NCBI GenBank assembly: GCA_025786725.1
Contig: JAHLTZ010000012.1
Location: 496,001 to 560,000, forward strand
Origin: Syncephalis fuscata
Taxonomy: Eukaryota > Zoopagomycota > Zoopagomycetes > Zoopagales > Piptocephalidaceae
Direction of reading: 5' to 3'
Length of the DNA: 64,000 nucleotides
Within the stretch, counting starts at the first letter, position 1; each line of letters opens with the position of its first letter. A model generated the notes under the pieces. The model did not search any database. It had not been told where the DNA came from and saw nothing but the letters and a program-made list of their open reading frames with translations. The translations under genes were made by a program, and so were the position numbers. This document shows, in pieces, positions 1-64,000 of the stretch.

Positions 1-123
1 TAATAAACGTGGTTATATAGGTCGACCTGCTTTAAAAGAAGGGCATTTTCAAAATTCCTTTTAAAAGAAAGAAAATAAAAGAGTGTATGAGTCAGGGTGA
101 ATACAGTTTATTGATACTGCCAC

Positions 124-297
124 TTAAGCGCCCACCACGTCAAGTTGATAAGTATTTTCATCTAGAATGCGGTCCAGTTCGGCCGTACCATTTCAACACT
201 GCTCGCATCGACAAATACGTGTGTCTCGTCCAGATCTTCAATAATAAATCGTCTACTCTCATTAATATGTAGAATGATCTGTTTAACAGTGGCGTCG
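124..297 (-). CDS. TFB5: TFIIH subunit TFB5 / GTF2H5-like, main exon (N-terminus unresolved)
   Basis: TFB5 is the smallest TFIIH core subunit; it stabilises p52 and stimulates XPB in nucleotide excision repair and transcription. The minus strand reads DATVKQIILHINESRRF, then FIIEDLDETHVFVDA, then ELDRILDENTYQL and a TAA at 124-126. The family has the same order: a D-x-x-x-K-Q helix, the I-x-[DE]-[LI]-D-[DE]-T-H-V/L-F/L-V strand, then a helical tail with ELxRxLxxN. One base is missing near 180-186 (after VEMVR), shifting frame by -1. The exon begins after an AG at 298-299. A GTAAGT donor at 384-389 directly follows an ATG at 390-392, so the start codon may sit alone in its exon. I could not fit the short segment between ATG and DATVKQ, so the N-terminus is open. 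Confidence 0.72.
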
Positions 298-392
298 CTA
301 GTTATTTGTCGTCGTTGTCAAGAACAGTATAAACGCGTCATTACTAAGCAATACAGCCAACGGCCGTTATTCCTGCTTATTCTACTTACCAT

Positions 393-920
393 TGAATAAG
401 TACACCTATATTAATATAAGTATATTTATAGTATTCTGTACTAATACGCACCTCGAATTGCTTTCACCATATTGTGTGTATATTTGTATTAATAATCCTT
501 GTGACAATAAAGATATGGATGCAAAGTGTAATGCATTCCCGGTCCTTAATTCACTCGTTGGGGCAGTGTACAACCAGCCAATAAGGCTTTTTTACAGATA
601 TCGCTGCTAATGACCCGTCTATCAGCAATAACTGTATATGACACGTGTTTCAATTTATTGTAAACTGCCATTTCCATTATCACGTCATGTTCGGTCCGTG
701 GGAGAAGCGAGATGACCCAACGTAGACTTAAATATAAATGCATCGAACATATAAGACTTTTTGTCTACCCTCACCACCACCGCTACAGCCTCTTCTTTTT
801 CTCGCTTCGGCTTTTAAGATCTCTGTCGTTGGACCTATTTCTTTGTCTTTCAACACCCGTTTACACCGTTTGTGTATTTGATTCGTATACGTGTGTGTGT
901 TTATCTACGATCTATTAGCG
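393..920. other. Intergenic region between TFB5 and SAHH (divergent promoters)
   Basis: No convincing gene is seen. The short open frames have no recognisable composition. The pyrimidine-rich stretch at about 785-860 (TCTTCTTTTTCTCG and similar) lies just upstream of the SAHH start and looks like its core promoter or 5' leader. TFB5 and SAHH point away from each other, so this interval should hold both promoters. Confidence 0.4.
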
Positions 921-2374
<1,454 letters not shown>

Positions 2375-2497
2375 TCTAAAATGTTTTTTTCCTGAATAAA
2401 ATTAAAACGTTAGGAAGATTAATACAAAATTAATCGTGTTATTTAACATTAACACTATTCATTGTTCATGTAATCATTTGTTCATATAATAGTATTT

Positions 2498-4122
2498 TTA
2501 TTTTATTTTTAAAATTTGTTGTAAATCACGTCTTGATAATAATTCAATTGTATCAAGCGATAATCCCATTTCTACTGTATCATCATTTGATTCAGACGTC
2601 GATGATCTACCAAATATTTCACCTAGTAATCCATGCCATAATACTGGCACTAGTAAATAGATATAATAAGCTACCACGACGGATTTAATATGCACTGCTC
2701 CTTCTTCTTTATCGGTAATGGTCGCTGTTTTCTCATACTCTAATAATCTATCCATCATAATAGTAGCCCATTGGTTGAATGACTGTCTTAATGTAATTGC
2801 TAATGGTAGAGCAATAGGTGTGGGTGCATACCAACGTAAATCATTATACAATTGCATAAAGTATTAAATAAACGAGCCCAAATAGGTACATTTAATAGAT
2901 CGCTGGGTGGTCCATCCATTGAATCGATTACTTTCCAATAGCCCGTAGGTATCAGCTTATCATTTAATAAATGATGGTCGCTGTTATTGTCCTTAATACG
3001 CGGTATCCAGTCAAATCCTTTCTGTAACTCATCACTATAACTATTGGTAATCGTGTTAATACGAGTAGTGGCCATCATTGTATATCGTTCATGTAAAGTA
3101 GATTCAATCATTGGTAATGGATCGGCACCATATCTACCAAGCGACGTTCCTACGTGTAATAATAATGAATATAATTTAGCAATAGATGCCAAATCATTTA
3201 TATAATGAAGATGTCCCATAATAATATCTAATACTTGACGGGCCAAATAAGTAGCAGCTATCGCCTTTCCATCCATAGTCATTATTGATGTCTCATTACC
3301 AGTATCATTAGATCGTGTACCTAGTAGTACTTGTAATTGTCGATGTAGATCAGGTACTGTTTCACGAATAGTATCTAAATATTGAGATAGTTCATTAAAA
3401 CTACGTTCCATTATTAATGGTTCCATATTAATGTTATTATCTGTTGTTGTTGTTGTTGTTGTCATTGCTGTAGGAGATACAGTAATTAACGCCTTATTTA
3501 TCGTTTGTATATTAGGATGACGCGCAAGTACAACCAATTGCCATGATCTTAAACGAGCCTTAATTAATATAGCGGCCAATTGAATAGGTACCGGTACCGA
3601 ATCAATTAGTATATCATTAATAGGCTGTAAAGACCATAGTCTTCTTAAACGACCCAGTAATCGAGCCAGTTCCGGTAAAGAAGCCTCTCCCGTTAAACGT
3701 ATTAATAATTGTTGTGTTAATTCATTATGAATTAGTCGATTTACTTGTTCATATATATTACTGGCTAATTCTGTATATTCAACACGATTCTCTATAGTGT
3801 TTACATTTAACTGTTGTTGCCAATATCGACACTGATCCCATAGAGCAAGTGCCTCATCCCATTGTTCATTTTTAATAAGCAAATCAATAGTTTGTGGTAT
3901 TTCAAGCCATTGAGAGATATCATCTAAATGGTTTAGAGCCAGCAGAGGACCTTGTCGTTCACTTTCATAGACGGATAGAGTTGGCTTTAACTGATCAAGT
4001 TGCTCTTTAGCTCCTTCACAATGAGTGTCAAATTCAGTTAGTAGACTACGTAGTTGATAAAAAACAGTATTCATTGATTCATTGTTATTAGTACCAGTAT
4101 CAATATGACTATCAGAGGCCAT
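2498..4122 (-). CDS. COG8: Conserved oligomeric Golgi complex subunit 8 (COG8/Dor1 family)
   Basis: COG8 belongs to lobe B of the COG tether, which acts in retrograde vesicle traffic at the Golgi. The long N-terminal frame (4122 to about 2858) contains DDISQWLEIPQTIDLLIKN, LPELARLLGRLRRLW and LLLHVGTSLGRYGADPLP. These match the Dor1 pattern of an LLE(I/L)PQLMD helix, a central LRR-like helix pair, and C-x-(Y/H)-x-G-x-S-x-x-R-x-GAD. The C-terminal part (YNDLRWYAPTPIAL onward to 2498) lies in the next frame. It aligns with the family's FNELRxxAP helix, so the gene is one protein broken by a single missing base in the AAA run at 2858-2860. The corrected length is about 555 aa, near the family norm. 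The start at 4122 is the first ATG, 53 nt from the DAD3 stop. Confidence 0.82.
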
Positions 4123-4174
4123 AGTTGTTAGAAATGAATAGAGAAACGCAATAGTTTATCAAAAGTAAAAGAGA

Positions 4175-4545
4175 TTACAGAAAAGCTGGTCGATTGGTGG
4201 TAGAGGGATTGTAGTGACCAGCCGTGGTACTCGTAGACGTAATCGCATTCAAGTTACTACTAGACGGGATATCCTCCTTAACAATAGCATAAACAGACGC
4301 TTTAAACAATGTATAGACAGACCGAATTTACGTTCAATCTCTCGTAATTTGTCAGTTAATAAAGTAACTTGTTGTGTATTCATACTGGCTACCACTGTAT
4401 TCATCTTTATACAGACCATTTATATTAATACACGTTCAATACAACTGTAGAATAAAGTAAGACTTGCCTCTTCAGCTGCCAGGGCTAGTTGTTCGTACTC
4501 TTTAAGTACATCCTCTCTTAACACGTTTGTTGCTTCTGTCGCCAT
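4175..4545 (-). CDS. DAD3: DASH/Dam1 complex subunit DAD3, 2 exons with a GC-AG intron
   Basis: DAD3 is a small coiled-coil subunit of the DASH ring that couples kinetochores to microtubules. Exon 1 (4468-4545) reads MATEATNVLREDVLKEYEQL. Exon 2 (4175-4404) reads LLTDKLREIERKFGL, then VYTLFKASVYAIVKEDIP. The (R/L)-x-x-E-R-K-(M/F)-(G/A)-L-V-x-T-L-F-K-(A/S)-S-V segment is the family signature. Exon 1 ends GAG|GCAAGT, so the intron uses a GC donor and an AAAG acceptor. Exon 2 is 230 nt, one short of a codon multiple. The break lies at about 4310-4322, between KFGL and VYTLF, and adding one base gives a complete 102 aa protein. DASH is almost confined to fungi, which makes this a useful taxonomic marker. 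Confidence 0.82.
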
Positions 4546-4874
4546 TGATCTCTACTACTACTACTACTACTACTATTGGTACAGTATAGTATGCCTATTA
4601 TGGTAGAAGAAAAAGAATAGTTTTACTTTGTGTAGGATCTTGTGGATTAAGTCACAAGACACACACGCGATATCTTTACTTTACCCTTTCATCCTATAAC
4701 AAATAACTAATTACTATTTAATATAGACGGTGACAATAACTACCATAATTACAAGTGTCTTTTGTCTATCACATCTACGGTTGTCGTCACTCTTTCTTTC
4801 GTCTTTCCTATTGCTCATTTTGTTTATTCATAGCCTATTGCCCATCTACTTGCTTTTACTACACTTTTATTACG

Positions 4875-5508
4875 ATGGCTGGTCGTAATTTGATTGCGGT
4901 TATTGGTGATGAGGTATGTGTACATAGATAGATAGATAGAGTAGTATATAGAGTAGTATATAGAGTATACTTATCGATATCTATTCAATAGGATACGGTC
5001 ACTGGGTTGTTACTAGCGGGTATTGGTCATGTTGATACGCAACAGCGTAGTAACTTTTTTATCGTTGACGCAAGTAAGTAGTTAGTTATTAGTATTTATA
5101 AATAGTTAAATAATAACTACTTTTTATTATAGAAACACCGGCAGCCAAGGTAGAAGAAACATTTCAAGAGTATAAACTTCGTAAAGATATTGCCATTATC
5201 CTTATTAACCAACATGTAAGCTATATCATTATTATTATTATTATTAGTAGATGAATAAATGGCTAATTGATTAAATCATAGGTCGCTGAAACAATTCGGC
5301 CATTGATTGAGGCACACAATGAAGCGTATCCAGCTCTATTGGAAATTCCATCGAAAGATCATCCTTATGGTAAGTAGTTATAGATATTAATAGATAGAAT
5401 GACTAATCAATTCAATTATAATATATAACATACATATATATATATTTATATATAGATCCATCAAAGGATTCAGTGCTAAAGCGAGTTCAAAAGCTATTTG
5501 GAGAATAA
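4875..5508 (+). CDS. VMA7: V-type proton ATPase subunit F, 5 exons
   Basis: Subunit F is a small part of the central rotor of the V1 sector of the vacuolar proton pump. Exons are 4875-4913, 4992-5073, 5133-5215, 5282-5369 and 5456-5508; together they are 345 nt, giving 114 aa (yeast Vma7 is 118). Motifs are [20 protein letters not shown], then FIVDAKT, EETFQEY, ILINQHVAETIRP, and the C-terminal tail [12 protein letters not shown]. All introns are GT-AG and 59-86 nt long. The frame is intact across every junction. Confidence 0.95.
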
Positions 5509-5731
5509 GAGTCAATTCGTTTATTAACTCAGTATTGAAATATACGCATTCGTTAGCCTGCTTATTCCTTTTCTTCTTCCATGTAATTTGGATTCTTTTG
5601 TAATACCACAAATCCTTCGAGATCTGGTGTAAGAGAAAGATCTATTATAGAGTACAAGGGAAAGGGAGAGAGTTAAGATAATAACATATAATAATATATG
5701 ACAGTGTATAATAGTATATAAATACTACTCG

Positions 5732-9473
<3,742 letters not shown>

Positions 9474-9690
9474 GATCAAAAGCTTTACAGTAGATGTGGT
9501 AGTAGATTTAAACGGAATGCACACTTGGATGGAAGACTAGTAGTAACACTCATCACGACGTCTCCTCATCCACCAAGTTGCGTCAGCGAGTCACGTGATT
9601 TTTATATTGTATCTTGACACTGGTTGAACTGTATATCTACAACTTATTCTTATTCTACACCACCACACAAGTCACACTCTACTACTACCG

Positions 9691-9721
<31 letters not shown>

Positions 9722-9724
9722 ATT

Positions 9725-10245
9725 ATGGCGCAATACTATGAACATTATCGACAAAGTACGCTAGGTAATACACTTACCGAAACACTTGACGAGTTGATCG
9801 AGGCTGGTCATCTTACACCGCAACTAGCGATGCGTGTACTTAGTCAGGTAGGCACCAATCAGTATTGATCGATCTGAATAGCAAATATAAATATATGTGC
9901 GTGTTATTTATTTAATATACTACAGTTTGATAAAAGTATGGCCGAAGCACTTGGTAACAGTGTCCGTAATCGTGTTGGATTCAAGGTAAATTGTGCATCT
10001 ATATTTACTATGTTGTAGTATAACAAGTACTAATATACTTGTACAATAGGGTCATCTTCATACTACAAGTAGGTCATTAGAACAGTAGCTATTCTCTATG
10101 TATTAATAGTATATTATATAGTTTTTGCGATGATGTATGGACATTTACAGTTGAACAACCAGTATTCCGATTTGATCACGAAACAGTGGGCACGAAGAAG
10201 GTCAAGATTGTTGCTTGTAACGGCAAAAAGCCAGGCGAAGTGTAG
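9725..10245 (+). CDS. TOA2: Transcription initiation factor IIA gamma (small) subunit
   Basis: The TFIIA small subunit stabilises TBP on the TATA box as a heterodimer with the alpha/beta subunit. Exon 1 (9725-9847) reads [20 protein letters not shown] and [12 protein letters not shown]. Exon 2 (9926-9985) reads [20 protein letters not shown]. Later exons read GHLHT, then [12 protein letters not shown] and [15 protein letters not shown]. The helix bundle followed by a beta-barrel with C-D-(D/N)-V-W-T-F is diagnostic, and the corrected length of about 108 aa is typical. The third exon (from about 10051) needs one extra base near 10061-10066 (CATACTACAA read as His-Thr-Tyr-Asn) to join FCDDVW in frame. 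This is another single missing base. RPN1 is transcribed divergently 252 nt away. Confidence 0.92.
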
Positions 10246-10362
10246 ATTATCCACTTAAGCCAGTACTTATAATATTAAGCATAAATAGTGACAACAATAA
10301 CCATAAATAAATACATTTCTTAGTTATGCACTTATTAAATGTCTATTGTGACTAAGTAGTAA

Positions 10363-10568
10363 CTAAGAGGGTTGTCCACTAGACTTGGCAGTAGTATTGT
10401 TCTGAACTCTTTCTTCATATGTATATTCACGTAGACGATCACGTTCACGACGTGCTGTTTAATAGACGAACGTACATAGACACCAAGCATAATAGCCATA
10501 GTGAATGCGGCTAAAGGGGCAACCCAACGTCGTGGATGTAAATGAGCTTGTGGTGGCAGTAAAGTCAT
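10363..10568 (-). CDS. Small single-membrane-span protein, function unknown
   Basis: I do not recognise this protein. The first frame gives MTLLPPQAHLHPRRWVAP followed by a hydrophobic helix (LAAFTMAIMLGVYV) and RSSIK. At the TTT run 10458-10460 one base appears to be missing. The next frame then continues as a charged tail (ARRERDRLREYTYEERV, then NNTTAKSSGQPS) ending at 10363-10365. Together this is about 68 aa: a short N-terminus, one membrane span and a basic/acidic helix. That is the shape of small mitochondrial inner-membrane assembly factors, but the role is a guess. The convergent TFIIA-gamma gene ends 117 nt away. Confidence 0.55.
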
Positions 10569-10763
10569 TGTAAAGTTGTAAAGTTGTAAAGTGAAAAGAA
10601 TAAAATATAATTCATATTCATATTCATATATTAATATTACGTTATTATTATTTATTCGTGGGCCACTCTGTTATTATTTCTATCTGGCAGAGTTGGCCAA
10701 ACATTTATCTATCTATCTATCTATCTATTGTGAATTACTATTACTATACTATTATTGAAGGTA

Positions 10764-11760
10764 ATGCAGAGCAAGTATACCAATATTCGGAAACGTTCGA
10801 TATCCGACGAAGATAGTGAAAGTAAACGTCAATGTCGAGGACCTGAACCTTGTAATTCAGAATTTGAATAGTAAGTAGTGAAATAAAGGTTATATTATAC
10901 TAAATATAAATACTTTGGAATACTTCTACTTCAGTTATGCACCAGTTAAAGTAAATAAAGAATAGCTTGTAGAATAGCTACTAATAGTATATTAGTTCTC
11001 CGAGTTACGCTGTCAACGGTGGTTTGATCAATATACAGGTAATTAGTCTAATTATATCAATTATAACAGTATTTATCGATGAAATATAGATGGTACACAA
11101 CAAACACAGTTACAGCCCCAACAAGTAGAAGTGTTTTATGCCGATATTGGTATTACAGTTGATAGTGTAAGTTAAGGTTGATTTAATATAATAGAGTTTA
11201 TTCATGTATTATAATGTTATAAAGGTGGATATGCTATTATTATCATGGAAATTGACTGCTGCAACCATGGGTAATGATGATTAGTATGGGAGGTTATTCT
11301 ATTAACTATCTATTGTATAGGTTATATTACAAAAGAGGAATGGATGAGAGGACTTGCTTCATTAGAGTAAGATAATGGCAATTAATAGATATTATATAGA
11401 ATAATAAGTATTGATATGAATATATATATATGTATGTATGTATGTATATATAATTAGAGCCGATAACAGTGTTCAATTGAATCAACAACTACAGTGTTTA
11501 AAACACAAAGTATTTAATGAACATGAACAATTTAAACAATTTTACAGTTACATATTTAAGTTTATTCGTGAACCGGGTAAACGTTACGTTGAAGTTAATG
11601 TACATATATACAGTTGTATTGTATTATAGTTGACAATATGGTTTATAGGTGGTTACTACAATATTACATCTTATATTTGATTATCATACACCGCATATTC
11701 GTTCACTTATTCAATTTCTCAATGTAAATATCGTTAGCTTTAATGTTTATAGTAATAGCT

Positions 11761-11792
<32 letters not shown>

Positions 11793-12008
11793 TATATTAG
11801 GAGAAACAAACAGTTAAAGTAATTAATCAGGATCAATGGAATACTATTCTACCATTTATTTGTTCAATATCCGAGGATTTTACTAATTATCATACAAATG
11901 ATGCATGTAAGCCATTATCCTATTATTAAACCTTTTAATTAATTAATTTAAATAATAGGGCCTGTATTATTAGATGAATATGTCATGTGGCAATTAAAAA
12001 ATAAATAG
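10764..12008 (+). CDS. DCN1-like cullin neddylation factor (PONY domain)
   Basis: DCN1-like proteins act as scaffold E3s that help transfer NEDD8 to cullins. The N-terminus MQSKYTNIRKRSISDEDSES is basic and probably disordered. Next come FSELRCQRWFDQYT, VEVFYADIGI, MLLLSWKLTAATMGYITKEE, WMRGLASLEA, KVINQDQWNTILPF and, at the C-terminus, WPVLLDEYVMWQLKNK. The last two carry the cullin-binding residues of the PONY domain. I trace about nine exons with GT-AG introns; the intron before the EKQTVKVI exon contains a TA dinucleotide run at 11761-11787. The order matches human DCUN1D4/5. The stop (12006-12008) is 4 nt from the stop of the convergent WD40 gene. Confidence 0.9.
11761..11787. repeat. 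TA dinucleotide tract within an intron
   Basis: Uninterrupted (TA)13 plus one base in the intron just before the EKQTVKVI exon of the DCN1-like gene. Confidence 0.9.
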
Positions 12009-12012
12009 TTAA

Positions 12013-13917
12013 TTAAGTAAATCCAGAAATGGGCGCCATTTGCCATATGACTAAACGATTATCGATCCTGTTTTCTTCATTTACGGTTGATGGCACAACA
12101 TCGTCATTATCACTATCATTCTCTTCTAGATCTAATGGAAACTTTCTTTGTCCTGAACAACTAGCCAGTATAGAAGTATGATATATAGGATGAAATTCTG
12201 TTGCTGAACAAATATCTATGTATTTTTATGAATACGCTATATTAGTGTATATAAATGTGACGATACCTTGATGAAGTGCTGCCCAATGAGTAGAGAAAGA
12301 AGATGAATCTTCAATTGAAGATGTTTTAGTTTGAATATCAAATATTGTAATACCGCCATTCTATTAAAATAATTAGATAGTATATCAATAGTAACAAAAG
12401 CAATAACAACAATAATAACAATAATAATAAATTTACCTGATCTCCTGTTACTAATCTATGACCCAATGGATCTATATCAAAGGTTAATCGCTGATTTGTA
12501 GTGTGTTCTCGTTCTAAACGATGCAATATAGATCCAGTTTGTCGAACATCCCAGCCTAGAATGGCATTTTGTTTACGAGAGGTTGAATACAAATAATTGC
12601 CATCAGGTGTAAATTTAACCTTTTGTCCATTTAGTTATTAATCTAGCAAGTCATCTATCTTACTTGAGTGATACCCGCATCAGATCCAGCGAGGGTGTAG
12701 ATTAATTGCTGATCTTGTTCTGTATACAGTCCAATGGTGCCTGTAAATGAACTGGCAGCGTATAGACCAGATCGGTCTGGGTTAAAAGCTAAACTTGATA
12801 TTAATCCTATATTATATTAGTTAGTAGATCGATAGATACAGTATATATATAATGTATATTACCTTTTTGTCCTTTTTTACTGTATCGAGATGGTGTTGTA
12901 GGATATTTGACAGATTGACTGCCAGGTCGATCTATATAAAATGCTTCAATCATATTCTCATAACCAGCGTATATTCTAGTAGTAGGTTGGTTAGAGTATT
13001 AGTTAGATAAAGTAACTACTTACCGAGACCCGTCAAGATTAAATGTTAGTGCAGTAGGACCAATAAAGCGTTCTTGGTGATCTATAATTGGATAAGAGGC
13101 CCGTAACTAGATTATGGTTATTATTGGCGCTTATTATAGTAGATTGAGTTACTTACATGGCCTGTAAAAGCATCCCATAGCTGTATTGGATGATCTTTGG
13201 TAGATGTAACAAAACAACATGATGCAGGATCTTTTACATTTTAATAAGTTGATGATGTAAATAGTATTAACTAGTATCATTACCTTGACTAGACATTCGG
13301 GGATACCAACAGGCATCATACATTATATCGCCTGATGCAACACGTAATGCTGGCGATAATAGTTGATCTAGTTAATCAATTACTTGATCATCAAGCTATC
13401 TATTACTATCCATTCTACCTTTAACTTACCAGAATCAGTATTTAATGCTTCTAACGGACTATAGACAATAGAATGGTAGTAGTAATGATATGTACAACAG
13501 TAAATGATACAAGATTACTTATTAATTCAAAGGATACAAATTAAATAAGCGTACAACATTATCATTATTAATCGTTAGTAAACAACTTCCATCAGGCGCC
13601 CTTAATGTATTAATTCAGCGCGTTATTAATTATCAATAAACATCAGCTACTCTTATTAATTACCAATGAAGCGTTTTAAAAAAGTTATTTTCTTTTTCTA
13701 ATGGACCACAATACTTTATTTGATCCATTTCTTGATGTAATGTGTCGCCAATGGTTTGTGAATAAACTGCTTGCGTAGAAGCAATACATTGTGGTCGAGG
13801 CAGTTCACTACACGGTCTATTCTGAATATCATTATTACCGCTAAGCGTAGTATATTCAGGTACATTTTGTTCCATAAGTGCGGCTTCGTCAGTTGCTATT
13901 TGCAAAGTGGAATCCAT
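12013..13917 (-). CDS. WRAP53/TCAB1-like WD40 repeat protein
   Basis: In animals this family binds CAB-box RNAs (telomerase RNA, scaRNAs) and brings them to Cajal bodies. The start at 13917 gives MDSTLQIATDEAALMEQNVP; an upstream start at 14004 would leave only 38 nt to LAMTOR5. Conserved pieces on the minus strand are FFKTLHWAPDGSCLL, the blade sequence NAILGWDVRQTGSILHRLER, and TTNQRLTFDIDPLGHRLVTG. The last matches the family's TTNQR-I/L-x-F-D-L/I-D-P-x-G signature, which separates it from generic WD40 proteins. It is split over about ten small exons and ends IWQMAPISGFT. Whether the fungal copy acts on telomerase RNA cannot be told from sequence. The promoter is shared with LAMTOR5. Confidence 0.78.
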
Positions 13918-14042
13918 CAGTAACAAGTGGTTGGTGGTTATAGAAGCCAGGGGGACAAAGGAATGGCAGTCTTTTCTTTTCTTTATTACTTCGTTAGCTA
14001 TCACTTTATTCGTATTTCGTATAACTAAGCGACTACATCATA

Positions 14043-14504
14043 ATGGACACTAGTCTACAAAACTTGCTGGATTCCATGTAAGTAGACAATAAAGCGATAA
14101 ACTAAACTAATTAATAGCTATAGTATGCAAGAAGAAGGAGTCAAAGGCGTGCTAGTAACGGACGAGCAAGGATTATGTTTGGCCAGTAAGTGTTTAGTAC
14201 AGCGTCAATTTATACGAAGATGCAAGGCTAATCAACATTATATAGCGCGAGGAATAGCCTCAGTTGAAGCGGCAAGTTTTATTGCTGCTATTTCCGACCG
14301 TGCCGCAGAATTGTCAAGAGCCACGATAGATACAAATGATAGCTCAAATAATACACAGCCAACAATTCGTATTGAAGCCGGCAATAATACGTATCCTTTT
14401 TCACGAATGATTACTATACGATTATGACAGTATTTATCTTTAATTTACATAGATCCATATATATCCGCTCACATGGCACCTATACACTAGCTATTTATCG
14501 TTAA
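14043..14504 (+). CDS. LAMTOR5: Ragulator subunit LAMTOR5 (HBXIP-like), 4 exons
   Basis: LAMTOR5 is a roadblock-fold subunit of the Ragulator complex that anchors Rag GTPases to the lysosome/vacuole and supports TORC1 activation. Exons are 14043-14077, 14124-14185, 14246-14390 and 14453-14504, 294 nt in total, giving 97 aa (human is 91). Motifs are MDTSLQNLLDS, GVKGVLVTDEQGLCLA, RGIASVEAASFIAAI and the final strand IYIRSHGTYTLAIYR. The order G-V-L-x-T-D-x-x-G-L-x-L ... I-x-I-x-x-H-x-x-x-T-x-A matches the family. The last intron was placed because reading through it would lose the closing beta strand. The frame is intact. The stop lies 7 nt from the stop of the convergent CFAP20. Confidence 0.88.
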
Positions 14505-14511
14505 TGGTCTA

Positions 14512-15370
14512 TTAAGTGATATATTCATGATACAGTAATAAATAGTATATATTATTGTTATCATTGTTATTGCTATTAAGACGCTTATCTTTTTGATATA
14601 ATTTAAATTCTGGTGGCAATTGATCCTCAGCCAGTAGCTGGTCTGTAAAATAAATACGTTTTAGTCGGCAGTTGGCGTGAACACGTATATAATCGCATGC
14701 GTATATGTACTGCCATAAGCACGGCGAACTAGATTAGCTAGATCAATACGCAGTTGATTCCAGTCATCATCTAGCTGTAGTGGCAGTAGACATAGCTCAT
14801 CTGTTATGTGGTCTTTTTTCTAAATAAAATGATTGTAGCTAGTGTTATTTATAATATCAATATATTGATTGTAGATTGTTACCTGGTAGTTGGCCAGTCT
14901 AAAACGACGTGTAGTTCCGCGATTATCGCGTAGACCTACTTCCAGACTAAAGTATTTGCTCATGCTTCTCATAAGCAAAACAACAAATGGCAGTCGGATG
15001 CTTAAGGATTGACCAATCTAGCGGGACACATTATGTAGACAGCTCGACTATCCGACGACCATAGCTGTAATACACGTCCATGGATCATGTCATCGTCAGT
15101 AAATTGAATCGTAGCATCCAAGTCTTCGCTTGAGCAGTTATTAGTGCCATTAGCCTCTGTTACCGATGCAGGTAATGGTGAGGGCGATATGGCTTGCCAA
15201 ATTTCTAAAGGATGTCCTCTATATTTATAATTCAATAGCTAGTCTTGAAGATTGCAATTACAACTTACCCTTCACTATAGAACAGCGAGAGGAATCCAGA
15301 CTGTTTAATTTATAAATAACAGAAGTGTCTCTTAAAGCTATCTACTTACCTGATAAATGTGAGAGAACAT
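14512..15370 (-). CDS. CFAP20: Cilia- and flagella-associated protein 20 (CFAP20/BUG22)
   Basis: CFAP20 is an inner-junction protein of axonemal doublet microtubules, needed for normal ciliary motion. Exon 1 (15350-15370) reads MFSHIYQ. Exon 2 (15269-15300) reads [10 protein letters not shown]. Exon 3 (14883-15218) reads [12 protein letters not shown], then [20 protein letters not shown] and RRFRLANYQ. Exon 4 reads [43 protein letters not shown] and LPPEFKLY. The order matches the family along its whole length. Two single-base gaps break the frame, near 15004-15008 (after RLVNP) and near 14691-14706 (after GSTY). Its presence implies that the organism makes a flagellum or recently did. The C-terminus adds an Asn-rich tail. 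Confidence 0.92.
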
Positions 15371-15444
15371 GCGAAATATAAAAAGTAGACAAAAACTAAG
15401 CTTTGACGAAACTGCTGCTACTTTATTTTCTTTCATTTTTCAAT

Positions 15445-16433
15445 ATGTCGTCACCGGCCCTGACAACGTCTGCATTGGTACCAAAATGTTTATTGGTCGA
15501 TATTGAAGGTACAACTACTTCAATAAGCTTTGTACACGATAAGTTATTTCCGCTGGTACGCGCAGAACTAGCCTCATTCCTGGATGCAGCATGGACGCGA
15601 GCGGATGTTCAAGATAGTGTAGCACTCATTCGCCAACAGGTAATAGCTATGTACGCTATATTATTGGTATACACTGACAGAGTGTCAAGGCAGTAGAAGA
15701 CCATAGTAATGGCCTTTCTGAATGCCCCGTTATTCCTGAGTCTGGCGAGGCAGCTGATATCAAGGAGGCAGTCAAAGCCAATGTGTTATGGCAGATGGAT
15801 AGTGATCGAAAGACCGGTGGATTAAAGCGATTGCAAGGGCAGATATGGCGTAATGCTTACGAGTCAGGCACAGTAAAGGGAGAGTAAGTTGACTAGAACA
15901 TATAGGTAAACCAAATAAATAAATTAATTAAATACGATATAGATTATTCGAAGATGTGTTGCCTGCACTGCATCGATGTCAAGCGTTAAACGTGCCTGTC
16001 TACGTATATTCGTCTGGTAGTGTCGAAGCTCAGAAACTTTTGTTTACCCATTCGGAATATGGTAATCTCCAGCCGGTATGTATATTATAAGTTTTGACAT
16101 TAGCAAGTTCTAAATAGTTTATTTTACAGCTATTTCGGGTAATTTTGATACGACTATTGGCAGTAAGATTGAATCTGCTTCGTATATTGCCATTGCTCAG
16201 CAAATTCAACTGCCCACTAAAGATATTCTGTTTTTAAGCGACAATCCTAAAGGTATAGTGCACAATAATTTAGCTGTTAGCTATCTCACACAGCGTGAAT
16301 AGAAATAAAAGCGGCCAGTGATACAGGAATGCAAACGGCCATTCTGGATCGTCCAGGCAATGCGCCATTAGATGAAATGACGCGCAATAGTTATTTGGTT
16401 TTAAATTCATTTGAGTCATTATTTGTTGTATGA
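15445..16433 (+). CDS. UTR4: Enolase-phosphatase E1 of methionine salvage
   Basis: This HAD-superfamily enzyme enolises and dephosphorylates 2,3-diketo-5-methylthiopentyl-1-phosphate. Exon 1 has the nucleophile motif LLVDIEGTTTSISFVHD. Later exons have QMDSDRKTGGLKRLQGQIWR, VYVYSSGSVEAQKLLF (HAD motif II), GNFDTTIGSKIESASY and ILFLSDNPK (motif IV), then RPGNAPLDE, ending FESLFVV. The first intron starts at about 15641 after ALIRQQ. At the junction near 16080-16131 the frame of LQP does not join that of ISGNFDTTIG, so one base is missing or the splice boundary is misplaced. SAHH at the other end of this block belongs to the linked methylation/methionine cycle, but the distance argues against co-regulation. 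Confidence 0.92.
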
Positions 16434-16705
16434 TTAAGTATCGTTAATGACGCACAAATAAATACGTTATAATGTTTATGTAAAAATAACTTTTCTAAAT
16501 TCATATATTAATGGTTAAGGATGGAAAAAACACTTTGGCAATACGTAAACGTGACAGTTAATTTGTCCTTACTGTATGTATAGTGTCAAACTTTATACCT
16601 ATTATGATTAGCATTATCGACGATGATATTGCTAATGTTTAAATTCAAATCAAATATAGGCATAGATATAGCATATTAACCAAATATAATTAATGAAACC
16701 ATGTG

Positions 16706-16711
16706 TTTATT
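16706..16711 (-). terminator. Poly(A) signal of micro-exon gene 1
   Basis: AATAAA on the minus strand, in the context GTAATAAACACATGG. The same context is conserved in the paralogous gene at 43094-43099, although surrounding bases have diverged. It marks the 3' end of the terminal exon. Confidence 0.6.
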
Positions 16712-16878
16712 ACTGCAAGTTTGCATGGCTGAATAAACACAGCCAGATGCAGATTTCTTGATAATGTAATGGCATCATTAATTAAGAGTTGAATAGGCTG
16801 GAGCATTGGTTGGAATTTGATATGTGAATGGACTGGACAGTAACTGGCTGGTGGTCTTGTTTTTGTTGAATAGATACT

Positions 16879-19800
16879 TAAAGTGTATTGGACTGCCATT
16901 TTAGTAACACTGAAAATGCCAATGCATTTAAAGTATGGTTATCCTATTAATAAATAATATGCCACATACGATGTAATTAGTTTAGTATATAGTATTATAC
17001 AGCTATACTTACTGTTTATAAATACAAGTTATTCGATACAAAATGTATGGTATTCAATTAGTGCATGATCAATGTTATAAAATGCCATTTATCAATTATT
17101 GATACAAGCCATTAAACAAAAATATCGCATAGTGTGTAATTAATATTAACGCTACTTACAAACTATTGGTATAAGTTATTAAACACATACGAAATATAGC
17201 ATGTAATTAATACATAGTTAATTGCCATACAATGCTGTTTACTGGCTATTGGTGCAATTTATCAAATAACCGCAGTACATGGCATTTAATTAGTATACCA
17301 TTCAATAATTATACAATGGTACTTACGCGCTATTAATGCAAGTTAACAAACAATCGCGGTATATAATATGTAGTTAGTATATAATTGATTACTATGTAAT
17401 GCTACATACAAGCTATTAATACAAGTCATTAAGCATACATATGTATAGCATATAATTAACATAAAATTGAATAATATAAATGTTACTTACTATCTATTAA
17501 TGCAAATCACCAAGCACATACAATGCATACCATGTAATTAGTACATAGTTAATGAATATACAATACCACTTACTTGCTATTAGCATAGTTATTAAGTATA
17601 AATTACACCATATGTTTAGTTTGTAATTGCTTAATAAATAGTATTACTTACTATCTATTAGTATAAACAATTAAACACGCATAGCGCATATAATGTAATA
17701 AGTACATAAGCAATGAATATGCAGTATCACTTACCTGCTGTTGGCGTAGCTATTACACACAATTATATTATATGTTTAGTATGCAATTGCTTAATAGACC
17801 ATACTACTTACGAGCTATCAATGCAAACCATCAAACACATAGTGCATAGTGCATGGTTAGTACATAGCTAATAAATATGCAGTGTCACTTACCTGCTATT
17901 GGCGTAGCTATTACACACAATTACATTATATGTTTAGTATGCAATTGCTTAATAGACCATGCCACTTACAAACTATTAATGTATTTGTAAAACACGTATA
18001 GTGCATAGTATATAATTAGTACATAGCTAATAAATATGCAGTGTCACCTACTTGATATCGGCGTAGCTATTACACACAGTTATATTACATGTTTAGTATG
18101 CAATTGCTTAATAGGCCATGCCACTTACGAGCTATCAATGCAAACCATCAAGCACATAGTGCATAGTGCATGGTTAGTACATAGCTAATAAATATGCAGT
18201 GTCACTTACCTGCTATTGGCGTAGCTATTACACACAATTACATTATATGTTTAGTATGCAATTGCTTAATAAACCATGCCACTTACAAACTATTAATGTA
18301 TTTGTCAAACACGTGTAGTGCATAGTATATAATTAGTACATAGCTAATAAATATGCAGTGTCACCTACTTGATATCGGCGTAGCTATTACGCACAATTAT
18401 ATTACATGTTTAGTATGCAATTGCTTAATAAACCATACCACTTACAAACTATTAATGTATTTGTAAAACACGTGTAGTGCATAGTATATAATTAGTACAT
18501 AGCTAATAAATATGCAATGTCACCTACTTGATATCGGCGTAGCTATTACACACAGTTATATTACATGTTTAGTATGCAATTGCTTAATAGACCATACCAC
18601 TTACGAGCTATCAATGCAAACCATCAAACACATAGTGCATAGTACATGGTTAGTACATAGCTAACGAATATGCAGTATCACTTACTCCCTATTAGCATAG
18701 TGATTAAACAGTTTATATTACATTAGTATGCAATTGCTTAATAAACCATGCCACTTACAAACTATTAATGTATTTGTAAAACACGTGTAGTGCATAGTAT
18801 ATAATTAGTACATAGCTAATAAATATGCAGTGTCACCTACTTGATATCGGCGTAGCTATTACACACAATTATATTACATGTTTAGTATGCAATTGCTTAA
18901 TAGACCATACCACTTACGAGCTATCAATGCAAACCATCAAACACATAGTGCATAGTACATGGTTAGTACATAGCTAACGAATATGCAGTATCACTTACTC
19001 CCTATTAGCATAGTGATTAAACAGTTTATATTACATTAGTATGCAATTGCTTAATAAACCGTGCCACTTACAAACTATTAATGTATTTGTCAAACACGTG
19101 TAGTGCATAGTATATAATTAGTACATAGCTAATAAATATGCAGTGTCACCTACTTGATATCGGCGTAGCTATTACACACAGTTATATTACATGTTTAGTA
19201 TGCAGTTGCTTAATAGGCCATGCCACTTACGTTCTAGTAATGCAAACCATCAAACACATAGTGCATAGTACATGGTTAGTACATAGCTAACGAATATGCA
19301 GTATCACTTACTCCCTATTAGCATAGTGATTAAACAGTTTATATTACATTAGTATGCAATTGCTTAATAAACCATGCCACTTACAAACTATTAATGTATT
19401 TGTAAAACACGTGTAGTGCATAGTATATAATTAGTACATAGCTAATAAATATGCAGTGTCACCTACTTGATATCGGCGTAGCTATTACACACAATTATAT
19501 TACATGTTTAGTATGCAATTGCTTAATAGACCATACCACTTACGAGCTATCAATGCAAACCATCAAACACATAGTGCATAGTACATGGTTAGTACATAGC
19601 TAACGAATATGCAGTATCACTTACTCCCTATTAGCATAGTGATTAAACAGTTTATATTACATTAGTATGCAATTGCTTAATAGACCATGCCACTTACAAA
19701 CTATTAATGTATTTGTAAAACACGTATAGTGCATAGTATATAATTAGTACATAGCTAATAAATATGCAATGTCACCTACTTGATATCGGCGTAGCTATTA

Positions 19801-21439
19801 CACACAATTATATTACATGTTTAGTATGCAGTTGCTTAATAGGCCATGCCACTTACGTTCTAGTAATGCAAACCATCAAACACATAGTGCATAGTACATG
19901 GTTAGTACATAGCTAACGAATATGCAGTATCACTTACTCCCTATTAGCATAGTGATTAAACAGTTTATATTACATTAGTATGCAATTGCTTAATAGACCG
20001 TGCCACTTACAAACTATTAATGTATTTGTCAAACACGTGTAGTGCATAGTATATAATTAGTACATAGCTAATAAATATGCAGTGTCACCTACTTGATATC
20101 GGCGTAGCTATTACACACAATTATATTACATGTTTAGTATGCAATTGCTTAATAGACCATACCACTTACGAGCTATCAATGCAAACCATCAAACACATAG
20201 TGCATAGTACATGGTTAGTACATAGCTAACGAATATGCAGTATCACTTACTCCCTATTAGCATAGTGATTAAACAGTTTATATTACATTAGTATGCAATT
20301 GCTTAATAGACCATGCCACTTACAAACTATTAATGTATTTGTAAAACACGTATAGTGCATAGTATATAATTAGTACATAGCTAATAAATATGCAATGTCA
20401 CCTACTTGATATCGGCGTAGCTATTACACACAATTATATTACATGTTTAGTATGCAGTTGCTTAATAGGCCATGCCACTTACGTTCTAGTAATGCAAACC
20501 ATCAAACACATAGTGCATAGTACATGGTTAGTACATAGCTAACGAATATGCAGTATCACTTACTCCCTATTAGCATAGTGATTAAACAGTTTATATTACA
20601 TTAGTATGCAATTGCTTAATAAACCATGCCACTTACAAACTATTAATGTATTTGTAAAACACGTGTAGTGCATAGTATATAATTAGTACATAGCTAATAA
20701 ATATGCAGTGTCACCTACTTGATATCGGCGTAGCTATTACACACAATTATATTACATGTTTAGTATGCAGTCGCTTAATAGACCATGGCACTTACAAGCT
20801 ATTAGTACAAATTATTAAACACATATAGTGCACAGTATATAATTAGTACATAGTCAATTGGTTCATAATGCTACTTACAAGCTAGTAATATATAGTATCA
20901 GGTACACGTAGTGTATTATATATGTTTAGTGTATATTAAATTGACATACAATTTCACTTACGAACTATTAAGTTTAAATTGATAATAAGACAATATTTAG
21001 TTTAGATAGTCTATTTTTACTGTGACTTACCTTTTATTAATTTAAATGCAATACATTCGTATCATCAGTGGAGTGTTTAGTTATTTTTTACAGTAAACCT
21101 ACTCTTAGCCAATGGTCCTAATTAAACCATTATTTATTAACAAGAAGCAATTAATTAGCATATCGTTAAACATATATAGCCAACACTTACCAACTGTTTA
21201 AGCATGTTTATCGCATGTATAGCAGCATTGAATAAGCGTTAGAACAATGGTCAATAATTACGGCTTACCAACTAATACCATTATCAGTTGAATATAATGT
21301 TAGTAAGCATAAGATTATTAAATATTTATTGTAGTTACAACATACCACGTCGAATTAGAGCCGACCTAGCATCCACCATGAATGTGAAGACTGTAAAAGT
21401 CACAATAATGATGCAGACGACGGCAATAGAAAGCTTCAT
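16879..21439 (-). CDS. Micro-exon gene 1: secreted protein with about 50 three-base exons (predicted)
   Basis: I know no named family for this gene. Exon 1 (21346-21439) starts MKLSIAVVCIIIVTFTVF, a clear signal peptide, and ends at ...LIRR plus one base (GTATGT donor). Then follow exons of three bases at 21269-21271 and 21191-21193, and a 15-base exon (21103-21117) encoding PLAK. After that comes an array of roughly 50 units whose only non-intron bases are triplets between a TAATAG-type acceptor and a GTAAG donor. The terminal exon begins after CAG at 16911-16912. In the phase set by exon 1 it reads LLKWQSNTL and stops at 16879-16881. About every fourth unit has lost its acceptor AG (ATATCAA instead of CTATTA on the plus strand), and those are probably skipped. 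The splice structure is inferred only from sequence; a single giant intron is the main alternative. Confidence 0.6.
16975..21000. repeat. Tandem intron-like array 1, with a 313-bp higher-order repeat
   Basis: Units of about 75-85 nt share the plus-strand core CACTTAC-NNN-CTATTA, followed by an AT-rich body with TTAGTACATAGCTAA. From 18520 to 20711 the unit with TCACCTACTTGATATC recurs every 313 bases (18520, 18833, 19146, 19459, 19772, 20085, 20398, 20711), a four-unit higher-order repeat. Within it one unit alternates between the triplets GAG and GTT, giving a weaker 626-bp period. Copies at both ends of the array are older and more diverged. This is the pattern expected of unequal crossing-over. 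Confidence 0.9.
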
Positions 21440-21572
21440 GCTGATATTGGTTTGTTGAAACAAAAAAAGGTGAATAATGCAGTGTGATGCTATAGAGTAG
21501 GCAGTAGTGAGTGTTTGACAAAAAGTAAAGTGTGATGCTGATGCCACTAATTAGCTGTGCGTATTGTGTGGT

Positions 21573-21580
21573 CTATTTAA
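21573..21580 (-). promoter_or_regulatory. TATA-like element of micro-exon gene 1
   Basis: TTAAATAG on the minus strand, 134 nt upstream of the ATG. It lies in a block conserved with the paralogue (plus-strand AGCTGTGCGTATTGTG here, AGCTGTGTGTATTGTG there). Conservation of this block, more than the motif itself, is the evidence for a promoter. Confidence 0.5.
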
Positions 21581-23334
21581 GTCTATGTTTAATTTGAAGC
21601 ACCAGAAAACGTATTCTATGTGTTATACTACTGGAATACAATGTAATCATTAAAGCATGTGTAGATTGACAAAGCAACGCTGTGACTGCATTTGGCCTAG
21701 TTCTTTGTTTTAACCTGTTTTTATTTACCCGGGTAATATGGCAACGCAAATAATCTGGTACATGTACAGTAAAATTCTACACAGATTTCTACTACATTAC
21801 TAAACAGTCCAATTACGCAATGCAAACTGGATCTATTGGTTACAAAATACATGATTTTGCTATTCTTTGTGTTTAAGCACAAAGGATAATTACAGGCGGA
21901 AGCGGGAGCGAACAAGAGGGTGAGTCAATATTGAAATAATATTATCGTTCTGTAAACTGCCCAGTGGGTCAGACAGCCAATCGAACAAAGAACAATAATG
22001 AATATACATTGCTACCAAACGATTTATTTAATGTAAATGCGTGTCAGATATAAGAAAAGGAAAGAGCCATTGGTTGACAATAAATGGGCGTTGAACATGT
22101 ATTTATTTGGCTATTTGTTTCCAAGTATATCGGTCGTTCCACAGATTCCTACCATTACGCATAAATTGGTTGTGGCCCTTTAAGTCATTAAAATATACTG
22201 ACTGGATCACACATGCCTCAATTCGACATTGCAGCTCGACTACAAAGGCAGGTAATCTTTGTTTAGCTTCGTACTACCAGATGCCAATATAGACTGTTCT
22301 GTTGCCCATGAATTACTTTTCATTATTTATTACTTTTCAGATATATGTATTTTTGATAATAATACATTGTGTTTAGTCGTTATTATGACTAACTGATTGA
22401 CCTTAAAACAACATGAACTGACTGTTACATGCATTTATATATCAAAACATTGGGTTATATCCATTAGGTTGTTTCAGTCATATTCGTTCAGAATTAATTG
22501 TACAACAGCAGTGCATGTTATGTCAAGTAGTAGTAATTCTGCTGTGCATATGACTCACACAGCAATGGCCTGATTAAAATAACAGGTTTGCAATTTGAAA
22601 TTTGTTTCAAAGGCTTGATATTTCGGTCATGTCTTTATGTTCTGAAATCCGATACTGAAGATGCATTGTGCAAGCTATGCTTATTTTAGTAATTTATCTA
22701 CTGATCACAATATCTACTGCCTGCTTTTTTAAACATTTATCTACATTTATATTATTTCTAAATTAAATAAATTATTCTGTTAATTAGAAAGAAGTATAGT
22801 CCAGTGGTGATCATTATAGTCCAAACTCCCATTTCAAAGCCTACATGGCTAAAGTCTTTATTAAAAAAAGGATTAAAAATTGCTACTACTTAATTCACTA
22901 AGATTTTTATGTTACTATTTTATTCTAGAAATAACGTGTTTTGAACAAAAAACCAATAATAGAGAAAATGGAAATAAATATGCAAGTAAGATGCCAAGAT
23001 TCTAAATAACTGGTTAGCTAAACCATATTATTTTTTAGAATGTAACAGCCCTTAGTTCTTTATTCCTGGTTCTTTGTTGTCGTTTTTTCGCTTAATTGGG
23101 AACTTGTTTTTAAACAATTATCGGGCGATTAAATGCACTACATGTGTACTTGGCTATTTCAACGCCCAAATACTTATAAAAAGTTATTTTATGTGAAATA
23201 AAGCTATCACTATGCATATTTGCCTTCCATAATTCCAAATTCTAGTTATAGTTACAAGATTTATTGATTTACTCAAACTGAAGTATTGTAAAAATACTGG
23301 AACAATACCAATAGCATACTAAATAAATTTGAAA
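21581..23334. other. Gene-free spacer between micro-exon gene 1 and a secreted-protein gene
   Basis: No coding region is supported. The part at about 22480-22720 is similar to 48590-48790 (shared strings such as GATTAAAATAACAGG and CATCAAGTAGTAG-like segments), so it belongs to the segmental duplication. It should contain the two divergent promoters. Confidence 0.5.
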
Positions 23335-24058
23335 ATGGCCGCAAAAACGACTGCTTTCGCTGCTGGACTGTTGTGCACAGTTTTTGGATTAATCCGTGAT
23401 ACTTCAAAGGCCAACGTTCACTATTATCGCATAACACCTCAGTCTAATAATACATTATGACATGCCGTTGTTGCCAATTACAATGGCATCTACACGACCA
23501 GTACTGTGCAATACCATACTTTTGATGTTGAAGTTGCCGCTCGTGGCGGAAGAGCTGGTGCTGGCGATGGATATATAAAAGTTTATCGTGATAATTGGCA
23601 ACACGTTGGCAGTGCAATCATGGCAGGCAGAATGGCCTATTGCTTTTTAAACACGACAGATATGCTCGTACTTGCACTGGATACACATTCGATCTCTCTG
23701 GAAAACAAGACGGTTCACCATCTGATAGAGGAAAAACGGGAAAAATCGCGGTGACATTGTTATTGTAGAGAAATATGACAAAGGAAACGGTAGACAAGTA
23801 ACAGATAGCAGCAAATGGGCCGCAATTTTCACAGGCCCAGACGTTCCTAAATACATTGTGCAGTGCCCTCTGATACTATCCGGTCGGGGACTAACCAATA
23901 AGCCAAGTGACGGATGCTTTAAGGCCAAATGCTTTTCATTACAGGATCTGGAAGTGAAATACTGCTTAGGTAGTCCTGATGCCACTAGTATTGCGGGCAG
24001 CAAAGCTGAGCTATATTACAAAGGCAAGAAGATAATGGAAGCATTATTTAATGACTAA
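23335..24058 (+). pseudogene. Predicted secreted protein, unknown family, frame broken
   Basis: I do not recognise this protein. The N-terminus MAAKTTAFAAGLLCTVFGLI is a signal peptide, followed by VHYYRITPQ. An in-frame TGA interrupts at 23458-23460, after which the same frame runs on (HAVVANYNGIYTTSTVQYHT, then GYIKVYRDNWQHVGSAI). Two further -1 breaks are needed near 23680 and 23740 to reach IVIVEKYDKGNGRQV and WAAIFTGPDVPKYIVQCP, ending EALFND at 24058. The consistent composition across all three pieces, with several cysteines and glycines, says this was one secreted protein of about 240 aa. It may be a decaying effector-like gene, or an intact gene hit by the base losses seen elsewhere; the TGA favours some real decay or an unseen intron. 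It is divergent from micro-exon gene 1. Confidence 0.5.
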
Positions 24059-24353
24059 GTCTCTTGCTGCTCAATTCACTCAACACGAATGTTTATTCAA
24101 TGTTAGTAATTAATAAAGAGTTTTTACTTAATAGAATGTTAGTTAAAGTAATTGGTACATAGCAACTTTTTAGAGCGCTATTTTTTTGTACGAGTAACAA
24201 TAATCATTGTAATGATATTTAATATTTTATCTTATCAACTACGCCGTTTTGAAAAAATAGCAACTTAATAAGTCTTAACATTAACACTATAAACATATAA
24301 TTTGACTACAATTTATTGCATCATGTTCACAAAGTAACAAATATACAATGTAG

Positions 24354-26360
24354 TTAGCAAGGTCTAGCATATCCATGTTGCTTTTTGTGTTCAAATGGAT
24401 CAGCCTCCTCAGAACTAATATCCGTTTCTTTGACCATCGCCACAGAACAAGTTCCTTCTAGATTCGATTCCATCAGGCTTTTTATAGCGTTTACTGCATC
24501 TTTCATTACACGCGTCACCAAATCGACCGTGGTACTTTCGTGAATGACTATACGAAGAATTTTAGTGTTCTCGCAATTGGGAGCCAATGCATACGCAGGA
24601 ATAATCCAGCCATGGTATCGCATTAAAGCAGAAAAACGATACTCTGTCAGTTGCTTGAATTCTTTCTTTAGTTTATCTGATATTTTGAATGCCACCAGTG
24701 GTAGTGCCGCTACATATCCTGAAGAATTATCCGCTGGTTTATGGATACAGGATATAACGTCAAAAAACCCAGTTTTCATCAATCCTGCAGACAGGAGACG
24801 TGCATTGCTCAAACACGTATTCATAACGTTGGTATATCCAACTCGGCCCAGTCGTAAGAAGTTGTAATATTGTGCCATTACAAAACAAGATGGTCGGGAG
24901 AAATTCAGTGTAAACGTGTGCTCAGTTCCTACAAAACAATAAATCAAATGAGCAATACTGTCTAATGATATTCAGCAATACTTACCTCCAAGATAATGTA
25001 ATTCAAAGACTAAATCTTTTGGTAATACATCTTGATTTCTCCATACAACCCATCCTATGCCCTGAAATAGTATAATGTTAATTGAATAGGTGAATAAAAA
25101 TGTAAATAGCTTACTGGATAGACGAGTCCGAATTTATGACCACTGGCATTGATGCTTACAACACGTGGCAATTCAAAGCTCCAACGTAAATCAGGCGTTG
25201 CAAAGGGTGCCACAAAACCACCCGAAGCAGCATCAACGTGAACATGTACGTCAAGACCGGTACGTTCTTCAAGCTCATCCAGCAGTTTGCAGAGCTTTTC
25301 TATTGGTTCGTAATGACCAGTATAAGTAGAGCCAAGGATAGCCTTGTTAATATCTAGTTAGCAAATACTATAGCATAAGATTAAAGCAGGCTTTGTTACT
25401 TACAAAAATACCAATGGTATTTTCATCAACCATGCTTACGGCCTTTTCGGCATCTAAGCAATAGTTGCTCTCTTCTGATACTGGTACACGTCGTGGCTCA
25501 ACATCAAAATACCGAGCAAACTTTTCCATAACTACCTAAAATAGTTGTAATCAATTAATGTTAATTAATTTATAGTAATTATTAGTAAAACCTATTACCT
25601 GAGCATTATATCCGAAAATAATATTTGGTTTACTCGTATCTTTATTTTTAGCTTGTTGTTTCTTGCGCCATATCCATTTCAATGCTAGACCGGCGAGCAT
25701 AACACCTTCTGAAGAACCGGCCACTGCAGTACCGATTGCTTTCTGATCGTTATCGGTGGGCCCTTTCCACAAATCGGCCAAAATAGATACACAGCGCTCA
25801 TGAATGTCTTGAGTCGCTGGGTATTCGTCCTAACACAGTTGATAGGACATATATAATTTATTATTTAACGAATAAACCAAAAATGTATTTATAACTAGAC
25901 ATACCATATCGGCAAAATTCTTGGAAATTGAATCCATAATTAGTTTCTCACATTCTGGTTCCATCCATGTCGATACTAAACAAAAGCGTGTCAATAACCA
26001 ATCAATAATCCAGCTATAGCCTAGTTACTTACAAAATGTGGCAAAATTCTATTTCCAATCTATTAATACTACTATTGCTTATTTGCATAATGATGGTAAC
26101 TTACGGCAACTGGACGGCCATCCAACTCAAGTTCGTCATGGATAGCTCGGTAGGCAACAGTGGGAGCAAGGCCATTTTGACTTAATTCATACTAAGTATA
26201 TTAAATGGCGTTAAATACTTGAATAGACAAATGCTGCACCTACCTTTGGAATATTCTGATCAAAATAGCGCGCGGCATAGGCCATTGGCTGAAGATGTGT
26301 ATGGGTGTTTAGCGATACCTTTGGTTTTTTACCATGTTTGCTAATATGTTTATGCAGCAT
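24354..26360 (-). CDS. GAD1: Glutamate decarboxylase (PLP-dependent), about 8 exons
   Basis: This cytosolic enzyme converts glutamate to GABA, feeding the GABA shunt and helping acid and oxidative stress tolerance. The start at 26360 gives [20 protein letters not shown]. Further on are [90 protein letters not shown] and [15 protein letters not shown], where the lysine carries PLP. The C-terminal domain has the LNFSRP element and ends [20 protein letters not shown]. The order and length match the GAD alpha/beta group of fungi and plants. No calmodulin-binding Trp-rich tail is visible. Junctions I checked keep frame. Confidence 0.95.
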
Positions 26361-26687
26361 TTTGAATGTTTACACTATTGAGCTAACAAAGAAAACAGTA
26401 ATTGAAAGTGGCGATGGAGTAGCAAGTTGGTTGATATGCTATTAAGCAAGCTATTTATTAAAGACTGCTGAAACTAATGATACCATGATGACTTAAAGGT
26501 ATGAAACCGAAACTGACTGTGTAATCGCAATGACTAGTATATTGCTCAATCTGATGTCACACCATTTATAGCCAATATCAGTTATATAAATAGACACACA
26601 CACACACATATGCATATGCCATATTATCAGTAGTTATTCTTAATTTAATATAGAAAAAAACAACATTGCGAAATAACTGAATAAACA

Positions 26688-29600
26688 TTAAATCATCGCT
26701 GATGCTAATCGTTGATGATCCTCGGTTTTAACCACATTAAAGTAGTCGTTCAATTTGGATGACAATGCACGATGTAGTTGGGCCAGTGAAGATGCATCCT
26801 CGCCAAACATGGCTATTTCAAGTTCTTCATCCTCGCCGAGTAGGTTACTTGTAGACTGCCCCGTTGAATCCTCGAGTGCCTTGACCAATGTATCCAGTAG
26901 TGAATAGGGCAGCCAGTGCAACGAGGTAGTTACCGGCTTGTTATCCGAAGCATTGATTTCCTAACAAAACTACTAGTAAGCTATCAATTTATCAGCATGC
27001 TTTAGCAACATTACCTTTTCAATTTGAAGTAACGCTTGCTTGCCAGCCTCTTCGATCAAATTATGTTTTAAATAGATGCGAATAAGATCTTCAGGATTAT
27101 GTTTCTACAAATACTATTAATAAACTACACTAATTTGCATAGCACATCCAAACAATTACCGTGTAAAAGTGCACAAGCCAGGCAGGAATCTTGGCATGTC
27201 TATTAAGTTTAAGTGTTTCTTCGAGTACAAGCGCACGATATTGATACTGTGTATTGCTGCTGTCATATCGTTCTAATAGCTGTTCAAGCAGTCTCCATGC
27301 CCGCGACGAAGGCGGTCCTTCCATTGTTTCGGTACATGATGCGTCGTTATCGGTGCTAATGTCAAAGATACGATCTTGTACATTGTAGGCCCAAGGTCTA
27401 GTATAATTATTACAATATTAATCATATAATTCATCCACTGGTTACTTCAACCTACTTTCCCTCCAAATCCTCTTGTGCCAATCGAACACACTTTCTAACC
27501 ATGCTAATAAATATCGGTGACAGATCCAATGAAAATACTTTTGACAAAGCAAATGCATGTCCATACTGTCCACGTTGATTAAATAAATTAACTGCGTCTG
27601 CTGGTTTAATAGCCCACACTGTTACAATCATCAGCGATGTTGTTATATAACTAAAACTACTATAATCATACAACTTACTTGTCTTGGCAATTTCTGGGTA
27701 TGATCTTATTAACTGAAGACGAGCCAATGCTAATCCATATTCTCGTTTCATATCATCAATATCGATCATCAATGTGCTAGTTGTAGTGCCTATATCATTG
27801 CGATTAGACGCTTGATTCATAGCTATATGATTTCGTCTAATGCTCACCCTCAATATCGCCTTCTTGTAATCGAATACGACGGCGTTTACGTGTCTAATCA
27901 TTCATAATGCTATAGATCAATAAAATTAACAATATAGCAATAACTTACCATATTTGCACTGTCATTGCCCTTTTCATTATTATTATTGTTATTGTTATTA
28001 TTATTATGTAAGTCATCATCCACATCGTCAACCAGTATCCATGCATGTGCCCCATCAACTAAATGTAATGCATTCATGGCAGCTAAATAGCTACGTGCTT
28101 GATTGGCAATAACATCAACGTGAAATGTCGATGGCATTACTCGACCGAGTCCTTGGGCATTATTATACATGGCACGAGCCGCTAATATACAAATAAATAA
28201 GTATAGCCATGATTATTTAGTTATCAGTGCTACTTACCATGACGGAAGTTGCCTCGATGTACGTGATATGCATAGAGTACACGATAGTAATTAGGTGTAG
28301 AAAGTACACCACATGTCCGTGCTCTAAATTCTAATGTGGTCTCAACTTCTGATTGAAGTGCACCAAAAGCATATCCACACAATTTGCCTATTTGTTGATG
28401 ATCACATAGTTTAATAATAAATTGGCTTAGACAAGTAGTTTGTCTATTCATATACATTAACAAATCATTAATACGTCTATTTAATATTAATCATTTACTT
28501 ACTTTGTTGAATCTGGATTCTCCATCATAGCCATAAATGCATCATCATATTGATGGAGTGCCAAATGGCATTTAAATAATTGAGAGTATAATTGAGCCGA
28601 TAACTGTTGATTCTATATCCACAACTAATTAGTTAACTAACTAACTACTAATTATTAATTATTATTACTTACCTCATTGGATGAAGATGCTAAACGGAAT
28701 TTCAATGCTAAGCGATAGAAATCAGCTGCAAATTCATAATGGGCCTTTTTCTCAAATAGATCTGCTACATAGGCATAATAGCCATCAATGGCGGTATAGG
28801 CCGTAGCAGTAGCACTTGATCCAAATAGAGCTGTGGCACTTGATGGCTCTACCAATACTGAATTAAACAACGCTAAACTAGCATTTGTATCCAATGCCGG
28901 CGTTTCTATTATAGATATCAGAAATTAATCCACTAACAATAACAAATAATAAAATATGCTTACCTAATTGAGCACCGGCTTTTGTAAAGTTATCACTAGC
29001 TTTTTCGTATTCGTTATGGCGTAGATGAATGGTGCCGCGTAAATGACATACAATGGGTGTCGATGATAGTAGCTGCAAACTTTGATAACTAATATGAGAT
29101 TGATCAAGTGATAGTAAATGGGCGGCTAGCTTAGTCGCTTCCAATTCATTCTCATCTTCTATCATGGTAGTCGTCTGTGTTGAATCAATCGTGCCTGGTA
29201 AACATGATTGAATATGTTCTGCACCCAATACAACAACTTCTGATAAAGAGTCGCTCATTATTTGAACCAAGTAGAATGACCGTATTAGCGAATGGATAAC
29301 ACTATGATAGTAATAGCGATCGGCTACTTGAATAGAAGCATCGGTGACATCTGATACTTGCAATTTTGTAAAATATTTAATAAAGTCATCTTCTTTAAAT
29401 ACATTACCAGTTGTTCCTATGGTTGATTTAGTGCCTTGACCAATGGTTTTGCGATTAAATGAACTGCTAACTTGAGATGCACTTGATACGTCACATAGTC
29501 GTTTAAGCATAATGCAGTAGCGTACTGTTTGTACACATCGGGCAACCAGTGTTGATTCTAGTCGTGGCACCTTCTTTAATGCCGGGTCTAGTAAACAGAA

Positions 29601-32146
29601 TAGCACAAGTATAACAAGTCGAATTGATAGTTGATGGGCCGTATTAATGCGTTGTACTAATGCAGCAACCACTGTCGATTCAACAAGACGAGATGCACGC
29701 TGTGACGGTAGAATATCCATACCCGATGGTAATGGGCCTTGAATAACGCGTAGTAGCTGTTCAATAGCCTTGGGTAACTGATGACAGCCGCGAATAAGAC
29801 CGAATAAACGGTATTGGCAATGAGAAGATAGTCGTTCACGGGTCATCTCATAGATATCAAAGCCTGACATGTCAAGTGGTTCATTGGTAGCTGTAATGAG
29901 CATTACACGCAGTTCTTCTTCTACATAGCGTAGCATTTCATCGCCCATATCTTCTTGGAGTGACATGATAGCCTCGAGTAGACTTGTCACATCTTCTCGG
30001 CCAGTTTGTTCGATCATTGAAGGGAAATGCTCTTTAAATGTGTCTGCTGGCAGAAATGATAATGCGGCCAGATCGTATTGTTCATCGACATGATGCCATA
30101 GCAGTTCAAGTTCACTGCATCGACGTATAAAGGAAAGTGCTCGTTTACGTAGTGTACAGACCATACCTAAGGATGAATCAACAAATAGACCCATAGGTTG
30201 TCGCGTAGCTTCACGTAATTGTAAACAAATAGTTAAAAAGCGGTACCATTCCTTCTTTACTGTCTCGGAGAATTCATCGAGTAGTAAGGCACCGGTTGGC
30301 TCGTAGACTGGTAGTGTTAGACGACGAGATACGGCATTAGTTACACGCTCTACCAATAGTGCCTCATTGACTGGCTGATTATCTTTACGATCCAATGATG
30401 TACGATCTGCTGATCGGCTTTCATATCGGTCAAGTGCCTTTTCAATAATAGCATAGGAGAATCGATTTGGGAAGAAAATATGCTGTAAATATAGCTGAGA
30501 AACAGCTTCAGGCTGCGCTTCAACCATTGAATTAAGTTGATTTAGATCGAATAAATCAGGCAACTCAGTAGCTACTGAGAACCATCGGTCGCCGTATAGT
30601 CCACGATAAATAGACGATATTTTGGTATCAGTTTGTACACTTGTGATAAGTGTGGTTGAGTCGGTCATTTGCTGGTCATCCTTTTCGGTCATTTCGTATT
30701 CCACTTCATGTGTAGTGCTGGTTATTGTTGGTAGAGCAAGAAAGGTAAATCGAATATCAACTTGTTGTTGCTGTTGTTGCCACAATGTCCATAGTCGCAA
30801 TATATGGCTTGCTGTCTGGCTACTTGAATCCATAATATACTCACAAGCAATATCTAATAGACCAAATGTATCGCCACCGCCATTGGCTACTGAAAATGTC
30901 CAAGGCGATGGATGCGTGTAAACCTTACAGAGTTGATCCAAATGACCTGATTGATCCAGTTGGCCTCTTAGTACAGTGAATACTTGTTCATGATCATTAG
31001 GAACATAGGCCAGTAAATGGAATGTTGGTGAGTTAATAGCAGAAGCAAATGGCACATCATCCAATAGCCAGATACAGCGACGTGGTTGATCTGGTAATAA
31101 CGATGGCGTAGCTGTAGCGGCAATTCGATGATTTTCTAATTGATTTGGGTCATGTTGTAAAAGTGGTTTGGACCAAATGCATTTACGACGTGTCAATGAC
31201 CAGGCCCTTAAATAGCCATCTCGACATATACCAAAGATGAAGGTATCACGATCAAATGTATAAGTAGTCATACTAACTACTTGTTCAGGTGTTGAAGATG
31301 CCTCATAAACCGGCATGCCATCCATATTATCTGATGATGACACGCCTGATGTTCCTCGTTTAAAGGCATGTGATATCATACGTGCTGGTGCTACTAGCAT
31401 TTGTGCTAATAAAGATTCAGGATTAAATATTGTCTCCACCACTAGTTAAATACACAGATTAATTAATTAACTAAGCATTACTATTTAATTTACTTACCGC
31501 CCTGATTTGTAAATCCATTAGCATCAATTGAACGTGGTTTTAAACTTTTTGGTAATTCAATTGAAAATAGTGATCCGTCAGTACAGGCAACAACGATTGT
31601 ATTGGCATTAATACTCTTCATCATTACTGGTGCACATTCGCCGGTTAGCGATTGCATACGGTAGATACAGATATCCACTGCATCAAGAGATTGTATTTGA
31701 AATAGCTGTGGCTGGTGGAAACTTAATCGAACTACTGTGCCGGTTACTAGCAGTAATAGACAGTGTAAACGACGCGTTGTTATATCTTCAAACCAACTAA
31801 CACTAGGCAGAATAGCCGATGGAAATCGAAAACGAATTGGTGCTGTCGCTTGTGTCGTATCACCGCCTGATGGCAGTTCAGCGGCACTACGGTCATGGCC
31901 TAGCAATAATCGACTAACCTCAAGTACTTGGTTATTCTGGATGACACGCCATTCAACACAAGTGTCATGTTCAGCCTCCAATTTATAGAGTGAGCCAGCT
32001 AGCGGCGGCGCCGAACGGGTCTGATAAAGAAACGGCGGCTGTGGTTCATAGTCAAACACGGCTTGTTCTACAATAGTCCCGTCGTTAGGCCGATACGTTG
32101 TTGACGGCACCAGCGTCTCTTTAAACCATAGATCTTTTGTCGACAT
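26688..32146 (-). CDS. NUP160: Nucleoporin NUP160/NUP120-like, Y-complex
   Basis: NUP160 (Nup120 in yeast) sits in the short arm of the Y-shaped nuclear pore scaffold. Exon 1 is 31498-32146 (start MSTKDLWFKETLVPS). Exon 2 is a very long 28964-31441. At least six short exons follow down to the stop at 26688-26690. The N-terminal beta-propeller contains FDRDTFIFGICRDGYLRAWS, then LTRRKCIWSKPLL, resembling the family's C-R-D-x-x-L-R-x-W-S-L-x-x-x-x-C. The rest is a helical solenoid with LFEKKAHYEFAADFYRLALK. Total length is about 1300 aa. No frame break is seen over this long coding stretch. The assignment rests on the propeller motif, length and fold order, so another propeller-solenoid protein is possible. 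Confidence 0.74.
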
Positions 32147-32703
32147 CAATATAGGTGCTGTGTATAGAGTAGTAGTAGCAGTAGTAGCAGTAGTAGGTCA
32201 GGTTGATTGACTGTACAATCACGGCAACACTAGCAACAAGCTGTGCTATCAACAAACTATCGACTAATCGGTCAATAGGTAGGCTATTGTACGGATCGTG
32301 TCAATAACCAACAAACAAAAAGACCAAACGAATACCCACTTTAATAGTCAGTAAAACCAAAGCTGCTTTAAAACAATAATAACAATGATAACAACAACTT
32401 CATTAAAGCGCGCCCGATCTAAAACTTCAAAAATCAAAAACTGGATCATTTTCTCTCAATGTCTGTGACGGTGGTTCCTTTAGCGACCTTACTAGACACC
32501 AAGTGTTCAAACGCTATTCGGTCTATTTCCCTCATCTTTTTTTACGCAAAGCATTGTCTCGTTTACCAACCATTGTTGTTATTGTTGTTGTCTTATTGTT
32601 GTTGTTGTTGTTGCCGGCCCTATCGCTCCATTTACCTCTTAGTCTCTTACTGCCACCAAACACTTATCATTTCTAGTGACCACTTCTTTCTTCATTGTTT
32701 ACC

Positions 32704-33952
32704 ATGTCTATCATTTATGCTCTTGTAGCCCGTAGTGCTACTATTCTGGCCGAACACACTTCATCCAGCGGCAATTTTACTACTGGTACACATTTGCTGT
32801 CAATATTGACACTGCACACTATATAGATAGATTACTTATAGCTATTCTTTACTTTTGTAGTGACACAACATATTCTCGAAAAGATTCCCGATGAGGATTC
32901 TAAGCTAACTTACGTCTATGATCGGTAAGATTCTTGGCAAAACCAACGAGTATATATATAGTCATAATAACTGTTTGTTGTTGCCACTAGTTATTTGTTC
33001 CATCATATTAGTCAGGATGGCATTGTATATATGTGTATGGCCGACGATGCCTTTGGTAAGCCTATACAAGCATATAAGGGGCGAGTAACAGACTGATACC
33101 GCTATAATGGTAACATAGGCCGCCGTATTCCATTCGCCTTTCTCGAAGACTTGAAAACAAGATTTACCGCCCTGTATAATACTAAACAGATAGATTCGGC
33201 TATTGCCTATGGCATGAATGAATTCTCTAAAACTATTGCTGAGAGAATGGTAAGTCTTGTCCCATTGATAGAATCTAAGATCATCTTGGATCAGATGACT
33301 CGAGGCTTGGAGTGATACTAATAAATGATACGTGTGTGTGTATTAATTAGGACTTTTATTCCAATAGCCCGAATGCCGATCAATTCCGTCAATTGCAAGG
33401 TAACATCAATCAAGTCAAGGATGTAATGGTGCAGAATATTGGTAGGCTATTTGTATATCTATATAGTATAGTCTAACAGGTCATTTAAATAGAACGTGTA
33501 TTGGAACGAGGAGAGCGAATTGATTTGCTGGTCGATCGTACAGATCAACTCAATCAAGCAGCCTTTACATTCCGTAAAAGAAGTACTGCATTAAAGGTAA
33601 ATAGGATTAATAAAATATTAGTTAATATTAATTAATATTTAATTTATTTAATTAATTGAACAGAGGGCCATGTGGTGGAAGAATGCAAAATTAATGATGA
33701 TGCTTGCATTAGTTATTATTGTAAGTGTTGAGTATATAAATTACTAATGATGGTCACTAAGTTATTAATATTATTAATATTGCTATTTATTGCTATGCCT
33801 AGTTTTGCATTTATTTCATAGTGAGTGCGGCATGTGGATTTCCAGGTAATTAACACTAAGTTATGACAATGCATAGCTATACTATGCATGTCCTATAGAA
33901 TACACGATATTAACCATTTTATAACATTCTAGGCTGGCAAGAATGCGTTTAA
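32704..33952 (+). CDS. VAMP7-like longin R-SNARE, 9 exons
   Basis: This is a membrane-fusion SNARE of the endolysosomal/vacuolar route. Exons are 32704-32785, 32861-32924, 32991-33055, 33119-33249, 33351-33441, 33493-33596, 33664-33720, 33803-33845 and 33933-33952. The longin domain begins MSIIYALVARSATILAEH and includes YLFHHISQDGIVYMCMADD and RRIPFAFLEDLKTRF. The SNARE helix has QVKDVMVQNIERVLERGERI, with the zero-layer Arg, then DLLVDRTDQL. A C-terminal anchor follows (LMMMLALVIIFCIYFIVSAA). All nine exons join in frame. The order longin, SNARE, anchor and the sequence ERGERIDLLVD are typical of VAMP7 rather than Ykt6 or Sec22. Confidence 0.93.
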
Positions 33953-34388
33953 GTAGCTCATAATGCGAACAATTATAATGACGATTACTTTCTCTTTATT
34001 TTAATTGTTATTACTTTGATTGTGGCTATTATGGCCGATTATCGATAATACTAGTGTTATTTTTATACCAATAATCTATAATATGTTACATCATTTGTAT
34101 ATGTTTACATGTTTTGGATATACATATATATATATGTGTGTGTGTGTGTGTTTAAATGATAATACACGTTTGTTTAGTGTAAATAGTCGTATTATGTAAA
34201 AATGAATTGCGCTTCATTGGCGCAAGTATAAAAGCAAAATACATCGTGACGACGAATTGCAATCAAACAGCAGTTAATACATAGAATAACGATAACAATA
34301 TATTATCAATTATTCCTATACTATTGCACTAATAGTGATCACAAATCAAAATGAAATGATGTGGTACTGTTGTTATAAGGATGGGAGT

Positions 34389-34390
<2 letters not shown>

Positions 34391-34421
<31 letters not shown>
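34391..34421. repeat. GT dinucleotide microsatellite
   Basis: Uninterrupted (GT)15 plus one base in the spacer between VAMP7 and CNOT9. Length is probably polymorphic. Confidence 0.95.
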
Positions 34422-34422
<1 letters not shown>

Positions 34423-34506
34423 ATAGTAACTAAGTGAAGGGGGAGAGGCAGATGATTAAAAAGATGGATGTGTAGGAGTGAATATTATAGTACTAGAACT
34501 AGTAAA

Positions 34507-35917
34507 TTAAGAAGCAGTCACCACATTATCTGACAAGTTCACTAGTAGTTGGGCCAAGCATCGCTTTGTTGGTCCATCGTCTTTAAGTGCTTCCGAGAAA
34601 CTGGCATCTCTCAATGCCTCAGGTAGACATTGGCGTAGTGCTTCACGGGCCCGTGGATTATCGGATAGTCGTAAATAGCAGCGTATTATATGTTTTAGCA
34701 AACGGACAGCCTGTGTCTCCACAATAGCCATGACCATGTTGTTTAATACAGTAGTGACTGCATAGAAACGTTCGTACGTTTGACAGATGTAGGAAAGGCC
34801 AACATCGTCCATAAGAATCTTTTGAATAATAAAAATAGCCACTGTTTTAGACAACTCGCTGCCTGTCTCCATAATTCTTAAGCAAAGCGGAATAATCTCC
34901 GTTGAAAGCAAGAATTGGATCACTTCAGGATTATCGTTCTAGTAGATAATATAGCCGTTAATATTAACTAGACTATTCACATAGATAGTCTACCTTAACC
35001 AAAGCACCAATGACCCCTAGACTTGTTAATCTTAAATATTCAAATGGTTTAGGCTTGTAGGTAGAGTTGAGGAATGGATAGAGATACAACGGAATATGTG
35101 CTATGGCAGTTGGTAAGTATAGTTCTATACAATACTAATTAACGGATGTCTACCATTTAATAAAAGGCTACGGGTTTCATTGTGACTGGCTACACACTGC
35201 AGTAAAGCAAGTGCATTGCAGACACGATTGGATACGACGGTAGTGAAAGCATCTGGAGTAAGGACGGGATAAACGCTGGTAATTTCTTGTAGTAAAATGG
35301 CCATAACACCTAGTAGCATAGATGATAAGTAATAGTATAGAGATATTATGGAAACGTATTAGTATATAGTTACCATAAGCATGCCAGAGAATCAGGGCAA
35401 GATCGTCAAACTGTTCTCGCTTCTTTGAGAGTTCCAATAAGGCTTGTTCTCGTAGTGCAGGATTGGCCAAGTCCAGAATTAGTTGGTAGATCTTTTCTTC
35501 GTCAGCTTGGGGAATGCGTACTTGATAAAGTCCGCCAAATCCATAGGCACCTGCATTGGCAGTGTTATTAGTATTGGCAGTAGCAGCAGTAGCAGCAGTA
35601 GCAGTAGCAGCGATATTGTTATTGTTGCCATTGTTGCTAGCTGCTGTAGCCGAGGTGCCAGCATTATTCATAGGACCAATATTAGTAGAACCCAAACTAC
35701 TGGCATAGCTGAATGCATCAGTGCCTGTACCTCCTACACTAGGCTGTTGCTGTTGCTGCTGCTGCTGTTGTAGGCCGCGATAGTTAAGCGAATGGGCAGC
35801 GGTACCGCCAGGCAAATTGGCATTATTATTGCCACTGCCCGATAAAAGCGGATTAGATTGCAGCTGCAGAAACTGCTGTAGCTGGGAATTAGCCTGATGC
35901 AAGGAATGCATATTCAT
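34507..35917 (-). CDS. CAF40: CCR4-NOT subunit CNOT9 / Caf40 (Rcd1), 4 exons
   Basis: CNOT9 is an armadillo-repeat subunit of the CCR4-NOT deadenylase that binds tryptophan-containing RNA regulators and NOT1. Exons are 35374-35917, 35154-35309, 34994-35100 and 34507-34938, 1239 nt in total, giving 412 aa. The N-terminal 150 residues are low complexity: a Gln run (about 35745-35770), Asn runs, and Ala/Thr repeats. The conserved core then reads [62 protein letters not shown] and [19 protein letters not shown]. The in-frame ATG at 35917 ([12 protein letters not shown]) was chosen because the upstream frame has no other sensible start. The first intron is phase 1. The frame is intact. Confidence 0.95.
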
Positions 35918-35977
35918 AGTCAAGGAGAAGTGTAGATCTAAGAGTGGTATCAAACACGGCCAAGGCTGTGAATGCAA

Positions 35978-36701
35978 GCGTAGACAATAGAGAAAGGACC
36001 GTTGAAAGTAGGGCGGCTGAATTAGCCAATCGGGCCGTCAATATATTTGATGACCGATCGCTGTAAGAAGATAGCCAAATACGATGCCCAACGGAATGCT
36101 AAGCCACTGATCGTATGACAGGAGAGGAGACGGGGAAAGACAGATAGTTGAAAACAAAAGGTATAGAAACACGCTTACTAAGTTAAGTAGTTAAAGTAGA
36201 CGAGAAGCAAGAGGAATAGTGCTATATTATGTAGTTGTGTGGACATGCAATATAGACATGTGAACAGAGCAACCACTACTGATAACTATTTGTAACAGTG
36301 GCCACTGTTTAACAGTCAGTGTTATTGTAACAACAGCACCTTTTCTACAAATCTATAGCAACTAGTAAAATATTTACAAGTTGTATATTCATTATTAATA
36401 AATATAAAAATAGACTAAAACACTACAAATAATCATCACTGGTATTTTCATCATATAGCTATGCATATGACGGTTTAGCATGAACTAATTATGACATTTT
36501 TCTTTACATAATACCAGTGTTGCTTATAGATATGACACAGAGCTTGATACAATAATATGCATGTCTTATACATGTTTAAAACCAATGTCTCAAGCTATCT
36601 ATATAAATAAGTGTTTATATACAGTTACAGTTCATTACACTTATTGATCTTATTTTTATTGTAACTTTAAACGAACCAACAACAACAAACAACCAACCAA
36701 T
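35978..36701. other. Intergenic region between CNOT9 and HSP20
   Basis: No gene is seen. TCTATATAAATAAG at about 36598-36611 is a good TATA element about 100 nt upstream of the HSP20 ATG. The rest should hold the CNOT9 5' leader and promoter. Confidence 0.45.
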
Positions 36702-37174
36702 ATGGCACTCTGGGCACGCGGTATGGGTCGGGATCCAATGGACTCGATGGACACAGCACTTGGCCGGGCTTTCCACGACTTTTGGACCAACCCAAGCAGT
36801 ATGATGCGTCGTGGCGCAGGCGATATGATGGGTGGCGACTCTGAAATGCGTAGCTGGTGTCCGGCCATCGATGTTTGCGACGAGCCTAACCGAATGGTGG
36901 TGCACGCCGAACTACCCGGTGTTAAGAAGCAGGATATTAAACTCGAGCTTCACGATGATAATATCCAAATCTGTGGTGAAACAAAATACCAGGCCGAATA
37001 CAATCGTGAAATATGCAGTGCTCGGAACGACGCTACGGCAAATTCACTCGAACCATTCCATTGCCCAAGAACGTGGATGGCAACCATGCGAAGGCCAAAT
37101 TCGAGGATGGCATTCTATGCCTCGAAATGCCTAAAAAGACGGAAGAGCATCCAAAAAAGATTGCCATCTCGTAA
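36702..37174 (+). CDS. Small heat-shock protein of the HSP20/alpha-crystallin family
   Basis: This is an ATP-independent holdase chaperone that oligomerises and binds unfolding proteins. The N-terminus MALWARGMGRDPMDSMD is followed by a Met/Gly-rich arm. The alpha-crystallin domain starts around CPAIDVCDEPNRMVVHAELP and includes GVKKQDIKLELHDDNIQI. After EYNRE the frame breaks at the AAA run 37009-37011. One more A there restores SERRYGKFTRTIPLP and FEDGILCLEMPKK, ending with KKIAIS at 37172-37174, which holds the C-terminal I-x-I motif. Corrected length is about 157 aa, normal for the family. No introns. A TATA box lies about 100 nt upstream. I did not find a clean run of heat-shock elements. 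Confidence 0.93.
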
Positions 37175-37442
37175 TCATCTGATTTGATGCATTAGCAGTG
37201 TGTGCAAGCGTACATTATTGCCGATGGCTTGATGTTTGTAAATAAACGCGCACACGTGTAATAATTGATAATTGTAATTGTGTAATAACAAATATTTAAA
37301 TGAAAATTTTAATTGAATTAATGTTATCACGTTTACTCCTCACCGATTCTTTCTTGCAATATTATTTTTGGGTCACCATTTCTCTGTCTATCATAGCCTG
37401 TTGTACTATTGACGCACTGCAAGCTATTGCTACTAGGTGGTC

Positions 37443-39347
37443 ATGAACGATAAATACGAGCTACTTGAGCCTATTGGGCAGGGCTCATTTGGTGTGATTC
37501 GTAAGATTCGTCGCAAATCAGATAACAAGGTAAGCTAGAGCTTGTATATTGAATAGCCGACATACTATGTATAACACTATGCTTTCAGCTATTTGTACGC
37601 AAAGAAATCAATTATGGCCGCATGTCAGACAAAGAGCGACGACAAATGGTCAACGAAGTCAACATTCTTAATAAGCTTCGACACCCCAATATTGTACGGT
37701 ATCATGAACGTCAAATAGATCAGGACCTGCGCTGCATTTACATTGTTATGGAATACTGTTCAGGCGGTGATCTAGCAGCAGTTATAAAGTACTACAAGGG
37801 CAGAAAGTAACTAAGTAGATATAATAGTAATGACGCTATGTTAACAGTAGTGTAATAGCATGCAAATACCCGAAGAGACCATTTGGCAAGTATTGGCTCA
37901 AATACTATTTGCTCTTCATGAATGTCACCAAGGAAGAGTAATTAAGAATCAGACAGATGGATCAGAATCTCGTGTTATTATTCTACATCGAGATCTTAAG
38001 CCAGATAACAGTATGTTGTAATTAATCATATATAAATGAGTATCTAATTAGTATGTATTTATTTATAGTTTTCTTGGATGAACAGCACAACGTAAAATTG
38101 GGTGATTTTGGACTTTCTCGTGCTATGGAAGCAGCATCTGAAAAGTTTGCACAAACATTTCTTGGTGTAAGTTTAGTGGATGACATTAAATTATTTGCTA
38201 ATAATTTGGATGTAAACTATAGACTCCATATTACATGTCACCGGTAAATAGCAGTATAAATTACACGCATATTTACTAACACTACCCAGGAAATTGTTTC
38301 AGGATCTGTTTATGACGCAAAAACAGATATATGGTCACTAGGCTGTATTATTTATGAGATGTGTGCTTTACAGTGAGTATTGGAATTAATTATCAATTGT
38401 ATTATGGTTGACGGGACTAGTCCTCCATTTCCAGCTACTAATCTACAAGAGCTTAATCAAAAGATCCGATCTGGCATTGTTTCAAAACTTGCCAACATTT
38501 ATTCGCGTGAACTAAATGATTTTATTATGGCAATGCTTAAAGTAAATGTACGTATAGACGATTTAACACAAAAGGCGGCTTATTAATTGCTTATAATCGA
38601 TACCAGCCTGAGTTGCGGCCTGCTACATCTGACTGTTTGGAACATCCACGACTTCGCTGTTTTGTACGGGAAGCTGAGGTGCAACGCTTGTAAGTAGCAG
38701 TTAATACATCATGGTTATAATAAAACAATCGACTTTTCATATTAATATTTATAAAAATAAATAGGCAAGAGAAACTAAAAGCACAAGAAAATGAATTAAA
38801 TATACGTGAAATGTCTCTTAAATCAAGAGAAGAGGCAGTGACAGCGCGTGAAGAGCAATTGAATGCGCTGAAAGCCGAACTTCAATCGCGTCGAGAAGAA
38901 CTTGAATTACGTAAAGAGGTCAATGCACGACAAGAAGAGGCACTGCGTCGACAGGCGGAACAACTTGTGCAACGAGAACGAAAGATTTGTAAGTGTCTAA
39001 ATTATATAGATAAATAGATAGATAAATAACCATTTACTTATGTTTCAACCTTTTTATTAGATACAAATGTTGGCTCGAGACGAGCCGATGCGCCATACAG
39101 CAAGGCCATGCGCCCAACAAAGCGCGGGTAAGTAAAGTGTTTTACCAATATATAAAATTAAATACTTTTTAGAACACTAATACCGGAAGCAAAAGATTTG
39201 GCAGCAAGCGAGGAAATCATACGGCCAGTACACAATCGTCCCCATCCTAACCGTTCCTTGCCTACACTATTGCCTACAACAGCCGACTTGTATTCTGAAG
39301 ACGATTATCCATCTCCATTTATTCAAAGAACAAAGAAATATTGTTAA
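37443..39347 (+). CDS. NIMA-related serine/threonine kinase (NEK2/KIN3 type)
   Basis: This is a mitotic/ciliary kinase of the NIMA family. Exon 1 reads MNDKYELLEPIGQGSFG, with a Gly-rich loop. The following exons give FVRKEINYGRMSDKERRQMV, LRHPNIVRYHERQIDQDL, YIVMEYCSGGDLAAVI, ILHRDLKPDN (catalytic loop), VKLGDFGLSRA, TPYYMSP in a tiny exon (about 38223-38243), and DIWSLGCIIYEMCAL. After the kinase domain (about 270 aa) comes a charged heptad-like coiled coil (about 38760-38990), as in NEK2, then a basic tail ending TKKY-C. The combination YG-x-M in the N-lobe, the Cys-Ser-Gly-Gly-Asp-Leu segment and the C-terminal coiled coil places it with NEK2. Exon joins in the C-lobe near 38540-38610 are uncertain. 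Confidence 0.93.
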
Positions 39348-39688
39348 TTTGAATTGCTAGATTATCTAATAATAATAATAATAACTTATGTATTTTCCGC
39401 TTTAACACACACAATTATTAAAGATAGTAGTAAATACAATCTTTTTTTAATTCAAGTTAATATAAAATATAGCATCAGTTTTGGTAACTACTAATCCATT
39501 CTTATAATAGATGTGAATTATAAATAACAAAAGAATCACTAATGTGTTATAGATTTAATTAATATGATTATAATTAAACAGGTACAATGACCATAAATGT
39601 TAATGATTTACAAACAATGGCCAAATTAATGTGTATCCTTATTTAGTTCTTCCTTATCTCTGTTACTGCATCTATCGTTACTAAACAT

Positions 39689-42585
39689 ATGAATTTGTCA
39701 AAGAAAACATTTCTCAATACTGCTGCATCCAGTTATGGCTACAGCAATACTATTGACCACATAAGAGAAAGGGAATTTGCACGGTTAAAAGGTACTAATT
39801 ACAAAAGTAACCAATGTGCTGACTAACCGTTAATAATATATATGTCATTTAAAGATACGGTTTATTTGGACCATACAGGCACAACATTATATCCAGCATC
39901 AACTATTAACGCATTTTCTGAAAACTTAACTAATCATATCTATGGCAATCCACATTCTCGACATCCTAGCTCTGAGCTAACAGCTCGTATAGTCGACCAA
40001 ACTCGTTTAAGGGTGTTATCGATGTGTAAAGCCGACCCAAGCCAGTATAGTGTTATTTTCACGACCAATGCCACGGCTGCACTTAAGCTATGCTGGGAGA
40101 TGTGTCCACTTGAGGCAGAGGATCATAGTGAATTTTACTATCTTTGCGAAAGTCATACATCTGTAGTGGGACTGCGTGCACTGTCTGAACTAATGAAGAT
40201 TAAGGCTCAATCGATTGAAGCATCAAGTGTAGAGTCGCTTTTGTCATCTGAACCATCAATTTGTGCAAATGATGCTGAAAACTCAAAAGAAAGTTATTCG
40301 CTATTTGTTTATCCGGCACAGTGTAACTATTCTGGTGAGCGATTTCCCTGGAAATGGTCAGCACTTGCCCGCAACTATAATAAACAACAACAATGTCGAC
40401 ATCGCCGACAATGGCTTGTAGCTGTTGATGCATCAGCCTATGCATCGACTTCACCTATAAATCTAAGTGACGCTAATACAGCACCAGATTTTATCATTCT
40501 TTCATTCTATAAAATATTTGGATTTCCTACTGGATTAGGTGCGTTGATTGTAAGGAAATCATTAATGCCTCTATTGAGAAAATCATATTTTGGCGGTGGC
40601 ACTGGTTAGTAGTTAATTAATTGGCCAATAATGATGCTTAAATACTAATAAATACAATAGCTTCGGCAGTTACTGTCGACACTCCATGGCAAGTGTTTCG
40701 TGATACGCTACATACACGCTACGAAGACGGCACAGTGAATTTTTTGGATATTATTGGATTGGGTATTGCTATGGATAAACACAAAGAGCTATACACGTCA
40801 ATGCAGGCTGTATCTGAGCACACCCATGCGCTATTTGTTTGGCTATACAAACAAATGCAACAGCTGGTACATGCTAACGGTCAGCCAGTGTGTCAGCTTT
40901 ACGTTGAACCAGACAATGCATGTAATCCGAAACAACAAGGACCAGTACTTACTTTTAATTTAATAAGAAGTGATGGTTCACCAGTTGGCTATGCTGAAGT
41001 TGAGCGTATTGCCTCGGTAAGCCGTATTCATTTGCGGACTGGAGGGTTTTGCAATCCAGGTGCAGCTCAGAAATGGCTTCGGCTAACTGACACAGATATC
41101 CGTAGTCATTTGAAGGTAGATCAGAATGGATATACGATTGAATTAAATGTAGGTAATTAATTAATAAATAATATATAGGCCGGGCATGTTTGTTGGGATG
41201 ATCAAGATATCATCGATGGACAGCTGACAGGTGCCATACGTTTATCGCTGGGTGCCATGAGTAACTATGAGGATATGGCAGCCTGGATAGAGTTTTTAGA
41301 GAAATACTACGTTGAAGATACTAACACATTAACGCGACCGCCTTTTTTTACGACATTTATCCCAAAGTCACATGGACCCACTGATATTACAGCTTCAACG
41401 CCGGCTTATTTAAGCCATTTAACAATATGTAAAGGCATGTTGATAAATAGCATTTAGTTTCTAATCCTGCTTATAGTTCCGATCAAATCATGTCAAGGCT
41501 ATTCCATTCCATCCGGCATAGATTGGCCGGTCACAGAAGAAGGTATTTTTACGATCGTGAATGGATGCTAGTCAGTAAGGAAACACAAAGGGCGCTAACT
41601 CAAAAACAGTAAGCAACAACCAATTGAATAGCACTATAGCTTAACAATAACAATGCAAGATATCCAAAAATGACAACGATTCAACCAAGAATATCACAGG
41701 ATCTACAAGAATTGGTTATTTCTGCGCCAGGTAGTTGCCAATTAATCATTTATTTGTATTGTAATTAACTAGTTAAAGATATGGACGAGCTACGCCTATC
41801 ATTAAACGAATTGAAAAAATCGTCAGAACTAACGACAGTGCGCGTATGTGGTGAAAAGTAAGCTTACTAGCATAGAATATACCATAGGGTAGGCACTTAC
41901 TATCTTGTGTATTAATAGTGTATCGGCTTGCTCGTTTAATGATCGAGTTGATTTATGGTTTTCAACGGTATTAGGATTGCCGTGTCAACTAGCCGGGAAA
42001 GTAACCACCAGATCTTGTCAATTGCCGACAGTAGCCAATGAAAAAACCAAAACGAAAATGGGCCTTACCAATGAATCTCCTTTCTTGCTAGTATCTCAAT
42101 CAAGTGTAAATTATATCATGGATCAAATAGCGTCGTCAATAGATGGGCCTTCACCTTTCGAAAATGAAAACGACTACGAAAAAGCAAGTCGATTCCGAGG
42201 TAACTTTTTAATTGAAGGATCACCGGTATTTGCTGAAGATCATTGGCATCAAATTAAAATTGGATCACTAGTATTTGAGGTAACGTTGTTAATTTTAACA
42301 AAATTATTATTTATCGATAAGATGTGGGAAATAGATTATTGGCCCATGTCGGCGATGCCATATGGTATGCATTGAACAAAAAACTGCTCGAAAAAGCTCA
42401 GAGCCTTATGCAACTTTAGCCGAATATCGTCGATTACAAGTAGCTTGCTTATTGAGTCATGTACATGTTTTAATGCAATATTATTATAGGGAAAAATTTT
42501 GTTTGGTCAACATCTTCGCTGCATCTCTAATTTGTCACCAACAAGCTGTTTACGGCTAGGCGATAAAATAGCCATACTATCTTAA
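39689..42585 (+). CDS. MOCOS: Molybdenum cofactor sulfurase (NifS-like plus MOSC), 10 exons
   Basis: MOCOS sulfurates the molybdenum cofactor of xanthine dehydrogenase and aldehyde oxidase. Exons are 39689-39791, 39855-40604, 40661-41115, 41179-41428, 41477-41608, 41660-41730, 41779-41857, 41919-42279, 42335-42439 and 42490-42585. The N-terminal aminotransferase half has TVYLDHTGTTLYP, NPHSRHPSSE, FIILSFYKIFGFPTGLGAL (PLP lysine) and RIHLRTGGFCNPGAAQK with the persulfide cysteine. The C-terminal half begins with FPIKSCQGYSIPSG and ends with a MOSC domain (IIGPCRRCHMVCIEQ, ILFGQHLRC). Exon 5 breaks frame at the T run 41546-41550; one more T gives YDREWMLVS in frame. Start 39689 gives EFARLK before the conserved TVYLDH. 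Otherwise the full-length family architecture is present. Confidence 0.95.
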
Positions 42586-43093
42586 TAACATTAATTGTTT
42601 AAGACAATGAAAATCTGTTGTGTTTTTAATATTTCAATATTTACTAAAGAAATAAATTTATTTTAATAATAAATATAAATAATAAAATTGAATACAATGC
42701 AAATGATCAAATAACCTGTTAATACTACAGATAATTTTGTTGTTATTATATTTATATTTTGTGTTTATATTTGAGTAACTATTACTGTAATTTAACTTTC
42801 TACGATAAACAATATATAATTTATATAATATATTTCTGACTAATATGAATTTTATGATGTGGTTTTTATTTAACATGACAATTTGTACCTGTTAATCACT
42901 AGACATGTACATATCATTAAAATGTTACTAACATGTATTGCTACATTAAATTAATATACCTTGTATCTAATACAGCATATCCACACAAGACTGATGTTAT
43001 GTAATTGTTTGTTATTTTTTAAATCACTAAATGCAAATCAAATGTAATTATGCACATAACATATTAATCGAATATAATTAACGAAATCATATG

Positions 43094-43099
43094 TTTATT
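43094..43099 (-). terminator. Poly(A) signal of micro-exon gene 2
   Basis: AATAAA on the minus strand in the context GTAATAAACATATG, the same position relative to the terminal exon as in the paralogue. The long open frame overlapping the terminal exon runs past this signal, which argues against that frame being coding. Confidence 0.6.
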
Positions 43100-43265
43100 A
43101 CTGGATTTTTGCATGGCTGAATAAACACAGCTAAATGCAAAATTGCCGATAATATAATAATGTCATTAATTAAGAGTTGAATAGACTGGAGCATTGGTTG
43201 GGACTCGATATGTGAATGAACTGGACTGCAGCTGACAAATGATCTTGTTTTTGCTGGATATATAC

Positions 43266-46200
43266 CTAAAGTGTATTGGACTGCCATTCTAGTAACACTG
43301 ACAATGCTAATGCCTTTAAAGCATCGGTTATGCTATTTAATAAATAATAGGCCACATACGATATAATTAACATATCTGCCATTTTTGTATAATTATACCT
43401 ACCTTCTATTAATACAAATCATTAAGCATTACAATACATAACATATATTTAATACTTGTTTGGTTAATATACAACTCCACTTACTGGCTATTAATATAAA
43501 TTGGTAAGTATCCACAGCATATAGCATGCAATTAGTATGTAGTTAGTTAGTATACAATATTATTTACCGCCTATCAGCATAAATTATTAAATATATCCAA
43601 GATGTAGCATATAATTAGTACATATCCACTTACTGCATAATTTTACTTACCATCTATTAATACAAATTATTGAATATATAATGATATTAGATTAATGCAT
43701 AGTTAATATAAAATGTCACTTACGGCCTATCAGTATAGGTTATTAAACACACACAACATATAGCATGCAATTAGTACATAGTTAGTTAATATACAATATC
43801 ACTTACCAGCTATTAATACAGGTTATTTAGCATGCAATGGTATTTAATTAATGCATAGTTAATATAAAATATTACTTACGACCTATTAATACAGGTCATT
43901 AAACATCCACAACGTATATCATGTAATTAATACATATTTGCTAGTATATTATGTCACTTACGAGCTATCATTATAGATTATTAAACACACACAACATATA
44001 GCATGCAATTAGTACATAGTTAGTTAATATACAATATCACTTACCAGCTATTAATACAGATATTAGCATGCAATGGTATTAATTAATGCATAGTTAATAT
44101 AAAATATTACTTACGACCTATTAATACAGGTCATTAAACATCCACAACGTATATCATGTAATTAGTACATATTTGCTAGTATATTATGTCACTTACGAGC
44201 TATCATTATAGATTATTAAACACCCACAACATATAGCATGTAATTAGTACATATCCACTCACTGCATAATTTCACTTACCAACTATTAATACAAATTATT
44301 GAGCATGTAATAGTATTTAGTTAATGCATAATTAATAAATATAAAATTTCACTTACGAGCTATCCGTATAGGTTATTAAACATACACAACATATAGTATG
44401 TAATTAGTACATATTTGTTAGTATATAATGTCACTTACGACCTATCAATACAGGTTATTGAGTATTCACAACATATAGAATGCAATTAGTACGTAGTTAA
44501 TTAATATACAATGTCACTTACGGCCTATTAACACAATTATCAAGCACACACAGCGCATAACACATAATTAATGCATAATTGGTTGATACACAGTGTCACT
44601 TACCAACTATTAACACAATTATCAAGCACACACAGCGCATAACACATAATTAATGCATGATTGGTTGATATACAACGTCACTTACAAACTATTAACACAA
44701 TCATCAAGCACACACAGTGCATAACACATAATTAATGCATAATTGGTTGATATACAACGTCACTTACTGGCTATTAACACAATCAGCAAGCACACACAGC
44801 GCATAACACATAATTAATGCATAATTGGTAATATATGATGTCACTTACGGCTATTAACACAATCAGCAAGCACACACAGCGCATAACACATAATTAATGC
44901 ATAATTGGTTGATATACAATGTCACTTACCGTCTATTAACACAATCATCAAGCACACATAGCGCATAACACATAATTAATGCATAATTGGTTGATATACA
45001 ATGTCACTTACCGTCTATTAACACAATCATCAAGCACACACAGTGCATAACACATAATTAATGCATAATTGGTTGATATACAACGTCACTTACTGGCTAT
45101 TAACACAATCAGCAAGCACACACAGTGCATAACACATAATTAATGCATGATTGGTTGATATACAATGTCACTTACCGTCTATTGACACAATATCAAGCAC
45201 ACATAGCGCATAACACATAATTAATGCATAATTGGTTGATATACAGTGTTACTTACTGCCTATTAACACAATCATCAAGCACACACAGCGCATAACACAT
45301 AATTAATGCATAATTGGTTGATATATAATGTCACTTACCAACTATTAACACAATCAGAAAGCACACACAGCGTATAACACATAATTAATGCATAATTGGT
45401 TGATATACAATGTCACTTACGAACTATTAACACAATCATCAAGCGCACACAGCGCATAACACATAATTAATGCATAATTGGTTGATATACAATGTCACTT
45501 ACTGGCTATTAACACAATCAGCAAGCACACACAGCGCATAACACATAATTAATGCATAATTGGTTTATATACAATGTCACTTACCGTCTATTAACACAAT
45601 TATCAAGCACACACAGTGCATAACACATAATTAATGCATAATTGGTTGATATACAGTGTTACTTACTGCCTATTAACACAATTATCAAGCACACATAGCG
45701 CATAACACATAATTAATGCATAATTGGTTGATATACAATGTCACTTACGGCCTATTAACACAATCAGCAAGCACACACAGCGCATAACACATAATTAATG
45801 CATGATTGGTTGATATACAATGTCACTTACCGTCTATTAACACAATTATCAAACACACACAGTGCATAACACATAATTAATGCATAATTGGTTGATACAC
45901 AGTGTTACTTACCAACTATTAACACAATCATTAAGCATACACAGCGCATAACACATAATTAATGCATAATTGGTTAATATACATGTCACTTACTGCCTAT
46001 TAACACAATTATCAAGCACACACAGTGCATAACACATAATTAATGCATGATTGGTTAATATACATATCACTTACTGCCTATTAACACAATTATCAAGCAC
46101 ACACAGCGTATAACACATAATTAATGCATAATTGGTTGATATACAGTGTCACTTACCGCCTATTAACACAATCATCAAGCACACACAGCGCATAACACAT

Positions 46201-47366
46201 AATTAATGCATAATTGGTTGATATACAATGTCACTTACGGCCTATTAACACAAGCAGCAAGCACACACAGCGCATAACACATAATTAATGCATAATTGGT
46301 TGATATACAATGTCACTTACTGTCTTTTAACACAATCAGCAAGCGCACACAGCGCATAACACATAATTAATGCATAATTGGTTGATATACAATGTCACTT
46401 ACCGCCTATTAACACAATCATTAAGCACACACAGCGCATAACACATAATTAATGCATAATTGGTTAATATACAATGTCACTTACGGCCTATTAACACAAT
46501 TATCAAGCACACACAGTGCATAACACATAATTAATGCATAATTGGTTGATATACAATGTCACTTACGGCCTATTAGCACAATCATCAAGCACACACAGTG
46601 CATAACACATAATTAATGCATAATTGGTTGATATACAATGTCACTTACCAACTATTAACACAATTATCAAGCACGTACAGTACATAGCATGTGATTAGTA
46701 CATAGCTAGTTCATATACAATTTCACTCACGTTCTATCGATACAAATTATTAAACATACATCGGATAGCATGCCGTTAATGTCTAGTTGAGTTATAAACT
46801 ACGTCACTTACTAGCTATTAATATAGATTTTTAAACATGATTTATATTATATGTTTAGCGCATAGCTGGTTAGTATATGATGCACTCACGAGCTATCAGA
46901 GTTAAATTGGTAAAAACAATATTTGATTAAATAAATGAATTATTGTTTTTACCGTAGTTTACCTCCTATTGATGCAAATGCAGCACATTAGTATCATCAA
47001 TGTAATATCAATTTATTGCTTTATGTTAAACCTACTTTTAGCCAATGGCGCTGGTTGACCCATTGTATATTAAAACAATAATTAATCAGCATATCAGTAA
47101 ATAGTTATAATCAATACTTACCACTGTTTATGCGTGTGTTGATTGTGTGTATGGCAATATTCAATAAGTGTTGGAACAATAGTTCATAATCATGACTTAC
47201 CGGCTAATACCATCATCGGTTAAATATAATGTTAGTAAGCGTATCAAATTCCAAATTTATTGCAAAACATACCACGACGGATTCGGTTTGGTTTAGCATC
47301 CACCATGGCAGTATTGACCACGAAAGCCACGACGAGGGTGCAGACGACGGCAATAGAAAGCTTCAT
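43266..47366 (-). CDS. Micro-exon gene 2: secreted protein with about 48 internal micro-exons (predicted)
   Basis: Paralogue of the gene at 16879-21439. Exon 1 (47273-47366) encodes MKLSIAVVCTLVVAFVVNTA, a signal peptide, then ...RIRR plus one base. Intron 1 (47204-47272) has a perfect TACTAAC branch site. Internal exons: CCG (47201-47203), a two-base TG that is TTG in the paralogue, a 15-base PLAK exon, then 45 exons of three bases (one has two). Each lies between an acceptor TAATAG and a donor GTAAGT. Reading on in phase 1 gives no stop, though other phases are also open, so this is weak support. The terminal exon (from 43297) reads LLEWQSNTL and stops at 43266-43268. No function can be assigned. 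The donor-acceptor regularity and triplet hypervariability support exons; only transcripts can prove them. Confidence 0.62.
43380..46990. repeat. Tandem intron-like array 2
   Basis: Units of about 70-85 nt, very homogeneous between 44500 and 46660 (about 83 nt each; core GTCACTTAC-NNN-CTATTAACACAAT, then AAGCACACACAG and TAATTAATGCATAATTGG). In the central block the body is nearly invariant, yet the NNN slot takes at least nine different triplets. Between 43700 and 44250 units are older and arranged as repeating pairs or triples (CAG, GAC, GAG order repeated). Unlike array 1, almost every unit keeps both splice dinucleotides. Confidence 0.92.
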
Positions 47367-47503
47367 GGTGATATTGATTTGTTGAAACAAACAATTAGAA
47401 TAGACAATAAATTGTATTTGGCAGAAAGTAGATAATAGTGAGTATTTGGCAGAAAGTAAATTGTGATGATGATGCTACTAGCTAGCTGTGTGTATTGTGT
47501 AGG

Positions 47504-47512
47504 CTATTTAAA
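47504..47512 (-). promoter_or_regulatory. TATA-like element of micro-exon gene 2
   Basis: TTTAAATAG on the minus strand, 138 nt upstream of the ATG, in a block conserved with the other micro-exon gene. Spacing to the start codon is nearly the same in both (134 and 138 nt). Confidence 0.5.
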
Positions 47513-49755
47513 CCCATTATCATGATGGGACACCAACATGCTACGCTGTATAGAATATACCATTGATGTGCAATGTAAACCAATGACGATGCATCTACAT
47601 GGAGGCTTGAAGCATACGTATAAGATCCTATCAATGACATGTAGTGTGCAGCCAAGCCTTTAATTTAGCCTGTCCAGCATTTACACAAATGGCACAACAA
47701 TCTCAATCATCCAACACATATTTGGTAGAAATCCATTTATTGATGTGTACTGTTCTTTTACACACAATCGGCCATGCGATGCAAATTGCATCTATTGGTT
47801 CTAAAGAAACAGCAAGATGCATCGCTGTGATTTTACTTCAGCTTGCTCGGAGTTACACAGATAAGGCGACAATCTCAAGCACCAGTACACATGGGATAGA
47901 AATGTGCCTATTAATCTCTACTGTGTTGTATCACGCGGTTTGGCTACACAAAACAGAGGCTATTGGTCCTCAGAAATAGTAATGATGCATCGCTGTGCCT
48001 TTGCCGTTGATTTACAAAAACTCAATTTCCAATATCTGCATGCACCACAAACAGCGTGTAGCTCACGAGATATCGCACTGATGTCGAGCAGCCTTTTTGG
48101 ATCTTTTGTATCAAATCAAAGCTAGTCAGTTGAGCCAGCAAACTGTATTTTATCTACTTAAAATAGCTGTAATCCTTTTAATAGCCAGTAAATAAGAATT
48201 CTTACTCAAACAGCGCATAACAGCAGCATCAATGCATTAGGTTGTATTTCTTTACATACATCTACCATTATGCATAAACTAGTTATGGCTTTTTGTGTCA
48301 TGAGAATATATCGTTTGGTTCGTACATGCGTTCAATTTAGCACTGCGGCTTGGTCACAAAAATAAGCAGTTTCTTTTTAGCACAGTGCTACTATATGTTG
48401 ATACAGGCTGTGTTGTTATTCATGAAATACTTTTATTAATTATTGACTGTTAAGCAAATGCATTTTAATAGTAAACACTGTGCTTAGCTACTTATGTCGC
48501 TGGTCACCTGACATTGAAAATGAAGCCAACCAAATGATATGCAACTATATGTACAGATATCAAGGCCATGTCTATCAAATTGCCCTAGTCGAATACGTTC
48601 AGCTTTAATCGTGTAACATCAGTGCATGATACATCAAGTAGTAGCAATTCTACTGTGCACATGACTTACACAGTAACAGCTTGATTAAAATAACAGGCCT
48701 GCAATTTGAAATCTGCATTAGAGGCTAGGCATTTGGATTGTATTTTTGCATCCTGCAACCCAACACTAGTGGTAAATTGTGCAACTTGTAACCATTTTGG
48801 TGATATTGTCCACTAATTGCAATATTTGCTGTCTGTTTTTCTTTATACTTCTGCGCATCAAATGTCATTTCCTAAATAATATGGAAACGAGCAATATTCA
48901 AGTACAATTTAGTTATTTAGTTGGTATTATAGCGTATATGGCCATATGTATTAGTCACAGCCACTGAGTGTTATCGATAACTAATGGCTAGTTACTGTGC
49001 TTACTGCTCGTTATCGGTACTGCATTCATGCTTATTGCTGCGTCTATTCTGGAGCCGATGTATATCTGTTTATGTTTTAATGCATTGTGTCTCGCACATA
49101 TCACATGTCATTGTAGCAATAGCAATTAGCTGGTTATTTTTGTACTGTAAACATCAACAGACACATTATACAACAGACAATGCCTTCAACAATTCTATTG
49201 TTAGTGGCTATACTTAATATCTATGTTTAAGTAACTATAGAGATACTTATGTTCCTAAAATAAGTGTAACCTACGCTTAAGATTGCGTAGCACGGGTTTG
49301 CACTTTGATCTCCCTGCTACAAAAGTGGTAAAATGCGTGAATATAAACGACTAAACAATCACATTGAACATGATATCACTTATACTTTGTTAAACTAGTG
49401 GCTATATTACTTGATTTGCATGTTCTTACTAATCCTGTATTTATTTAACCATGCAAGCATTCATGTGACGGTTAGGCTTGCATACATGATGTTCTACTTA
49501 TGTTACTTCCTTTCCTACCTTTATATATATATTGAGCATAACGCATAGCCATTTAATAAAATATCAACATTTATTCCTTCTATTCAATTGTGTCTTTCAA
49601 CGCTAACAACAACTGTGTTTATTCAAATTGTCTTTAACAGCTGTTTTATTTTACTTCATTGGCTATTTCGTAATACCACAACGCATCCTATATTCTCCCT
49701 ATATCATATCCTGTTTCCTACACTATTGTTTGTTTATTCCAACTGCTTGGCTAAC
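47513..49755. other. Gene-free spacer between micro-exon gene 2 and a secreted-protein gene
   Basis: Open frames here (for example 47644-47979 and 48984-49217) lack recognisable composition and I do not call them. The part at about 48590-48790 matches 22480-22720 of the other island. A short inverted repeat, GTAGCA...TGCTAC, lies at about 49285-49320. TATATATATATTGAG at about 49522-49536 is a TATA element for the downstream gene. Confidence 0.5.
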
Positions 49756-50067
49756 ATGAAGATCTTGTTTGCAATTGTTTGTGCCATTAGTGTCATGGCT
49801 GTGGCCTATGTAATTACTGTGGAAGCCAATCCAATGCCGAATGCACCAACGTCTAAGCGTCTCAGACGACATGTTAAGCCTAGGCTCCGCAGAGAAAGCG
49901 GACCTATAGCTATCGGTAGTGTTATAGAGAAAAAATCTGTTCAACTTAACACGCCACCTCCAGGGAAACAGTACATCTGGACTTGTAGCCAATCCACCGT
50001 CTTCACTCCCTTTTCTGAATTTACTTCTTCAAAGGCATGCTGGCAGCTTGTACCAATAGATCGTTAA
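49756..50067 (+). CDS. Small secreted basic protein, unknown family
   Basis: I do not recognise the family. It is a single exon of 103 aa. The N-terminus MKILFAIVCAISVMAVAYVI is a signal peptide and resembles the MKLSIAVVC leader of the micro-exon genes. Cleavage is likely after VEA. The next segment, NPMPNAPTSKRLRRHVKPRL, contains clustered basic sites (KRLRR, RLRR) typical of Kex2-type propeptide processing. The C-terminal domain has two cysteines (WTCSQS and KACWQL), compatible with one disulfide. An earlier in-frame start at 49588 is less likely because it would bury the signal peptide. It lies divergently from micro-exon gene 2, so it may share a regulatory region. A secreted effector or peptide precursor is an inference. 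Confidence 0.7.
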   Translation: MKILFAIVCAISVMAVAYVITVEANPMPNAPTSKRLRRHVKPRLRRESGPIAIGSVIEKKSVQLNTPPPGKQYIWTCSQSTVFTPFSEFTSSKACWQLVPIDR

Positions 50068-50831
50068 TTGTTAGCCAGACAGTAAATTAGTATTATAAAC
50101 CCAATTGCATTGAATTTTATTGCTTGATACTAACTGATGCCCTTTAATTGCTTATATTTTATATTCAATAAGCTATACATTAATACAAGCTACTCGTGTT
50201 TTATTGACTTGTATATACCTTTAGTCATTACAACTCATTGCACCTTGATTCACTATTACATTAACAAAAGTAACTCTATTTTTTCATTCTATTAGCTTTT
50301 GAATGCTTTATGTAAATCAAATATTTATTCTTATTTACAAAAACTATATAATTGTTTGATTAACATAAATAAGAAACGTCTCAATAAATAAATGCTAATG
50401 GGAATGAAAGTTGACAAATTGCACCAATACCTATATCTGATGCATCAGATATGTATTGCCCCTTGACCATCACGGTAATTACACACTATGTTGATTTATG
50501 GTCAAAACGTTTTATTATATGTAGCAAAAGCATAGTATACGATAAAAGAAAAGAGAACTAAAATAACAATGAATTAAGCGCACAATTCACCTCGAGTCGA
50601 ATTCTTTCAATAATCATATCGCATCTGATAATATTTTTTCCTTTATTTGAATCCTTTTCTTGTTCCATGACATTAAGATAACGGTACACTCTACCCCACA
50701 CGTATCGAGGAAGAAGTGGCTATTTTCTTGGTAGTCTATGTCTTTTTATCTATTGAACCTATTTTATTCATTTACTTGTCAGGCACAATTAGCAGAATCT
50801 AGTCTGTTACGACTCTAACAATCTAGTTACC

Positions 50832-52186
50832 ATGTCATTTCTTTGTCCTGACACCAGTCGATATGACGAACAGCCTGGCAAGCTGTTTTGCATACTTGGT
50901 TGTTGGCGGTTCTGGGCCTTGGCCTTGATAGTTATTGGCGTTTGTTGGTTTTGCGAAACATGCTGGTTCCGCGTAAGTAGTGCTAGTAGCAATATTGTGT
51001 TTGCTTGTGTGTGTGTGTGTGTGAATGGCAATGGGTGGCAGTAGCAGCGATTTTTATTTACCTTTCTATATAGAACACATTGCTACCATTTGTGAAACGC
51101 CATTTAACGATTCATGCCGACCAAACACCCATAGCCGCCACAGTGATGTTGACATCACTACAACAGCCATCTATGGAAAATAAATCCTACATAGTGGAAA
51201 AACCATTACCAGCAATACCATACAATACTACACCAGCAGTAGAGAAGGATCATGGTGCCGCTGCGGTGGTAGTATCTGAAGCTGATCCTCTGCCGGTTAC
51301 TACATTAATGGTCTGTTCTAAATGCGTTCGACGTGATCTACCGGATGCTTGTACTATGGCGGCCAATTGCCGTGTCCCCAATACTATTACACCTCCTTTA
51401 CTTGGAGATATGGAAGATCTGATAGGAGGCGCTGGATGCTTTGCCAATCCTTCTTTAATGAGTGCACGCGATGTGAAAGCCACCGCAACCGATGATCCCG
51501 ACTCAACGATTCAGATTAAAACCGGTCGAAAGCTTTACCATCGATTAAGAGCTCGTCGACTAGATAAGCTGTCGGCAGCAAAATCTTCAACCTCCACGAT
51601 CGATGAAGAGGCGGTAGCAGATAAAATGGCACATCAATTACGCATTGTTCCAGTGGATTGTTTAAGTAATTGTGATCGAGGTAATTGTATTGCTATTACA
51701 GCACCAGGTAAATATATATACCAATTTGGTGATTTGGATGAACGTCGTCCTGAAGTACTTGATGACATTATACGCTTTACAATGAACTACATGGAAAGTG
51801 CCGATGGGTTCAGTAAAACAAAGACTCGGCCCACATGGATGAAATCTAATGTACTGGCTCGCATTCCACCACTACCTATGCCATCTAATATAATACCAGA
51901 TTGGCACAACATGGAGCAAGAAGATATGTTAGAAGCGGAAGAAATACACCGACGAGTGGAACAACAACAGGAGCAACAAGAGCACCAGCAGATTATTAAC
52001 AAGGTGCCAGATGAACGAGCAATAGCATCAACAGCAACAGCAACAGCAACAATATCATCAACAGGAACATTGGTCCATCGACAGCATAGACATCATGATC
52101 ATGACCACCATAGCACATACAAACAATTAATGCCGCAAAACGACGAACAAAGAGAACCGTGCGATTGCCGAGAAAGTTTTGTCTAA
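50832..52186 (+). CDS. DUF1636-like (bacterial-type) cysteine protein with an N-terminal membrane span
   Basis: Exons are 50832-50972 and 51074-52186, giving 417 aa. The first exon has MSFLCPDTSRYDEQPGKLFC and a hydrophobic Trp/Cys-rich span (WALALIVIGVCWFC). In exon 2 VCSKCVRRDLPDAC is a CxxC knuckle. After a loop come LRIVPVDCLSNCDRGNCIAI, APGKYIYQFGDLDE and RPTWMKSNVLARIPPLP. That order (CxxC, then V-x-CLSNC-x-R/K-x-C-x-x-A, GKW/Y-x-Y-x-FGDLD, ARxPP) is the bacterial DUF1636 family. DUF1636 is thought to bind metal and often lies near cobalt or cobalamin genes; that is general knowledge, not shown here. The C-terminal 100 residues are Gln/His-rich and low complexity. Splicing and such tails show it is a resident nuclear gene. 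Possible old transfer from bacteria. Confidence 0.75.
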
Positions 52187-52273
52187 GCTGTGTTTAATAT
52201 TTACTAAAGTCGTTATTTCAAATGTTTTATTTAATACGATGTATTTATTCAGTAGATGACTGTAATGTATAAC

Positions 52274-53632
52274 TTAGAGGAAGAATCGTCGTCGGCTTGT
52301 TTCCATTTCCGACTAAAGAAATATAATACAAATGGATTAATATTAAATACTGTTACTAACATCTAACTAATGGATGTACTATGATCATTACCTTGAATTC
52401 CCATTCACGCTGTCCATTCTCCTTGTCAAATGTGCCTTTTTGTAGCCATTTTAATTTTAACGTAAATCGCGGTCCAATCTCTTGCAAATCAGCCCGTTTA
52501 CCCGATTTAAACATATATCTATACGTATTAAATACATTATATATAGTAGTCATTAATGAGTACTTAATACAGTATTACACCAAATATTTACCGATGCCGT
52601 CTAAAGAATATAAAGTCTCGTTGATTGTGGAATGTGCAAACCTGACGACCTTCAAATTCGGGTCTTTGAGGAAATAGCGAGGCAAACATACGTCCAACTG
52701 TATGACCAAGACGAGTATTAAAGTTATTAAGTATCAATTCAGGATGGTGGCTAGTGATTCTGCCGTGATTCTATCTCATTCTATTAATACTAATCATACA
52801 AATGTACTTATAGTCAATCTACTTACATGAATACTTTTATGATTTTGAATACTTGTCAACTTGAAATAGGCTGTTGGTCCATCGGGTAAATGAATAAATG
52901 TAATGGCATCTATAGTTCATGTGCAATCATCATATTAATCCATCTATTTAATTAATTAATACCAACTATATAGCTTACTTGGTACTTTCTTATCTTCATT
53001 TACTATCATAAGATCGGTATAGTCACGATTCTTACAAAACTCCACCATTTGTTTAATTTCGAATTTGACACCTCGTCGAACAAACTCGGCATTTGGAAAT
53101 ATCGATAATAATTCCTCGGCAAATAAATAGGTTGGCTAACCAGTCATTAAATGTTGTTAGATTATCGTAAAACAATCCTAGCGTATATATATTTATTTAC
53201 CTTGGCTGCATATTTACTTGTAGTAATTAATACCTTGGGGGCTTGTCCAGTAAAATAGGAAGCAAATTCATCGGTGGCCTCATCAATTGCTACCTAAATC
53301 ATTTGATATAAATACTGTTTAATTTATACCATTTACTAGTAACTTACTTCATCGTCATTTTCAGCCACAATAGTTTCGTCATATTCTCTTGTCGACTCTA
53401 GTGTTTTTGGTACGTTATTTGCTCGGCGTTCCTAATAACACTTTTAACAATAAGCCTATACGTTATCCAACTAACTTACTTCGGCTTTAATGGGATCTGC
53501 CTTTTCTTCTCTCTTTCTACGCAAACGTTCATCGCGTTGCTTCTTTGCTCTTTTCTGAATAAACTTGGCAAACACCTCTTGCCGCTTCTGCTTATTTTTA
53601 ATATTGGAAATGTGTGGCTGGTCTGAATCCAT
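52274..53632 (-). CDS. RPF1: Ribosome production factor 1 (Brix domain)
   Basis: RPF1 is a nucleolar factor for 60S subunit assembly that acts in early pre-rRNA processing. It starts at 53632 ([20 protein letters not shown]) with a Lys/Arg-rich coiled N-terminus. Then come [89 protein letters not shown] and [18 protein letters not shown]. It ends [10 protein letters not shown] at 52274-52276. The Brix core and the GPRFTLKL motif fit RPF1 rather than Rpf2, Imp4 or Ssf1. At least seven GT-AG exons join without a frame break. Confidence 0.94.
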
Positions 53633-53733
53633 CGTGTCAAGTGTAAATTAATAGAAAAAAAAAGAAAAAAGAAAGTGAACGGCAAGACTTACAACAGCAC
53701 CCATTTTACTTTTCTATTTCTGTTTCGTACATC

Positions 53734-54045
53734 ATGCCAAGATTCTCGCAATTGTCTCCACAAGCACAACGGTAATAAGCAATAAATTATATATTCAACG
53801 TGTATATATATATATTTATACTAATATTTAATATTTATTTGTAGCCTTGTTGTAATGACAGTATCAATGCCTATTTTTGTGGCTACTAGTTGGATGTTAT
53901 ATCGACGTGGTATGTATTTATTATCTAATAGTATTTACACAACTAATTATATAATAATACAATAATACAATAATACAATAATATAGTTATATTAGGAGAA
54001 GAACAGCGTACACCGCCATCTCAACCAAAGAAATCATCTAATTAA
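53734..54045 (+). CDS. 50-residue single-membrane-span protein, 3 exons
   Basis: Exons are 53734-53771, 53845-53909 and 53996-54045 (153 nt). The product begins MPRFSQLSPQAQRLVVMTV, has a membrane span (VMTVSMPIFVATSWMLY), then RRGEEQRTPPSQPKKSSN. I do not recognise it with certainty. The P-I-x-x-x-T-S-x-x-L-Y-(K/R)-R pattern recalls very small fungal mitochondrial inner-membrane proteins. It is divergent from RPF1 with 101 nt between the starts. It is too short for ordinary gene finding, but the three exons join cleanly in frame and both introns are GT-AG, which supports it. Confidence 0.65.
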
Positions 54046-54206
54046 TACGATTGATATTAAAGTGTTACTATTGTTCAATTAAATATAATTAAAATGAATA
54101 CAGTAATTTTATTTGTAAAAATTAATAGAAAACTATTGTTTTCGCTGTCGTAATAATCATGTTCTACACTGGCTATTTGTATTGACTCTTAATAGAGCCA
54201 TTCAAT

Positions 54207-56293
54207 CTACAGAGCCAGTTTTCGTCTACGAGCACGAGTAATTGCTCCACCATTCTCGTGTCGACCCACCAGTTCCTTGGCCAATTCACGTGTTGTTCGT
54301 TTAAGTTGTCGATATTCGGCTTGCAGTTCTGCTAGTCGTTCAAAGCCAGATTGATACAGTGCCTCTCGTTCTTCGGCATTGCGTAACTGCTGCTGTTCGT
54401 CAATACGAATATAATCCCATTGATCAATAGGCCGTGAAGCTGGTCGTTGATAAGGTATACGTCTTTCTGTACTGGCACCGGTCGTTGTATGATGGGCTGC
54501 ATCGACAGCATTCGACGTATTATAGTGATGTTGACTTTCTGGATCAATACGACGACGAGTACCACCTCGACCATAATTACCACCACCACGTCCACCACCA
54601 TAATGGCCTCTAGTACGTCGTTGAACCGGACTTATAGTAGATGGACCGTCTTGCGATTGCTTTCTTTTATCTAAAATACTTGATTCTCTGTTTAATGCAC
54701 CTGAATGAGCTACCGATGGTGCTGCCAATGCGCGTGAGGACAATGATCTATGTTCATTCTGGTTCGATAATGCCGATGGCAATGATGGTCGGCGTTGTGC
54801 TAATTCAATAGATGATGCAACTGAAAATGCATCATCGTCTCGTGCTACTTTGGTTCTTTCATCGTCGGGGTCTTCCTCGTCTTCCTCGTCTTGTCCACTA
54901 CTACTAAGGATTTCATCCGTTTCCTTTATGTGCGCCAATCGTGCTATACGATAGACACATCCATAGACTACAAGTTTAAAATCGCCATTAGGCATATCAC
55001 GCCATGCTTTCCAAGGAAACCGTCGTGGTAGAATGCCGGTGTGTAGATAACGAAGTGCTTTACGAACACCTTTATCCTCAAGAAACTCGGGAAAGTTTCT
55101 ACTAAAATGCAAATACGGTTCTGTTTCAAGGGTAAATGGCACAAGATCTTTCATTTTAACCATTGAACTATTAATAGTAATATCAGTATCAATATTATTA
55201 TTATTAATTTACTTTTTACTTACAATTTGTTATCTTCAAAATAACGTACTAAACATTCGTCATGGCCTGGATAAGGAAGACGCATAAATCGATCAATTTG
55301 AGAGGGTGGTACAACCTAATGATATACTTTTTTAGCTATTTGTGTATATGTCAATGGCTTATTGTTTATACCATGGCTGGCCACCAATAGCGGACTGTAG
55401 TATCGAGCGGATCTACAAATACAAGCTCAAATCCGGCAAAAGGTCCATACTGCCGTTCCATAGCGGGGAATTCCGGCTCTTGCATATGGTCATGACTATG
55501 GCTATGCTGTACTGGATAGCCACACCAACAGCGCTTCCTTTTTACACTTTATAATTAACCAAATAAAACTATTATTAACACCAAACTTGTTACCTTGACT
55601 TGTTCTTCGGCTCTGTCCAGATGTAATACTCCTTAAAAGGGGTGGTGCCACTCTTTGGGCCTTTACTTTATCGGCAGCCCGTGCGGTGCGTGAACGGCCA
55701 TCTGTCCATTCATCACCATCACTGCTCGTATCAAACAATTAGTACAGTTGTAATAGTAATAACAGTAACAAAAACAGCATAGTATTTACCTTTCTTCGTC
55801 GGCCGTTGTTGTAGAGGGAGAAGAGGGAGGATAATCGCGCTTTTGATGCTCTTTATGGATATGATGAACACGAGGATCTGGATGATGCATCGATTGATGA
55901 CCGACCGATTCACGCCTCAGCAATTCATGCTGTACAGCTGTAGATCGTTCTGGCCACCAACCCACGGGCGGCTGAGAAGACCAGGATGCTGCGGTTGCTG
56001 GACTTGCTAGAGAAGCATGTGGATGAACGGGATACGCAGCAGCATGATATCCAGGCGGCTATGTCAATGATCAGTTATATCGATTTGACGTAAGTGTCGA
56101 CAGCATATTTATATGCATATTAATAACCTACAGGAAGATCATGGTGCGTGTCTAGGTTCGGTCCAACACCCGACGAATACGATCGGTGATGGTGACGATA
56201 ATGACCTTGTGATGTCGACGAAGACGGCAATGGCGGTAACGACGATGGAGGTGGAGGCTGCGAAGGGTCGAACGGAGGGCGATTTGCTTCCAT
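54207..56293 (-). CDS. PWWP/Tudor-like chromatin reader, probable
   Basis: The start at 56293 gives MEANRPPFDPSQPPPPSS, a proline/serine-rich arm. It continues through a His-rich exon (about 55794-56060) and an SSDGDEWTDGRSRTARAADK exon. The domain reads AGFELVFVDPLDTTVRYWWP, then AMVVPPSQIDRFMRLPYPG, ECLVRYFEDNKF and VKMKDLVPF. W-W-P-A followed by L-V-R-Y-F-E-D and the closing L-x-P-F is the PWWP pattern, so it probably reads methylated histones or binds DNA. Beyond lie RKALRYLHTGILPRRFPWKA, a long acidic/serine region, an RGG-like Gly/Arg patch (about 54540-54600) and a C-terminal coiled coil ending RARRRKLAL. Partner and target are unknown. Splice sites between 55500 and 55800 are plausible, not certain. 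Confidence 0.6.
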
Positions 56294-56950
56294 GAATAGA
56301 CAGCACTTTCTAGTATTAATAAATAGTTGAAAAAAACAAGTCAATGGACATAAGTCCACTTGGTCGCAAGAATAGTCTATTGTACTTACCTACGCTACAG
56401 TTATTGGAAGAAGAAGAAAAGAAAGAAAAAAAAGGAAATGCCAATAGCAACTATAGTTTAAATGTAATTGCTAAAAGGAAAAGACAGTAAACTAAATGGT
56501 AAACGCGGTAATATAAGTAACAGCAATGGTAATGTCATGGTGTGTGTATCTATAAAATATATATATTGATTTAATAAATTGAAACACATCAAAAAAGGAA
56601 TGATTATAGTTAAAGGATTAAAGAATTAAATGGATTATAATTAAATGGATTAACATATTATGTAATGACATGCTAGTTACATCAATTCAATATTATTGCA
56701 AACAATGATATTTATAGTTTATAAAGTAGACAAATGAGGCCATAAGAAGAAGAATATGGCGATGATATTGATAATCATACAAAAAGCTTAAAGCAATAGA
56801 CATTGTAGTAAGGTGTTGTTAATACAACTGTATTGCTTTAAGCAAATGATGAACTGGTTACAAGATGCAACAGCATCGCCATCTAGACCGTGTCCAGTGG
56901 TTTTTCTGCTTTCTATATATTCATTGATATTAGATCTATACTAGTAAGTG

Positions 56951-57532
56951 TCAATCAACGATTAACTTGCCTGGTACAGAGGGTGCACGAGGACGAATGG
57001 TAAGATGTACAGTAAATGGTCTAGTGGGCGTTATTTTGTTTTCTATAACAGCAATAGTGGTTAAATTAGATGGATTTCACTAATAATTGGTTAGACTATA
57101 CCAGCAAGTGTATTCTGATCATCTAGAAATCGACCTAAATACAGAACCTTTAAGCTATCTGCAGCTCAGGGCATGCTTCTGTCCAATCTAATTAGAGTTA
57201 TCACGACAACAATAATAATAGATCATAATAAAGGGTGAATACTCTGGACTGTTTAGCAATTTACTTTGTTTATATTTACCTTTAGGCCAGTGTGTATGAA
57301 TGTAATCCTTTACTTGGTGAATAGACGTATCTGGTGCAAAATAGAACGTTTGACGTTCACCGTTAACTAGCAAACAAGTGAGCGCAACCTGACCGTGTAC
57401 TGATTCGGTGTCTTCGTCCATGGTTGCTTCCTTGGCAGCTGAATGCAGTTGCGTAGGATGATTGCCGCCTTCTTCTACGATGGTTGATGTGGGCGTTACC
57501 GTATCTTGGACCGATGCTCTATCAGACATCAT
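56951..57532 (-). CDS. Membrane-anchored-ubiquitin-fold-like protein (UBL3/MUB type)
   Basis: Exon 1 encodes an acidic N-terminus (MMSDRASVQDTVTPTSTIVE), then VALTCLLVNGERQTFYFAP and VKDYIHTHWPKG. Exon 2 (about 57105-57190) encodes DWTEACPEL, then SLKVLYLGRFLDDQNTLA. Exon 3 encodes ENKITPTRPFTVHLTIRPR and stops at 56951-56953. The Ub-fold order with H-x-x-W-P-x-x-W and L-x-x-L-Y-x-G-R-F-L is that of UBL3/MUB, small ubiquitin-like proteins linked to membrane sorting. The CAAX prenylation box of other members is absent; the protein ends PGKLIVD, so membrane attachment is doubtful. Exon 2 needs one extra base near 57160-57166. Nearby GT/CT-rich simple sequence at 57826-57890 lies upstream. Confidence 0.78.
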
Positions 57533-57599
57533 TGCTAGTGTTGCTATCGTTGCGTTGTGACTATAGACTATCTTGTCACAATAAAACAAGTTGATATTG

Positions 57600-59230
57600 T
57601 TGTCGTACTACACAATGTCAAGTTATAAGCGTAACAGATAGTATATAGATATATATAGGTATATATAGGTATATGTGGGCGAGTGAACGTAAGTGCAGGT
57701 GTGTACGCCTTTGCAAACCGTCAGTTACTTGAGTACTTGGTAATAAACTTAAGTGTGTTATGTAGTTAGTCAACGTTAATTAATCAAAGAAAATAACCCA
57801 CACTTGTTAGTAAATGTAAGACGTTGATCTGTGTGTGTCTCTGTGTGTCTTTCTGTCTTTCTCTCTCTTTCTCTCTGTGTGTGTATGTGTTTATGCGTAC
57901 ATATATAGGATAAGTCTGACGAGCGCGATACAATAACACGCCGTGCGTAGGTTAGGGATGAGAATAAACTTATAATGCCCAAGTCTTTGGTTTATCAGTG
58001 GGAAAGAAATAGAAAGGTGGGCTTTCAGGCTAGAATAAGATACGCAAAAGGAGAGGACAAGTAAGAATAACCAAATGCCTGGAAAGCAGAAAGTAAGACC
58101 AGGAGGAAGAAGAAGAAGAAAAGAGACAAGTTGGAGGACAACCGGTCACAGGAATGGAATGAATTAAGGATGCTCGTGGTCTATTTCATATAGTTAATTA
58201 AACATTACACGCTGTTATTCCTTCACCTCCACGCTACTCTCCTACACGGAAGTGGCCATAATAATAACAACAACAATAACAATAATAGGAGTTGTAACAA
58301 GTAATCGTGCATTATGCGTATTTGTTGCGTGCTGACTCCTAATATACATCTAAATATGGCTAATAATGATGAAACAGTGGCGGAACCAGTTTACTTTAAA
58401 ACACTCAGTGCCACTAAGTGTTATATCTCAATATAGTTGTTACTAAAAATGTAGCGCTGTATAAACCGCGTACTCAATTTGACATTATATTGTTTTACTA
58501 TCTATTATATTAGCGATGTAATTGTAAGCTAACAAATTGTACAAATACAAATACAAATGGGCAGCCAAAGAAAGTATGTAAATGCTGGTAATAAAATATA
58601 GAATGTGTGTATTATAGCATAGAATGACACATAGCTTTTATTATAATCAATATATAGGAGTAAAATCAAGTAAAATAAGTGGAGATATTAATGATAAAAT
58701 CAGTTAGGGATAGTATATATAATGTAGAAAAGTATTTAACAAGTATTTTATGCGTGAAAGAAAAAAGCATAAAAAATATTGCCAACTGGGCAGTTAATAT
58801 AGTATGAACTTATAATGACGCGACTCAAACTATCACAAGTAAAATGGTGATTATATCAAGAAATATAAATAGCAATGAACAACAGTCAATTTATTATAAA
58901 GTCAAATATAATTATAGAACATGCTCTCAGTAAAATGCTGAGTAGTGACATTAACATTCATAGTCACATTCATTTCCATTATATCTTGCCAAGAATTAGT
59001 ACTGTTGATTGTATTCATGCTACTACACTGTAATTTAAATAATAAATATTTTCAAAAGAAATTAAGCCTAATATGTTGTAAATCTTTTGCAATGCTGAGA
59101 ATTATAAACCAGCACTGGATAAATTATTAGAATGATAAATACGCAAAATATATGTAGTAAGTTGTTATTCAGTTTGTTTTCATGCAATATTAAGTGTTTG
59201 CAGTTTAGATCGTGTCAATAACATTTTACA
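57600..59230. other. AT-rich intergenic region
   Basis: No supported gene. It holds the UBL3-like promoter side, a simple GT/CT tract at about 57826-57890 and a GAAGAAGAAGAAG tract near 58110. Short open frames such as 58945-59130 look like chance. Confidence 0.5.
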
Positions 59231-59239
59231 ATAGTCATG

Positions 59240-60090
59240 TAATGTTATTATTTAATAAGCAATATTGCACTGTTATAACAATTGAATCATAACATGTCAT
59301 TGTTTTATTTAAGCAAATATTGATTAATTGTAAAGCTCGTTGTTTTTCGTCTTTAGTTAAAAGTAAGTTGTCGAGTGCATGTAGATAATTATGATGAGTT
59401 TCCAAACCCTTCAGTGACGCGATTGTTTTGAATGCACGCATCTTATTCCAGTCGTATTTTCATTGTATCTTTGAATCGTATTTAAATGCATTTATATAGG
59501 CGTCTTGGGAAGCATAACCGAGTTTTTTAAAGTTTGTTGCAAAATAAATTCATTTGTATTCTGAACGTTAATAAGTCCTTTGTTTACTGGGATAGTGTTA
59601 TTGAAGTTGAAAATGAATACTTTGTAATCGTCTTTTTCCTCAGTAAAGCAATACCTAACAATACCATTGATATAAACACTAGTAAACAACAATATATTAT
59701 ATTTACTTTCAATATCCATGCGGACGTACCATCCCACTTTTTTGATAGCTTCCAGTCCTAATCATAGTTTAGTTTACAATGTATAGGCAATCCAAATCAT
59801 TATCCTCTACTATTACTCCCCAGATATGGGCTATAAACTCTAACTGCCTAGCATTATAACTAATTGAAAATTTAGAATGATATCTATTATGTGAAAGCAA
59901 TAACGATTAAATTTGGCATATCTTTGAGAGTTTTAGAATAAGTTTTGTATGTTGAGCTACATTTTTGAAGCGGTAGAATATAGCATTTAATATTTTTAGG
60001 CAATAGAAATTGATCTCTAGACAACAAGATTATATGTTTCTCGTTGCGTTTAGGCTTTAATTCTGGCTTCAATAAATCATGTAATTAAGT
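59240..60090 (-). pseudogene. Degraded protein-coding remnant, unknown family
   Basis: Four minus-strand pieces have coding-like composition and follow one another with frame changes and stops: KPKRNEKHIILLSRDQFLLP (about 60072-59890), YHSKFSISYNARQLEFIAHI (about 59870-59770), LEAIKKVGWYVRMDIESKYN onward (about 59755-59495) and MRAFKTIASLKGLETHHNYL onward (about 59441-59270). Read together they suggest one protein of about 260 aa with a conserved hydrophobic/charged pattern. I do not recognise it. Stops and shifts of both signs are needed, unlike the simple one-base losses in the housekeeping genes, so this is more likely a true pseudogene. Part of an unrecognised mobile element is also possible. 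Confidence 0.35.
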
Positions 60091-60205
60091 ATATTTGTCA
60101 GTTTTTGCACGTCTGCTGTTATATAAAACTTACCCGTATACTTTAATGACGTAATTATTTGTATTCAAATTGATCCACATGCAAATCAAATTGGCTTTTA
60201 TTTTA

Positions 60206-60316
60206 TTCTCCTTCAATATAATGTACGTCTTTAATATTGGATTCTTTGCCTGTAAGCTTGAAACCATTCATGGCAAATGGATCAGTGTTGCTGTCCAATT
60301 TAATCCCCATAGATTC
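60206..60316 (-). other. Possible terminal exon of an unplaced gene
   Basis: After a good acceptor (TTTGTGTAG) the minus strand reads MGIKLDSNTDPFAMNGFKLT, then GKESNIKDVHYIEGE, a stop, and immediately AATAAAATAAAAG. The composition and the adjacent poly(A) signal look like a real last exon. I could not find the preceding exons. Confidence 0.35.
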
Positions 60317-60329
60317 TACACAAATAATA

Positions 60330-61660
60330 AGGTTAGTAAATAAACAAATAAATTGGAGTAGACACTTGCCAGGGGCCCAAATAAACTTGTTATAACGTTA
60401 GTAGGCGTGGCTTGAGTAACCGATACTAGCATGGCGCAGTAGCAGCGATAGCAAAAATGGATTTATTGTAAAATGGTTATGTCAAGGTTCAGTCGTCAAA
60501 TAAAAGGTGGCGTTTTCTATGAGGCTAGTCTGTGAGAAAAGAAGTATAATGTGATGATTAGACAAATAAACATGCTAGAAATGCAGATATTTATAGTAAA
60601 TATATTATGCGATGGTCTATGTATTTACTATAAGATTGGACAAATACGGAATACATATTTCTGTGTAAAAACATGAAACGAGTACATAGAGATAAACCGT
60701 AAACAACTAATCTCCGCATTCATTACAGTTCCTGAAGCTACAAATATTTTGAAATAGCATTCTCGTTTTATTTTATATACTGAGTAATAAAACGAGTAAA
60801 ACAATAACCTACTATACAGGTGCAGTTAGTTCTTATTCTTTGAGCACCGATATTCAAACGAAATTGCAGATTTGTTTGTAAATTCCGCGGATCAAATTAC
60901 TATTTTCGTTGCTACTAATTGGAACTCAGAAATGCCATAGTTTAAACAGATTTTAACAATATACACCGCAATTAATCAACAATTTAATGACTGTTTAGAA
61001 CATATGAGCAGTTACATAGACTGATATGTTGCGCTAATAATATATGTTACAAAGCATTTAAGCTATATTATTCAATCAATACTAACCAACCAACGCATTG
61101 TATTCCAAGTATTAAGCTAAGATTTAACAAGCATCATAAACTAATATTACATAATAGCATCAAGATAACTTGCTGTTTAATCGCTTAAACTACGATTTCT
61201 AAAATTAAAACTATAACGTTGTTGAAGTTTTAAAAGGATATTAATATTGTGTAAGAGAACAGCAATCGTTTTTCAAGCATTTAAATTAAATAAGTACTAT
61301 AATTATTTAAGCCATTACTAGTATTTACACATTGATTATATATATTGTATTATCTACACTTTAGTACACAAAAAGTGCTGCAGTAAATGCAAGAATAGAG
61401 TACAAGCCCATTCTGCTATTATACGCATAGCTATCTTATACAAATACCATGGCCTATTGTATCTAAGTAAAAGTACATGTTTTATTTTCGATTTTTATAC
61501 AAGTAATTTGAATACCGTTGCGTATTTACACTTTATATTAACTTTATCAAGCGTAAAGTCAGCTCAGCCTGTAAAAGACAAAGCTAAAAAGAAAAATGTG
61601 TAAATAATTTAGATAAAGAATTTACTTAAAGCTGTTTATAATATTGCAATTGTTCTAACA
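60330..61660. other. AT-rich region without recognisable genes
   Basis: I see no coding region, RNA gene or repeat that I can support. Confidence 0.5.
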
Positions 61661-61662
61661 AC

Positions 61663-61869
61663 GTTGATGTAGAATTTTCACAGTCTACCAATGATGAGAG
61701 GTTGACGTGCTTTTTGTACTTCAGTTCTAAAGGTCGGCTTGAAATTCATTTGCAAGAACGAGAAAATGGTTTAGGCAATTCAAGAGTTGGCCACACACAC
61801 AACTCGCGTTATATTTGCGGGTTTTATGCTGACAAACTTTTACTACCTTTGCCAACTAAGAATCAATGA
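61663..61869 (+). other. Open frame without a start codon, possible exon or gene fragment
   Basis: A 68-codon open frame in AT-rich DNA reads VDVEFSQSTNDERLTCFLYF, then GRLEIHLQERENGLG, RYICGFYADKLLL, and stops at 61867-61869. Local GC content is higher than around it. No ATG or clear acceptor precedes it. It may be an exon whose partners I could not find, or a remnant. Unknown family. Confidence 0.3.
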
Positions 61870-62304
61870 AGAATGTAACAAGGTAATATGTACGCAAAAT
61901 AAGTAAGAAAGTTATTTTTTTATTAACTATTCTATGATAATGAGTGTTTTTGAAGTCAAATAACTTTTATTTTAGTAATTTAAGCTTTTTGATATACTGA
62001 TTAATACTGATGTGCATGTTCCGTGGTAATAAGTAGTTGTGGTATTAAATGACTTGACTTTTTAATTCACTCATATTAATAACACAACATACAATCTACG
62101 TCATCACACCTTTCTTTTTCTTTCTTCACACTTAGAACATATATCCATTGTATATACTTGTACATTCCATATATATATACTAATTAGATAGTGTTATTAA
62201 TTGACTGACTACTAGTTGAGTATAAGTACCTTCTATGTCACTCTCTTGTGTTGCTCTTCTTTAATCTAACCTTTTTTTACAAATTATTTTTATCACTCTG
62301 ATCA

Positions 62305-62738
62305 TGGGTATTGGCACCTTCATTGACACAATAAATACATCTTTGGCTTTGATTTATGCTATTTAAATGTGTGTTGTAAAAATCCCGTTGCATACTTTGT
62401 TTTTTCTATGAACTATTACAGATCTATAGCAAATCAAAGCATACAGTGACTTTGGCAACCTATAGCCACTACAGTCATCATGTACAGCTGTTGCACGCAT
62501 ACTTCGGCAATAATAGCAAGTCGTATTATTACTATAATCGCGAGCAAGCCTTTAACGACAATACAGCAATATCTGCTACTATGGCTACTACTATATGTGC
62601 ATAGTTGCTAGCATGATACTTGTTTTAGGCATATGCACTGTTACTTCTTTATTAATAATCTTTTTGCTCCATTATATCACTAAACAATTTGATTTATCAA
62701 CATCTTCCTGGCGAGTAACTAGTTTTTACTAAACAATG
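62305..62738 (+). CDS. Possible small membrane protein, frame uncertain
   Basis: A start at 62305 reads MGIGTFIDTINTSLALIYAI, a hydrophobic segment, then a stop. After an acceptor-like TTACAG (about 62420) comes SKSKHTVTLATYSHYSHHVQ, then a Tyr/Asn-rich part. In the next frame (one base missing near 62585) a second long hydrophobic segment follows, CIVASMILVLGICTVTSLLI, then HYITKQFDLSTSSWR and a stop at 62736-62738. Two membrane spans flanking a polar loop are plausible. Joining the pieces needs a -1 shift and an unclear intron, so the gene model is tentative and the family unknown. Confidence 0.35.
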
Positions 62739-63500
62739 TTACATCAACAGCTTGATTATTGTAATGCTTTTCTAAACTGACAATGTAGTCGGTGCCAGTA
62801 TTCAAGACTAGCCATTAACTGTGCAGTCTCTGGTTGTATACATAAATTCTATTAGCTTACATTTAAATGCGCGCTATTTTTTAATATCTTTAGACAAGTA
62901 TTGTACATTTTATTAAGTCTAATATTTATTTTACAGATAACTATAGATATTATTAGTATCAACTATTTAGCAATAACACAGATATATAATACTAGATTGT
63001 TATCTACATAACTGAAACTGCCACACAATAAGCCTTTTCTTTTTTTACTTCAAACTATCTGTCTTTTGCTCAGATAACGCTTTTACAAATATGTTACTTT
63101 ATAATTTAAAAACAAAATATTAGTATCATTGTTAATATTTATAATGCTATGCTTTATATAATAAATTTATATGTACAAACCTTAAAGCGTAATTATTAAT
63201 TGGTAAATGTGTTTAGTAATAACTATTGAATATTTTTACTATTAAAAACTTTTCTGCCAAAAATTGTCTATTGATTGTATTGGTGATTTACTTCTCCTTT
63301 ACTATTTTTTGTCCTGAATCTATTCGCGTGTGTGAATGTAAGTAGCTAAAAGCACAGCTTACGTATTGAAACAACCATTGATGTAAACTGTGGTTTATCT
63401 TGTTGTTCAGAGGTGCGTCGTGTTTTGCACTTTATATTGCTGCCGTTGTTGTTACGATTGTAAAGTGCTCTATTGACAACCACTGCTTCCTCTATCCACC

Positions 63501-64000
63501 ATGGTTGCTACAAAACGCGAACTACCTACACGCGAGGCGTCTCAGTTTAAAGGTCTATTGGTAAGATCTGAAAAATACTTTACGTATAATCGTATATGCA
63601 TACTAATTAATCATGACAGCGCTTCTTTGAACATCGGCAGTACAAGCGAGGACTTAAATCGGCCGAACAGATTTTAAGGAAATTCCCCGAACATGGAGGT
63701 ATGAATCTATACAAGTATAACTACGATAGCCAGTTGGATTAACTGCTTTATACGCAGAAACGCTTGCTATGAAAGGACTTTTCCTTTCAAACCTGGAACG
63801 TAAAGAAGAAGGCTTTGATTTTGTTCGCAAGGGTCTTAAAAACGATCTTACAAGCCATATCTGTATGTTGGTTACTCATTTAGTCAGATCTGCTGATTTA
63901 AATGAAGTTAGAAGTGCGGCTCTAACCATATACATTATTGATCCATCTAGGCTGGCATGTATTTGGTTTATTATACCGTGCCGATAAGAACTATGAAGAA
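63501..64000 (+). CDS. NAA15: NatA auxiliary subunit NAA15, N-terminal part (runs off the window)
   Basis: NAA15 is the TPR scaffold that anchors the NatA N-terminal acetyltransferase to the ribosome. Exons are 63501-63560, 63620-63698, 63758-63862 and 63951 to beyond 64000. Motifs are [79 protein letters not shown] and LYRADKNYEE. These are the first TPR helices of the family in order; [10 protein letters not shown] and ND-L-x-SH-x-CWHV are diagnostic. The frame is intact across three junctions. The remaining 700 or so residues lie outside. Confidence 0.95.

What the first reader, a model, noticed from the sequence alone, without database searches (positions are those of the whole stretch)
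43266..47366. A gene whose coding sequence appears to be dozens of single-codon (3-nt) exons embedded in a tandem intron array
On the minus strand the repeat reads acceptor TAATAG, three bases, donor GTAAGT, over and over, about 45 times, between a signal-peptide exon and a terminal exon with a poly(A) signal. Unit boundaries coincide with splice signals, the spacer is almost always exactly three bases, and a TACTAAC branch site sits in intron 1. Micro-exon genes for secreted proteins are known in Schistosoma and, in another form, as aphid bicycle genes, but their exons are longer. A serial array of one-codon exons is new to me. All exons are symmetric, so any skipping pattern keeps frame and one locus could emit a large family of secreted peptides.
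Basis: partly seen in the sequence, partly recalled or inferred. Interest (0 to 1): 0.96.

Follow-up and report, generated by a model that had tools for sequence, protein, structure and literature searches.

The report
Fungal genes with one-codon exons
A fungus from a genus that parasitises other fungi carries a large family of secreted-protein genes in which nearly every codon appears to sit in its own three-base exon, dozens in a row, so the protein would have to be spliced together one amino acid at a time.

Summary
W1 (47366-43328, minus strand) has a 94-nt signal-peptide exon, 45 three-base exons, one 15-nt and two 2-nt exons between ~79-nt introns, then a terminal exon. A second array gene lies at 21439-16939. 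Genome-wide, TAATAG-N3-GTAAGTG occurs 1201 times; spacers of 4-20 together 56 times (backward control 40). The signal-peptide exon has at least 150 matches.

Joined in exon 1's frame, the triplets read as protein: 0 stops in 161 codons of six held-out loci (exon-order shuffles average 7.5), 2 in 532 in the main set (17.9). Some arrays spell a six-cysteine peptide like that of intronless paralogs, and array terminal exons carry a TAA aligned with those paralogs' stop codons. Triplets are hypervariable (diversity 0.62) between near-identical introns (0.05). This argues against a satellite inside one intron, and for real single-codon exons.

Not shown: any transcript, complete inclusion, or combinatorial skipping. 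W1 itself has two frame-breaking 2-nt exons and is a weaker example than L048, L040, L052 or L043 (83 triplets).

The parts
47273..47366 (-). W1 exon 1: signal peptide and short propeptide ending RR; 94 nt, leaves one base (G) over (phase 1); donor GTATGT
   Evidence: at least 150 related matches in the genome
47231..47237 (-). TACTAAC branch-site match in intron 1
43403..47203 (-). W1 micro-exon array: 45 three-nt exons, two 2-nt exons and one 15-nt exon separated by introns of median 79 nt
47036..47050 (-). 15-nt exon CGCCATTGGCTAAAA (donor GTAGGT): APLAK in phase 1, matching EPLAK in the intronless paralog L024/P0126
47122..47123 (-). 2-nt exon TG (three nt, TCG, in paralogs L021 and L022)
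44849..44850 (-). 2-nt exon CC
44504..46727 (-). homogenised part of the array: 82-bp unit, 27.2 copies, 91% matches; introns nearly identical, triplets hypervariable
43328..43332 (-). start of terminal exon, CA|TAA: phase-1 stop codon aligned with the stop codons of intronless paralogs
43094..43099 (-). AATAAA poly(A)-signal match
21346..21439 (-). W2 (second gene of the same design): signal-peptide exon 1
17160..21271 (-). W2 micro-exon array: 41 three-nt exons, the 15-nt PLAK exon (21117-21103), 10 copies of a 15-nt exon CTACGCCGATATCAA and one apparent 0-nt step; product ...PTPISIWKPTPISIWT...
16939..16943 (-). W2 terminal exon start GA|TAA (phase-1 stop)

Best explanation
A family of secreted-protein genes, seen so far only in Syncephalis fuscata, in which most codons after the signal-peptide exon are separate three-base exons, in phase 1, each followed by an intron of about 79 bases. 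Gene models hold from a handful to 83 triplets; intronless paralogs also exist. Shown from sequence: exact 3-nt spacing genome-wide, an open frame that depends on exon order, a cysteine pattern and a stop codon shared with intronless paralogs, and triplets that vary far more than the introns beside them. Inferred: (1) neighbouring introns cannot be committed to splicing at once across 3 nt, so they are removed one after another, each step recreating an exon end beside the next donor, as in recursive (ratchet) splicing but leaving one codon behind. (2) Arrays grow and shrink by duplication or loss of whole codon-plus-intron units, which changes the protein by one residue without a frameshift. 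(3) The fast triplet change reflects diversifying selection on secreted proteins, perhaps in contact with a fungal host.
For: Genome: 1201 exact N3 matches vs 56 for spacers 4-20 combined, control 40. 663 of 707 internal exons in 24 gene models are 3 nt (the model favours 3, the counts do not). Phase-1 stops: 0/429 vs shuffle mean 10.8; 2/532 vs 17.9 with revised models, 2/393 vs 13.7 with one member per paralog group; held-out 0/161 vs 7.5; 0 of 5000 shuffles as low in each. Of the two stops one is at the end of L029, just before the model's terminal exon, one near the end of L043. Phase 2: 34/429, 52/532, 12/161. Six-cysteine pattern C..C...C.{5,16}C.{3,6}C...C in L040 and L048 as modelled and in L050 read from its third exon; 0 of 50,000 exon-order shuffles of each has it. 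Five array products align with P0127, L041 and L042 (intronless loci) and P0121 (annotated protein, locus not seen) with four Cys columns invariant in the mature part. Array terminal exons with NN|TAA align at the stop codon of 5 intronless paralogs; the chain finder, blind to stops, ended there in W2, L026-L028, L031, L032, L035 and L036. RR-A-V-APLAK-R in arrays vs RRAVEPLAKR intronless. Codon-usage score: phase 1 0.001, phase 0 -0.222, phase 2 -0.319. Triplet diversity 0.62 vs intron 0.049 over 22 W1 units; triplets diverge 1.8-5 times faster than introns in 7 of 8 paralog pairs. T-first triplets avoid a purine next (13/121 vs 165/542, Fisher P 4e-6, post hoc).
Against: No RNA or peptide evidence: two protein searches with predicted products returned 13 annotated S. 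fuscata proteins (5 and 12, 4 shared) and, read by eye, none contains an array-encoded peptide; the database may hold no RNA of this species. The two models that were mapped, P0123 and P0124, read on into a micro-intron. W1 has two 2-nt exons; read with both, it leaves exon 1's frame yet is also open to the TAG at 43266. Phase 0 is also stop-free (0/449, 0/557, 0/169), so stops alone do not separate phases 0 and 1, although L052 has a phase-0 stop. The strict six-Cys pattern is in 2 of 24 models as built (3 with L050); L047 has six Cys at other spacing, L038 five, L046 and L049 four; L052 is cut and does not show it. TACTAAY is present in only 10 of 46 W1 introns and 1 of 55 in L029. Poor models: L027, L028, L039, L044, L053. 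L038 vs P0121 P=0.13. In L027/L028 triplets are not faster than introns (0/12). Paralogs are not independent samples.
Confidence: 0.88

Rival explanations
1. The array is a tolerated satellite inside one intron: exon 1 is spliced directly to the terminal exon, or the array is removed stepwise with the triplets left in the lariats.
For: The units are a genuine tandem repeat. No transcript data. Branch-site matches are weak in many units.
Against: Order- and frame-dependent stop avoidance, also in held-out loci; cysteine framework and similarity to intronless paralogs; triplets 1.8-5 times faster than introns in 7 of 8 pairs; exact 3-nt spacing.
Confidence: 0.06
2. Array genes once worked but are now mostly pseudogenes; the intronless paralogs are the functional copies.
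For: W1 has two 2-nt exons; L043 and L046 one each; L022, L025, L031, L038, L039, L045 and L053 have introns of 416-890 nt within the array.
Against: Open frames through 28-32 exons in L040, L048 and L052 and cysteine spacing kept in L040, L048 and L050; splice-core differences between paralogs of only 0.8-6.4%; array and intronless loci are intermixed among the best signal-peptide matches.
Confidence: 0.12
3. Combinatorial micro-exon gene: arrays are expressed mainly as many isoforms through variable skipping of triplets.
For: Skipping a triplet keeps frame, and leaving out any one exon adds a stop in only 8 of 162 cases (L040 0/30, L048 3/31, L029 5/54, L021 0/47). Alternative use of micro-exons is reported for Schistosoma genes (PMC4015677, passages). 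Leaving out W1's two 2-nt exons gives a C-terminus like that of L021.
Against: No isoform data. Conserved Cys spacing in part of the family argues for complete ordered inclusion there.
Confidence: 0.25

Closest known systems
Micro-exon genes (MEGs) of Schistosoma
   Same: Secreted proteins of a parasite; [quoted passage not shown] very small exons make up much of the coding sequence; expanded families (PMC4015677, passages). Symmetric exons: recalled.
   Different: MEG micro-exons are longer and not tandem copies of one unit (recalled); here almost every internal exon is one codon, up to 83 in one gene model, in satellite-like arrays. Differential splicing not shown here.
Aphid bicycle genes
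   Same: Fast-evolving putative effectors with many small internal exons of one phase; a 'megacycle' gene with more than 100 micro-exons (PMC9168663, abstract start and passages).
   Different: Exons of tens of bases (recalled), internal exons almost all phase 2, not phase 1; no tandem intron units known to me.
Recursive (ratchet-point) splicing in Drosophila
   Same: Juxtaposed acceptor and donor; sequential removal in which a step recreates a donor at the exon junction (PMC8605326, passages).
   Different: Ratchet points lie mostly in long introns, look like 0-nt exons and their cryptic exon is usually skipped; here each step would leave a codon, in introns of about 79 nt.
Isolated 1-nt and 3-nt exons
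   Same: Show that spliceosomes can include exons this small: a 1-nt exon in Arabidopsis APC11, 3-nt exons known before it (PMC4674806, abstract and introduction). Short 3-bp exons are also mentioned for fungal mitochondrial genes, a different intron type (PMC12308204, passage).
   Different: Single such exons between ordinary ones, not whole proteins.
SP7-like effectors of arbuscular mycorrhizal fungi
   Same: Repeat-bearing secreted fungal effectors with a conserved intron before the first repeat (PMC11333574, passages).
   Different: No micro-exon array in the passages read; the paper reports the family only in Glomerales and Diversisporales.

Membership tests
Micro-exon genes (MEG type) | signal-peptide exon followed by many very small internal exons that make up much of the coding sequence | tested here: met
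   exon 1 plus up to 83 three-nt exons; the signal peptide is judged by eye, no predictor was run
Micro-exon genes (MEG type) | internal exons symmetric (multiples of three; recalled) | tested here: met
   lengths 3, 6, 12 or 15 in 694 of 707; W1 itself breaks it twice
Micro-exon genes (MEG type) | protein variation by differential splicing | not testable with these tools
   no RNA data held
Micro-exon genes (MEG type) | homology to Schistosoma MEG proteins | not tested
   searches returned only S. fuscata proteins; no direct comparison made
Bicycle genes | internal exons predominantly phase 2 | tested here: not met
   exon 1 ends in phase 1 in all array genes modelled and 3n exons keep it
Recursive splicing ratchet points | acceptor directly juxtaposed to donor | tested here: inconclusive
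   sites are 3 nt apart (AG|NNN|GTAAGT); one apparent 0-nt step in W2 at about 21031
Recursive splicing ratchet points | sequential removal shown by lariats or intermediates | not testable with these tools
   no RNA data
Satellite within one intron | triplets free of coding constraint | tested here: not met
   stop and cysteine tests
SP7-like effectors | family signature and phylogenetic range (Glomeromycotina) | not tested
   organism is Zoopagomycota; signature not compared

The most novel reading that the evidence does not exclude
An unprecedented gene architecture, exon = codon: secreted proteins, in one model more than 80 residues past the signal exon, are written as satellite-like arrays of [one codon + intron] cassettes, read by codon-by-codon ratchet splicing. 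Unequal exchange of cassettes adds, deletes or swaps single residues without frameshift, while homogenised introns and hypervariable codons let the family diversify quickly against fungal hosts, possibly with variable cassette inclusion as a second layer of diversity.
Probability: 0.4. Interest if true: 0.98.

Novelty: new variant of a known kind. Interest (0 to 1): 0.94.

Why it matters
If transcripts confirm it, these genes set an extreme for spliceosomal coding: dozens of consecutive one-codon exons, where neighbouring splice sites could hardly be recognised at the same time. They would be a natural test bed for intron-definition and sequential splicing, a clear case of a tandem repeat whose unit is an intron plus a codon, and a source of protein innovation residue by residue. 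They also suggest that gene annotation can miss most of a family with at least 150 signal-peptide exon matches: the two public models mapped here are wrong, as 3-nt exons escape ordinary gene prediction.

Tried and rejected
Satellite in one intron: held unlikely after shuffle and homology tests. Triplet-as-codon frame (phase 0): stop-free too, but rejected because exon 1 ends in phase 1, array terminal exons have TAA in phase 1, codon usage prefers phase 1, the cysteine framework was found in phase 1 and not in the phase-0 readings printed for L038, L040 and L052, and L052 has a phase-0 stop. The terminal reading ITDALKALALSVLLEWQSNTL (stop at 43266) fits only if both 2-nt exons are used; kept as a possibility for W1, not as the family model. 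SP7-type effector: considered because of the fungus and the repeats; the passages read describe no micro-exon array. The first organism guess (Mortierella-like, from adenosylhomocysteinase hits) was replaced by Syncephalis fuscata. Pfam: nothing above cut-off for five annotated members (best PF10793, E 0.051, for P0121). AlphaFold2 on P0127 aligned with three relatives: mean pLDDT 63, pTM 0.32, too poor to search. Protein searches for transcript-derived proteins found none. The DNA comparison of L048 with the P0127 locus crashed and was not repeated. L044 and the L039 and L053 models were not interpreted further. One search held L050 one residue short; it was repeated correctly, which lowers the Cys columns invariant in all nine from five to four (the first Cys is kept in the eight other than P0121).
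Full report
WHAT IS THERE. On the minus strand a 94-nt exon (47366-47273) encodes what looks by eye like a signal peptide and a short propeptide ending in RR, and leaves one base over (phase 1). It is followed by TAATAG|NNN|GTAAGT units about every 82 nt. The gene model has 45 three-nt exons, two 2-nt exons and introns of median 79 nt; a 15-nt exon at 47050-47036 appears in the model and was skipped by the later ones. A second gene of the same design is at 21439-16939. Most of the W1 array is an 82-bp tandem repeat (44504-46727, 27.2 copies, 91% matches).

ORGANISM AND FAMILY. The window is C24:496001-560000 of a 28.95-Mb, 299-contig genome. Proteins named Syncephalis fuscata (BDF19DRAFT) sit on contigs of 837042, 571950, 180743, 1005272 and 443508 bases, the lengths of C256, C57, C236, C1 and C157. 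S. fuscata is Zoopagomycota, Piptocephalidaceae. PMC6784888 (passages) treats Syncephalis pseudoplumigaleata as an obligate mycoparasite; that S. fuscata lives likewise is inferred from the genus. The exon-1 peptide has at least 150 genomic matches (150 scored of 332 candidates). Of the 20 loci first fetched (L021-L040, chosen from the top of that list), 13 have models with six or more 3-nt exons, two (L027, L028) have four, four (L024, L033, L034, L037) run on without an intron at that point, and L023 showed no array.

EXACT SPACING. Genome-wide TAATAG-N3-GTAAGTG: 1201 matches, backward control 1. TAATAG-N{4,20}-GTAAGTG: 56, control 40. Acceptor-to-donor distances counted without a length model also peak at 3 in the array loci (44 in L021, 45 in L029, 24 in L040).

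READING FRAME. Chains of exons were found with splice-site matrices that hold no codon information; the later models favour 3-nt exons. In the exon-1 frame (phase 1) there were 0 stops in 429 codons, against a mean of 10.8 when exon order is shuffled within runs (0 of 5000 as low); phase 2 had 34, as shuffled. With revised models: 2 of 532 vs 17.9, and 2 of 393 vs 13.7 with one member per paralog group. The two stops lie at the last exon of the L029 chain and near the end of L043. In six loci fetched afterwards and not used for the matrices: 0 of 161 vs 7.5, phase 2 12. Phase 0 also has no stops (0/449, 0/557, 0/169), in part because triplets beginning TA are almost absent (1 of 663) and TG rare (12). 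A later locus, L052, has 32 exons all of 3 nt, is open in phase 1 and has a stop in phase 0; only 294 of 20,000 order shuffles of it are open. Codon usage taken from eight ORFs of the window scores phase 1 highest: 0.001, against -0.222 (phase 0) and -0.319 (phase 2); shuffled phase 1 gives -0.050, sd 0.021.

SIMILARITY TO INTRONLESS PARALOGS. (a) L048, L040, L038, L050, L047 and L052 spell cysteine-rich peptides, e.g. L048 RRGDPAQCAACVENCKRRTGLDWGKCRNGSCRTICLQSSHYSNTL* and L052 RRGAKECKECVKNCLNANSTDSKPTADYCWDKCRQ... Contiguous ORFs without introns encode P0127 (locus L051) RRGPKNPAKCKECINECEGVPKPSMKEKCNKPGRCKAECA*, L034 (=L041) and L042; P0121 is an annotated protein whose locus I did not see. 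Five array products and these four align with four invariant cysteines in the mature part (five, which held L050 one residue short). The strict six-Cys pattern is in 2 of 24 models as built (L040, L048) and in L050 when its third exon is read as 6 nt with a GC donor; 0 of 50,000 shuffles of each has it (for L050 the first base was held fixed). L047 has six Cys at another spacing, L038 five, L046 and L049 four; L052 is cut before the end and does not show the pattern. A five-Cys pattern in L038 and L040 occurs in 0 and 2 of 20,000 shuffles. Local alignment scores beat shuffles at P below 0.02 in 10 of 11 array-intronless pairs (L038-P0121, P 0.126, is the exception). (b) Arrays such as L021, L022 and L029 read RR-A-V-APLAK-R with APLAK on a 15-nt exon; intronless P0126/L024 reads RRAVEPLAKR. 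(c) In 12 array genes I looked for AG-NN-TAA-YY near the end. In 11 (W1, W2, L021, L026, L027, L029-L032, L035, L036) the site found aligns with the 3' region of intronless L024, L033, L034, L037 and L042 so that its TAA falls on their stop codon; for L022 the search took a spurious upstream site, with GATAACCGATGC further on. The TAA was asked for, so its presence is no test by itself; but the chain finder, which knows no stops, had ended at the same acceptor in W2, L026, L027, L028, L031, L032, L035 and L036, 8 of 24 models. L038, L040 and L047-L049 instead read a short tail (...YSNTL* or similar) into that region.

HYPERVARIABLE CODONS, CONSERVED INTRONS. In 22 W1 units with 79-nt introns near consensus (27 introns have that length) mean diversity is 0.62 in the triplet and 0.049 in the intron; in L021, 23 units, 0.58 and 0.066. 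Between paralogs triplets differ more than introns: W1/L021 0.407 vs 0.081, L021/L022 0.456 vs 0.223, W1/L022 0.459 vs 0.230, L035/L036 0.121 vs 0.034, L030/L031 0.310 vs 0.170, L038/L039 0.542 vs 0.221, L038/L040 0.722 vs 0.289; the exception is L027/L028 (0 of 12 vs 0.013). Exon 1 differs by 0-3.2% in these pairs except L038/L040 (9.6%); only one exon-1 base was compared in L038/L039. Misaligned units would inflate the triplet figures. Introns within a gene are related to each other (random pairs 0.67-0.88 identity vs 0.57-0.62 shuffled, 12 genes), as expected if units spread by duplication.

A SPLICING SIGNATURE IN THE TRIPLETS. When a triplet starts with T, the G of the acceptor AG plus T could form a competing donor G|TRNGT. 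T-first triplets have a purine second in 13 of 121 cases against 165 of 542 otherwise (Fisher P 4e-6); ordinary ORFs of the window have NTR 465, NTY 382. This test was thought of after seeing the data, and TAG triplets may be lost because the chain finder can take them as acceptors.

HOW IT MAY WORK. Exons of 1 and 3 nt can be spliced (PMC4674806, abstract and introduction). With 3 nt between AG and GT, both neighbouring introns can hardly be occupied at once (inference), so removal should be sequential; after each step the joined exon again ends at a donor. That is the logic of recursive splicing (PMC8605326, passages), except that a codon stays in the mRNA. Full inclusion is the simplest reading for the cysteine subfamily. 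Whether triplets are also skipped to make variants is open: leaving out any one exon adds a stop in 0 of 30 (L040), 3 of 31 (L048), 5 of 54 (L029) and 0 of 47 (L021) cases, so the frame would mostly tolerate it.

THE WINDOW GENE ITSELF. W1 is not the best example. With both 2-nt exons the frame moves to phase 0 and then phase 2, both stretches are open, and the terminal exon reads to the TAG at 43266. With both left out the frame stays in phase 1 and the product, RRAAPLAKR...NAILGNANDAIFGRPLARPARPGHGAKA*, resembles that of L021...NAILGNAIGRPLARPGHGAK. Sequence cannot decide between regulated skipping, use of both, or decay.

LITERATURE. Ten searches were made. Those for 3-nt, single-codon or one-codon exons (40, 73), for micro-exons with fungi or effectors (13: 20 of 58 listed; 16: 10 of 61 listed) and for Syncephalis listed nothing that I recognised as serial one-codon exons; I saw listings, and passages or abstracts of the papers named here, not whole texts. 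One listed abstract states that functional micro-exons had not been described in filamentous fungi before (PMC11121469). The single hit mentions 3-bp exons in fungal mitochondrial genes (PMC12308204, passage). The library lacks most subscription journals and holds no preprints, so this is not proof of absence.

VERDICT. I file it as an extreme new variant of micro-exon genes, with a fair chance that it deserves a class of its own.

Noticed in passing
window 18066-20733 and 17735-18212, minus strand: W2 holds 10 copies of a 15-nt exon CTACGCCGATATCAA (product PTPISIW repeats); some units carry CTACGCCAATAG|CAG or CTACGCCAACAG|CAG instead, so the acceptor appears to have moved 12 nt and the exon is 3 nt, still in frame.
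   Followed up: partly
L038 about 2210-2625; introns of 416-500 nt in L022, L025, L031, L039, L045 and L053: A dispersed element of roughly 400 bp seems to be inserted in array introns of several loci (similar pieces seen in L022, L025, L031 and L038; the others judged by intron length only). Identity not determined.
   Followed up: no
window 49549-50067, plus strand: An ORF with a different secreted-looking N-terminus (MKILFAIVCAISVMAVAYVITVEANP...KRLRR...RLRR), possibly a distant member or a parallel secreted family next to W1.
   Followed up: no
G000 C24:473719, 539244 (W1) and 604304: Near-identical terminal exons (98-100%) recur on C24 about 65 kb apart, suggesting segmental or dispersed duplication of the array gene.
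   Followed up: no
G000 C2:519672-522523 (minus) and C2:537333-540191 (plus): An inverted pair of arrays with nearly the same triplet series; L044 covers one, and no signal-peptide exon was identified for it.
   Followed up: partly
L043 and L050: Some units appear to use GC donors (GCAAGT) instead of GT.
   Followed up: partly
P0123 (L045) and P0124 (L025): Public gene models of two family members read on into a micro-intron, so these members look misannotated.
   Followed up: yes
arrays, 24 gene models: Triplets starting with TA are almost absent (1 of 663), which also helps to make phase 0 stop-free; cryptic-donor avoidance is one possible reason.
   Followed up: partly
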